Both the position numbers and the translations under genes were made by a program. This document shows, piece by piece, positions 1-44,052 of a stretch of DNA of 44,052 bases (position 1 is its first letter; each line of letters starts with the position of its first letter). Below the pieces are notes generated by a model, which ran no database searches, was not told where the DNA came from, and saw only the letters and a program-made list of their open reading frames with translations. Origin of the DNA: Salinivirgaceae bacterium (GTDB lineage Bacteria > Bacteroidota > Bacteroidia > Bacteroidales > SZUA-534); assembly GCA_027858735.1 (NCBI GenBank), contig JAQICC010000330.1, positions 1-44,052 of the forward strand, written 5' to 3'.

Positions 1-1
1 G

Positions 2-871
2 TTTGTATCGGCACAAGCTCAGAATTCTGCTAAAATTGAAAAAAAGCTTGAAAAAAAATTTCAAAAAGGGAAAATCGAGAAAGTTGAAAAGAAAGCGAAT
101 AAATTAAAAAAGAAGTATCCACAGCTACCGATTTCCTATTATTTTTTATCAAAAGTTGAAATAATTAAGTATGGTCGGTTTGCTGAAGTACCGAATAAAA
201 AACAGTGGAATTATTTAAGTAAGGCATCTGTATATACTAAGAAGTTGGGTAGCGAGTATGCTTTCTGGAAGGATTCAATTATGCTTACATACAATCAGTA
301 CATTAATAGTTGGGATGACGATAAATATGAGTCGAATCATCTTAAAAAAGTGGTTAAAACCTATTCTAAGCATACTGGTGACACATTGTTATATTACTAT
401 AAATATTATGGTGGAAAACAGGTAAATATTTCCAAAATTTCACACAAAATTCCTGTAACCGATTCACTTAGAACTGCATTAATTAAATTTGCTTCCGATT
501 TGGTTGGTATTCCTTATAAATATGCGGGTGAAACACCTGAAATAGGATTCGACTGTTCTGGATTTGTGAAATATGTGTATAAAAGTATTGATATTGAACT
601 ACCACATAATGCACATATGCAAAGTCAACTAGAAGGTGAAATAATTAGTTTGGAAGATGCGCAACCTGGCGATCTAATATTTTTTGGCAGCAAAAATGGT
701 AGAAAATGGAGTACACAGCATGCCGGTATTGTATATGAGTATAAAGAGGATGAACCCAAAGTAATTCATTGTGTTTCTCGTGGAGTTAGCATTGATGGTA
801 ATAATACAAGTTGGGACAGTTATTGGAAGGAGAAAATACTTTTTGTTAAACGATTGCCAGAATTGAAATAA
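2..871 (+). CDS. NlpC/P60 family cysteine peptidase, 5' end cut by window
   Basis: The reading frame is open from base 2, so the gene starts outside the window. The visible N-terminus (FVSAQAQ) looks like the end of a signal peptide, followed by a Lys/Glu-rich stretch and about 100 residues without a recognised domain. The C-terminal half is an NlpC/P60 domain: catalytic Cys in FDCSGF (bases ~549-566), His in HAGI (~718-729), and a further His in VIHC as the likely third residue. This family hydrolyses peptidoglycan stem peptides (gamma-D-Glu-diaminopimelate bonds) in the periplasm or at the surface. An internal TTG at 245 could be called as a start, but the open upstream frame and the signal-like residues argue against it. 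The family is sure; the exact substrate is not. Confidence 0.88.
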   Translation, partial: FVSAQAQNSAKIEKKLEKKFQKGKIEKVEKKANKLKKKYPQLPISYYFLSKVEIIKYGRFAEVPNKKQWNYLSKASVYTKKLGSEYAFWKDSIMLTYNQYINSWDDDKYESNHLKKVVKTYSKHTGDTLLYYYKYYGGKQVNISKISHKIPVTDSLRTALIKFASDLVGIPYKYAGETPEIGFDCSGFVKYVYKSIDIELPHNAHMQSQLEGEIISLEDAQPGDLIFFGSKNGRKWSTQHAGIVYEYKEDEPKVIHCVSRGVSIDGNNTSWDSYWKEKILFVKRLPELK

Positions 872-1032
872 TTTTGGAATTTTTATTTGTTTTTGGCACT
901 TTTCAAAGCACATTTGCCACACTTGATGGGTATGAAGAAGTTGGTAACGGTTTTAAAATCAAACGAATATATTCGTAAATTGATTACAGCATTTGATACT
1001 TAAAAAGAAATTATTTGTAACGCAGAAACTTT

Positions 1033-1068
1033 GTTAACGCAGCGTTAATGCTTAAGGTTAGTTAATGC
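1033..1068 (+). promoter_or_regulatory. Three GTTAAYGC direct repeats upstream of the kinase gene
   Basis: GTTAACGC at 1033-1040 and GTTAATGC at 1044-1051 and 1061-1068 lie 22-57 bases before the kinase start. The first two are spaced 11 bp apart, one helical turn; the third is 17 bp further. OmpR/PhoB-family regulators commonly bind direct repeats with near 11-bp spacing, so an autoregulatory site is a reasonable inference. TAACTTCG at 1077-1084 is a weak match to the Bacteroidetes -7 box. Confidence 0.4.
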
Positions 1069-1089
1069 ATTATTATTAACTTCGCCTTT

Positions 1090-2367
1090 ATGCGCGTTAA
1101 ACAGATTCGGTTTACCATTATACTTGGCTTAATTTCATTGATTGGAATTGTGGTCATTCAAATTTATTGGCTGTTTACTACATGGCATATGCAGCAAGAA
1201 AAGCTCGATGAAAATATTCATTTGGCCTTAAAAGAAGTTACTACAGAAATTAATTTACTTCATAATTGCATGCCAAATGAAGTTAATCCTGTGGAACAGC
1301 TTTCAGAAACTTGCTATTTGGTAGATGCTTCCTGCGATTTTAATCAAACCAATCTTGAATTTTTAGTTCGATCAAAATTTAATAAGCGTAATGTAAACAT
1401 TGAGCATGAAATTGCCATTTACGATTGTCAAGCAAATTCTTTGAATTATACAGGAAGGTTTTCTGCATCAGGCGAAAAATTATCGACAAGTGGAGATTTG
1501 AATTTTTGTAACGACTATCTAGAAAAATTACCGGTATACTATTTTTATATAAACATATCGGGTCGTAATGTTTATTTGCTTAAAAAAATGCAATTATGGT
1601 TGTTGCTTTCCACTATGGTGATAATAATAGTAAGCTTCTTTGCTTATACAATATTTTCATTTTTCAGACAAAAACAATTGGCCGAATTACAGAAAGATTT
1701 TATTAATAATATGACTCATGAATTTAAGACTCCTATTTCATCTATTGGAATAGCAAGTGAAGTATTAAGGAATTTCAAAAGGGGCGATTCTGTAGAAAGG
1801 CTTCATAATTATGCGCAAATAATAAAGCAAGAGAATACAAGATTAAACAAACAAGTTGAAAATGTATTAAAAGCAGCCCGAATTGAAAAGGGTAAAACAG
1901 TAATGGATATTGAAAAGGTTGATTTGCAAGACATTATAAATGGTGTTTTTTCTGAAAATGGCTTTATATCCGACCATAAAAAGGTTGATATTAACTTGCA
2001 ATTAACTGCTCAACCTTATATTATTATGGCGGATAAATTGCATTTAACGAATATTCTTTTTAACCTGATTGATAATGCTATAAAGTATAATGATGATAAG
2101 GTTGAAATTAATATTGAAACACATATTAGAGGAAATAAAATTGAGCTTATAATAGCTGATAATGGATGGGGAATACCCAAAAACTATTTTAAAAAGGTTT
2201 TTAAAAAATTCGTACGTGTTCCGACAGGAAATTTACATGATGTAAAAGGTTTTGGACTGGGGCTTTTTTATGTGAAACAAGTGTGTGAATCGCATAATTG
2301 GAAAATAAGCGTTTCTAGTGAACTACAAAAAGGTTCTCAATTTACAATAGTTATACCGTTTGTTTAA
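1090..2367 (+). CDS. Sensor histidine kinase (RprX-like)
   Basis: Membrane sensor kinase of 425 residues. TM1 lies at about 8-30, a short periplasmic sensor with several Cys at 31-165, TM2 at about 168-191, then HisKA with the H-box NMTHEFKTP (phospho-acceptor His210) and a HATPase_c domain with N-box NLIDNAIKYN, G1 DNGWGIP and G2 GFGLGLFYVK. All catalytic boxes are present. It is followed with no gap by its response regulator (TAA then ATG), so the two are surely co-translated. The topology and pairing resemble the Bacteroides RprX/RprY system, but the signal sensed cannot be read from the sequence. The Cys-rich periplasmic loop may form disulfides. Confidence 0.93.
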   Translation: MRVKQIRFTIILGLISLIGIVVIQIYWLFTTWHMQQEKLDENIHLALKEVTTEINLLHNCMPNEVNPVEQLSETCYLVDASCDFNQTNLEFLVRSKFNKRNVNIEHEIAIYDCQANSLNYTGRFSASGEKLSTSGDLNFCNDYLEKLPVYYFYINISGRNVYLLKKMQLWLLLSTMVIIIVSFFAYTIFSFFRQKQLAELQKDFINNMTHEFKTPISSIGIASEVLRNFKRGDSVERLHNYAQIIKQENTRLNKQVENVLKAARIEKGKTVMDIEKVDLQDIINGVFSENGFISDHKKVDINLQLTAQPYIIMADKLHLTNILFNLIDNAIKYNDDKVEINIETHIRGNKIELIIADNGWGIPKNYFKKVFKKFVRVPTGNLHDVKGFGLGLFYVKQVCESHNWKISVSSELQKGSQFTIVIPFV

Positions 2368-3075
2368 ATGAATGATGTAAAAGAACATAATAAGAGTATA
2401 TTATATGTTGAAGATGATCCTGCTTTAGCATTTGTTACTAAAGATAATTTGGAACAATTTGGCTATAAAGTAATGCATTTTGATAATGGACAATTAGCTT
2501 TAAATAATTTTGCGCAACATGAATTTAATTTATGTGTGTTGGATATTATGCTCCCCAAAATGGATGGATATGAGTTGGCAAAACGAATTCGTGAAATTAA
2601 TACTGAAATCCCTATTCTATTTTTATCAGCTAAATCGCAAACCGAAGATAAAATTCACGGATTAAAAATTGGGGCCGATGATTATATTACCAAGCCTTTT
2701 AACATGGAGGAGCTGAGATTAAAGGTTGAAGTGTTTTTAAAGCGACAAAAAATTATTGAAGTTGAAGAAAAGCAACAACTAATTAAAGTGGGTAAATATA
2801 CTTTGGATTTGAGTAATCAATTATTGGCTCACGAAAAAGCGGAGAAAAAACTTACTTTGAGAGAAACAACGCTATTAAAAATGCTATTTATGAACAGCAA
2901 TACCATTTTGAAAAGAAACGAAATTTTAAAAAAAATATGGGGTGACGATAGTTATTTTAATGGGCGAAGTTTGGATGTGTTTATGTCACGGATAAGAAAA
3001 TATTTGGCATATGATGAAAAGCTGCAGGTTGAAAATATAAGAAGCATTGGCTTTAGACTAAACGTTCTTGAATAA
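2368..3075 (+). CDS. OmpR/PhoB-family response regulator (RprY-like)
   Basis: This 235-residue regulator has a receiver domain with the acidic pair ED near residue 15, phospho-acceptor Asp59 in VLDIMLP, the switch Ser/Thr region (LFLSAK) and the conserved Lys in ITKPF. A winged-helix Trans_reg_C domain follows (about 135-235; RETTLLKMLF through FMSRIRKYL and RSIGFRL). It is the cognate partner of the kinase directly upstream, whose stop codon abuts this ATG. It is expected to bind direct repeats as a dimer once phosphorylated; the GTTAAYGC repeats upstream of the kinase are a candidate target. Family assignment is secure; the RprY name rests on general resemblance only. Confidence 0.93.
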   Translation: MNDVKEHNKSILYVEDDPALAFVTKDNLEQFGYKVMHFDNGQLALNNFAQHEFNLCVLDIMLPKMDGYELAKRIREINTEIPILFLSAKSQTEDKIHGLKIGADDYITKPFNMEELRLKVEVFLKRQKIIEVEEKQQLIKVGKYTLDLSNQLLAHEKAEKKLTLRETTLLKMLFMNSNTILKRNEILKKIWGDDSYFNGRSLDVFMSRIRKYLAYDEKLQVENIRSIGFRLNVLE

Positions 3076-3145
3076 GGTTAAATTATCCTTTTAAATTTGT
3101 TGAATTACTTAAATTTATAGAATCAATTTTTGTTAGTTTTACCTC

Positions 3146-3649
3146 ATGAGCAAACGGGAACTTAAAAAGTATGTTAGTGAATTAACAAAAGCACAACTTC
3201 AAGAGCAGATAATTGATTTGTATGAACGGTTTAGAGACGTAAAACAATACTATGATTTTGCTTTTAACCCGAACGAAAATAAGCTTTTGGACGAATGCAA
3301 GTTTAAAATCAGCAAAGAATATTTTCCTGTAAATAGACGCAAACCAAAAATGCGCCGATCGGTGGCTCAAAAGTATATCAAGCATTTTAAAACCTTAGGT
3401 GTTGAACCGGCTATAATTGCCGATGTAATGCTTTACAATATTGAAATTGCTCAGGCGTTTTGTGCCGATAAACCTATAAAAACAGATGGTTTTTATACCA
3501 GCATGCTAAAATCATTTTCTGAGGCTGTTACCTATATTTTCGATAATGGTTTGAGCAAAACCATGCAGCTACGAATGGATAAAATTGTTGATGAAACGAT
3601 TGACCAAAATTGGTTTAATAGCAAAGGATTTGAGATGGCTATTATGTAA
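3146..3649 (+). CDS. DUF6155 family protein
   Basis: The protein is 167 residues, soluble and charged, with no signal peptide or TM segment. The N-terminus (SKRELKKYV, then LYERFRDVKQYYDFAFNP) matches my memory of the DUF6155 family, which is common in Bacteroidota and has no assigned function. It sits 70 bases after the response regulator on the same strand and converges on the SMP-30-like gene with only 5 bases between stop codons. TAGTTTTA at 3134-3141 is a one-mismatch match to the -7 promoter box, so it may have its own transcript. No catalytic motif is evident. Confidence 0.8.
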   Translation: MSKRELKKYVSELTKAQLQEQIIDLYERFRDVKQYYDFAFNPNENKLLDECKFKISKEYFPVNRRKPKMRRSVAQKYIKHFKTLGVEPAIIADVMLYNIEIAQAFCADKPIKTDGFYTSMLKSFSEAVTYIFDNGLSKTMQLRMDKIVDETIDQNWFNSKGFEMAIM

Positions 3650-3654
3650 AAAGC

Positions 3655-4788
3655 TTATGGTGTAACAATAAACCTTTCCGAAAAACACAATTCGGTTGTC
3701 TCTACGCTAATGAAATAGGCACCAGAATTACGTGCATTCCAAATAACGGTATTCGATTCATTTAAGGCTAGGATTTCTATTATAGTGCCATTTATATTCA
3801 GTATTTTAACAGAGTTTACATCAATATTTGGAGATATCTCAAATATCACTTTTTCAGTTGATGGATTAGGGTAAAATTTAATGGGGTTTGGTGCTATATT
3901 TTCTCCTGTTCCAGTTGTAATATTTCGTATTCTAAAAACAGAATTTCCTGCTGTAATATACATAGTAGGTTCATCATTTTCACTGCCCCAACAACAATTG
4001 CTTGGGCCGTTTGATCCAAATGTAACCTTATTCACAAGTTCGCCCTCTGCTGATAAAATACTTAATCCATTATTGGCTGTTGCGTAAAGAAAACCAAATT
4101 CGTCAACTTTCATTCCATCTCCCCATTGGCCAGGGTTGTCATAAAACAATGTTTTATTTGTAAATGTGGTATCATCAACCACATCCCACACATAAATATC
4201 GGCAATTTGCGAGTCAACTACATAAAGTTTGCTTTCATCGGGTGAAAAACAAATCCCGTTTGGGTATTGCATGCTTTTGTCAATCAAATGAAGTTTACCA
4301 TCGGCAGTTAGGCAATATATGCCTGCATATCCGAGGTCAGAAGTTAGTCCTTCGTCGTTCAAGCCAAATGGAGGGTCGGTAAAATAAATTGTACCCGATG
4401 ATTTAACTACCAAATCATTTGGACTGTTTAATCTTTTGTCTTCAAATTCTGAAACAACGGTTTCTATTGCCCCGTCTTTGTATATACCAATTTGTCTGTC
4501 AAAATGCTGGCAGAGTAACAAATTTCCATCATTATTTATAGCTAAGCCATTTGATTTGCCGGAAGGATTTATATATTCAGAAACTACGGAATCGGTATCT
4601 AAAAGGTAAACTTTGTTTTCCGGAATATCGCTAAATAGCAGTCCTTGATTTTCAACCCAAACAGGACCTTCAGTAAAGTTAAATCCAGAGGCAATTTTTT
4701 CAACGCTTGGGTTACTCAGAGCAGGAGATTGGGCATTTAAAACATTTAGCCCATTAACAAATAAGATTATTGCAAATAGATATTTCAT
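3655..4788 (-). CDS. Secreted SMP-30/gluconolactonase-like protein with T9SS sorting domain
   Basis: The 377-residue protein has a cleavable signal peptide (MKYLFAIILFVNGLNVLNAQ), a six-bladed SMP-30/gluconolactonase/LRE-like propeller, and a C-terminal type A sorting domain (from about residue 295: IAPNPIKFYPNPSTEKVIFE, then GAYFISVET) for secretion by the type IX system. Metal-site residues typical of SMP-30 enzymes are visible: Glu in FTEGPVW, Asn in NSPNDLV and Asp in WGDGMKVDEFG. Lactonase activity on sugar lactones is the family expectation; the substrate is unknown. It lies next to two glycoside hydrolases, consistent with carbohydrate use outside the cell. Confidence 0.87.
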   Translation of the reverse strand: MKYLFAIILFVNGLNVLNAQSPALSNPSVEKIASGFNFTEGPVWVENQGLLFSDIPENKVYLLDTDSVVSEYINPSGKSNGLAINNDGNLLLCQHFDRQIGIYKDGAIETVVSEFEDKRLNSPNDLVVKSSGTIYFTDPPFGLNDEGLTSDLGYAGIYCLTADGKLHLIDKSMQYPNGICFSPDESKLYVVDSQIADIYVWDVVDDTTFTNKTLFYDNPGQWGDGMKVDEFGFLYATANNGLSILSAEGELVNKVTFGSNGPSNCCWGSENDEPTMYITAGNSVFRIRNITTGTGENIAPNPIKFYPNPSTEKVIFEISPNIDVNSVKILNINGTIIEILALNESNTVIWNARNSGAYFISVETTELCFSERFIVTP

Positions 4789-4855
4789 TTGAAAAGGTTT
4801 TTAGGGTAAAAATTCGAAGATACTACTATTCGTTTTAATTATTAAATTATTCTGA

Positions 4856-6598
4856 TTAGTTTAAGCCAAAATAATTTACCGGCGAAACTCCTTCAAAGGA
4901 ACCGTTCCCAATTAACAATTCAACAAGTGCTTTTTGTGAATTAATGTCGGCATTGTAACAATTAATGCGACACCAGGTGCGCGACATATATATGAGATTC
5001 TTATACGGATCGCCAAAGCCAATGCTTAATACTTTTTCGAAGGGTAATTTGTTTGCGAGCCACATGGTTCCGGCCTCATCGGTATTCAGGCTTAAAGTTC
5101 CCCATGGGTTTCCGGGGCTGCTATAAAAAACAAATAGAATTTTGTCATAGTCCTCAATTACCTTTGGAATTTCGTGTCCGTTGGTGAAGAAAGACATGGA
5201 GTTGTGAAAATCTACATTAAATCCTTGTGTTTTTAACGCTGATAATAAGGGATTAAAAGTTTTAACATGATCGACTTCTGAAACAAGAACGACTAGCAAA
5301 TTTTTGTCTGTTTTAGCATTAATCGGTAATATTTTTCCCTTATCAGAAATCAGAGTTAGAGATTTTTTTGCAATTTCGTAAGCTTGTTTTCTATGTTCTG
5401 CCAGTTGCTCATTAGAAAGTGGAATAATGTGTTTATAATGAGCGTCAAATAGGCCAAGTTGTTTCTTAAGATTCCATACTCTGCTTACGGCATCATTTAA
5501 TCGTTCGATGGGAATTTCACGGCGTAAAATTCGTGCTTCCAAGGTGTCAATAAAGTCAAGTCCGGGCCAAAGCAACACATCTGCTCCGGCTTTAAAGCAT
5601 TCTATTTCGGTTTCAAGCTGGTTTTCGTAATAATTGGCAATACCAGCCATTTCAAGAGCATCCGAAACTATTACTCCTTTAAATCCCATATCGCCTTTTA
5701 AAAGGTTGGTCATAAGTTCTTTTGATAGCGTGGCAGGCAAATATTCATCATTTAGCAGTTCTTGCTGGTAGGCTGGAAAAGAGATATGTCCGGGCATAAT
5801 GCACATCACACCACTATCAATAAGCGTTTTAAAAACTTTACCGTGCTGCTGAAACCAATCGTCGTAAGTTAGTTGGTAGGTTGAGGTTTTAAAATGCTGG
5901 TTAATTACATCGGTGCCATCGCCAGGAAAATGTTTGGCTGTTGCAGCCACTCCTAACCCTTGCATAGCTTTAATTTGATGAGGCAGAAGTTTAATGGCAA
6001 GTTCGGCATCATCGGCAATGGAGCGAATATTGGTAATATGATTAAAAGGGTTCATATTTAAATCAGCCACGGGGTGTAACAACCAATTTATACCAATGCT
6101 TCGTGCTTCGCTGGCTAAAATATTTCCAAATATCCGATTAAGTTCAGGTGAATTTGCTGCACCTAACCCCATTTCAGCTGTAAGAGGTGTGTATTTTGAA
6201 ATGCTTGTACCTATTCCTGTTTCAAAATCTTCAACAAATAAAAGAGGTGTTTTTGATGAGTTAGAAAACTCAGTAACAAGCGAGCGATACAAATGCTCAA
6301 GAGAATCTTGGCTGGTCATACCAGAGAGATTCCAACTGGCCAAAAATAATGCTCCAACAGGATAATCCTTTAAAAATTGCTCGACTGTTCCATCCTTATA
6401 ATTTAGAATTTGTTGTTGAGAAAAATTCAGACAAACAACTTGGCCAATTTTCTCACGAAGGCTTAGTTTTGTCCAGGCACTATCGGTTTTAATAGTTTGC
6501 GAAACTTTTAGTTCACTCTTTGAATTGTTGCATGAAGCCAATAGTGTAATGGTTATAAGTACTATGAAGTGTCTTTTGCAAGATCTTATCCTTTTCAT
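4856..6598 (-). CDS. GH3 lipoprotein, beta-N-acetylhexosaminidase (NagZ)-like
   Basis: The start is placed at 6598, giving MKRIRSCKRHF and a lipobox LLASC; the ATG at 6667 would add 23 residues before the signal and is unlikely. The protein is a lipoprotein of about 580 residues with a GH3 N-terminal barrel (KIGQVVCLNF, ATAKHFPGDG, nucleophile Asp in VIVSDALEM) and a partial GH3 C-terminal domain (SLTLISDKGKILPI onward). KHFPGDG places it near the NagZ-like hexosaminidases, which use an Asp-His dyad; here the segment reads NQH where related sequences have D-x-H, so the dyad Asp may be Asn. Role: probably release of N-acetylhexosamines from peptidoglycan or glycans. Confidence 0.85.
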   Translation of the reverse strand: MKRIRSCKRHFIVLITITLLASCNNSKSELKVSQTIKTDSAWTKLSLREKIGQVVCLNFSQQQILNYKDGTVEQFLKDYPVGALFLASWNLSGMTSQDSLEHLYRSLVTEFSNSSKTPLLFVEDFETGIGTSISKYTPLTAEMGLGAANSPELNRIFGNILASEARSIGINWLLHPVADLNMNPFNHITNIRSIADDAELAIKLLPHQIKAMQGLGVAATAKHFPGDGTDVINQHFKTSTYQLTYDDWFQQHGKVFKTLIDSGVMCIMPGHISFPAYQQELLNDEYLPATLSKELMTNLLKGDMGFKGVIVSDALEMAGIANYYENQLETEIECFKAGADVLLWPGLDFIDTLEARILRREIPIERLNDAVSRVWNLKKQLGLFDAHYKHIIPLSNEQLAEHRKQAYEIAKKSLTLISDKGKILPINAKTDKNLLVVLVSEVDHVKTFNPLLSALKTQGFNVDFHNSMSFFTNGHEIPKVIEDYDKILFVFYSSPGNPWGTLSLNTDEAGTMWLANKLPFEKVLSIGFGDPYKNLIYMSRTWCRINCYNADINSQKALVELLIGNGSFEGVSPVNYFGLN

Positions 6599-6742
6599 AT
6601 AAATGTGTTTAAGGTTTATCAACGTTAAAAGTAAAGTAACTTTCTGAGTTCCGAATCCAGAAAGCAAAAAATATGGATTGTTCTACACTACTTAAAAATC
6701 CTTATGCTTAAAATAGGACTAGTTGAAAAAATAACTTTTTTA

Positions 6743-7107
6743 ATGAAAAGAATAATAGCAATAGTTGCCATTATTTATGTGGTTTTAATATCGTGCTCTG
6801 ATAAAACAAATGAGAATACTACGGTATTTCAAAATCAATTTGAATATCCGGTATTAAAACTAAAAAATGTTAATAATGTATTGCAAATTAACGTTCAACT
6901 TCTTGATACTACACTAGGTTTGTTTGTTAATGAATTTATTATTAGCACTTTGGGTACGTCAGAAATTAGAGCCATAGAATCGGCTGCTATATATTTAATG
7001 CCGATAATAGTAGTACAATTAATGATCATTTAGGAGTATTGTATGAATGCAGTCAGGCACAATTGGGTTTTCAGAAATTTTGCATGCGTGATTTGTTGTT
7101 AGAATAA
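6743..7107 (+). pseudogene. Frameshifted remnant of a sialidase N-terminal domain (BNR_assoc_N-like)
   Basis: Starts with a lipoprotein signal (MKRIIAIVAIIYVVLISCSD). The following segment (EYPVLKLKNVNNVLQINV, then LFVNEFIIST and SEIRAIESAAIY) resembles the domain that precedes the BNR repeats in Bacteroides sialidases (pattern PVL...NVL...LNE...EI..I.S...YY). In this frame the protein ends at 7033 with nonsense. If one T is restored in the run at 6994-6996, reading continues as FNADNSSTINDHLGVLYE and on to a stop at 7105-7107. No BNR repeats or catalytic domain follow. It is either a decayed fragment or a sequencing slip in an already truncated gene. It lies between two GH3 genes. Confidence 0.55.
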
Positions 7108-7223
7108 CGGTGCCTTTTTAATTTGCATCTTTTTAGAAGAATTTGTACGAATCTCTGCCATTTTTTATCTGTTCTATACAATCAATTCATAGGGTTCCTA
7201 GCTTATCTTAATGTCGGAATGAC

Positions 7224-7231
7224 TATATTTG
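7224..7231 (+). promoter_or_regulatory. Bacteroidetes -7 box TATATTTG
   Basis: Exact match to TAnnTTTG, 35 bases before the ATG of the large GH3 gene. No good -33 TTTG is seen at the usual distance. Confidence 0.45.
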
Positions 7232-7266
7232 ACAGACTGTTTTACTAATAATATAAAATGTAATTT

Positions 7267-9963
7267 ATGAAAAGTATATTGATACTATTTTTAATGATTG
7301 GTTTTGGCTTTTCGCTTTTAGCACAAACTGAAACGGCAAAGTACAAAGATACTTCACTCGATTTTGAAATCAGAGCCAAAGACTTAGTTGAACAAATGAC
7401 TCTTGAAGAAAAGATTTCTCAACTGGGAAATACCTCAGCAGCAATTTCGCGCTTAGGAATTGATAAATACGATTGGTGGAATGAATGTTTGCATGGTGTA
7501 GCTCGGGCAGGAAAAGCTACGGTTTTTCCCCAAGCCATTGGTATGGCGGCAACTTTCGATACGAGCTATATGTATAAAGTGGCAACAACCATTAGTGATG
7601 AAGCCAGAGCCAAGCATCATGAAGCATTGCGAAACAAGGATTATGGCCGCTATAAAGGATTAACCATGTGGTCGCCAAATATCAATATTTTTCGCGATCC
7701 TCGTTGGGGACGTGGCCATGAAACTTATGGTGAAGACCCCTTCTTAACTGGGCAAATGGGAATGCAATTTGTTAAAGGCTTGCAAGGGAATGATCCGAAA
7801 TACATGAAGGTTGTAGCTACAGCCAAGCATTTTGCCGTACATAATGGTCCTGAGCCCGAAAGGCATACTTTTAATGTAACACCAAACACCCGCGATTTAT
7901 GGGAAACTTATTTGCCAGCCTTCAAAAATTTAATGGTTGATGCCAAGGCGTACTCTATTATGGGAGCCTACAATAGGGTTGATGGTGAATCGGCAAGTGC
8001 AAGTTGGCTGTTATTGGAGGATATTTTAAGAAATCAATGGGATTTTGATGGCTTTGTGGTTTCAGATTGTGGTGCTATTAATGATATTTATGCGAATCAT
8101 AAAATAGTAAATTCAGCGGAAGAAGCTGCAGCAATTGGAATACGAAAAGGTTGCGATCTAAACTGTGGAGGAGTTTACCAAACGGCATTGTTAAAAGCCG
8201 TTACAGAAGGATTAATTGATGAAGGGGAAATAGATTTATCGGTTTACCGCTTAATGTTAGCACGCATGAAACTAGGTATGTTCGATCCGGTTGATATGGT
8301 AAAATATGCACAAATACCGTATGTTGTTAACGAACGTGCAGCGCACGATGAATTGGCCTTAACAATGGCGCAAAAATCAATGACCCTGTTAAAAAACGAT
8401 GGTTTATTGCCTTTAAATAAAAGCAAATTAAAAAAAGTTGCTGTTGTGGGGCCAAATGCAAATAGTATAGCAGCTTTATATGCTAATTACCATGGTACTG
8501 CTTCAAATCCGGTAAATGTGTTAAACGGAATTAAAAATACTATTGGAGCTAATGTTGAAGTACAATACTTTGAAGGTTGTCCCTTAGTAATAAATGAGCT
8601 ATCTGACGATGATTTTGAAGTTATTGGTGGTGATTATCTGTTTGTTTTTGATGCGAACGGTAAAAAAGTTTCTGGTTTAAAAGGAGAATATTATAAAGGT
8701 ATAGAACTAACCGGAAAACCAGTGCTAGTGAAAACCGATACTGAAATAAACTTCTTATATGATACCGATTCACCTACTTCAACCGATCTTGCACAAGGGA
8801 TAATTACACCAGAACAAGCTTTAGAAGCCGATAATTTTTCGATTCGATGGACAGGAAAACTTGAAGCGCCCAGCACAGGGGAATTTAATATTGGTTTACG
8901 ATCAGATGATGGAGGCAGATTATGGATTAATGATCAATTAATAGCCGAAGATTGGTCAAATCATGGAATGCAGGCATATTTAGGTAAAATTAATTTAGAA
9001 AAAGGGAAAGCCTACGATATAAAAATTGAGTTTTACGAAGCTGCACAAGGAGCCGGGATTCAGTTAATTTGGTCTGTTCCAAATGAAGAAGCAGCCGATG
9101 ATGATGATCCGCTTGCGCTATCAAAAAAGGAGCTGGCTTTCATTAAAAGTGCCGATGTGGCAATTTTTGTTGGAGGCTTGGATGCAACTTGGGAAGGTGA
9201 AGAAATGGGAGGCCGCACTAATATTGAGGGCTTTAATCGTGGAGATAGAACGAAAATTGAATTACCGGCGGTTCAGCAACAAGCTTTAAAAGACATGATG
9301 GACACCGGAACACCGGTTGTTTTTGTGATGATGGCTGGCAGTGCCATTTCGTTTGATGGATTAAATGAGAAATTACCAGCCATATTAATGGGTTGGTATC
9401 CAGGTCAGCGAGGTGGCGATGCAATTGCCGATGTTTTGTTTGGCGATTATAATCCAGCAGGACGCTTGCCCGTTACTTTTTATACATCGACGGATGAATT
9501 GGCCGATTTTAAAGACTACAATATGCGAGCAGGTAAAGGTTTTACCTATAGGTATTACGAAGGAAAAGCCCTATTTCCGTTTGGACATGGTTTAAGCTAC
9601 ACGAAGTTTGAATATTCCGATATTAAAATTGATAATATCAAAATTTGTGCTGAAGACGAATTTACAGTTTCGGTAAAAGTTAAGAACACAGGCAAAACCG
9701 ATGGGGAGGAAGTGGTTCAGTTATATGTGAAGGATGTTAAATCGGACATTTGGATGCCGATTAAGCAACTTAGAAAATTTGAACGCATAGCTCTTGCAAA
9801 AGGGGAAGAAAAAACCATTGAATTTACTTTGAAAGCAGATAAAGATTTACGCTACTATGATTCTATGCGTCGCAGCTATATGGTTGAACCAGGTGATTTT
9901 GAAATTCAGGTGGGAGCTTCAAGCGAAGATATTAGGTTAAAAGGATTGGTTACCGTTGAATAA
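7267..9963 (+). CDS. GH3 beta-glucosidase/beta-xylosidase with PA14 insert
   Basis: Full-length 898-residue exported GH3 enzyme. A signal peptide ends at about residue 20 (LLAQ). The N-terminal GH3 barrel carries WNECLHGVAR (70-80), KHFAVHNGPE (187-196) and the nucleophile Asp267 in FVVSDCGAI. The GH3 C-terminal domain is interrupted by a PA14 domain at about 468-612 (LKGEYYKG, LRSDDGGRLWIND), and a fibronectin type III-like domain closes the protein (about 795-890). The WNE(C)LHGV signature is typical of the xylosidase/arabinosidase branch (Xyl3A type), so beta-xylosidase is somewhat favoured over beta-glucosidase. The PA14 insert often shapes substrate choice. It probably acts in the periplasm on imported oligosaccharides. 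Confidence 0.92.
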   Translation: MKSILILFLMIGFGFSLLAQTETAKYKDTSLDFEIRAKDLVEQMTLEEKISQLGNTSAAISRLGIDKYDWWNECLHGVARAGKATVFPQAIGMAATFDTSYMYKVATTISDEARAKHHEALRNKDYGRYKGLTMWSPNINIFRDPRWGRGHETYGEDPFLTGQMGMQFVKGLQGNDPKYMKVVATAKHFAVHNGPEPERHTFNVTPNTRDLWETYLPAFKNLMVDAKAYSIMGAYNRVDGESASASWLLLEDILRNQWDFDGFVVSDCGAINDIYANHKIVNSAEEAAAIGIRKGCDLNCGGVYQTALLKAVTEGLIDEGEIDLSVYRLMLARMKLGMFDPVDMVKYAQIPYVVNERAAHDELALTMAQKSMTLLKNDGLLPLNKSKLKKVAVVGPNANSIAALYANYHGTASNPVNVLNGIKNTIGANVEVQYFEGCPLVINELSDDDFEVIGGDYLFVFDANGKKVSGLKGEYYKGIELTGKPVLVKTDTEINFLYDTDSPTSTDLAQGIITPEQALEADNFSIRWTGKLEAPSTGEFNIGLRSDDGGRLWINDQLIAEDWSNHGMQAYLGKINLEKGKAYDIKIEFYEAAQGAGIQLIWSVPNEEAADDDDPLALSKKELAFIKSADVAIFVGGLDATWEGEEMGGRTNIEGFNRGDRTKIELPAVQQQALKDMMDTGTPVVFVMMAGSAISFDGLNEKLPAILMGWYPGQRGGDAIADVLFGDYNPAGRLPVTFYTSTDELADFKDYNMRAGKGFTYRYYEGKALFPFGHGLSYTKFEYSDIKIDNIKICAEDEFTVSVKVKNTGKTDGEEVVQLYVKDVKSDIWMPIKQLRKFERIALAKGEEKTIEFTLKADKDLRYYDSMRRSYMVEPGDFEIQVGASSEDIRLKGLVTVE

Positions 9964-10144
9964 TTGTAATAATTGAGAGCGTGTGGGTTTGATTTATTAA
10001 AAAATAAGGTATTTGAATTAATGCTTTGATATGTTTCTGGATGTTGCTGATCTTCAGCAAAATATATGACATGCGTTAATGTTTACAATTGACTTATTTT
10101 GAGATGATTGTAGGCAAATTGAAAAGGTTGTTCAATTATTGAAA

Positions 10145-11254
10145 TTATACCGTGGAAGCGATAGTAAAAATTGATTTTTGCGCATCAATTTTTTCAAAAT
10201 GGAATTCAAATTTTCTTAGGCTTATTTGGGCTAAATTAATGAGACCCAAACCAGAGTTATCTGATTCATTGTCAAGATCATTCATAAGTATTTCAGAATA
10301 CAATAGTTCCAATTCATCTTTATTTAAAGAGTTTATTTTATCTAAATGACTCTTTAATGCTGTAACTTTATCGTTTTCAATATAATTGCCAGTGCAAACC
10401 ATAAAGTTTTTCTGCTTTTTCGATAGGGTAAAGATTCCATCTCTAATCTCGTTTGTACTAAAAGTATGCTTACTTATATTTTGCAACAGCTCAACCATAG
10501 CAATATAAACATTCTTCATTTTCATTGATTTAGAACCTTTACTTAGAATACTGTTTTCAATAATATTTAATACGGGTAAAATTGATTCTTGTGAAAAATC
10601 GCCTTTTTGTATCATCAATATATTTTCGTGTCTAAGCAATTCATGAAAAACGCTAGCACTTTCAATACCAAGTTTATTATCATTTTCCGTTGTGGTTTGC
10701 TCAAATTCAGACTGCAACACAATTTGATTATAGAATATTGAAGAATCTTTGCTAAAGTCAACGAAAGAGTATCCAAGTTCGTGACCCGATTTTCGAGCCA
10801 TTTCAATTAAACCTAAACCGGCTCCACCTTTATCCGATATTTCTCCGTAGCGAATAACTTTTTTATATAGTGTTTTTAACTCTTCTTCGTCAAGTTTATT
10901 TAACTGATCAAGTTGTTGTTTTAAATCTTCAATGTTATCATTCTTTATTAAGTTAGCTGAAATTATATAATACTTACCTGAGGAATATCGTGTCATAAAA
11001 AAGCTCGTCTCATCTTGCGAATCCTTTTGAATTAATTCCTTTTCGCCATGACGAATAATATTCTGAAAACATTCAGCCATTAAATAAGAAACTCTTCGCT
11101 GAGTTTTCATTCCTTCATTATAGTTTTTCAGATTGGCTTCACTAAGGGTTACTAACTTAAAGGTAACATCATCGCTAAAACTCCCATTGTAGAGCAGGCA
11201 CTGGTTATCATTTTTTAGCTTTGTGAAAAACCAATTGACTGATGCACTATTCAT
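10145..11254 (-). CDS. Tandem SiaB-like (DUF6272) kinase/ATPase-fold protein
   Basis: The 369-residue protein is made of two homologous halves. Residues 1-185 hold an N-box MAECFQNIIRHGE (59-71) and a G-box GGAGLGLIEMARKS (143-156). Residues 195-369 hold a second set, MVELLQNISKHT (253-264) and SGLGLINLAQIS (334-345). Both also share the segment (A/G)N(L/Y)IxNDxxxxLKxxLDxxN. This is the GHKL-type fold of SiaB-like proteins, which in Pseudomonas phosphorylate the anti-sigma-factor antagonist-like SiaC; the Bacteroidota homologues I recall are single-domain, about 180 residues. No SiaA, SiaC or SiaD partner is visible nearby. No signal or TM. Function here is unproven; the fused pair may act as a built-in dimer. 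Confidence 0.75.
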   Translation of the reverse strand: MNSASVNWFFTKLKNDNQCLLYNGSFSDDVTFKLVTLSEANLKNYNEGMKTQRRVSYLMAECFQNIIRHGEKELIQKDSQDETSFFMTRYSSGKYYIISANLIKNDNIEDLKQQLDQLNKLDEEELKTLYKKVIRYGEISDKGGAGLGLIEMARKSGHELGYSFVDFSKDSSIFYNQIVLQSEFEQTTTENDNKLGIESASVFHELLRHENILMIQKGDFSQESILPVLNIIENSILSKGSKSMKMKNVYIAMVELLQNISKHTFSTNEIRDGIFTLSKKQKNFMVCTGNYIENDKVTALKSHLDKINSLNKDELELLYSEILMNDLDNESDNSGLGLINLAQISLRKFEFHFEKIDAQKSIFTIASTV

Positions 11255-11630
11255 TTTTAATTAAATAACTGTTTAGTTGAGGTGAATATTTTAGTAATTA
11301 AAATTAGAGCAATTTACAAATAAAACCAATTCAAAAATAGAATGAGGTTCAAATTGAATATGAATTAAGTACTGACTTTTTTTCTTCACAAAACCAACAT
11401 TAAAAGTAATTCCGTCATTAATAGTGTTTTAATAAAGGAAAGAATACCTTTACATGCTAAGGTGAAAGATTTAGTATATACTAAAAACTCGAAAGGGATT
11501 ATTTCAAAAGTATAATCCGCTCTCTTCTCTGTATTTTTTTCAAAGTTATAAAAATACTTCCTTCTTCTACTTAGTATTGCCCAGATAAGGCAATGCTTTT
11601 TTCATTAGTTACATATTTAGTTAGAGCATT
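11255..11630. other. Divergent intergenic region without a gene
   Basis: 376 bases, very AT-rich, between the SiaB-like gene (minus) and the radical SAM gene (plus). It must hold both promoters. No convincing full -33/-7 pair was found. The one clear structure is the palindrome at 11470-11485. Confidence 0.6.
11470..11485. promoter_or_regulatory. Perfect 16-bp palindrome TTTAGTATATACTAAA
   Basis: Perfect two-fold symmetric site in the divergent region, about 146 bases before the radical SAM start and 216 before the SiaB-like start. It has the form of an operator for a dimeric repressor. No dedicated regulator is adjacent, so the binding protein is unknown. Confidence 0.35.
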
Positions 11631-12863
11631 ATGAATGCGTATTTTAGCTATTTAAACGATTTTATTACAAAGCATAAAATCGCCTATAGCAACTATCCAG
11701 AAATTAAATGGTTAAGCCCTTATGAAGTGGCTGATTTTCAAGAAAAACGCGATGAATTATTAATTGCGTTTAAAGATTCGACCTTGTTTAAAGGAACCAA
11801 ACCCTTTTTAAATGGAATATCGAAAGGCTGTGAGCTTTGTGGTAAAGGGTTATGGAGCTGTTTGTTTATTACAGGAAAATGCAATGCCTCTTGTTTTTAT
11901 TGTCCCTCGGCTCAAGATGCCGATGATTTACCCGAATCGCAAGGAATGACTTTTGCAACGCCAGAATCGTACACAGAATATATTAAACATTTTAAATTTA
12001 AAGGAGTAGGATTTAGTGGTGGAGAACCTTTATTGGTAAAAGAACGGGTTTTGGCCTATTTAAAAAGTTTGCGACAAAACGGCGATCCAGATTTGTATAT
12101 ATGGATGTACACCAATGGTATTTTGGGCAATAAAGAAATATTTGCTCAACTGGCAGATGCAGGGCTAAATGAAGTGCGTTTTGATATTGGAGCCACCAAT
12201 TTTAAGCTTGATGCCATAGCCAATGCTGGAAGCTATTTTGATAATATTACCATTGAAATACCGGCGGTTCCTGAAGAAGCCGAAAAACTTAAAATATTAC
12301 TTCCTGAAATGGTTGAGGCTGGAGTTACCCGACTTAATCTGCATCAAATGCGATTAACACCTTACAATGTTAAAAAAATGATAACACGCAATTATACGTT
12401 CATTCCAGCCGAACAACCCATTGTTCTTGAGTCGGAATTAGCAGCACTCGAAATAATGAATTATGCTAAGCTGAATAATATTCCTATCGCCATTAATTAT
12501 TGCTCTTTCTTTTTTAAAAATCGTTTTCAAAAAGCTGGATTTAAGACAATGATGGCTAAAACGCTTGGAGCAAAAGAAGCTAAAATATCAGAAAAAGGTT
12601 ATATCCGCAATAATAATGAAAATGGAATTCGCTATGATGGTATTTTTATTGCTGATAAAGGAAGGTTGAATGGAAATTTATCATCGTTGATTTTACCTAA
12701 TAAAAGCTACGATTATCAACAAACCAATGCTTTTACACAAACAGTAACAAGTAGTGATTATAAAAATCTTTTAATGATTGAACCGGCTGAAATACCTCAG
12801 AAAAAGGAGTTGTATGATATTTGGAATCATGAATATATTGAAAAGGGATTGAGAGAATATTAA
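11631..12863 (+). CDS. Radical SAM protein of unknown substrate
   Basis: The 410-residue protein has the radical SAM cluster motif CNASCFYC (Cys84, Cys88, Cys91) and the SAM-binding segment GFSGGEPLL. Three further Cys (67, 70, 77 in GCELCGKGLWSC) precede it and could hold an accessory cluster or metal, or form a redox pair. The middle (EVRFDIGA, RLNLHQM) fits a TIM-barrel core; the C-terminal 120 residues have no motif I know. There is no SPASM-type Cys-rich tail. It is a monocistronic gene closed by a strong hairpin at 12866-12895. Enzymes with this layout modify proteins, RNA or small molecules; nothing nearby identifies the target. Confidence 0.85.
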   Translation: MNAYFSYLNDFITKHKIAYSNYPEIKWLSPYEVADFQEKRDELLIAFKDSTLFKGTKPFLNGISKGCELCGKGLWSCLFITGKCNASCFYCPSAQDADDLPESQGMTFATPESYTEYIKHFKFKGVGFSGGEPLLVKERVLAYLKSLRQNGDPDLYIWMYTNGILGNKEIFAQLADAGLNEVRFDIGATNFKLDAIANAGSYFDNITIEIPAVPEEAEKLKILLPEMVEAGVTRLNLHQMRLTPYNVKKMITRNYTFIPAEQPIVLESELAALEIMNYAKLNNIPIAINYCSFFFKNRFQKAGFKTMMAKTLGAKEAKISEKGYIRNNNENGIRYDGIFIADKGRLNGNLSSLILPNKSYDYQQTNAFTQTVTSSDYKNLLMIEPAEIPQKKELYDIWNHEYIEKGLREY

Positions 12864-12865
12864 CG

Positions 12866-12895
12866 AAAAGCGCTTGGTTTCCCAAACGCTTTTTT
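12866..12895. terminator. Intrinsic terminator, probably bidirectional
   Basis: Starts 2 bases after the radical SAM stop. Left arm AAAAGCGCTTGG (12866-12877), loop TTTC, right arm CCAAACGCTTTT with one mismatch, then more T. The A-run on the other side makes it suitable also for the rubrerythrin gene converging from the right. Confidence 0.8.
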
Positions 12896-12919
12896 ACTAT
12901 TATTAATAATGTGATAATT

Positions 12920-13498
12920 TTAATAATTTTCTTCGCGAACTTGCATATAACTTTTTGGATGTAAACAAGCTGGACACGTTTCCAGTGCCTTTTCACTTTC
13001 GTATACATAACCGCAGTTTAGGCATTTCCACCAAACCTTACCGTCTTTCATAAACACTTTATCTTCCGAAATATTTTGAAGAAGTTTCAGGTAACGGCGT
13101 TCGTGTTCGGCCTCTACTTTCGAAATCATTTTAAAGGCTACAGCTACTGCTTTAAAACCTTCTTCTTCAGCTATTTTTGCAAATTCAGGATACAAATCCG
13201 TCCACTCTTCATTTTCACCTTCAGCAGCTGCTTTAAGGTTTTCTTTAGTGGTGCCTATTATACCGGCAGGATAAGTAGCTGTTATTTCAGCATTGCCCCC
13301 TTCAAGAAAATTAAAGAAACGCTTGGCATGCTCTTTTTCCTGCAAAGCAGTTTCCATAAAAATGGCAGAAATTTGCTCGTAACCCTCTTTTTTCGCTTGC
13401 TTGGCAAAAAACTCGTAGCGATTGCGTGCTTGCGATTCACCAGCAAAGGCCTTTAATAAATTTAGTTCGGTTTGGGTACCTTTTATTGATTTTTCCAT
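12920..13498 (-). CDS. rbr: Rubrerythrin
   Basis: The 192-residue protein has a four-helix diiron domain ([20 protein letters not shown] with the first ExxR motif, [26 protein letters not shown]) and a C-terminal rubredoxin-like FeS4 domain ([10 protein letters not shown] at ~157-166 and CPACLHPK at ~175-182). Rubrerythrin reduces hydrogen peroxide in the cytoplasm of anaerobes, taking electrons from rubredoxin/NADH oxidoreductases. The next gene to the right on the same strand is a flavin reductase-rubredoxin fusion that could serve as a donor. A hairpin repeat (13546-13608) lies in its leader. Full length, all metal ligands visible. Confidence 0.96.
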
Positions 13499-13545
13499 AG
13501 TGTAAATATTATGAATTAACGTTTATTTTTTTGTTGGGATGAATT

Positions 13546-13608
13546 GCCATAGATTTTCAGATTAATAAAAAAAGAAAATTATGTCTTTAAAAAATCTGTG
13601 AATCTGTG
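13546..13608. repeat. Hairpin repeat of the CACAGATTCACAGATT family
   Basis: Arms of 18 bases, 13546-13563 (GCCATAGATTTTCAGATT) and 13591-13608 (AATCTGTGAATCTGTGGC), pair with about 15 of 18 matches around an AT-rich loop. Each arm is itself a near-duplicate of an AGATT-ending unit. A partial copy occurs at 18591-18607. It sits between the rubrerythrin and flavin reductase-rubredoxin genes and could act on the mRNA as a terminator or stabiliser. Confidence 0.6.
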
Positions 13609-13612
13609 GCCT

Positions 13613-14290
13613 CTATATCTGAATAAAATCACTTTTTTCTGCCCCACAAGCCGGGCATGTCCAATCATCAGGTAATTCTTTGAATGGTACTTGTTCATCA
13701 GCATCGTCATAAATGTATTTGCATACAATACATTGGTGTCTTTCTTTACTTTCACTCATAGTTTTATCTTCTAGTTTCGATTTATCAATATAGGTGGGAG
13801 CATTTTTAGGTGCTACACCATTTTTCACTGTTCTGTAATATGCATAGGTTAATGGTTCGTTGTTTTCATCCAAAACTTCCGACTGAACCAATTCACCAAT
13901 AAACATAAGGTGGCTACCCAAGTCAATGGTTTCAACAACTTTACATTCAATATAGGCAATGGCATCGTTTTTAACTATGGGTACTCCGGTTTTACCATAA
14001 ATTATATCCATTCCTTTCATTTTGTCAACATCTTTACCACTCTTATAGCCAAATGTACCATAAATATTGGATGCTGTTTCTTGCTGTAGTATTGATGCTG
14101 CGAAAGCTCCAGTATTTTTAATGATGTCAGCGCTATAATTATTTTTATTGCAGCAGGCTGCAAACTTTGCAGGCTCAGAAGTTACTTGAAATACGGTATT
14201 TGAAATAAAACCATTTCCTTTGTTTTTATCACCTGAGCTTACTAGGTATAAGCCATATGAAATTTTGAAGAGTGCTTTAAAATCAACCAT
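13613..14290 (-). CDS. Flavin reductase-like/rubredoxin fusion (high-molecular-weight rubredoxin type)
   Basis: The start is taken at 14290 ([19 protein letters not shown]); an ATG at 14374 adds an AT-rich tail with no family resemblance. Residues ~1-160 form an FMN-binding split-barrel flavin reductase domain ([32 protein letters not shown]). Residues ~180-225 form a rubredoxin ([10 protein letters not shown]...[13 protein letters not shown]) with all four Cys. The arrangement matches Moorella Hrb, which passes NAD(P)H electrons to flavodiiron proteins that reduce oxygen or NO. Here it lies one gene from rubrerythrin, so a role in oxidative or nitrosative stress is likely. TAACTTTA upstream may be its -7 box. 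Confidence 0.9.
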
Positions 14291-14388
14291 CGCTAATTTA
14301 TTATTATTTTTATTTAAGTTAAAGTTACGTATTATGTACGGGAAAATAGAGCTTGTTAAATAGTTTAGAACCATTCAAAATAACCTTA

Positions 14389-15126
14389 CTAAAACTCGAT
14401 TAACCCTCGAAAAGCTTTAGTAGAGCTGGTACCATTTTCTCCTTCAAAAGAACAAACATTTTCGCAATTACTGCGAGTAAGTTTAAGAATTTCAGTCGGC
14501 AATGTTTCTTTTAAATAATTAATAACAAGCTTTTTAGGATAATTGTTTTTGTGAAAATCTATATCAAAAGTATCCATCATCCAATCAATATATCGGGTTG
14601 CTGTTACATGTTGGTTTAAATCAATATCGGAGTAGCGGGCTTTATTTTTGAAAATGTCGCCTTGTTTAACGGGCATTAGTTTTCCTGGAAATTGAGCAAT
14701 GGCATGTTTCTCCTTTAACTGGCTAAATATTTCGGAGGTCGATCCCTCTATTACTTTTGGACGGCGGCGTTCAATGTCAATAGCCAGCCAGCCCGATGTG
14801 GCTTTAGCCATTATTTTTCCCGAAGCGTTACGAACTACAAAATCTCTGATGTAAAGAATTTTATCAAGGTCTTTAGGCCACGTTTCAACCACAATCTGCT
14901 CCGACCATTTAATGGGCTTGTAAATTTCAACATTTATGCGGCTTAGCACCCATGCCAGATTTTGCTTGTTTAGATTCTCGAATCCGAGACCCAGATTGTC
15001 TGCTGAATTTATTGCTGATTGTAATAACAAATTAACCAAAGATCCTATTCGCAAACGATGGTGCATATCAGTGTCGGCAGTGGTTATTTTAAATGGGCTG
15101 AGGAGCGTAAGTTTGTTTTGTGGCAT
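14389..15126 (-). CDS. Acyl-ACP thioesterase
   Basis: The start is placed at 15126 (MPQNKLTLLSPFKI). The frame stays open to an ATG at 15222, but that extension is largely encoded by an intergenic repeat. The protein of about 245 residues is a double hot-dog acyl-ACP thioesterase (FatA/FatB-like family): N-terminal half with WVLSRINVEIYKPIKW and SGWLAIDIERRRP, C-terminal half with the characteristic SDIDLNQHVTATRYIDWM, which carries the catalytic Asn and His. It releases fatty acids from ACP in the cytoplasm and helps set chain length. It is followed by the Hrb-like gene on the same strand with a 98-base gap. Confidence 0.9.
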   Translation of the reverse strand: MPQNKLTLLSPFKITTADTDMHHRLRIGSLVNLLLQSAINSADNLGLGFENLNKQNLAWVLSRINVEIYKPIKWSEQIVVETWPKDLDKILYIRDFVVRNASGKIMAKATSGWLAIDIERRRPKVIEGSTSEIFSQLKEKHAIAQFPGKLMPVKQGDIFKNKARYSDIDLNQHVTATRYIDWMMDTFDIDFHKNNYPKKLVINYLKETLPTEILKLTRSNCENVCSFEGENGTSSTKAFRGLIEF

Positions 15127-15138
15127 GTTACATTTTAA

Positions 15139-15212
15139 CTTTGTGAAACTCTGTGTTGGTTCTATGAAACTCTGTGTTACAAATATGGGCTTATAATACT
15201 GAGTTTCATAGA
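15139..15212. repeat. Tandem 19-base units (CTCTGTGTT family) with inverted arm, in thioesterase leader
   Basis: Two near-identical 19-base units at 15139-15157 (CTTTGTGAAACTCTGTGTT) and 15160-15178 with a 21-base period. In addition TCTATGAAACTC (15161-15172) is perfectly inverted at 15201-15212 (GAGTTTCATAGA), giving a 12-bp stem. The same 19-base unit, in the same orientation to the downstream gene and with the same 21-base period, precedes comF at 39075-39114. Confidence 0.7.
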
Positions 15213-15305
15213 GAAGTCTCAAAGGTACTTATAAAAGTAAAAGTTCTACTATCAATTTTGTGGGTGTTTTTATACGATGTACATATTTTGATTTTCAGGT
15301 TAATA

Positions 15306-15382
15306 GCCCGCCTGAACAATTAGTCGGGCAGGTTCTCAGTTTTTAGTCCACAGTCAATATACCGATTGAGAACTAAAGACTG
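15306..15382. repeat. Intergenic hairpin repeat, CAGTCTTCAGTC family, copy 1
   Basis: GCCCG (15306-15310) pairs with CGGGC (15325-15329). Next, CAGTTTTTAGT (15337-15347) pairs with ACTAAAGACTG (15372-15382) with one wobble or mismatch. The sequence (TTCTCAG, TTTAGTCCACAGTC, AAAGACTGTCGACT) belongs to the family also seen at 17424, 20126, 22757 and 39901. It lies between the aspartase and the thioesterase genes. Confidence 0.55.
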
Positions 15383-15452
15383 TCGACTATATCCCATGGG
15401 AAAAATGTACTGGTTATAGGTTTTTCCACTATATTCGTAGTTATCCCATAAT

Positions 15453-17321
15453 TTAATGCATTTTTCGTGGAACAATCATATTTTCAGGAGCTAATACATT
15501 TTTTAGTTCATCTTCGGAAAGCAGCTTTTGTTCCAAAACCAAATCGTAAACACTTCGGCCTGTTTTTAAAGCTTCTTTGGCCAAGTTACTACAAATCTCA
15601 TAACCCAATACTGGGTTTAGTGCAGTTACAATACCTATGCTATGATGCACCAAGTTTTTGCAATGCTCAACATTGGCAGTTATGCCATCAATACATCTGA
15701 ATTTAAGTACTTCCATGCCATTTTTCAGCATTTCAACACTTTCAAAAATGCTTTGTACTATTACGGGTTCCATTACATTTAATTCGAGTTGCCCGGCTTC
15801 TGAAGCCATGGTAACCGTAATATCGTTGCCAATTACTTTAAAGGCTATTTGGTTTACCACTTCGGGTATTACCGGATTAACCTTGCCTGGCATAATGCTT
15901 GAACCGGGTTGCATTGGTGGTAGGTTAATTTCGTTTAAACCGGTTCGCGGCCCTGATGAAAGCAAGCGCAAATCGTTACAAATTTTTGAAAGCTTTACTG
16001 CCAAACGTTTAATAGCCGATGAATACATAACAAACGAACCAGTATCCTGTGTGGCTTCAACCAGATTTCCGGCTAGAACGATATCCAACTCGGTAATATT
16101 ACGCAAATGTTTTATGCAGCTTTCGCTATAGCCAGGTTCTGCATTTATGCCTGTACCAATGGCTGTTGCCCCCATATTTACTTCTAAAAATAGTTTGGCA
16201 TTTTCATTAAGGCGTTCTATTTCTTCTCCAAGTGTTACGGCATAGGCTTCAAATTCCTGGCCTAGTGTCATGGGCACTGCGTCTTGCAGCTGGGTACGGC
16301 CCATTTTAATTACATCACGAAAATCGTGGGCCTTGTCTCTAAACGATTGTACTAATTCTTCAAGTACATCGGTAAGCCGATCGTTATTTTTATACAAGGC
16401 TACTTTAACCGAAGTTGGGTAGGCATCATTGGTAGATTGCGATAAATTAACGTGATTGTTGGGGTGGCAATGCTCATACTGACCTTTATCGTAGCCCAAA
16501 ATCTCCAAGGCTCGGTTTGCAATTACCTCATTGGCAGCCATATTGGTCGATGTTCCTGCGCCACCTTGAATCATGTCTACTGAGAAGTTGCTATGATATT
16601 TTCCTTTTATAATCTCTTCGCAAGCCTGGTCAATGGCTTGTTGTAACTCATTGTTTAACATACCTATTTCATTGTTTGCGCGCGCTGCAGCCTTTTTAAC
16701 CATAGCCAAGGAAGTTATAAAAACGGGATAAAAGTTAAGTGTTACACCACTTATGTTAAAGTTTTCCTTAGCACGTAAAGTTTGTATTCCATAATACGCT
16801 TCTGAAGGCACTTCTCTATCGCCCAATAAATCATGTTCGCTGCGTGTTTGGCCCGAAATATATTGAGCTCCTGCGTTCACCAAATTTACATTAGCTTGAT
16901 TCATACGGCGTGTTATAACTTTTGCAAGATGGCGGTATATTTTCAGAGCAATGCTTGGGTGTTCATCAAATAGTTTTTTTAGTGCGGGGTGAGGCAATGC
17001 AAGGAGCTCTGAATTTGTCATAGCACGAGCAGAGGTGGAGTGTGGATAGTTATCCATTAGGGAACCTTCGCCCAAAAAATCTTTACTTCGGAAGAAAGAT
17101 AAACGCTTTTCCTCGCCGAAGGGGGTGCGTTTTATTAATTCTATCTCGCCTGAGCATATAATGAAAACCGAGTTTCTTGGACTATGTTCTTTGAAAATAT
17201 AGCTTCCTTTCTCGTAAGATCTCTGCATAAAAAAGCCAGACAGAGTTTCAAGCTCTTTATTATCAAGTGTTTTAAATAGATTTACGTGTTTTATAAAGTC
17301 AATTATTGCTGATTTTTTCAT
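15453..17321 (-). CDS. aspA: Aspartate ammonia-lyase with N-terminal cyclic-nucleotide-binding-like domain
   Basis: The 622-residue protein is a fusion. Residues ~12-140 form a cNMP-binding (CRP-type) beta-roll (KGSYIFKEHSPRNSVFIICSGEIELI, then LGEGSLMDNYPHSTSARA). Residues ~155-620 form a complete fumarase/aspartase-superfamily enzyme: HDLLGDREVPSEAYYGIQT, GGAGTSTNMAANEV (~253-266), TNDAYPTS, and signature GSSIMPGKVN (473-482). Aspartase converts L-aspartate to fumarate and ammonia; aspartase fits better than fumarase by the N-terminal AYYGIQTLRA motif. In the cNMP pocket the phosphate-binding Arg position holds His94 (PHSTSA), so ligand binding is not certain. The added domain suggests allosteric control. 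A class III cyclase is encoded 12 kb away. Confidence 0.88.
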   Translation of the reverse strand: MKKSAIIDFIKHVNLFKTLDNKELETLSGFFMQRSYEKGSYIFKEHSPRNSVFIICSGEIELIKRTPFGEEKRLSFFRSKDFLGEGSLMDNYPHSTSARAMTNSELLALPHPALKKLFDEHPSIALKIYRHLAKVITRRMNQANVNLVNAGAQYISGQTRSEHDLLGDREVPSEAYYGIQTLRAKENFNISGVTLNFYPVFITSLAMVKKAAARANNEIGMLNNELQQAIDQACEEIIKGKYHSNFSVDMIQGGAGTSTNMAANEVIANRALEILGYDKGQYEHCHPNNHVNLSQSTNDAYPTSVKVALYKNNDRLTDVLEELVQSFRDKAHDFRDVIKMGRTQLQDAVPMTLGQEFEAYAVTLGEEIERLNENAKLFLEVNMGATAIGTGINAEPGYSESCIKHLRNITELDIVLAGNLVEATQDTGSFVMYSSAIKRLAVKLSKICNDLRLLSSGPRTGLNEINLPPMQPGSSIMPGKVNPVIPEVVNQIAFKVIGNDITVTMASEAGQLELNVMEPVIVQSIFESVEMLKNGMEVLKFRCIDGITANVEHCKNLVHHSIGIVTALNPVLGYEICSNLAKEALKTGRSVYDLVLEQKLLSEDELKNVLAPENMIVPRKMH

Positions 17322-17665
17322 ATTGTTATTTATTGATTATTTAGAAATGAAAGTTCACCAATATTTTAAGGTTTGACAAGCGTATTCGTTGACGAAATTT
17401 GTTTTGTTAAGCATATTTTGTGGTGAAGTCCTCAGTCTCCAGTTCTCAGTCAGCAGAACCTCAGACCCAAGATGTCCCCATCATGTAGCAAAACTTGGTT
17501 TATTAATTGCTTCATAATCAAAGCGAAATCATTTTGTTGATAATAGACCGATGCTACCATATGACTGGCGACTGTGGCCTGTTGACTTTTTAGTTTAGAA
17601 CGCGAATAATTTTTAACCGATGAGTGTTCAATTCAGAATACATATCTTTAGCGGAAAAATAAACA
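17322..17665. other. Divergent intergenic region with a degraded CAGTCTCCAGT-type repeat
   Basis: 344 bases between aspA (minus) and the EamA gene (plus). Bases 17424-17466 hold a run of related units (GTCCTCAGTCTCCAGTTCTC, then CAGTCAGCAG and CTCAGAC), and 17564-17586 hold partly inverted counterparts (GACTGGCGACTGTGG, GTTGACT). This is copy 2 of the dispersed family. TATCTTTA (17642-17649) is a near match to the -7 box for the EamA gene. No ORF of note. Confidence 0.5.
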
Positions 17666-18583
17666 ATGTTTGAAACCCATTTAGGCGAAATTATATCATT
17701 AGGCACTGCAGTGTGTTGGACGGCTACAGCATTAGCTTTTCAGCAAGCTACCCGTAAAGCAGGTTCGCTTTCAGTCAATATTATTCGTTTGCTTATTGCT
17801 TTTGCAATTTATGCAGTGGTTTCATTTTTTGTACGAGGACGGTTTTTTCCGACAGACGCATCGCAGTTTAACTGGATATGGATGAGTATTTCTGGATTGG
17901 TGGGTTTTGTATTTGGAGATTACTTTTTGTTTAAATCCTATGAACTTATAAGCGCTCGAATTTCCATGTTGGTATTTTCGCTAAGTCCACCTTTTGCAGC
18001 CATTATAAGTTGGGCTGTATTGGGCGAAACCATGGCCACGAAATCACTTTTAGCCATGGCGGTTACTTTGGGAGGAATTATATTAGTGGTAACTGAAAAG
18101 AAAAAGCTCGACGATCAAAAGAAGGGAAAGCGGAACAATATAAAATTTGCCTTTCCTGTTAAAGGACTTTTGTTTGCATTGTTGGGCACTATAGGACAAT
18201 CAACAGGATTGGTGTTAAGTAAATACGGAATGGGCGACTACAATGTTTTTGCGGCAACCCAAATACGTATTATTACCGGAACTATTGGGTTTGTAATTCT
18301 TATATCGATAATTCGACGTTGGGGAAAAGTGAAAGAAGCGGCAACAAATGTTTCTGCCATGAAGTTTATTTCTATTGGAGCATTTTTTGGACCTTTTATT
18401 GGTGTTTATCTTTCATTATTGGCTGTAAAATTTACTACAGTTGGTATAGCATCAACTATTATGGCTATAATTCCGGTATTAATAATTGCTCCTGCAATAC
18501 TTCTTTATAAAGAGAAAGTAACGTTGAAAGAAGTTATTGGTGCTTTTATTACTGTGGGTGGGGTAGTGTTGTTTTTTGTGTAA
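17666..18583 (+). CDS. EamA/DMT-family transporter
   Basis: The 305-residue integral membrane protein has about ten TM helices in two EamA repeats (first GEIISLGTAVCWTATALAF to LGGIILVVTEKKK; second GLLFALLGTIGQSTGLVLS to FITVGGVVLFFV), separated by a short basic cytoplasmic loop. Drug/metabolite transporters of this type export or import amino acids or other small metabolites. The PE/EKV motif LLYKEKVTLKEVIGA near the end is typical. Substrate unknown. It is monocistronic; a CACAGATTCGCAGATT repeat starts 7 bases after the stop. Confidence 0.9.
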   Translation: MFETHLGEIISLGTAVCWTATALAFQQATRKAGSLSVNIIRLLIAFAIYAVVSFFVRGRFFPTDASQFNWIWMSISGLVGFVFGDYFLFKSYELISARISMLVFSLSPPFAAIISWAVLGETMATKSLLAMAVTLGGIILVVTEKKKLDDQKKGKRNNIKFAFPVKGLLFALLGTIGQSTGLVLSKYGMGDYNVFAATQIRIITGTIGFVILISIIRRWGKVKEAATNVSAMKFISIGAFFGPFIGVYLSLLAVKFTTVGIASTIMAIIPVLIIAPAILLYKEKVTLKEVIGAFITVGGVVLFFV

Positions 18584-18590
18584 AGAAAAG

Positions 18591-18607
18591 TCACAGATTC
18601 GCAGATT
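18591..18607. repeat. Single-arm copy of the CACAGATT repeat family
   Basis: TCACAGATTCGCAGATT, related to the arms of the hairpin at 13546-13608. Located right after the EamA stop codon. Confidence 0.45.
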
Positions 18608-18688
18608 GTTATTTAAAATAAACTTGTGATTTAATATTAATGCTATTTTGTAAATTCCTCCATCAAAATCTACTGTAAAGTTTGGTAG

Positions 18689-19259
18689 TTACTCGTCATC
18701 ATTTGTTGGATTGTATACCTCAACCGAGTTCAGCCAAATGCCATGGTTAAATCCACTAATGACATATATTTTGCCATCAATTTGGCAACAACCGGCTTCG
18801 GAACGAGGGCTTAGCATAGGTGTCTTTTCAATCCATGTATCTGTTTTTGGGGAATATTCTGATACGGAATTAGAGGAAAGCTCACTTTCCCAGTTCCATC
18901 CGCCAACCGTATATATTTTTTCATTCACAACACTGCTTTTTAAGAAACATAGTGATGACGGCATTGAAGCTTTTTCAGTCCAGATATCTGTTAATGGATC
19001 GTATTCTGATACCGTTTTCAATTTTTCTGAACCGTTCCATCCACCAATAACATATATTTTATTATTTACAACACTGCTCGTATGGCCAGTTCTTGGTGTA
19101 GGCATGGGTGTTCTTTGTGTCCACGTATCATTAATTGGATTCTTCTACAATTGTATGGTACGACGAAATTGAGCGATTATTATTATCCCATCCGCCGATA
19201 ATATAAATCTTATTATTTACAGCACTGCATGTAAGTAAACTATTGCAACGATCAACAGT
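18689..19259 (-). pseudogene. Decayed kelch-repeat gene
   Basis: The intact part (18689-19105) encodes 138 residues with clear kelch repeats (VVNNKIYVIGGWNG, VVNEKIYTVGGWNW, IDGKIYVISGFNH, each followed by (V)SEYDP...W). Upstream on the same strand the frame continues as NPINDTWTQRT but hits a stop. A further repeat (SAVNNKIYIIGGWDNNNRS to YHTIVEE, about 19148-19240) lies in another frame, so a 1-2 base indel near 19146-19150 has split the gene. No start codon or signal peptide in frame precedes the first repeat. A full kelch propeller would need about 300 residues. It probably derives from a surface beta-propeller protein. Confidence 0.7.
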
Positions 19260-19499
19260 TTAAAAAAAATCATATAGTTTTCTTTTTGAATGAATTAGAA
19301 TGGTTGTTATGATTTCGTAAATATCGTAAAAAATGCATTATGAGAAATAAATGAACAAATTGGTACTTTTCAATTAGTTTTATGCATTGCTTAATCTTAA
19401 GTCTTCCTTGAATATGCAAATCTGAAGCATCAATATAAATAGAGAGATTCTTAAAAATTAACAATAGGGGTAAATTTTTTTTCAATTGTCATGAAATTA
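19260..19499. other. AT-rich intergenic stretch, no gene called
   Basis: A 71-codon minus-strand frame (19270-19485) exists but has no recognisable motif, skewed composition and no partner gene, so it is not called. Otherwise nothing is seen until the inverted repeat at 19500. Confidence 0.5.
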
Positions 19500-19550
19500 G
19501 GGTTGCATTTAGAGTAAATTTCTGAAAAAACTTTACTCTAAATGCAACCC
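19500..19550 (+). promoter_or_regulatory. Perfect 19-bp inverted repeat with T-run upstream of sigma gene
   Basis: GGGTTGCATTTAGAGTAAA (19500-19518) is perfectly inverted at 19532-19550 across a 13-base loop, followed by TTAATTTTTT (19551-19560). It looks like an intrinsic terminator on the plus strand, yet no plus-strand gene ends here: the preceding gene is the minus-strand kelch remnant. It lies 45 bases before the sigma-factor start, so it could be an attenuator in the leader or an operator over the sigma promoter. Confidence 0.7.
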
Positions 19551-19594
19551 TTAATTTTTTATCTTGTCTTTAATAAACAGAAAACAAAAAGAAA

Positions 19595-20146
19595 TTGGAA
19601 ATATCGCAACATAATATACTTGGCAACACAATTGAGCGCGCTAAAAAAGGAAATGCAAAGGCCATGCAAACCCTGTATAATGAATATGCTAAGGCAATGT
19701 TTAATATTTGTATGCGAATGACCAATTCGAGGGAAGATGCCGAAGATATATTGCAAGAGGCATTCACCAACGCTTTTCAGAATTTAAGTTCTTATAAATA
19801 CGAAGCAACTTTTGGGGCATGGTTAAAACGAATTGTTGTAAACCGATGCATTAATACTTTAAATAGAAGAAAGGTTGAATTAATATTTAACGATACCGAG
19901 AACGAAACTATAAGCGATGAGGATATTGATTATAGTAGCATTGAACTGCAAGTAGCAAAAGTGCACAAAGCCATAATGGAACTTCCGGATGGTTACCGTT
20001 TGGTTTGTTCGCTATATCTGCTTGAAGGATATGATCATAAAGAGATTGCACAAATATTGGATATCAATGAATCGACATCGAAAAGTCAATATATGCGAGG
20101 AAAGAAGAGGATTTTGGAAATGCTGACAGTCTCCAGTAGGCAGTAG
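19595..20146 (+). CDS. ECF-type RNA polymerase sigma factor, TTG start
   Basis: The 183-residue sigma-70 family protein has region 2 (LYNEYAKAMFNICMRMTNSR, EDAEDILQEAFTNAFQNLSSY) and region 4 (ELPDGYRLVCSLYLLEGYDH, KEIAQILDINESTSKSQYMRGKK). No ATG exists before region 2; the in-frame stop at 19574 leaves TTG at 19595 as the only good start. The last residues (TVSSRQ) and the TAG stop lie inside an intergenic repeat, so the C-terminus has been shaped by its insertion. The next genes encode a membrane protein placed as an anti-sigma factor, an exported DUF4097-like protein and an outer-membrane barrel, which suggests an envelope-response operon. Confidence 0.92.
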   Translation: MEISQHNILGNTIERAKKGNAKAMQTLYNEYAKAMFNICMRMTNSREDAEDILQEAFTNAFQNLSSYKYEATFGAWLKRIVVNRCINTLNRRKVELIFNDTENETISDEDIDYSSIELQVAKVHKAIMELPDGYRLVCSLYLLEGYDHKEIAQILDINESTSKSQYMRGKKRILEMLTVSSRQ

Positions 20147-20195
20147 GCAGTTAACAGTCAGCAGTGAGTGGACTGAAGACTGTGGACTGAAGACT
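20126..20195. repeat. CAGTCTTCAGTC-family repeat, copy 3, overlapping the sigma gene end
   Basis: Contains CAGTCTCCAGT, then AGTAGGC twice, AACAGTCAGCAGTGAGT, and GGACTGAAGACT twice (20170-20181 and 20184-20195, 14-base period). The sigma-factor stop TAG (20144-20146) lies within an AGTAGGCAG unit. It separates the sigma gene from the next gene in the operon. Confidence 0.7.
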
Positions 20196-20214
20196 ATAAT
20201 TAAAAAATATAGAT

Positions 20215-20754
20215 ATGAACAAGCAACTTGAAAATTTCGTGCAAAAGAACAAGGAGGCTTTTGATATATATGAGCCAAGCCCCAAAGTTTGGAACGCTAT
20301 TCATAAAAATACAGTGAAACCAAAAATAAGGCCTTTAACATTTGTGAAGTATGCTGCCGCAATATTAATTTTTGCCGTAGGTTTTGCTTTAGGTACAAAT
20401 TATAGCAAATGGGGTAGTGGTGAAAAACTGGCAAAAAATAGCCAGCAAAAATTTGAAGAACAGGCGCAATTAATTGAAAGTGAATATTATTATTTAACCA
20501 AAATTAATGAAAAAATGGTTGAGCTTGAACCTTTTTTTGCTGGCGATCCGCAATTAGAAAAAGATATTCAGATTGATTTTAAAGAGCTCGATGCTTTTTA
20601 TAAACAATTAAAGTCTGATTTGGACGATGATATTAATAACAAGAATGTTATTGAGGCGATGATTCAGAGTTATCAAATGAAACTTGAAATTTTAGAGACC
20701 CTTCTTCAACAATTAAAACCGAACGACAATGAAGAAATTGAATATGATGTATAG
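20215..20754 (+). CDS. Single-TM protein, candidate anti-sigma factor
   Basis: The 179-residue protein has an N-terminal cytoplasmic segment of about 40 residues (NKQLENFVQKNKEAFDIYEP, SPKVWNAIH), one TM helix at ~43-62 (FVKYAAAILIFAVGFALGTN) and a periplasmic coiled-coil-like tail rich in Glu/Lys/Gln. No HxxxCxxC zinc motif is present. Position directly after an ECF sigma gene and the topology (short cytoplasmic part, one helix) make an anti-sigma role the best guess; no recognisable anti-sigma domain confirms it. Its last 26 bases overlap the start of the next gene, which implies translational coupling. Confidence 0.7.
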   Translation: MNKQLENFVQKNKEAFDIYEPSPKVWNAIHKNTVKPKIRPLTFVKYAAAILIFAVGFALGTNYSKWGSGEKLAKNSQQKFEEQAQLIESEYYYLTKINEKMVELEPFFAGDPQLEKDIQIDFKELDAFYKQLKSDLDDDINNKNVIEAMIQSYQMKLEILETLLQQLKPNDNEEIEYDV

Positions 20755-22015
20755 TCTTTGCAAAAAAGTGTCAAATACTGCGTTATCCTTGTTTTTGAAA
20801 TGGGTATTTACAATGGGTAAACTTCCTAACTTTAAAAATATAGAAAACTCCCGAATTGAAATCGGGGAAGGCCTTGACTTTAACACTATTTTATCAAAGG
20901 CTCCGAAAAAAATTGGTGTAAGCACACTGTTTATTTTTATAAGCTTACTGTTACTTAATAGCAATTTGCTTATGGGACAAACCTATGCAGAACGAACCCT
21001 TTACAGCGAAACGTTCTCGGCAAATGAAATTGCTGCACTCGAGCTTATAAATAAATACGGCAGTATACATGTTAAAAATTGGGATAAAGATTCCATAAAA
21101 ATTACAACAGATGTATATCTTTCATCAACATCGCGTAGTAAACTCGAAAAACTTAAAGATGGTGTTCGAATAAAATATTCAAAGCACAATAAAATGATTT
21201 TGGCACAAACCCTTTTGGGTGATAATCAAACGTCATTGCTTCAAGAGTTGCAATATATTACACGAAATTTTGCAAAGGCTTCAGAAAAACGTATTGAAAT
21301 AAATTATGAAGTCTTTATTCCGAAAGGAGTTGCAGTGGAAATTAAAAACCAGTATGGCGATGTTTTTATGGGCAATTTTGATAGTCGATTAAAAATTGAA
21401 CAATCAAATGGCTCGTTTAAAGCCGATAATTTAAATGGAGAAGTGAACCTAAAATTTAGTTTTGTAAATGCCATGGCTAATGAAATTAAAGATGGGGTAC
21501 TTGAACTTAATTACTCAAACATTAATTTGAATAAATCGGTTAATTTCAATTGTACTTCTAAATCTTCAGAAATATATGTCGATGCCATAGGTGTGCTTAA
21601 ACTAAAATCGAGCCGCGATAAAATTAATATTGGAAAGCTTGACTATGTATACGGTTCGGCCAGTTATACCAATTTTAAAATACTGCAACTGAATAAAGAA
21701 ATTGATGGCTATTTTACCTATGGTCAAATTAGCATCGATAAAATGGATAAACAAGTTTCGCTCATTGATATTGATTCGGAACGAACAGATATTAAACTAT
21801 TTGTACCTAAAAGCATCAGCTATAGCTACGACATTTTATATAATGAAGATGCTGATATATTGCTCCCCGAAAAGGATATTAAAGTAACCAACAGTATGGA
21901 GATGGAGGAGATGAAAGCCATGAAAGGAAGAGTGGGTTCAAATCCAACCTTAGACATTAGAATACGAGCACTTAAACGATGCTTAATACAAATTTCACAT
22001 GTAAGTGAAAATTAA
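20729..22015 (+). CDS. Exported DUF4097-type (putative adhesin) protein with unusual N-terminal extension
   Basis: The 428-residue protein's C-terminal ~330 residues show the repetitive beta pattern of DUF4097-like proteins (ALELINKYGSIHVKNWDKDS, VAVEIKNQYGDVFMGNF, LKLKSSRDKINIGK), expected to form a beta-solenoid. The hydrophobic export segment lies at residues ~62-83 (TLFIFISLLLLNSNLLMGQ), not at the N-terminus: about 60 residues precede it, part of them encoded by a CCCGA...TCGGG inverted repeat (20850-20866). No ATG is available just before the signal, so the overlapping ATG at 20729 is kept. Part of the sigma operon. Role unknown; envelope location inferred. Confidence 0.72.
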   Translation: MKKLNMMYSLCKKVSNTALSLFLKWVFTMGKLPNFKNIENSRIEIGEGLDFNTILSKAPKKIGVSTLFIFISLLLLNSNLLMGQTYAERTLYSETFSANEIAALELINKYGSIHVKNWDKDSIKITTDVYLSSTSRSKLEKLKDGVRIKYSKHNKMILAQTLLGDNQTSLLQELQYITRNFAKASEKRIEINYEVFIPKGVAVEIKNQYGDVFMGNFDSRLKIEQSNGSFKADNLNGEVNLKFSFVNAMANEIKDGVLELNYSNINLNKSVNFNCTSKSSEIYVDAIGVLKLKSSRDKINIGKLDYVYGSASYTNFKILQLNKEIDGYFTYGQISIDKMDKQVSLIDIDSERTDIKLFVPKSISYSYDILYNEDADILLPEKDIKVTNSMEMEEMKAMKGRVGSNPTLDIRIRALKRCLIQISHVSEN

Positions 22016-22042
22016 CCCTTTATAAACTTAAATTTATTAAAA

Positions 22043-22747
22043 ATGAAAAAATCTACTTTAGTAATTATTGCAACGCTATTATTGCAATTATCATACGGTC
22101 AAGTCGTAATTAAGCGCGATACCATCTATCCTCCAGAGGAAGACAAGAAAGAAGTTGTTGAGTCGAAACAAGAATCTTATCCAAGGGTGGAAACCTTGTT
22201 TCAAAACCAAAAAAGTTTTGGTGGTTATTTAGGTATATCAATGGGCTATACTCAAATTGATGGCGAAGAAGCTTTTACGGTCGGAGGTAGAACCATGTTC
22301 GTGGCTAACCATTACATAGGGATTGGTTTTGGAGGCAAAGGGTTTATGACGATGCCGAGATCGGACAGTTTGCATACTTATAATGGCGATAATTATTATG
22401 GAAGCAAAACATATATTGCAAATGCTGGAGGTTATGGCGGTATATATATAGAGCCTGTAGTTTTAAGTTTAAAACCTATACATGTATCATTGCCTGTATT
22501 GCTTGGGGCAGGTGGCATAGTAAATGAAATATGGACTGATGGTTCTGATCCTTCTACAACATCAAGTTCAGCATTTTTTATTTGTGAGCCAGGTCTTGAT
22601 GTTGAATTTAATATAGCTACCTGGTTTAGAATTGGTGTAGGAGCCAGCTACCGTTTTACTTCAAAAATTGAAGGTTTGGCAGAAGCATCCCCATATTTAC
22701 TAGAGGGTGCTAATTATGGTATAACCTTTAAATTTGGTTGGTTTTAA
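22043..22747 (+). CDS. Outer-membrane beta-barrel-like protein
   Basis: The 234-residue protein starts with a signal peptide (KKSTLVIIATLLLQLSYGQ). After a charged linker it shows alternating amphipathic strands (FGGYLGISMGYTQI, HYIGIGFGGKGFM, VSLPVLLGAGGIV, FRIGVGASYRF) and ends in YGITFKFGWF with a terminal Phe, as outer-membrane barrel substrates of BAM do. An eight-stranded barrel is the likely form. It closes the ECF sigma operon, 27 bases after the DUF4097-type gene, and is followed by a hairpin repeat that may end the transcript. Function unknown. Confidence 0.78.
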   Translation: MKKSTLVIIATLLLQLSYGQVVIKRDTIYPPEEDKKEVVESKQESYPRVETLFQNQKSFGGYLGISMGYTQIDGEEAFTVGGRTMFVANHYIGIGFGGKGFMTMPRSDSLHTYNGDNYYGSKTYIANAGGYGGIYIEPVVLSLKPIHVSLPVLLGAGGIVNEIWTDGSDPSTTSSSAFFICEPGLDVEFNIATWFRIGVGASYRFTSKIEGLAEASPYLLEGANYGITFKFGWF

Positions 22748-22756
22748 AAAATAACA

Positions 22757-22820
22757 TTCAGTCTTCAGTCCGCAGTCTTCAGAATAACTGTCAACTGTGG
22801 ACTGAAGATTGTTGACTATA
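22757..22820. repeat. CAGTCTTCAGTC-family hairpin repeat, copy 4
   Basis: Arms 22762-22776 (TCTTCAGTCCGCAGT) and 22794-22808 (ACTGTGGACTGAAGA) pair at 14 of 15 positions around a 17-base loop. Begins 10 bases after the outer-membrane protein stop codon, the place where a transcript would end. No T-run follows, so mRNA end protection is as likely as termination. Confidence 0.7.
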
Positions 22821-22874
22821 TAAACAATCTTAGCCTTATTTCACCGAGTATCGTTACCACTTAGCCGATATTTA

Positions 22875-22906
22875 TTGAACGAAGAAATTAAATGTTATTA
22901 TTTTTG
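22875..22906 (+). promoter_or_regulatory. Promoter with -33 TTG and -7 TATTTTTG
   Basis: TTG (22875-22877), 21-base spacer, TATTTTTG (22899-22906). Fits the Bacteroidetes promoter pattern. It would start a transcript for the ACP-like gene with a leader of about 65 bases. Confidence 0.4.
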
Positions 22907-22978
22907 GGGCGTTATACAATAAACAAAGATTAACAAGTGTTATTAAATAATAATGGTTTTCCCGAAAACATTTAAACT

Positions 22979-23227
22979 ATGTCAAAAGATATTTTAATTG
23001 GCACTTACAAAATTTTCAGAAAAATGGGTGCCGGCCAAGATGAGATTTTACCTGAAACACATTTAACAAGTGATTTGTTTTTTGATGATACTGACAGAAC
23101 ATGCCTGTTGTTTTTTATGGAATCGCGATTTAAAATTGATGTACCCGATCAAGAAGCTGCAAAAATGGAAACCATTAATGATGTTTTAGAAATTGTGGAG
23201 AAACACAAAGCTGCTTTACTGAATTAA
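22979..23227 (+). CDS. Acyl-carrier-protein-like protein lacking the carrier serine
   Basis: The 82-residue protein has the size and pattern of ACP. SDLFFDDTDRTCLLFFMESR followed by FKIDVPDQEAAKMETINDVL aligns without gaps to the canonical [20 protein letters not shown] and following IPDEDAEKITTVGDA. In the Asp-Ser-Leu motif, Ser is replaced by Asp37 and Leu by Thr38 (DDT), so no 4'-phosphopantetheine can be attached at that site. It is therefore probably not an acyl carrier but a scaffold, regulator or binding partner. It is monocistronic, ends 2 bases from the converging membrane-protein gene, and no fatty-acid or polyketide genes are adjacent. Confidence 0.72.
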   Translation: MSKDILIGTYKIFRKMGAGQDEILPETHLTSDLFFDDTDRTCLLFFMESRFKIDVPDQEAAKMETINDVLEIVEKHKAALLN

Positions 23228-23229
23228 TA

Positions 23230-23928
23230 CTACATTGTTGAATCACGCGAGCTTTCTAGAGCATAAAACTTATTTAAAAAATCGCGAACTAAAAGGGTAA
23301 TGTCGTACTCTAAAATATGGTATTTATTTTGTTCCGCCCTTCCATGACGGGTTTTAAAAGCTATCCATTCCTCTAAAATTTCATTGTCAGTTACCTGATT
23401 GGGATTTTCAAATTCTTCGAGAATTATAAAAATCTGCTTTAATAGTTCATATTCCTTAACTTTCAGATCAGGTTGGTAAAAAATATTAACAGATCGCTCA
23501 GGGTATTGGCTCATGGCATTCCTAAGTTTTATAATATAGGAATAGAAATCTTTGTCTAAAGCACTTAAATTGCCCTTACAATCTTCTAATGCTTGCTGGC
23601 CTTTTTCAATTTCAAACAATAGTGAATCAACTTTCACGGAGTTATTAATAGCTTCAATAATAATCTGAGTATCCTCATGCAAGTCACCCGTTTCGGCAAG
23701 ATTGGTTTTTTCAAATATTTTTTCAGGAATTTTCTGCATATTTTCAATATCTATACCCTTAAAAACACCTAGAACAGCACCAATTACCTCAATTATTAAC
23801 GCTGTAAATAAAGCATTTAGGTATTTGTCTTTTATGGATTTAATTACTCCTGTTATACCTAAGAGTGTAATAATTGCTGTTAACGAGAAAATAGCAATAA
23901 ATATCCAAACAAGAATTTGTAGGTTCAT
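23230..23928 (-). CDS. Two-TM membrane protein of unknown function
   Basis: The 232-residue protein has two TM helices at the N-terminus (~5-28 LVWIFIAIFSLTAIITLLGI and ~37-57 LNALFTALIIEVIGAVLGVF) and a soluble part of about 170 residues, mainly helical and rich in Glu/Leu/Asn. The soluble part is likely cytoplasmic by the positive-inside rule (KSIKDK loop between helices makes the prediction ambiguous). I recognise no family. It converges with the ACP-like gene, 2 bases apart. No partner on its own strand. Confidence 0.7.
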   Translation of the reverse strand: MNLQILVWIFIAIFSLTAIITLLGITGVIKSIKDKYLNALFTALIIEVIGAVLGVFKGIDIENMQKIPEKIFEKTNLAETGDLHEDTQIIIEAINNSVKVDSLLFEIEKGQQALEDCKGNLSALDKDFYSYIIKLRNAMSQYPERSVNIFYQPDLKVKEYELLKQIFIILEEFENPNQVTDNEILEEWIAFKTRHGRAEQNKYHILEYDITLLVRDFLNKFYALESSRDSTM

Positions 23929-24189
23929 ATGTGGTTGTTAAATAGTTTGTGGCAAATATAAAAAACCATGCGAAACTTTTAACTATTTAACAAAAATATT
24001 GTTGGAGCAATACTATTTTAACATCCAAAGAGTCAATGTTTGCTATTGTCTTTAACACCATTATGAATTTATTATTTGAAAGAATAGGATTTTTTCAATT
24101 AGTGATGCAACTAACAAGAGTTTTTATCATGTTAATAAAAGGGAAAACTATTTTAACTATTTTAAGCACTTTATTTTTAATAAATAGTC

Positions 24190-24197
24190 TAGTTTTG
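24190..24197 (+). promoter_or_regulatory. -7 box TAGTTTTG
   Basis: Exact TAnnTTTG match 22 bases before the ATG of the NHL-repeat gene. It argues that the AT-rich frame at 24036-24227 is leader or upstream DNA and not a gene. Confidence 0.5.
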
Positions 24198-24219
24198 TAT
24201 ACCATCAAACCTCTTTATC

Positions 24220-25566
24220 ATGTTTAATAAGTTAATTATTGTAATATCAGTTTTATTTTTATCCAGCTTCCTATCCTTTAGTCAATATCAAAAATTTGCC
24301 GATTCGTACGGTATTTTATCTACAGTTGCCGGCCAAGGTGAAACCGATGCAGGAACTGTTGAATGGCAGCCTGATTTTGAAGGTGGATTGGCTATTAATG
24401 CTGAATTGGCAAGGCCTCATTTTGCAATGGCCGATACTGCTGGTAATATTTATATTGCCGATAAAGAAAGTCATGGAATTAGAAAAGTAAATACTGATGG
24501 AATGATTCAGACCTTTGCCGGTACTAATGTTGCTGGCGATAATGGAGATGGTATTGCAACTGAATGCCAGCTTAACAATCCAAATGGTTTATGGGTTAGA
24601 GAAGATGGAACGGTTTATATCCTTGATTTAGGAAATAATAAAATTAGAAGAGTAAACACCGATGGCATGCTTGAAACTATAGTTGATGATGATAATGGAA
24701 TTTCCTTAGGTAGAGGTTTGTGGGTAAGTAAAAATGAAGATTCTATTTTTTATGCAAACGCATCGAAGATTAAACTATGGACAGCAAATAAGGGCATTGA
24801 AGATTATGCAACGGGTTTTAGTGGAATTGGAAATATTGTACAAGATAAAAACGGCTATTTGGTAGTTACCGCTAGAAGCGCAAATCGTGTTTATCGTATT
24901 AGTAAAGATGGGCTAAGCAAAGAAGTAATTGCAGGTAATGGTTCTGGAACGGGTGGTGGTGATGGAATGTTGGCTACAGAAACTGGAATTGAGGGAGTAC
25001 GTGGCGTATGGTTTTTAGACGATAATACCTACTTTTTAGCAACTCATGAAGGAAGCCAAATTTGGTATGTCGATTATCAAGGAATTATTCATTTGTTTTT
25101 AAATGGCGAAGATGATGATGACAGCCATTTTGGTGATGGGGACAATTACAATACACCGGGCTATAAAATATCAGAGGCTCGGAGTGTTTCAGTTGATTAC
25201 GATGGCAATTTAATTATTTGTGAAAATGACATGGGATTTATTCGAAAGATTGAAAATAAATATACGTATTATTATACAAGCCTTTTCAGCAAAAAAGAGA
25301 ATGCAATTACTTTAAACGCTTATCCAAATCCTGCTAAAAATTATGTACAAATTCAATTCGAACTTCCCAAGCCTCAAAATGCTGTAATTTTGATATATAA
25401 TAGTATTGGGGAGCAAGTTAAATGTGTTCATATTGGACAACAAAAATCTGGAAAGAAAAGTATTGAGCTTAATGTTTCAGATCTTGAAAATGGGGTTTAT
25501 TTTTTTACCTTAAAAACAAGTTTGGAAACGATTAGTAAACAATTGTTTGTTAGTAGGTTGAACTAA
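24220..25566 (+). CDS. Secreted NHL-repeat protein with T9SS sorting domain
   Basis: The 448-residue protein has a signal peptide (LIIVISVLFLSSFLSFSQ), an NHL-type beta-propeller (repeats around GNIYIADKESHGIRKVN, GTVYILDLGNNKIRRVN, GYLVVTARSANRVYRI, GNLIICENDMGFIRKI) and a type A sorting domain (NAYPNPAKNYVQIQFELPKP to LENGVYFFTLKT) for type IX secretion. NHL propellers usually bind proteins or ligands and are not enzymes. It is secreted to the surface or medium. Monocistronic, with a -7 box at 24190-24197. Its target is unknown. Confidence 0.88.
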   Translation: MFNKLIIVISVLFLSSFLSFSQYQKFADSYGILSTVAGQGETDAGTVEWQPDFEGGLAINAELARPHFAMADTAGNIYIADKESHGIRKVNTDGMIQTFAGTNVAGDNGDGIATECQLNNPNGLWVREDGTVYILDLGNNKIRRVNTDGMLETIVDDDNGISLGRGLWVSKNEDSIFYANASKIKLWTANKGIEDYATGFSGIGNIVQDKNGYLVVTARSANRVYRISKDGLSKEVIAGNGSGTGGGDGMLATETGIEGVRGVWFLDDNTYFLATHEGSQIWYVDYQGIIHLFLNGEDDDDSHFGDGDNYNTPGYKISEARSVSVDYDGNLIICENDMGFIRKIENKYTYYYTSLFSKKENAITLNAYPNPAKNYVQIQFELPKPQNAVILIYNSIGEQVKCVHIGQQKSGKKSIELNVSDLENGVYFFTLKTSLETISKQLFVSRLN

Positions 25567-25661
25567 CTTTATGAAGATTTAGAATCCGGCAAGATTAGGC
25601 AATACTTTTTCAATTAAGATACCGAGGCTTTAAAAAGTTTATTGAATAAAAGTTCTCGAAT

Positions 25662-26669
25662 TTACCGCTCTAAAATTTCATCCAAGGCTCGTTCAATTAC
25701 TTCGTCTGTTGTTAAATCGGTCCAGTCAAAAAGAGCAACAATATCAGGTGGCACCCCTTTTTCGTAACTATTATTTTTGTCCAGTGTTAATGTTTGTGTA
25801 ATTGAAAAGCGATAATTCCACCCATTGGGTAATTGACCACCATTGGGTAAACCCAAACCTCCACCTGTGGTATCTCCCACAAGAATAACATTTGGCAAAG
25901 CCTTTGTGGCTAGCGATGTAAATGATCCTGCACTGTATGTTCCTCTATCGGTGAGTATTATTACTTTATTGGTATATCGTATGCCATTATAAGGTTTTAG
26001 GTAGCCAGGTACATCATTGGTAAAATTATCATGCTCCGCACCATTTTTAAGTCTTGAATAATACATCAAGGTTTTTTCTTCAATAAATCGACCCAGTATA
26101 TTAAAAAAGTCCATAGGGTCGCCTCCGCCGTTTTCGCGAATATCAATAATTAAGCCTTTGGTATCTTTATAACGTTCTATAATAAAATCAAGGTTTTCAT
26201 CATCTACCAACCCTGAGAATTCACTAAATCGAATATAACCTACTTGCTTATCAGCGATAAATTCATGACTAAAAGGACCGGTATTGTAATAATTCGGTGG
26301 TAGATAATAATCGGTTATCACTCGAGGCTCAAAATTATCTTGACCTAAGCCATAAATATTAAAATACGATACGTTAAAATCTGAAATCAAATTCACATGA
26401 CCATCTTTTAATTCTAATAACATATTGCGCATTACTTTAAATAGCGAATCTTCTGTCATATCTTCATAAAGCTGAGCTGCGTATTTTTCATGCACCTTAT
26501 TCCAATCTACATTTTTAAGTTCAAAATATGAATATTTGCGATCGCATTCGTTCCACAAATACTCAAAATTATCAAGCGGATTAGTTGAGGTATAATCTTT
26601 ATCAAACATAATTTCTTCGCAAGAAATTAGTGCAGTAACAGTTAAAACTAAAAATATTATGTTTTTCAT
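25662..26669 (-). CDS. S41 family peptidase, lipoprotein
   Basis: The 335-residue lipoprotein has a lipobox ending at Cys17 (TALISC), an N-terminal helical cap (NFEYLWNECDRKYSYFELKN, a common S41 lead-in) and a C-terminal-processing-protease (tail-specific protease) catalytic core: VGYIRFSEF, GLIIDIRENGGGDP, and the nucleophile region DRGTYSAGSF with Ser236 as the likely nucleophile. No PDZ domain is evident. Related Bacteroidota proteins are envelope-anchored serine peptidases of unknown substrate. It lies 9 bases after the barrel gene (26679-27539) on the same strand, so the two are likely an operon. Confidence 0.9.
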   Translation of the reverse strand: MKNIIFLVLTVTALISCEEIMFDKDYTSTNPLDNFEYLWNECDRKYSYFELKNVDWNKVHEKYAAQLYEDMTEDSLFKVMRNMLLELKDGHVNLISDFNVSYFNIYGLGQDNFEPRVITDYYLPPNYYNTGPFSHEFIADKQVGYIRFSEFSGLVDDENLDFIIERYKDTKGLIIDIRENGGGDPMDFFNILGRFIEEKTLMYYSRLKNGAEHDNFTNDVPGYLKPYNGIRYTNKVIILTDRGTYSAGSFTSLATKALPNVILVGDTTGGGLGLPNGGQLPNGWNYRFSITQTLTLDKNNSYEKGVPPDIVALFDWTDLTTDEVIERALDEILER

Positions 26670-26678
26670 GATAGAATC

Positions 26679-27539
26679 TTATTTGGTGTTGAATAAAAGT
26701 GAAAATTTAAAAGTATGATGTGCCATCTCAAATTTATCTAGATCGCCTCCTGTTTTATAGGCATCCCATAAATAGGTGAATTGCAAAGCATTTTTATTCT
26801 TTAAAAAATAGGTGTAGTCAAGGCTAGAGCTCATTCGGTAACCAGAGAAAATTTTAAACTTATAGTTGTCAAACGACTTTAAATCGTTTACCAAATAAGC
26901 TTGACCATTATATGCATATCCATTTCGATAGGTATTGTTCATTAGTGCCAGATTTAACCGAAAGGATAATGCTTGTTTTCTTGGTTTAAGACTGTATTTT
27001 ACGAACCAAATCTTTTTCTGCTTGAGCTCATCTCTTGTGATATCTTTGGTAGCTATACCGGAAGCAAATAAGGTTGCAAATAGTTCTGATCCACCACTAT
27101 TATTACCTAAACCTTCATTATATCGCAAACTGAAAGTAGCATCCACCATTCCACCGGCTTTAACATTCCAATTTTTAACCGATAATTTCTTTAGTTGGTA
27201 AAGACGGGAATAATTGGTTCCGATAATGTGGGCTAAACCCTTTCCTACAGTACTTTCAACATAAGCAGAATAAAAACCAAACGAATAATAAACTCCAAAC
27301 TCATATTCTCTTTTGTCATCTAATTTAAGATGTGCAATTGAACCATCTATTGGTAGGCCAACATAATTGAGTGGCGAAGTGGCAAAATCACGAAAATAAG
27401 AAAAGCCACTACCAAGGCCTGTTTTTATATATGTAGGCCGCTGTTTTCTTATTTGTTTTTTACTTAATGTGTCATTCTGGCAAAATACCAACATTGGAAT
27501 GAATGCAAAAATGAGCAGAGCTGTTTTGTTAAATTTCAT
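26679..27539 (-). CDS. Outer-membrane beta-barrel-like protein
   Basis: The start is set at 27539 (MKFNKTALLIFAFIPMLVFC); the ATG at 27569 would put ten odd residues before the signal peptide. The mature part of about 265 residues shows alternating strands (YEFGVYYSFGFYSAYVE, FSLRYNEGLG, LSFRLNLALMNN, SLDYTYFLKN, HTFKFSLLFNTK). This fits a barrel of 10-12 strands. No family is recognised. It is upstream of the S41 lipoprotein in the same transcript, and a porin-like pseudogene lies just upstream on the same strand. Confidence 0.7.
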   Translation of the reverse strand: MKFNKTALLIFAFIPMLVFCQNDTLSKKQIRKQRPTYIKTGLGSGFSYFRDFATSPLNYVGLPIDGSIAHLKLDDKREYEFGVYYSFGFYSAYVESTVGKGLAHIIGTNYSRLYQLKKLSVKNWNVKAGGMVDATFSLRYNEGLGNNSGGSELFATLFASGIATKDITRDELKQKKIWFVKYSLKPRKQALSFRLNLALMNNTYRNGYAYNGQAYLVNDLKSFDNYKFKIFSGYRMSSSLDYTYFLKNKNALQFTYLWDAYKTGGDLDKFEMAHHTFKFSLLFNTK

Positions 27540-27586
27540 AGGTGTTTTATAATTTGGGTTTCTGAACAAAGGTAAGACTCATTATT

Positions 27587-27986
27587 TTATGCTTCACAAA
27601 CACCATCGGTTAATTGCAAAGGGTCGCGCGGATCAACTGGATAGAACCAATGCAAGGCTCGTAACTTTAGGGCTGTTCCAAAATCGATTTTTGGAGTCCA
27701 ACTCTGAGTTCAAATTGATCGGTGGAATACTTTCCCCAAATTCGATAGGGGTTTATATCGCCCTTTAATTTTGTTGGATCAAAAAAATGAATGCCGGCAT
27801 TACCCGCTAAATTAGCCGAAATTTCAAAATCAACCATTCCTTTTTTTTGGGAACTTGAGTTTCATAATTTAGTTAAGGAATGTAGCGTCCTCTCAAATAA
27901 AGTGGATAAGGGTTATTGCGATTGAAATGACCCCAAGTTAAAAGTTGCCTTTAAAAATTGAATTCGGTTCTTGCAGTTGAAGTACT
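27587..27986 (-). pseudogene. Porin-like outer-membrane protein pseudogene (two frameshifts, two stops)
   Basis: Reading the minus strand across frames gives a continuous protein-like text: QLLTWGHFNRNNPYPLYLRG, RYIP, stop (27873-27875), LNYETQVPKK, frameshift in the 8-T run 27841-27848, GMVDFEISANLAGNAGIHFF, DPTKLKGDINPYRIWGKYST, FELRVGLQK, frameshift in the 5-T run 27688-27692, IDFGTALKLRALHWFYPVDP, RDPLQLTDGV. A second stop is at 27951-27953. Restoring one base in each run rejoins the frames. The (V)GLQK(I)DFG...DPRDPLQLTDGV pattern is that of a Bacteroidota porin-like barrel. Only an inner segment of about 130 residues survives. Confidence 0.75.
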
Positions 27987-28178
27987 ATACTGTGCAAACA
28001 TTTGATGGACAATACATACAAAAATTGGAAAAATTTGTAACCTTAAAAGCAGACTATTATTTTTTGCACATCTAATTTACCCATTTTATTCTACTAACTT
28101 CTTTTTCAGTATTCGTTAATAAATTGTTTTGCGACAGAAATTAGCTCTAATTATTATGAAACTTGCATCTTTAAAAAG

Positions 28179-28186
28179 TACCTTTG
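28179..28186 (+). promoter_or_regulatory. -7 box TACCTTTG before the helicase gene
   Basis: Exact TAnnTTTG match. It overlaps an upstream in-frame TTG (28184), which therefore cannot be the start codon. The next TTG at 28211 is used instead. Confidence 0.5.
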
Positions 28187-28210
28187 CAGCAAATATTAAA
28201 ATATATAATT

Positions 28211-29539
28211 TTGAATTTTAGCGATTTAAATTTGAGCACCCCTTTGTTAAATGCACTTGATGACCAAGGGATTACCACACCTACACTTATTCAAGAAAGA
28301 GCATTTTCACCTATAATGTCGGGTAAAGACTTGGTGGGAGTTGCCCAAACAGGTACAGGTAAAACATTGGCATACCTTTTACCATGTTTGCGTCAGTGGA
28401 AGTTTCAGAAAGATAAGGCTCCTCAAATTTTAATAATTGTACCCACACGAGAGTTGGTAATGCAAGTGGTTGGTGAAGTTGAGAAACTAACAACTTACAT
28501 GAATGCTACTGTACTGGGAATATATGGGGGCACAAACATTAAAACTCAAACCAAAGCTGTTTATGCCGGATGCGATGTTTTGGTCGCTACTCCTGGACGC
28601 TTATTTGACATTATGGTGTTAGGCGTGTTGAAGCTTAAATCTATTAAAAAGCTGGTGGTTGATGAAATGGATGAAATGCTAAATCTTGGTTTTCGCCCAC
28701 AAATAATCAGTATTCTTGATATTTTACCTCAGAAACGCCAAAATTTATTGTTTTCAGCAACTCTAACTGAAGATGTTGAAAGTTTTATTAATGAATATTT
28801 TTATACTCCCGATAAAATTGAGGCAGCACCTTCAGGCACTCCATTGAAAGATATAGTTCAAAGTTGCTATGAACTTCCAAATTTCTATACCAAGGTTAAC
28901 TTGCTGAAACTTTTAATAACAGAAGAAGGTTTTGATAAAGTTTTGATTTTTGCGGCAACCAAAAAGTTGGCTGATCAATTGTTTGAAGAAGTTGAGGATA
29001 TTTTTCCTGATGAAATTGGGGTTATTCACTCGAACAAATCACAAAATAATCGTTTTAAAACGGTAGATAAATTTCATACCGGTGAGTATAGAATTCTTAT
29101 TGCTACAGATATTGTGGCTCGTGGAGTTGATATTTCAGAGGTTACGCATGTAATTAACTTTGATGTTCCGGAAGTACCCGAAAATTATATTCATAGAATT
29201 GGGCGTACAGGTAGGGCCGATAAAAAAGGGAATGCCATTCTGTTCACAACGGCAAAGGATGCTGGTAATTTAGTGAATATTGAAGGAATGATGAAGCAAA
29301 CAATAGCGCTTGTTTCATTACCTGAAGAGCTTGAAATATCAGAAATGCTTGCGGCCGATGAAATACCCCAAATTTCTGAAAAGGAAATTAACGTAAAAGC
29401 TCCAAAGAAGGAAGATGTGGGGTCTGCATTTCATGAAAAGTTAGAAAAGAATTTGAAAACAAGAATTAAGATTACCCGAAATCAGGCGATGAAAAAAAAA
29501 TATAAAAGGCCAAAAACACGCGGGCAGAAACGTAAATAA
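28211..29539 (+). CDS. DEAD-box-type ATP-dependent RNA helicase, TTG start
   Basis: About 442 residues with all core motifs: Q motif (TTPTLIQERAF), Walker A AQTGTGKT, PTRELVMQ, GG, TPGRL, motif II as DEMD (VVDEMDEMLNLGF) where DEAD is usual, motif III SAT, then IFAATKK, HSNKSQNNR, TDIVARGVDI and HRIGRTGRA. The tail is Lys/Arg-rich (KKKYKRPKTRGQKRK) and would bind RNA. No ATG exists before the Q motif. TTG at 28211 follows a -7 box at 28179-28186 and is the best start. The protein remodels RNA duplexes in ribosome assembly or mRNA turnover. The cyclase gene follows 3 bases later. Confidence 0.92.
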   Translation: MNFSDLNLSTPLLNALDDQGITTPTLIQERAFSPIMSGKDLVGVAQTGTGKTLAYLLPCLRQWKFQKDKAPQILIIVPTRELVMQVVGEVEKLTTYMNATVLGIYGGTNIKTQTKAVYAGCDVLVATPGRLFDIMVLGVLKLKSIKKLVVDEMDEMLNLGFRPQIISILDILPQKRQNLLFSATLTEDVESFINEYFYTPDKIEAAPSGTPLKDIVQSCYELPNFYTKVNLLKLLITEEGFDKVLIFAATKKLADQLFEEVEDIFPDEIGVIHSNKSQNNRFKTVDKFHTGEYRILIATDIVARGVDISEVTHVINFDVPEVPENYIHRIGRTGRADKKGNAILFTTAKDAGNLVNIEGMMKQTIALVSLPEELEISEMLAADEIPQISEKEINVKAPKKEDVGSAFHEKLEKNLKTRIKITRNQAMKKKYKRPKTRGQKRK

Positions 29540-29542
29540 AGT

Positions 29543-30628
29543 ATGTTTTCTAAAGACAAAATAAGAATACGATATAGCAGGCTTTTTAAAAGCTTTTTTT
29601 TTCATACTGCATTTTGGGCTTTGGCATTTATGCTATTTAGTTTTTTAGTAACTGATAATTATTTACTTCAGGTTTTCGATAACATAAATTTAAGACAGAC
29701 TTACAGTACTTTTATTATATTAATTAGTGTTGCTATTGCCATTATTTTCTCCTTTGTCGATTTTATTTTTACCGATAGAGTGGTTCGTTTTTTCCCCATA
29801 CAATTAACACTGTTTTTTAAATCGCTTCTAAATTTTGCCATTGCTTTCGTAATAATTTGGGCTGCAGAAACGCAAACCTTCCATACAATATCTCTCGAAG
29901 AAGTTAACGATATTTTAATTACAATTACTGAGGCAAACATTCATTTGATTCGATTCTTGGTATATTTTTATCTGCTTTGTTTCTTGAATAATTTTATTGT
30001 TGAGACCTTGAAAAAGGTAGGAGCCGGTAATCTTAATAGCTGGGTATCTGGTGTATTAAATAAGCCTCATGAGCAAGAGCGAATTTTTATGTTTATCGAT
30101 TTAAAATCGTCAACTACTATTGCAGAGAAATTGGGACACAAAAAATTTAGCCATTTAGTACAAGATGTTTTTAACGATATGGCAGTAGTTGATAACTACG
30201 GAGGCGAAATATACAACTATATGGGCGATGGTGCCATAGTAAGTTGGAATGTTCGAAAAGGGGTGAAGCGAGGGAATTGCATGAAGGCTTTTTATGCGGT
30301 TTTACATGTAGTGGATAGTAGAAAGCGATATTATAAAAGAAAATACGGATTTGAACCAAAGTTTAAGGCAGGAATTCATATAGGCAAGGTTATGGTACTG
30401 CAGGTGGGGCAGATAAGGCGTGATATTTCTTATAATGGAGATACCATGAATACAGCTGCCCGAATTGAATCGCAATGCAATGAATTACGTCAGAGTTTAC
30501 TTATTTCTGGTGATTTGCACAATTTGTTACACGATAATAAGAACTTTCGGTTCAAAAATGTTGGGAATATAAAGCTTAAGGGTAAAGCTAAGGGAATTGA
30601 TATTTTTGGAGTTAAGGAGAAAGTATAA
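29543..30628 (+). CDS. Class III adenylate/guanylate cyclase with 4-TM domain
   Basis: The 361-residue protein has four hydrophobic helices at ~17-38, 55-75, 88-107 and 133-152, then a class III cyclase homology domain (~180-355). Metal-binding Asp186 lies in FIDLKSST and Asp229 in YMGDGAIVSW; the later SYNGDTMNTAARIES carries the transition-state Asn/Arg pair. It is predicted to make cAMP (or cGMP) from NTP at the inner membrane. It is 3 bases from the helicase gene, so co-transcribed. The same window encodes a cyclic-nucleotide-binding-like domain on aspartase. Substrate choice between ATP and GTP cannot be settled by eye. Confidence 0.9.
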   Translation: MFSKDKIRIRYSRLFKSFFFHTAFWALAFMLFSFLVTDNYLLQVFDNINLRQTYSTFIILISVAIAIIFSFVDFIFTDRVVRFFPIQLTLFFKSLLNFAIAFVIIWAAETQTFHTISLEEVNDILITITEANIHLIRFLVYFYLLCFLNNFIVETLKKVGAGNLNSWVSGVLNKPHEQERIFMFIDLKSSTTIAEKLGHKKFSHLVQDVFNDMAVVDNYGGEIYNYMGDGAIVSWNVRKGVKRGNCMKAFYAVLHVVDSRKRYYKRKYGFEPKFKAGIHIGKVMVLQVGQIRRDISYNGDTMNTAARIESQCNELRQSLLISGDLHNLLHDNKNFRFKNVGNIKLKGKAKGIDIFGVKEKV

Positions 30629-30653
30629 AACAGAACAATTTTTTGATACTGAT

Positions 30654-31001
30654 ATGATAAAACTTGAAAATAGATTATTGCAAATCACTCAGAATGGAAT
30701 GGGAAACGGTGATGAGGGACTTGGATTACAATTAGTTGTGAACTACTTAAAACTAATTGTTGAGGAAAAACGTATTCCAAAATTTATAGCACTTTATAAC
30801 GCCGGAGTAAAATTAATATGTGAGGGTTCACCAGCAGTTGAGGCTTTTAAAACTATCGAGGGTAAGGGAACAAAAATTATTGCTTGTAAAACCTGCTTAA
30901 ATCATTTCAATTTAATTGATAAAGTTGAGGTTGGAATTGAAGGTTCTATGATAGATATTATTGAGCTACAAGGTTTGGCGAGTAAAGTTATTAACTTGTA
31001 A
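30654..31001 (+). CDS. DsrE-family protein resembling the C-terminal domain of YedF
   Basis: The start is ATG 30654 (MIKLENRLLQITQNGMGNGD); an earlier in-frame start would overlap the cyclase gene. The 116-residue protein matches the DsrE-like domain of YedF ('sulfurtransferase-like selenium metabolism protein'): GDEGLGLQLVVNYL, YNAGVKLICEGSPAVEAF, and the Cys pair CKTC (78, 81). The N-terminal TusA/SirA domain of YedF is absent. DsrE proteins carry persulfide or otherwise handle sulfur. No selD or tusA gene is visible here. It is 25 bases after the cyclase, probably in the same operon. Confidence 0.8.
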   Translation: MIKLENRLLQITQNGMGNGDEGLGLQLVVNYLKLIVEEKRIPKFIALYNAGVKLICEGSPAVEAFKTIEGKGTKIIACKTCLNHFNLIDKVEVGIEGSMIDIIELQGLASKVINL

Positions 31002-31083
31002 CCCTTTATTAAAAGAGATAAGCTGATAGCAATTTTTCTTACTATGTTGTATATTTATCTTCATATTACAGATTAAAATAGAA

Positions 31084-32160
31084 TTGAAAAAACGTTTACT
31101 CTATATAGCTCCTCATCGACCGGGTAGGTCACCAGGCCAACGGTTTAGGTTTGAACAGTTCCAGAATCATCTTGAACAGAACAGTTTTGAAATTACTTAT
31201 TCCTATATTCTAAATCCGTGGGATGATAGGGTTTTCTATACAAAAGGCAAATACTTGCTTAAAATATTTATTGGTATTAAGGCTTTTTTTATCAGGATGC
31301 GGGATGTTTATAGGGCAAATAATTATGATATTATTCTTGTTTATAGAGAGGCTCATTTTATTGGAACGACTTTCTTCGAAACTCTATTCGCTAAAAGTAA
31401 GGCCAAATTGGTATTTGATTTTGATGATGCCATTTGGCTGAATGACACCAGTGATGCCAACAGCAATTTAAAATGGATGAAAAAACCTGCCAAGACAGGT
31501 AAAATTGCATCGCTTTGCGATAAAGTAATTGTAGGGAATGAATTTTTAGCTGATTATGCCAAAAGATACTCAGATAATGTGGTAATTATTCCAACGGTGA
31601 TTAACACCGATTTTTATAAAACAAAGAAGGCTTCTTTATCAAATCCTATATGCATTGGATGGACAGGCAGTTCAACAACCATAAAACATTTTGAGCTTGC
31701 TGTACCATTTTTAACCTTTCTAAATAAAAAGTATCCAAATAAATTAAGATTTAAACTTATTGTTGATGTAAATTATAAACATAATTCATTAAAAATTGAA
31801 CATACTCCTTGGAATAAAGCGCGTGAAGTGGATGATTTAGATGAAATTGATATTGGTATAATGCCCTTACCTGATGATAATTGGAGCAAAGGAAAATGTG
31901 GATTTAAAGGTATACAATACATGGGTTTAGGCAAAGCTGCTGTTATGAGTCCTGTGGGTGTTAATACTGAAATTATTCATGATGGTGTAAATGGGTATCT
32001 GGCAAAAACTGATGAAGAGTGGATTGAAAAACTTTCAGCTTTGATTGATTCGGAAAATCTTAGAAAACAAATTGGCGAGGCAGGTAGAAAAACGATTGAG
32101 GAACGTTATTCATTAGATTCGCAAAAGAATGTTTTGCTTGAAACTCTTAATAACTTTTAA
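31084..32160 (+). CDS. Glycosyltransferase, GT4-like, TTG start
   Basis: The 358-residue cytoplasmic GT-B-type glycosyltransferase begins KKRLLYIAPHRPGRSPGQRF, carries a Rossmann segment (KLVFDFDDAIW), and a C-terminal donor-binding domain (IGWTGSSTTIKHF, DDLDEIDIGIMPLPDDNWSK, KCGFKGIQYMGLGKAAVMSP, NGYLAKTDEEW). No ATG precedes the conserved N-terminus; TTG at 31084 is the only sensible start. It would transfer a sugar in surface polysaccharide synthesis. The CpsB-type phosphatase and rfbB on the opposite strand support a polysaccharide region. Donor and acceptor are unknown. Confidence 0.88.
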   Translation: MKKRLLYIAPHRPGRSPGQRFRFEQFQNHLEQNSFEITYSYILNPWDDRVFYTKGKYLLKIFIGIKAFFIRMRDVYRANNYDIILVYREAHFIGTTFFETLFAKSKAKLVFDFDDAIWLNDTSDANSNLKWMKKPAKTGKIASLCDKVIVGNEFLADYAKRYSDNVVIIPTVINTDFYKTKKASLSNPICIGWTGSSTTIKHFELAVPFLTFLNKKYPNKLRFKLIVDVNYKHNSLKIEHTPWNKAREVDDLDEIDIGIMPLPDDNWSKGKCGFKGIQYMGLGKAAVMSPVGVNTEIIHDGVNGYLAKTDEEWIEKLSALIDSENLRKQIGEAGRKTIEERYSLDSQKNVLLETLNNF

Positions 32161-32199
32161 AGTTAGTTTCGACAAATTCCCTTTTTATTCTTTCGACAT

Positions 32200-32316
32200 C
32201 TCCCTTAGGGGAGAACACAATACACAAGTTTCAGTACAAAAGAAAAAGCCTAAGGACTTGTAATATTTTTACTTTAATTGTCCTCTTCTGAGAGAGGTGA
32301 CAACAGGCGGAGAGGA
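32200..32316. repeat. Pair of GC-richer hairpin elements between convergent genes
   Basis: CTCCC-TTAG-GGGAG (32200-32213) and, on the other side, CCTCTTCTGAGAGAGG (32282-32297) followed by TGACAACAGGCGGAGAGG. These stand out from the AT-rich surroundings and resemble dispersed intergenic elements common in Bacteroidota. They may end the two convergent transcripts. Confidence 0.45.
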
Positions 32317-32353
32317 ATTAAGCAAATTGAAAATTAGTGATATGCATAAGCAC

Positions 32354-33100
32354 TTACAAGCTTTGATTCAAATAACTTCTGTTTGTTAGTTTTTCTGCTA
32401 AACTTTCCTTAAGCTTATATTTTTTCAACATCTCCATTTGGCTAACATTATGCAAATCAGTACCCAACCATTCTACAAAGTTGTTGTTGATTAATGTTTC
32501 CCCCATTATGGCTGATTCCACTCCATAAACTCCCATTAAGGATAGCAGATTAATTTGGAACAGAATATCACGCTCCTTTAAATCGAACAGTACTTTTGGT
32601 GTTTTATACCAGTATATATAGCGCTCAGGGTGAGCTAAAACTGGTTTGTAACCATTGGTTTGCAAAGCAAATAATGCGTCGTTACATGATAGGGGAGCTT
32701 GCATAAAGGAGAATTCTACCAATATATAATTATCGCCAAATGTAAGCAGTTCTTCTTTGCCAATTTTTGATACAAAATCGTAGTCAATGTAATATTCTGC
32801 CGCACAGTTTACCTCTAAAGAAATATTGTTCTTTAAAAAGGATTGATTGATTTCTGCTAAGCCGGAGCGAATTATATCAGGAGTATTTCGGTAATAATCG
32901 CTCATAATATGGGGCGTTGTAATGGCCTTTTTATAACCTAAATCTACTAAGCCTTGAGCCAGAGCATTACTATCTCCCATAGCTTTTGCTCCATCATCAA
33001 TATCAGGAATTAAATGAGAATGTATATCAGTACCCAAAAAAGATAAATCAACAGGAACCAAGTCCTCTTTCTTTTTGAATATATTTTTGAATAATGACAT
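32354..33100 (-). CDS. CpsB/YwqE-type PHP-family protein tyrosine phosphatase
   Basis: The 248-residue protein carries the PHP metal motifs: TDIHSHLIPDIDDGAK near the N-terminus, ITTPHI, AAEYYID, LAHPERY and GTDLHNV. This family (CpsB, CapC, YwqE) uses a metal cluster to remove phosphate from tyrosine kinases that control capsule and exopolysaccharide polymerisation. The protein is cytoplasmic, without signal peptide. It lies 101 bases after rfbB on the same strand and opposite a glycosyltransferase gene. The cognate tyrosine kinase (Wzc type) is not in the window. Confidence 0.92.
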   Translation of the reverse strand: MSLFKNIFKKKEDLVPVDLSFLGTDIHSHLIPDIDDGAKAMGDSNALAQGLVDLGYKKAITTPHIMSDYYRNTPDIIRSGLAEINQSFLKNNISLEVNCAAEYYIDYDFVSKIGKEELLTFGDNYILVEFSFMQAPLSCNDALFALQTNGYKPVLAHPERYIYWYKTPKVLFDLKERDILFQINLLSLMGVYGVESAIMGETLINNNFVEWLGTDLHNVSQMEMLKKYKLKESLAEKLTNRSYLNQSL

Positions 33101-33201
33101 AGTTCGTTATTTAAAATTCAAAAGAAGGTAATAGGATTATTCTTATTACCTTCTTATATTATTAATTTTCCAGTTTCCTGTCTTTTTTATACTTAATCCG
33201 T

Positions 33202-34254
33202 TTATGAATTGTACATTTTATCGTAATAAGCTTCGTACGCTCCTGAAACAATGCGTTCCATCCAAGCCTCGTTTTCTAAGTACCAATCTACTGTTTTTTC
33301 CATTCCAACTTCAAAAGTTAAAGAAGGAGTCCAACCCAACTCTTTCTCAATTAAAGAAGCATCAATGGCGTAGCGCATATCGTGTCCGGCGCGATCAGTC
33401 ACGTAGGTAATTAGTTTTTCTGATGTCCCTTCTTCGCGGTCAAGTTTGTTATCCATTATTTTACACAACATACGAATCAGGTCAATGTTTGTCCATTCGT
33501 TGTGTCCACCAATGTTGTAGGTCTTTCCATTTTCAGCTTTGTGGTAAATTAGATCGATAGCTTTGGCATGATCATGCACAAATAACCAATCGCGAATATT
33601 TTCGCCCTTACCGTAAATTGGAATGGGTTTGCTGTTTTTAATATTGTTAATGGCCAAAGGTAGCAGCTTTTCAGGGAACTGATTTGGCCCGTAATTATTT
33701 GAGCAGTTGCTAACTACAAAAGGTAATTTATACGTATTTCCATAGGCACGTACAAAGTGATCACTTGATGCTTTTGAAGCAGAGTAAGGACTTTGCGGAT
33801 CATAAGCCGTATTTTCCAGAAAAAATCCGGTGTCGCCTAATGCTCCATATACCTCATCGGTTGAAATATGGTAAAAACGCTTTCCTTCAAAATTATCTTT
33901 CCAACTTTCTTTAGCAGCCATTAACAGATTAATGGTTCCTAAGACATTGGTATTGATAAAAGCCACAGGGTCTGTAATAGAACGATCTACATGACTTTCA
34001 GCTGCCAAATGAATTACTCCATCAAAACTATAATCAGTAAATAGTTTATTGATAAAATCAGCATCAACAATGTTACCTTTTACAAAAGTGTAATTTGGCT
34101 TGTTTTCTATTTCCTTTAGATTTTCAAGATTCCCGGCATAAGTCAAATTATCTAAATTAATAATTTGATAATCAGGATATTTCTCAACAAATAGTTGAAC
34201 CACATGTGAACCGATAAAACCTGCTCCGCCGGTAATTAAAATAGTCTTATTCAT
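33202..34254 (-). CDS. rfbB: dTDP-glucose 4,6-dehydratase
   Basis: The 350-residue extended short-chain dehydrogenase has NAD-binding GGAGFIGSHVV, the catalytic TDEVYG motif (ISTDEVYGALGDTGFF) with the Asp-Glu pair of RmlB enzymes, and YxxxK in SPYSASKASSD. It converts dTDP-glucose to dTDP-4-keto-6-deoxyglucose, the branch point to rhamnose and other deoxysugars. rfbA, rfbC and rfbD are not in the window, so the rest of the pathway is elsewhere. A -7 box on the minus strand (TATGTTTG, 34321-34328) is 67 bases upstream. Full length. Confidence 0.95.
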   Translation of the reverse strand: MNKTILITGGAGFIGSHVVQLFVEKYPDYQIINLDNLTYAGNLENLKEIENKPNYTFVKGNIVDADFINKLFTDYSFDGVIHLAAESHVDRSITDPVAFINTNVLGTINLLMAAKESWKDNFEGKRFYHISTDEVYGALGDTGFFLENTAYDPQSPYSASKASSDHFVRAYGNTYKLPFVVSNCSNNYGPNQFPEKLLPLAINNIKNSKPIPIYGKGENIRDWLFVHDHAKAIDLIYHKAENGKTYNIGGHNEWTNIDLIRMLCKIMDNKLDREEGTSEKLITYVTDRAGHDMRYAIDASLIEKELGWTPSLTFEVGMEKTVDWYLENEAWMERIVSGAYEAYYDKMYNS

Positions 34255-34320
34255 ATTATTCTGTTACTATGTTTTGCCATGAAAATGGCTGAATAATTCA
34301 GCACCAATAAATTAAGACTG

Positions 34321-34328
34321 CAAACATA
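34321..34328 (-). promoter_or_regulatory. -7 box TATGTTTG for rfbB
   Basis: Exact TAnnTTTG match on the minus strand in the divergent region, pointing to rfbB. No clear -33 box. Confidence 0.45.
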
Positions 34329-34351
34329 CATAATTTAAAAGGCATAGGAAA

Positions 34352-34381
34352 TTGAAACCATTGAATATTTTATTAATTTTG
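34352..34381 (+). promoter_or_regulatory. Promoter with -33 TTG and -7 TAATTTTG
   Basis: TTG (34352-34354), 19-base spacer, TAATTTTG (34374-34381). This is the best full match to the Bacteroidetes promoter pattern in the window, and the start codon follows 18 bases later. Confidence 0.55.
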
Positions 34382-34399
34382 TAACATATCAGCACCCTT

Positions 34400-35377
34400 A
34401 TGCACGATTTAAATAAATACGTTAGCGGATTACTTTTTATACACGATTGTGTTATTCTTCCCGGCTTTGGCGGGTTGGTAACCAATTATCATAATGCGGA
34501 GCATAATGAGCTAAGCTCTACCTTCTATCCGCCCAAGAAAGATGTTTTGTTTAATAAAAATTTGACGTATAACGATGGTTTGCTGATTAATTATCTTGCA
34601 AAAAACCTTGATATAAGCTATGAGGAGGCAGAGAAAAGAATAAAGGAGGAGGTTCAAAAATCGTGGTTAAAGCTTGATAAAGGACAACAAGTTAGTTTTG
34701 ATGGAGTGGGTTCGTTTCGGTATGATAAAGATCAAAATATGGTTTTTACTCCTGAGGATTCTGAAAATTTTCTGACGGATGCCTATGGTTTATCCTCTTT
34801 TAGATTTCCACCATTAAACTACCAAAAAAACGTTCATAATATTATTCCACTACATAAACATACACATATGGACGAGGACGTTAAAACAACTTTAAAATGG
34901 GTGGCTGCTGCGGTGGCTATTGTGGCCATTGCAATTTTATCATTAATTCCATATCAAAAAAATAAAAGCCTTCAGCAAATTGCAGGCGTAACCTTTGATA
35001 CCGCCACTAAAAAACCAAGTGAGTTGGTTCACTCTGCTATGCCGGCCGATACTAATGTTGCTGAGGTAATTGATCAAACTACCGATAAGCGTTTAGCCTT
35101 ATTTTACAACGAGGAAGCGGAAGCTACTGTAAAGAAGCAAGAAACCACTGGTTTAACCTTTCATATTATAGGGGGTAGTTATAAAGATGAAAGCAATGCT
35201 TTAGAGGATGTTGCGTTTTTTAAACAAAAAGGATTTAATGCCAAGGTTATAAATGCAAATGAGCTTTATAGGGTTTCATTAGCAGAATTTGATAGTAAAG
35301 TAAATGCACTTCATGAATTGAGGAGAATTAGAAATGAAGAGCAAAATGATAATGTTTGGTTGCTGTCGCAACGGTAA
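34400..35377 (+). CDS. HU-CCDC81 domain and SPOR domain membrane protein
   Basis: The 325-residue protein has two N-terminal HU-CCDC81-type segments (~1-60, MHDLNKYVSGLLFIHDCVIL, PGFGGLVTNY; ~65-130, ISYEEAEKRIKEEVQKSW to GVGSFRYD), one TM helix at ~168-187 (VAAAVAIVAIAILSLIPY) and a C-terminal SPOR domain (~250-325, TGLTFHIIGGSYKDESNALE). This layout is typical of Bacteroidota. SPOR domains bind denuded glycan strands at the division site; the HU-like part would stay in the cytoplasm and may bind DNA or a protein. A link between nucleoid and septal wall is inference. Monocistronic with its own promoter. Confidence 0.9.
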   Translation: MHDLNKYVSGLLFIHDCVILPGFGGLVTNYHNAEHNELSSTFYPPKKDVLFNKNLTYNDGLLINYLAKNLDISYEEAEKRIKEEVQKSWLKLDKGQQVSFDGVGSFRYDKDQNMVFTPEDSENFLTDAYGLSSFRFPPLNYQKNVHNIIPLHKHTHMDEDVKTTLKWVAAAVAIVAIAILSLIPYQKNKSLQQIAGVTFDTATKKPSELVHSAMPADTNVAEVIDQTTDKRLALFYNEEAEATVKKQETTGLTFHIIGGSYKDESNALEDVAFFKQKGFNAKVINANELYRVSLAEFDSKVNALHELRRIRNEEQNDNVWLLSQR

Positions 35378-35389
35378 TTTTTATTAAAA

Positions 35390-35415
35390 AAAGCGATACC
35401 AAATAATACCGCTTT
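35390..35415. terminator. Weak hairpin between convergent genes
   Basis: AAAGCG (35390-35395) pairs with CGCTTT (35410-35415), with an A-run before and AT-rich DNA after. It is 13 bases past the SPOR gene stop and 28 bases past the metG stop on the other strand, so it may serve both. Confidence 0.5.
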
Positions 35416-35442
35416 CAAATATTTTAGAGGAGTTAGAGTTCT

Positions 35443-37488
35443 TTATCTAACCTCTGAACCACTACCAAAATCTTTTTCGCAAGCCACAAAACCAAGTTCG
35501 CCGCTTTCGTTTTCAGCCATTAATATCATGCCTTGCGATTCAATTCCTTTTATTTTTCGCGGTGCCAGATTAATTAGAATGCTAACCTTCTTGCCAATAA
35601 TATCCTCAGGCTTATAACTTTCAGCTATACCTGAAACAACGGTGCGCTTATCCACTCCTGTATCAACCAAAAGTTTGAGTAGTTTTTTAGTTTTTGGCAC
35701 TTTTTCAGCTTCCAAAATGGTTCCTGTGCGAATGTCCATTTTTACAAAATCGTCAAAAGTAATTTCTTCTTTAGCAGGATTGCTTTTTGCATTTGCCGTT
35801 GCGTTTAGCTTTTTAGATTCCATTAATTTATTCATTTGAGCTTCAATTTCTGCATCTTCAATTTTGTCGAAAATAAGAAATGGTGTGGCAATGGTATGGC
35901 CTGATGGAATTAAATCCATACCTCCTAATTGTTCCCAGTTGTATGCTGAAACATTTAATATTTTACGCAGTTTTGCCGTTGTAAATGGCATAAATGGCTC
36001 AAAAACAATAGTTAGGTTTGCTGTAATTTGTAATGCAATATTCAATATAGTTTCAACCCTTGCGGCATCGGTCTTGGCTAATTTCCAAGGTTCAGCATCG
36101 GCTAAATATTTATTCCCTAAACGGGCTAAACTCATAGCTTCTTTTAAGGCTTCACGAAAACGAAATGTTTCCAATGATTTTTCTACTTTTCCTTTGATTG
36201 ATGCGAGTTCTGCAATCGCATTCTTATCGTAATCGCTAAGTTCACCCAAAACTGGAACGGTTCCATTATAATATTTCTGGGTAAGCACGGCCGAACGATT
36301 CACGAAGTTTCCTAGGATAGCAACTAACTCGTTGTTATTTCGTGCTTGAAAATCTTTCCATGTAAAATCGTTGTCCTTGGCCTCAGGCATATTTGCAGCT
36401 AACACATAGCGCAACACATCTTGCTTTTCAGGAAAATCCACTAAATATTCGTGCAACCAAACAGCCCAATTCCTTGAAGTCGAGATTTTGTCATTCTCCA
36501 GGTTTAAAAATTCATTTCCCGGAACATTATCGGGTAAAATATATTCGCCATGAGCACGCAGCATAGCTGGAAAAATAATACAATGAAATACGATATTATC
36601 TTTCCCTATAAAATGAACCAATTTGGTGTCTTTATCTTTCCAATAAGGCTCCCAATCTTTACCTTCTTTCTCGGCCCATTCAATCGTGTTCGAAATGTAT
36701 CCGATAGGTGCGTCAAACCAAACATAAAGCACTTTACCTTCGGCTCCATCAATAGGTACCGGAACACCCCAACTTAAGTCGCGGCTAACAGCACGTGGAT
36801 GCAAACCTGAATCTAACCACGATTTACATTGTCCGTACACATTGGGTTTCCAATCCTTATTCTCTTCTAATATCCATTGCTTTAAAAAATCTTCATGCTG
36901 ATCTAAAGGTAAATACCAATGCTTTGTTTTTTTTCTTATAGGCAGGTTACCACTAAGGGTTGATTTTGGATTTTTTAAATCCATTGGGCTTAATGAAGTA
37001 CCACACGATTCGCATTGGTCGCCGTAAGCTTCTTCATTATTACAATGGGGGCAAGTACCTATTATGTAGCGGTCGGCTAAAAATTGTTGAGCCTCTTCAT
37101 CGTAGTATTGTTCTGTTGATTTTTCTATTAGTTTGCCCTCTTCATAGAGTTTTTTAAAGAAATTTCCAGCTGTTTTATGGTGGGTTTCAGATGTAGTGCG
37201 CGAATACACATCAAAGGAAATCCCCAACGCTTCAAAAGATTTTTTAATGATGCCATGATATCTATCTACAATATCTTGAGGAGTAACCCCTTCATTCTTG
37301 GCTTTTATGGTAATGGGAACACCGTGTTCGTCAGAACCTCCAACAAAAAGCACATCTTTTCCTTTTCCGCGAAGGTAACGTGCATAAATATCCGATGGAA
37401 TGTAAACCCCTGCTAAATGGCCAATATGAACTGGACCGTTAGCGTATGGTAGAGCCGATGTAATGGTGTATCTTTTAAAATCTTTCAT
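35443..37488 (-). CDS. metG: Methionyl-tRNA synthetase
   Basis: The full-length 681-residue class I synthetase charges tRNA-Met with methionine. HIGH motif at 21-24 ([11 protein letters not shown]), zinc knuckle [23 protein letters not shown] loop as KISTSR, anticodon-binding helical domain, and a C-terminal tRNA-binding (Trbp111-like OB) domain ([20 protein letters not shown] to [13 protein letters not shown]). Start ATG at 37488. A -7 box TATCTTTG on the minus strand (37637-37644) would give a leader of about 140 bases. Essential housekeeping gene with no oddity seen. Confidence 0.97.
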
Positions 37489-37636
37489 TTCTTTAAAAGG
37501 TGTTTAAGGGTTTGTTTTTTTAATGATATCTCTTCAGAATGCTCCTAAAAAATATTACGTCACCCTTCCCCAATTTATCGGGTCAAGCTGTGAGGGTTTC
37601 ATTATATTGTAATTAAGATAAATTCAAAATATTTTG

Positions 37637-37644
37637 CAAAGATA
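37637..37644 (-). promoter_or_regulatory. -7 box TATCTTTG for metG
   Basis: Exact TAnnTTTG match on the minus strand, about 150 bases before metG. Confidence 0.4.
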
Positions 37645-37769
37645 TAATTTACATACAAGTTGTTGGTAGAAAAGGGCTATGATTTTTATAGGGAATTAAA
37701 TTGAGATTAAAAATAAAAACTTTGAAGATATTTGACAGCTTAAAATATTACCGTTTTTCCATTTTTACC

Positions 37770-37777
37770 TACATTTG
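37770..37777 (+). promoter_or_regulatory. -7 box TACATTTG for the LD-carboxypeptidase operon
   Basis: Exact TAnnTTTG match ending 16 bases before the ATG. Confidence 0.5.
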
Positions 37778-37793
37778 TTAAAAAGCAAAGCCC

Positions 37794-38696
37794 ATGATAA
37801 CTCCCGCATACTTAAAACAAGACAATTCCATTGCTATTGTGGCTCCTGCCCGATGGATTGAAGAAGATAAGTACGATCATATTATTTCAATTATTGAAAA
37901 ACAAGGATACAAAGTTGTAAGAGGAAATTCAACACGATTAAAGCATGGGCCGTTTGCGGGAACGGATGAAGAAAGAAAAAAAGATTTGCAAGAAATGCTG
38001 GATAATCCGGAAATTAAAGCCATTTTTTGCTTACGAGGCGGCTATGGTACTATTCGGATAATCGAAGATTTAGATTTTAGTGAATTTAAGAAAAAACCTA
38101 AATGGTTAATTGGTTTTAGTGATATTTCCATACTGCATAATGCCATTCACAATTTGGGAATTCAGAGTATTCACGGACAAATGCCCTTAAACTTTACAGG
38201 TAGATTATTAAATAAAGGACTTGATAAGTTATTTGAAGCACTTTCGGGACAAACTCTCAGCTATGAATTGGAGCCATCAAGATTAAACAGAGAAGGAACA
38301 ACAAAAGGCCTAATAGTGGGAGGAAACCTGGCCATTTTTAACAGCCTTATTGGAACCGAATATGATGTAAATACCGAGGGTAAAATTTTATTCATAGAAG
38401 AGGTTGGCGAGTATTTGTATCGATTCGATAGATTGATGCATCACCTAAAAATGAGTGGAAAGCTTGATGATTTGAAAGGGTTGATTGTGGGAGGTTTATC
38501 AGAACTGAAAGATAATGAACCTGCTTTTGGACAAAGTGCTGAAGAAATAATTTTTACTCTCGTTAAAGAGTTCGATTATCCTGTCTGTTTTGGTTTTCCG
38601 GCAGGCCATATTAAAGAGAATTATCCCTTAATATTTGGAGCTAAAGTTTTAATGAAGATTACTAATACAGAGTCAATCATTGAATTATTGGCATGA
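37794..38696 (+). CDS. S66 family LD-carboxypeptidase
   Basis: The 300-residue serine peptidase of the LdcA/MccF family has N-terminal SIAIVAPAR, FCLRGGYGTIRI, the nucleophile segment LIGFSDISILHNAI, GGNLAIFNSLIGTEYDV, IEEVGEYLYRFDRLMHHL with the catalytic Glu region, and the His in FPAGHIKENYPL. It removes the terminal D-Ala from tetrapeptides during peptidoglycan recycling in the cytoplasm; MccF-like members instead cleave microcin C. Recycling is the default. No signal peptide. Its stop overlaps the yraN start by 4 bases (ATGA), so the two are translationally coupled. Confidence 0.92.
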   Translation: MITPAYLKQDNSIAIVAPARWIEEDKYDHIISIIEKQGYKVVRGNSTRLKHGPFAGTDEERKKDLQEMLDNPEIKAIFCLRGGYGTIRIIEDLDFSEFKKKPKWLIGFSDISILHNAIHNLGIQSIHGQMPLNFTGRLLNKGLDKLFEALSGQTLSYELEPSRLNREGTTKGLIVGGNLAIFNSLIGTEYDVNTEGKILFIEEVGEYLYRFDRLMHHLKMSGKLDDLKGLIVGGLSELKDNEPAFGQSAEEIIFTLVKEFDYPVCFGFPAGHIKENYPLIFGAKVLMKITNTESIIELLA

Positions 38697-39061
38697 GTCA
38701 GCATAATGAAACCGGTAAAGAGGGCGAAAAAGCGGCAGTTCAGCATCTTCAAAAAAAAGGTTATAAAATACATGCTACAAATTGGCGCTATAATCATAAA
38801 GAGATTGATATTGTAGCTCAGCAAAACGATGAAATGGTTTTTGTTGAGGTAAAAACACGAGCAACTACAGCCTTCGAATTACCGCAAGAAGCCGTAACAA
38901 AGCAAAAGATGAAAAACCTTGTTTATGCCGCCGATGCTTATTTGCAAGAAAAAGAAATTGATTTAGAAAGCAGATTTGATATTGTTTCGGTTTTAGCGCA
39001 AGACGAGTATAAAATTTTGGAGCATATTGAGGATGCTTTTCGCGCGAATGAGTTACTTTAA
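38693..39061 (+). CDS. yraN: YraN family (UPF0102) endonuclease-like protein
   Basis: The 122-residue protein has the YraN/UPF0102 motifs: GKEGEKAAVQHLQKKGY, then NHKEIDIVAQQ and MVFVEVKTR. These supply the E-x-D...E-x-K type residues of a restriction-endonuclease-like fold. Function is not settled; a nuclease role near DNA uptake or recombination is often suggested. It overlaps the upstream LD-carboxypeptidase gene by 4 bases and is followed by comF, which fits a link with competence. Two 19-base repeats lie after its stop codon. Confidence 0.92.
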   Translation: MSQHNETGKEGEKAAVQHLQKKGYKIHATNWRYNHKEIDIVAQQNDEMVFVEVKTRATTAFELPQEAVTKQKMKNLVYAADAYLQEKEIDLESRFDIVSVLAQDEYKILEHIEDAFRANELL

Positions 39062-39074
39062 AAAGAAAAAAAAT

Positions 39075-39114
39075 AACACAGAGTTGCACAAAGAAAACAC
39101 AGAGCTTCACAAAG
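39075..39114. repeat. Tandem 19-base units (AACACAGAG family) upstream of comF
   Basis: AACACAGAGTTGCACAAAG (39075-39093) and AACACAGAGCTTCACAAAG (39096-39114), period 21. These are the reverse complement of the units at 15139-15178. Relative to the downstream gene, orientation and period are the same at both loci. Confidence 0.7.
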
Positions 39115-39165
39115 CAAATTAAGTTAGGATTAATAATTATTGATAAAGAACTGCTGATTGGAGAA

Positions 39166-39903
39166 TTGGTGGTAAAAACAAAAGAGGATGTGAATATTAT
39201 TAAAACCATAAAAACCTATTTATCAGATTTCATTGGATTATTATATCCGGAACTTTGTGCGGCATGCAATAAAAACTTGTTTAAACAGGAAACGGTGTTA
39301 TGCTCAAAATGCTTGTATGATTTGCCACGAACACATTTTCATAAAGTACCAGGTAACCCTATTGAACAAGCCTTTTGGGGCAGAATTGAAATTGAACGTG
39401 GTGCAGCATTTTACTTTTTCAAGAAAGCTAGCAAATACCAACATTTACTGCACTCTTTAAAATACCATAAGCGAAAAGATATTGGCATCGAATTAGGAAG
39501 ACAATATGGCTCTGATTTATCAGAGGAAATCGATTTCACGGAAATTGATTACATAATTCCGGTACCCTTGCATAAAAAGAAATTACATAAACGTGGTTTC
39601 AATCAAAGTGAAATTATTGGAAAAGGATTGGAAGAATTTTTGCCTGCTCAAATGCGTACCGATTTTCTTTATCGTAAAATATTTACAGAAACACAAACTC
39701 GAAAATCGCGTTACGAACGATGGGAAAACGTTGAGGATGTTTTTGGTGTAGATAAGCCTGAAGAATTAGAAGGTAAACATATTTTATTGGTTGATGATGT
39801 TATTACCACTGGGGCTACCATTGAAGGATGCGCACAAGTTTTGAAAAAAGCGGCTAATGTTAAAATTAGTGTGGTTTCGTTGGCTTACGCCGCGATTAAT
39901 TAG
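39166..39903 (+). CDS. comF: ComF family phosphoribosyltransferase-like protein, non-ATG start
   Basis: The 245-residue protein has an N-terminal zinc finger (CAACNKN...CSKCLYDLP) followed by a phosphoribosyltransferase domain (YIIPVPLHKKKLHKRGFNQS, RKSRYERWENVEDVFGV) with PRPP motif LLVDDVITTGATIEG. ComF helps take single-stranded DNA into the cytoplasm in natural transformation; many Bacteroidota carry it regardless of proven competence. There is no ATG before the zinc finger: TTG at 39166 or GTG at 39169 must serve. The frame stays open upstream through the repeat. The stop TAG is immediately followed by a large hairpin repeat. Confidence 0.9.
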   Translation: MVVKTKEDVNIIKTIKTYLSDFIGLLYPELCAACNKNLFKQETVLCSKCLYDLPRTHFHKVPGNPIEQAFWGRIEIERGAAFYFFKKASKYQHLLHSLKYHKRKDIGIELGRQYGSDLSEEIDFTEIDYIIPVPLHKKKLHKRGFNQSEIIGKGLEEFLPAQMRTDFLYRKIFTETQTRKSRYERWENVEDVFGVDKPEELEGKHILLVDDVITTGATIEGCAQVLKKAANVKISVVSLAYAAIN

Positions 39904-39992
39904 TCTCCAGTTCTCAATCTTCAGTAGGCAGTCAATATTAATACTGCATATTGCCTACTGGAGACTGCCTACTGGAGACTGCTTACTGCCTA
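39901..39992. repeat. CAGTCTTCAGTC-family repeat, copy 5, filling a convergent gap
   Basis: CAGTAGGCAGTCAATAT (39922-39938) pairs with ATATTGCCTACTG (39948-39960) with a small bulge. Then TGCCTACTGGAGAC occurs twice, followed by TGCTTACTGCCTAC. It begins at the comF stop codon and ends at the aldo/keto reductase stop codon (minus-strand TAG, 39990-39992, part of a TAGGCAG unit). The whole gap is repeat. Confidence 0.8.
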
Positions 39993-41171
39993 CTTCTTTT
40001 TCGGCTTATAAAGCGCCTCATGTGTTTCTTTAATCATCTCTTTTAGTGGAATACCTTCAGGACAGCGACTCATATCAATTTGTTCAATTTTTCCATTTAA
40101 TGGGAAAGCTCCGGGGAACCAAGTATCGCCCTCAACAAACATATTGTAACGGTATTCTCCAAATTCCTTCATATCAAAGCATTTAAGTAATGTTCTGAAA
40201 CGAAGAATCTCTGGAATATTTATTCCTGACGGATCGTTATACATTCCGTGGCCTTCATAAGTTGCAAAAGGAATTTTTAACTTCTCTGCATCCAAATGGT
40301 GTTTTATTAATTCATCTTGAGGATTCATGGGAACCGAAGTTGGAAATATGCCGTTTAAATCCTCAAATGATGAAGTTACCGGCAAACCAAAAGTTAAGGT
40401 ATGAATGGCTGAATTTCCTAAACAAAACCTTGCATTCCATTGCGATGGTGAAAGGGGTGCTGTTAAATCTTTCAATTTCTGTGGTGGTGTTCCAAGCTTT
40501 CCACCTTTATCATTAGGAGAAATAATAAATACTCCCATATCTTTGGTTTCGGCTAAATCAATGGCCGCTTTATTACGCTGAAAAGTATAATAGTAATGCA
40601 GATTTACAAAATCAAACAGGTCTGTTTCAATAGCTTTTATAATCGCTTCTAGTGGCCCATGCGTGCTAAATCCAACATGTTTAATTACGCCTTGTTCTTT
40701 AAGTTTTAGTAAAGCCTCAACGGAACCCCCTTTTACACATTGCTTATTTACAATATCAACCGTATTCATGCCATGCCATGCATAAAAATCGAAATAATCG
40801 GTTTTTAATGTTTTCAATTGTTCTTCAATCAATCGGTAGGTATCATCAGCTGTTTTTGGATCTCCTTTTGTCATTAAATAATAGGAGCTTCTATCAACTT
40901 TTAAAACATCGTTTAAAGCAATCCCATAGGCCGTCTCGCTTTTTTTGTAACCGTAGGCTGTTTCAATATGGTTAATTCCTTGAGCAAAAGCTTTTTTTAT
41001 AGAATCAACAACTTGCTCTAAGGTGTCATCAGGAATTTCATGTCTTGGGTCTGTCCAACCATGTTTGAAACGCATGCCACCAAGAGTAATTACACTTAGT
41101 TTCTTTTCAGTTTTTCCAAAACGGCGGTATTCCATTTTGGGTTGGTATATACTTAAATTGTTAAAATCCAT
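39990..41171 (-). CDS. Aldo/keto reductase family protein
   Basis: The start is taken at ATG 41171 (MDFNNLSIYQPKMEYRRFGK), not the TTG two codons earlier. The protein is about 393 residues with an aldo/keto reductase barrel: LGGMRFKHGW, HIETAYGYKKSE (the catalytic Asp position is Glu, Tyr kept), YLMTKGD (Lys), YAWHGM (His). NAD(P)H-dependent carbonyl reduction is expected. The C-terminal 110 residues resemble the extension of bacterial AKRs that carry Fe-S clusters, but only one Cys (RCPEGIP) of the usual CxxCxxC...CP pattern is left. Substrate unknown. The stop codon lies in the adjacent repeat. Confidence 0.88.
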   Translation of the reverse strand: MDFNNLSIYQPKMEYRRFGKTEKKLSVITLGGMRFKHGWTDPRHEIPDDTLEQVVDSIKKAFAQGINHIETAYGYKKSETAYGIALNDVLKVDRSSYYLMTKGDPKTADDTYRLIEEQLKTLKTDYFDFYAWHGMNTVDIVNKQCVKGGSVEALLKLKEQGVIKHVGFSTHGPLEAIIKAIETDLFDFVNLHYYYTFQRNKAAIDLAETKDMGVFIISPNDKGGKLGTPPQKLKDLTAPLSPSQWNARFCLGNSAIHTLTFGLPVTSSFEDLNGIFPTSVPMNPQDELIKHHLDAEKLKIPFATYEGHGMYNDPSGINIPEILRFRTLLKCFDMKEFGEYRYNMFVEGDTWFPGAFPLNGKIEQIDMSRCPEGIPLKEMIKETHEALYKPKKK

Positions 41172-41389
41172 TTTCAAAAATTTTGGTAAAGATATAATTT
41201 CATTGTAGTTATTAAAAGCATCAGACAGGTTCCTTTAGCAAATGTTATAAGTGAGTATTTTTAAGCAATGAATTGGTAAAAATGGAGGCAGGTATTAGGT
41301 GATTATTGACATCCGTTTTTAAGTTAAAAATTAGCCTGCCTAGAAATTTAGTATTTACTTTGCCTTCCTATTTATAAACATTATTAAAG

Positions 41390-42571
41390 ATGCTGTTTGA
41401 GTCGTGGATATTTGGGTTGATAATAATGATGGTGGCATCGGTAATAATTGCCAAGGCAAGTAATATTTTTGAATTAGCTACCGATTACCTTGGTAGAAAC
41501 ATGAATGATGGGGTTAAGGGATTGACCTTAAATGCCATTGGATCATCATTCCCTGAGCTTTTAACCACGGTGTTTTTTCTGGCATTTGCTACTCAAGAAA
41601 ATTTGGGTCGTGATTTAGCGGCAAGCATAGGAGGTAATGCAGGATCTGCAATATTTAACTGTATTGTAATACCCATGCTCGTTATTCAAGTAGTATTAAT
41701 GCTAGGTGTTAAGGATTTTAATATATCTAGAAAAGTGGTGCTACGTGACGGTATTTTTTTAATTCTTGCCGAAATACTTTTACTCGTAATTTTGTCGAGC
41801 AATTACATAACCCATTGGCACGGTTGGATTCTCACAAGTTTTTATGTACTCTATATATTTTATGCCTTAAAAACTATGAAAAAAGGTGAAGGCGATAATG
41901 AAATTGATGGCATGCATTTTGAAAAGAATAAGTGGTTCACACAATATTTATTTAAAAAAGAAGATGGAAAAACGGCTCGTGGTTGGGCCCTATTATGGCT
42001 AGCTATAATAATTATTGGACTTGCATGTGCCGGATTGGTTGAAGGATGTAAAATGATTGCTGATGCTTTGACCATAAATCCTATTTTTGTAGCTTTAATA
42101 TTAGTGGCAGCGGCAAGTAGCATACCCGATACAATTATATCAATTAAAGATGCACGAAAAGGAAATCATAGTGATGCACTGTCGAATGTTTTGGGTTCAA
42201 ATATTTTCGATATTACCATTAGCATTGGATTGCCCTTAGCTATTTACCTAATAGTTACAGGACAAAAAATTAATTTTGCTACAGATGGACCAACAATTAT
42301 TGATATACGTGTTGTTCTTTTATTAGCCACTTTTGTTACCATTTTAATTTATCTGTTTAGCAAGAAAATAACCAATTTCCATGTGGGTTTATTATTAGGC
42401 TTGTACCTATTATTTATTCTGTATGCAATTGGAGCAGCACAATACAACGCCGGTAGCGACGCATTTTTGGCTAAAATATCGGGTAGTTTTGTCGAATATC
42501 TTCGACAACCCGGCGGATTAAACGATATTTTGCAAAAAATGTCGAATGCTATAGGTCAAGGATGGAGATAA
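41390..42571 (+). CDS. Sodium/calcium exchanger family (CaCA) membrane protein
   Basis: The 393-residue protein has about 10-11 TM helices and two alpha-repeats: LTLNAIGSSFPELLTTVFFL in the first half and AAASSIPDTIISIKDARKGN with NVLGSNIFDITISIGLPLAI in the second. The family exchanges Ca2+ (or another cation) against Na+, K+ or H+. The first repeat reads GSSFPEL and the second ASSIPDT, where GTSxPEL is common, so ion choice may differ. A 70-residue hydrophilic C-terminal stretch follows the last helices. It is followed 28 bases later by a small membrane protein gene, probably co-transcribed. Confidence 0.88.
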   Translation: MLFESWIFGLIIMMVASVIIAKASNIFELATDYLGRNMNDGVKGLTLNAIGSSFPELLTTVFFLAFATQENLGRDLAASIGGNAGSAIFNCIVIPMLVIQVVLMLGVKDFNISRKVVLRDGIFLILAEILLLVILSSNYITHWHGWILTSFYVLYIFYALKTMKKGEGDNEIDGMHFEKNKWFTQYLFKKEDGKTARGWALLWLAIIIIGLACAGLVEGCKMIADALTINPIFVALILVAAASSIPDTIISIKDARKGNHSDALSNVLGSNIFDITISIGLPLAIYLIVTGQKINFATDGPTIIDIRVVLLLATFVTILIYLFSKKITNFHVGLLLGLYLLFILYAIGAAQYNAGSDAFLAKISGSFVEYLRQPGGLNDILQKMSNAIGQGWR

Positions 42572-42599
42572 TTTTTTACATTTAGTAAAAGTTTCGTTT

Positions 42600-43205
42600 A
42601 TGCTACGATCATTTTCTACCATTTACACATTTATAATTCAAGCAACTGTTGCTGGATTTGGTCTTGTTTTTACAGGCTTATGTATGTTGCTTGTTTATTT
42701 ATTTTTTGATAATGTTTTATGGTATATTCCATTTTTTATTGCAGGTATATTAATTAGCATTCTGGTAGGATCGTATTTGTCAGTAGTACTTTCTATCCCG
42801 TTTAAACTTCCTCAACAATTTGATAAGCTTAAAAACAAAGTTGCTTTAGGCCATTATTCAAACTTGCAAGCCTTTCAAGAAGATATTGCCGATTTTATGC
42901 TAACCTTTTTTAACTTTATTGGTGCCGATATTGAAGGTGGCAAATTTCACTTTACGGATTGCAAAGCCACAATTAAGCCTTGCAATGTAGATTTTGATGC
43001 TTTAACGGAAACGTCGTTTAGAAATAACAAAGCAAAAATCAATGGAAATTACAAGGCTTTTCATGTGCCCATTCATCTTGGATCAGAAAAATTGGGGTAT
43101 ATTATAATAATTACAAAGGGGTATACAATCCCAATATTTTACGCTATCCTTCAGGACTTTGAGAACTATTATTTAGATGATCAGATTAAGTGTTTTGTGA
43201 AGTAG
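42600..43205 (+). CDS. Two-TM membrane protein of unknown function
   Basis: The 201-residue protein has two strong TM helices at ~12-36 (IIQATVAGFGLVFTGLCMLL) and ~41-66 (LWYIPFFIAGILISILVGSY), then a cytoplasmic domain of about 135 residues with alternating beta/alpha pattern and two Cys (DCKATIKPC). No family is recognised. It follows the cation exchanger by 28 bases, so a joint role in ion handling is possible but unproven. Its last 20 bases overlap the end of the potassium-channel-like gene on the opposite strand. Confidence 0.7.
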   Translation: MLRSFSTIYTFIIQATVAGFGLVFTGLCMLLVYLFFDNVLWYIPFFIAGILISILVGSYLSVVLSIPFKLPQQFDKLKNKVALGHYSNLQAFQEDIADFMLTFFNFIGADIEGGKFHFTDCKATIKPCNVDFDALTETSFRNNKAKINGNYKAFHVPIHLGSEKLGYIIIITKGYTIPIFYAILQDFENYYLDDQIKCFVK

Positions 43206-43959
43206 GGTTACTCGTTTGATCTTCAAAGTTACTTCCGCAATAGCGGCAAAAACTTGAATCTTTTTCGTGACCTTCTTTTAAACATTCCTGACAAACTATT
43301 GTGTTGTCATTATTTGGCGTGTTTGTTCTTGAGCGTCCCATTTCGGCACTTACAATTCCGGTTGGTACTGCTATAATTGCATAACCTAAAATCATTATAA
43401 AGCTGGCAATCATTTGGCCTACAGTTGTTTGTGGTACAATATCGCCAAAGCCTACTGTCGTAATCGTTACAATAACCCAATACATGCTTCGTGGTATGCT
43501 ATCAAATCCATTTTGTTCGCCCTCAACTAAATACATTACGGAACCAACCACTATAATTATCATTAAAACGGCATATAAAAAAATACTTATTTTAACGCGG
43601 CTAGCTTTAAGTGCGCTTATCAGATAATTACTTTCATTAATATATCTATTGATTTTTAGTATGCGGAAGATTCTTAGTAATCGAAGTGCGCGAATTACCA
43701 TTAAACCATGTGTACCCGATATAAATAATCCTATATATGAAGGCAAAAAGGCAAGAAAATCAATGATGCCGAAAAAGCTAAAAACAAATTTTAAAGGATG
43801 ACGAACTACCCATAAGCGAATTAAATATTCAATGGTAAAAACGATGGTAATTATCCACTCAAGGTACTTGAAAAACAAACCAAAGTTTTTTTGTAAGCTG
43901 TTTACACTTTCAAGCATAACAGAAAGAATACTTATAATAACTGAAGTTTCGGACTTCAT
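43186..43959 (-). CDS. Voltage-gated-type potassium channel with C-terminal zinc ribbon
   Basis: The start is taken at ATG 43959 (MKSETSVIISILSVMLESVN). The 257-residue protein of the 6-TM ion channel family has a short S1, S4 with spaced arginines (VIRALRLLRIFRILKINRY), pore helix and selectivity filter TITTVGFGD (K+ type), and S6 ending IIAVPTGIVSAEM. After S6 comes a linker and a four-Cys zinc ribbon (CQECLKEGHEKDSSFCRYC), which is not a standard RCK/KTN or cNMP gate. It would form a tetrameric inner-membrane channel. It converges with the two-TM gene with a 20-base overlap of coding ends. Confidence 0.9.
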   Translation of the reverse strand: MKSETSVIISILSVMLESVNSLQKNFGLFFKYLEWIITIVFTIEYLIRLWVVRHPLKFVFSFFGIIDFLAFLPSYIGLFISGTHGLMVIRALRLLRIFRILKINRYINESNYLISALKASRVKISIFLYAVLMIIIVVGSVMYLVEGEQNGFDSIPRSMYWVIVTITTVGFGDIVPQTTVGQMIASFIMILGYAIIAVPTGIVSAEMGRSRTNTPNNDNTIVCQECLKEGHEKDSSFCRYCGSNFEDQTSNPTSQNT

Positions 43960-44052
43960 AATACTCAAACAATCAGAATGTTATAAATTAAATTAGTTGC
44001 AAAAAAGGTTGCATATTGCATTGTAAATTGTTATCTTTAAGATAGTTACAAC

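Follow-up and report, generated by a model that had tools for sequence, protein, structure and literature searches.

A non-canonical cyclic-nucleotide-binding domain fused to aspartase in Bacteroidota and other bacteria: a plausible case of direct ligand control of aspartate deamination

Most of what is known of bacterial cyclic-nucleotide-binding (CNB) domains comes from transcription factors. In the regulators CRP, GlxR and Clr, the CNB fold and its C-helix are followed by an output domain, and Clr touches its cyclic nucleotide via G85, E86, R95 and S96 (excerpt of PMC10127613). CNB-gated bacterial enzymes are already known as well: in mycobacterial Pat, an N-terminal cAMP-binding domain gates the enzyme (excerpt of PMC8556138). 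Kannan et al. 2007 (PMC2246266; all statements from this work refer to excerpts of it) gave Arg209 as the phosphate-binding residue of PKA and reported that Gly169 and Arg209 are co-conserved in canonical CNB domains. Two families keep Arg209 without Gly169, and some families lacking Arg209 bind other ligands (PMC2246266). In kinetoplastid PKA regulatory subunits, the phosphate Arg is lost, the ribose Glu is kept and an exchange of Ala202 to Glu defines the ribose-binding cassette (excerpt of PMC10959531). None of the 30 CNB families in Table 1 of Kannan et al. carries an aspartase, the 'other bacterial' group not being itemised in that excerpt. Literature searches in open-licence PMC papers found no paper on an aspartase-CNB fusion among the titles and abstract openings listed; both domains belong to well-known families, and their combination may well be listed in domain-architecture databases.

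Here we analysed a gene joining the two. It lies in a window of 44,052 nucleotides (positions 1 to 44,052 of contig JAQICC010000330.1) from a Salinivirgaceae bacterium, whose genome comprises 5.99 Mb on 452 contigs and is 98.9% complete. The features of the gene are as follows.

15453 to 17321, minus strand: CNB-aspartase fusion gene, 622 aa (ORF, Pfam, NCBIfam)
16959 to 17222, minus strand: predicted CNB domain, residues 34-121 (Pfam PF00027, fold Z up to 18.7)
17175 to 17177, minus strand: Arg49 in the beta2-beta3 loop, at the position of PKA Gly169 (105/108 sequences)
17022 to 17078, minus strand: phosphate-binding-cassette block, residues 82-100 (FLGEGSLMDNYPHSTSARA), holding Glu85 and His94 (conservation)
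16887 to 16958, minus strand: long C-helix, residues 122-145, predicted, with invariant Arg139 (108/108)
16854 to 16892, minus strand: sensor-enzyme hinge, residues 144-156, of low model confidence (pLDDT <50)
15465 to 16850, minus strand: aspartate ammonia-lyase, residues 158-619 (TIGR00839 above cut-off, Z 47.2 to 6wng)

The preliminary description, made from the letters alone, had read a complete aspartase with a CRP-type N-terminal domain at this place. It was right: the gene is a single uninterrupted reading frame with an ATG start, and both domains scored above their cut-offs. The Pfam family cNMP_binding matched residues 34-121 (E 5e-20, 71.6 bits, cut-off 27.5), Lyase_1 residues 168-498 (E 4e-98) and FumaraseC_C residues 564-616. 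The aspA equivalog TIGR00839 reached 717.8 bits against a cut-off of 681.2, whereas both class II fumarase equivalogs scored under their own cut-offs. The sequence GSSIMPGKVNP at residues 473-483, which we take to be the catalytic loop of aspartases, was invariant or at least 90% conserved at each position in an alignment of 40 sequences. As judged by equivalog score and predicted fold, the enzyme half is thus a complete aspartase, the enzyme that converts aspartate to fumarate and ammonia. It stands in the place of the helix-turn-helix of Crp/Fnr regulators; neither this motif nor any further Pfam family was found at E 0.001. The source genome held 12 CNB-domain matches besides the fusion, and of the 13 in total 11 were above the cut-off, the fusion's ranking first by a narrow margin. 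The next aspartase-like match in this genome was 35% identical.

The known aspartases AspA/AspB (6wng from Elizabethkingia, 1jsw from E. coli, 1j3u from Bacillus) resemble residues 158-619 of the fusion, the full aspartase, but they are without an N-terminal sensor and match the fusion only from residue 156-159 onward. Aspartase 6wng was 61% identical over 457 aligned residues, with the GSSIMPGKVNP loop conserved in the fusion, and matched residues 157-620 of the structural model with Z 47.2. The best 60 of 156 solved-structure matches split into two blocks: CNB proteins aligned as far as about residue 149, and the matches to aspartases and fumarases began at residue 149-160. The full-length model, built from 40 sequences (mean pLDDT 78, pTM 0.72), predicted a CNB roll, a helix at 122-143, a hinge at 144-156 with pLDDT below 50, and then the aspartase. 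Modelled alone, the sensor reached a mean pLDDT of 86 with a helix predicted at 122-145. Since the matches listed for the whole protein were filled with aspartases and fumarases, the sensor was also searched by itself: the N-terminal 175 residues matched solved CNB domains with Z 16.6 to 18.7 (best 50 matches), among them cAMP-bound GlxR (Z 18.2 over 142 residues) and the kinetoplastid PKA structure 6hyq (Z 17.2). According to these models, the sensor adopts a CNB fold and the overall layout corresponds to a CRP in which an enzyme has taken the place of the helix-turn-helix.

The same domain order was found across Bacteroidota, a check that the preliminary description had proposed, and its concern that the fusion might be a one-genome artefact does not hold. 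A full-length search recovered the fusion in 58 of 295 genomes sampled from the order, in 35 families; this count includes the source genome and one with an internal stop (G100), and in a further genome (G204) the fusion was split across two contigs. The 57 other fusions were 54-70% identical to that of the source. At least 35 other genomes of the order held a sensor-less aspartase of 52-77% identity whose match began at residue 135-159, and the remaining matching genomes gave weaker matches (at most 43% identity among the matches listed). In a sample of 395 genomes from the phylum, 21 carried the fusion, namely the source genome and 20 outside its class; the same-class genomes of this sample that matched at E 1e-140 had the free aspartase only. 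Scanning the contigs of named genomes with an alignment of the sensor and junction gave at least 237 relatives. The best 80, ranked by similarity to the source sensor, were kept. In 72 of these a single frame continued through the aspartase and in 6 it ended at the contig end, and all 48 further loci that we fetched carried the fusion as one frame. One match ended at residue 424 (L071) and another gene was in two pieces overlapping at residues 487-564 (L129), which may be assembly error or decay. After removal of 13 duplicates from 120 of the 128 loci and addition of the source protein, 108 distinct full-length proteins were available. That the arrangement recurs in so many bacteria suggests on-protein control by a small molecule.

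The record titles of the carriers name Bacteroidales, Salinivirgaceae, Lentimicrobium, Ignavibacteria, Melioribacteraceae, Kapabacteria, Zixiibacteriota, Calditrichaeota, Caldisericaceae, Aminicenantes and a few others, with the caution that labels of metagenome-assembled genomes (MAGs) can err. Fusions were also seen in MAGs labelled Syntrophobacteraceae, Syntrophomonadaceae, Caldisericaceae, Bacillota, Aminicenantes and Vicinamibacterales (L064, L078, L080, L082, L118, L120), and for these six either the labels are wrong or the gene has moved across phyla.

We built a maximum-likelihood tree of the aspartase part by a quick method, with one kind of support value; it comprised 51 fused rows (the first 48 of 50 with less than 80% mutual identity, and the divergent fusions L164, L165 and L166 from the genome searches), 36 free rows and one outgroup. 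It requires two state changes, one gain and one loss of the fusion, which is thus a stable arrangement. All fused rows and one free aspartase, L149, sit on a branch with an SH-aLRT of 93, under the tool's starred level. L149 is the loss: this aspartase, 77% identical and from genome G015, is sister to the source row with a support of 96. Its gene is open and starts near the junction. The next upstream ORF lies on the opposite strand, and the gap between the two holds no listed ORF of at least 70 aa. Since L149 lost the sensor and kept an open aspartase gene, the sensor appears dispensable in at least one lineage. Aspartase positions 169, 425, 430, 493, 530, 531, 533 and 542 differed between the 51 fused and 27 free rows, a comparison that leaves out L149 and eight exported-type rows. 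We rejected these positions as an interface with the sensor: the sensor-less L149 retains all eight, so that they mark ancestry.

The eight exported-type rows (L168, L179, L180 and L182 to L186) form a starred clade of free aspartases of 52-54% identity. By eye, their starts are hydrophobic and resemble signal peptides, which hints at exported aspartases in the phylum. Two genomes with an aspartase of this type (G586 and G260) carry the fusion, too.

The pocket of the sensor departs from the canonical one in a fixed way. Its majority motif in the 108 sequences was F-L-G-E-G-[SA]-L-x-D-D-S-P-H-S-T-S-A-R-A. The ribose-binding Glu85 was present in 108/108. At the position of the phosphate-binding Arg, the preliminary description had correctly recognised His94, which lies nine residues past Glu85, presumably the same spacing as that of Arg209 from Glu200 in PKA; it was found in 106/108 sequences, with Tyr in one and Gln in one. 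Ser95 and Thr96 were each found in 103/108, Pro93 in 100/108 and Arg99 in 91/108. Gly58, the equivalent of PKA Gly178, and Arg139 were invariant (108/108 each), and counting back from Gly58 placed Arg49 (105/108) at the position of PKA Gly169. Hence both members of the canonical Gly169-Arg209 pair are replaced and fixed in the fusions. Because the 80 named loci were ranked by similarity of the sensor, this set leans to like pockets; Arg49, Glu85 and His94 were retained also in the divergent L164, L165 and L166. Mean entropy was 0.90 bits over residues 82-100 against 1.80 over residues 14-141, and of all 19-residue windows starting at residues 1-139 only that at 81-99 matched the entropy of 82-100. 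Beyond the sensor, the hinge runs into a conserved junction, QYxSGxTRxEHDLLG (Q153 106/108, Y154 107/108, S156 106/108). Within residues 1-157, no Cys, and thus no FNR-type cluster cysteine, and no His besides His94 was conserved in more than half of the 108 sequences.

When compared to Clr, whose four contacts align with G84, E85, H94 and S95 of the fusion, only the Arg differs. The fusion shares with the CRP/GlxR/Clr regulators the fold, the C-helix, the ribose Glu and the adjoining Gly and Ser, but its output is an enzyme, not a helix-turn-helix, and its phosphate Arg is His. By eye, the closest of the 30 printed consensus sequences was the phosphate-binding cassette of the CNB-CBS family, GERALLAGGPYSLTARA, which ends P-[Y/H]-S-x-[T/S]-A-R-A like the fusion (Kannan et al., PMC2246266); there, however, the partner is a CBS pair, and Tyr stands in place of His. 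The Glu-His pair was absent from the seven other CNB domains of the source genome with a displayed alignment, and L005 has the Glu with Arg. Judged from its sequence, the pocket is something other than a cAMP site in decay.

We consider it fairly probable, at about 0.6, that the fusion is a ligand-gated aspartase in which the non-canonical CNB domain takes up a ligand of nucleotide type that gates the enzyme. As to the nature of this ligand, the window itself holds a possible source:

29543 to 30628, plus strand: class III nucleotidyl cyclase, 361 aa, PF00211 at residues 182-350, 12.8 kb from the fusion

The cyclase domain is divergent (51.7 bits), follows a hydrophobic N-terminal half and shows by eye GDG and NxxxR signatures, which we take to be the motifs of class III cyclases. 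The source genome has five class III cyclase matches and no class I adenylate cyclase. Of the 58 genomes with the fusion, 51 had cyclases of class III (PF00211), compared with 6 of the 22 tested genomes with a free aspartase; two of these six, G271 and G265, have an exported-type aspartase. None was found in G015, the genome that lost the sensor. On the same contig as the fusion, 8/58 genomes had a cyclase at a distance of up to 10 kb (expected 0.71) and 11/58 had one at up to 17 kb (expected 1.15), the latter including the source pair. For the expected counts, genes were taken to be placed uniformly and contig ends were ignored, and the cyclases used were the best 150 matches, the weaker ones being cut off. 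The eight cases fall into 6 of the 35 families, with two genera contributing two each, and the eleven into 9 of 35. For two control genes, a cyclase was found within 17 kb in 0/51 and 0/53 genomes.

Strict gating by cAMP, cGMP or another 3',5'-cyclic nucleotide made by these cyclases, with a protonated His94 replacing the Arg, is the strongest competing explanation, but a somewhat doubtful one. Cyclase occurrence in 51 of the 58 genomes, linkage within 10 kb in 8/58 against 0/104 controls, and the retained Gly84, Glu85 and Ser95 argue for it. Against it, the equivalents of Arg209 and Gly169, co-conserved elsewhere, are both replaced, and in PKA the gentler change of this Arg to Lys already leads to a nearly ten-fold loss of affinity (PMC2246266). 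Furthermore, no class III cyclase was found in 7/58 and 11/50 fusion genomes (overlapping sets), the eleven including the genomes of L054 and L071, whose records are titled chromosomes (CP070766.1, CP070824.1). Contrasts within families gave little support: of the three with both states, f100 ran opposite to expectation, its fused genome G100 having no cyclase and its free genome G200 four, f13 had cyclases in fused and free genomes alike, and in f49 two fused genomes were without a cyclase. Among the named loci, 3/80 had a cyclase in their flanks (up to 10 kb, often less), all three belonging to the 58, which is near chance (about 0.6 expected in 1.05 Mb of flank, assuming 2.2 cyclases per 3.8 Mb); the flanks were scanned at E 1e-8 with a profile that we built from 32 cyclase loci and that can miss weak cyclases. 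The linked cyclases vary widely in score and length and hence seem to be of mixed types, not one partner. Fisher's test of the association gave P 3e-7, a value that ignores kinship and cannot bear the weight of proof, as the tree has no more than two changes of the fused state. The presence of cyclases as proof of a cyclic nucleotide ligand was rejected for this reason. Given the cyclase-less fusion genomes, the near-chance named loci and the unsupportive family contrasts, a cyclic mononucleotide stays the leading single candidate, not established, and we hold a 3',5'-cyclic nucleotide to be a tentative choice.

A second option is that the sensor reads a nucleoside or a non-cyclic purine nucleotide in the manner of kinetoplastid PKA, which would tie aspartate use to the purine or energy state. 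It would account for fusions in genomes without a class III cyclase, and the combination of a kept ribose Glu and a lost phosphate Arg is that of TbPKAR and TcPKAR (excerpt of PMC10959531); the model matches such structures too (6hyq, Z 17.2). However, the Glu for Ala202 is missing in the fusion: residue 87 is Ser or Ala in 96/108 sequences and Glu in 0/108. We regard this kinetoplastid-type explanation as rather unlikely; a purine nucleotide other than a cyclic one, or a nucleoside, as ligand would be a slightly less doubtful proposition. A cyclic dinucleotide seems improbable, and so does haem or any other ligand.

CNB folds without a known ligand exist, and the loss of the sensor in one lineage would be consistent with a structural or oligomerisation domain that binds nothing. 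The preliminary description had considered that the ligand may differ or be absent; absence has become less likely, since nowhere is the sensor better conserved than in the block with Glu85 and His94, and a purely structural role is in our view unlikely. A haem or redox sensor built on His94 has hardly any probability: the haem His of CooA is placed structurally at Arg209, the position of His94 (Kannan et al., PMC2246266), but the residues of the pocket block are polar (E, S, T, S, R) and, as residues 1-157 hold no other His or Cys conserved in more than half of the 108 sequences, neither a second protein ligand of the His/Cys type nor an FNR-like Fe-S site is evident, an N-terminal amine being a conceivable second axial ligand.

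The surroundings of the gene were compared across 81 loci, the 80 named ones and the source. A conserved operon partner was rejected: at 60% coverage clustering only the fusion recurred in at least 8/81 loci. With looser clustering, the next groups comprised 16 and 15 loci, by eye promiscuous sensor and ABC-transporter families, followed by groups of at most 6. Adjoining the fusion in the source, at 12920-15222 (minus strand), are an acyl-ACP thioesterase, a flavin reductase fused to rubredoxin and a rubrerythrin, none of which recurred in at least 8/81 loci. A protein of 369 aa at 10145-11254 (minus strand) has two stretches of DUF6272 (PF19788). Since no neighbour family recurred at this level, the regulator would sit in cis, and the lack of a conserved neighbour fits a self-contained switch.

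Returning to the ligand-gated aspartase, direct allosteric control by a nucleotide is the best and a plausible reading of the sequences, and this control may act without a transcription factor, as the preliminary description suggested, in a genome that has 12 other CNB-domain matches. The pocket of the N-terminal domain, now re-tuned, would take up a small molecule of nucleotide type; in it the ribose Glu and the adjoining Gly and Ser are kept, His replaces the phosphate Arg and Arg replaces the coupling Gly. Binding would shift the C-helix, and this shift, transmitted via the hinge 144-156, would alter how active the aspartase tetramer is. Deamination of aspartate to fumarate and ammonia would thus be set directly on the protein. 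The mycobacterial acetyltransferases MtPat (Rv0998) and MsPat are different enzymes for which cAMP binding is established, whereas for the fusion we infer ligand binding, the class of the ligand, the allosteric effect and its sign. By analogy with this cAMP-gated enzyme, we would guess the effect to be an activation.

In conclusion, the fusion puts a conserved CNB domain on a central enzyme of amino-acid metabolism, with a pocket departing from the cAMP rule in a fixed way. It is conceivable, and no more than tentatively proposed, that these widespread aspartases of single origin are ligand-gated and that their pocket, with Glu and His and an Arg in the coupling loop, reads a messenger or metabolite new to CNB domains. 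The free aspartases of the same order (52-77% identity), including the secondary loss of the sensor beside the source row, provide natural controls. If the proposed gating is true, aspartate deamination, and thus the supply of fumarate and ammonia, would be switched directly at the enzyme. The fusion thereby offers a clean system for two questions, which other ligands CNB domains bind and how these mostly uncultured bacteria regulate catabolism at the level of the protein itself.
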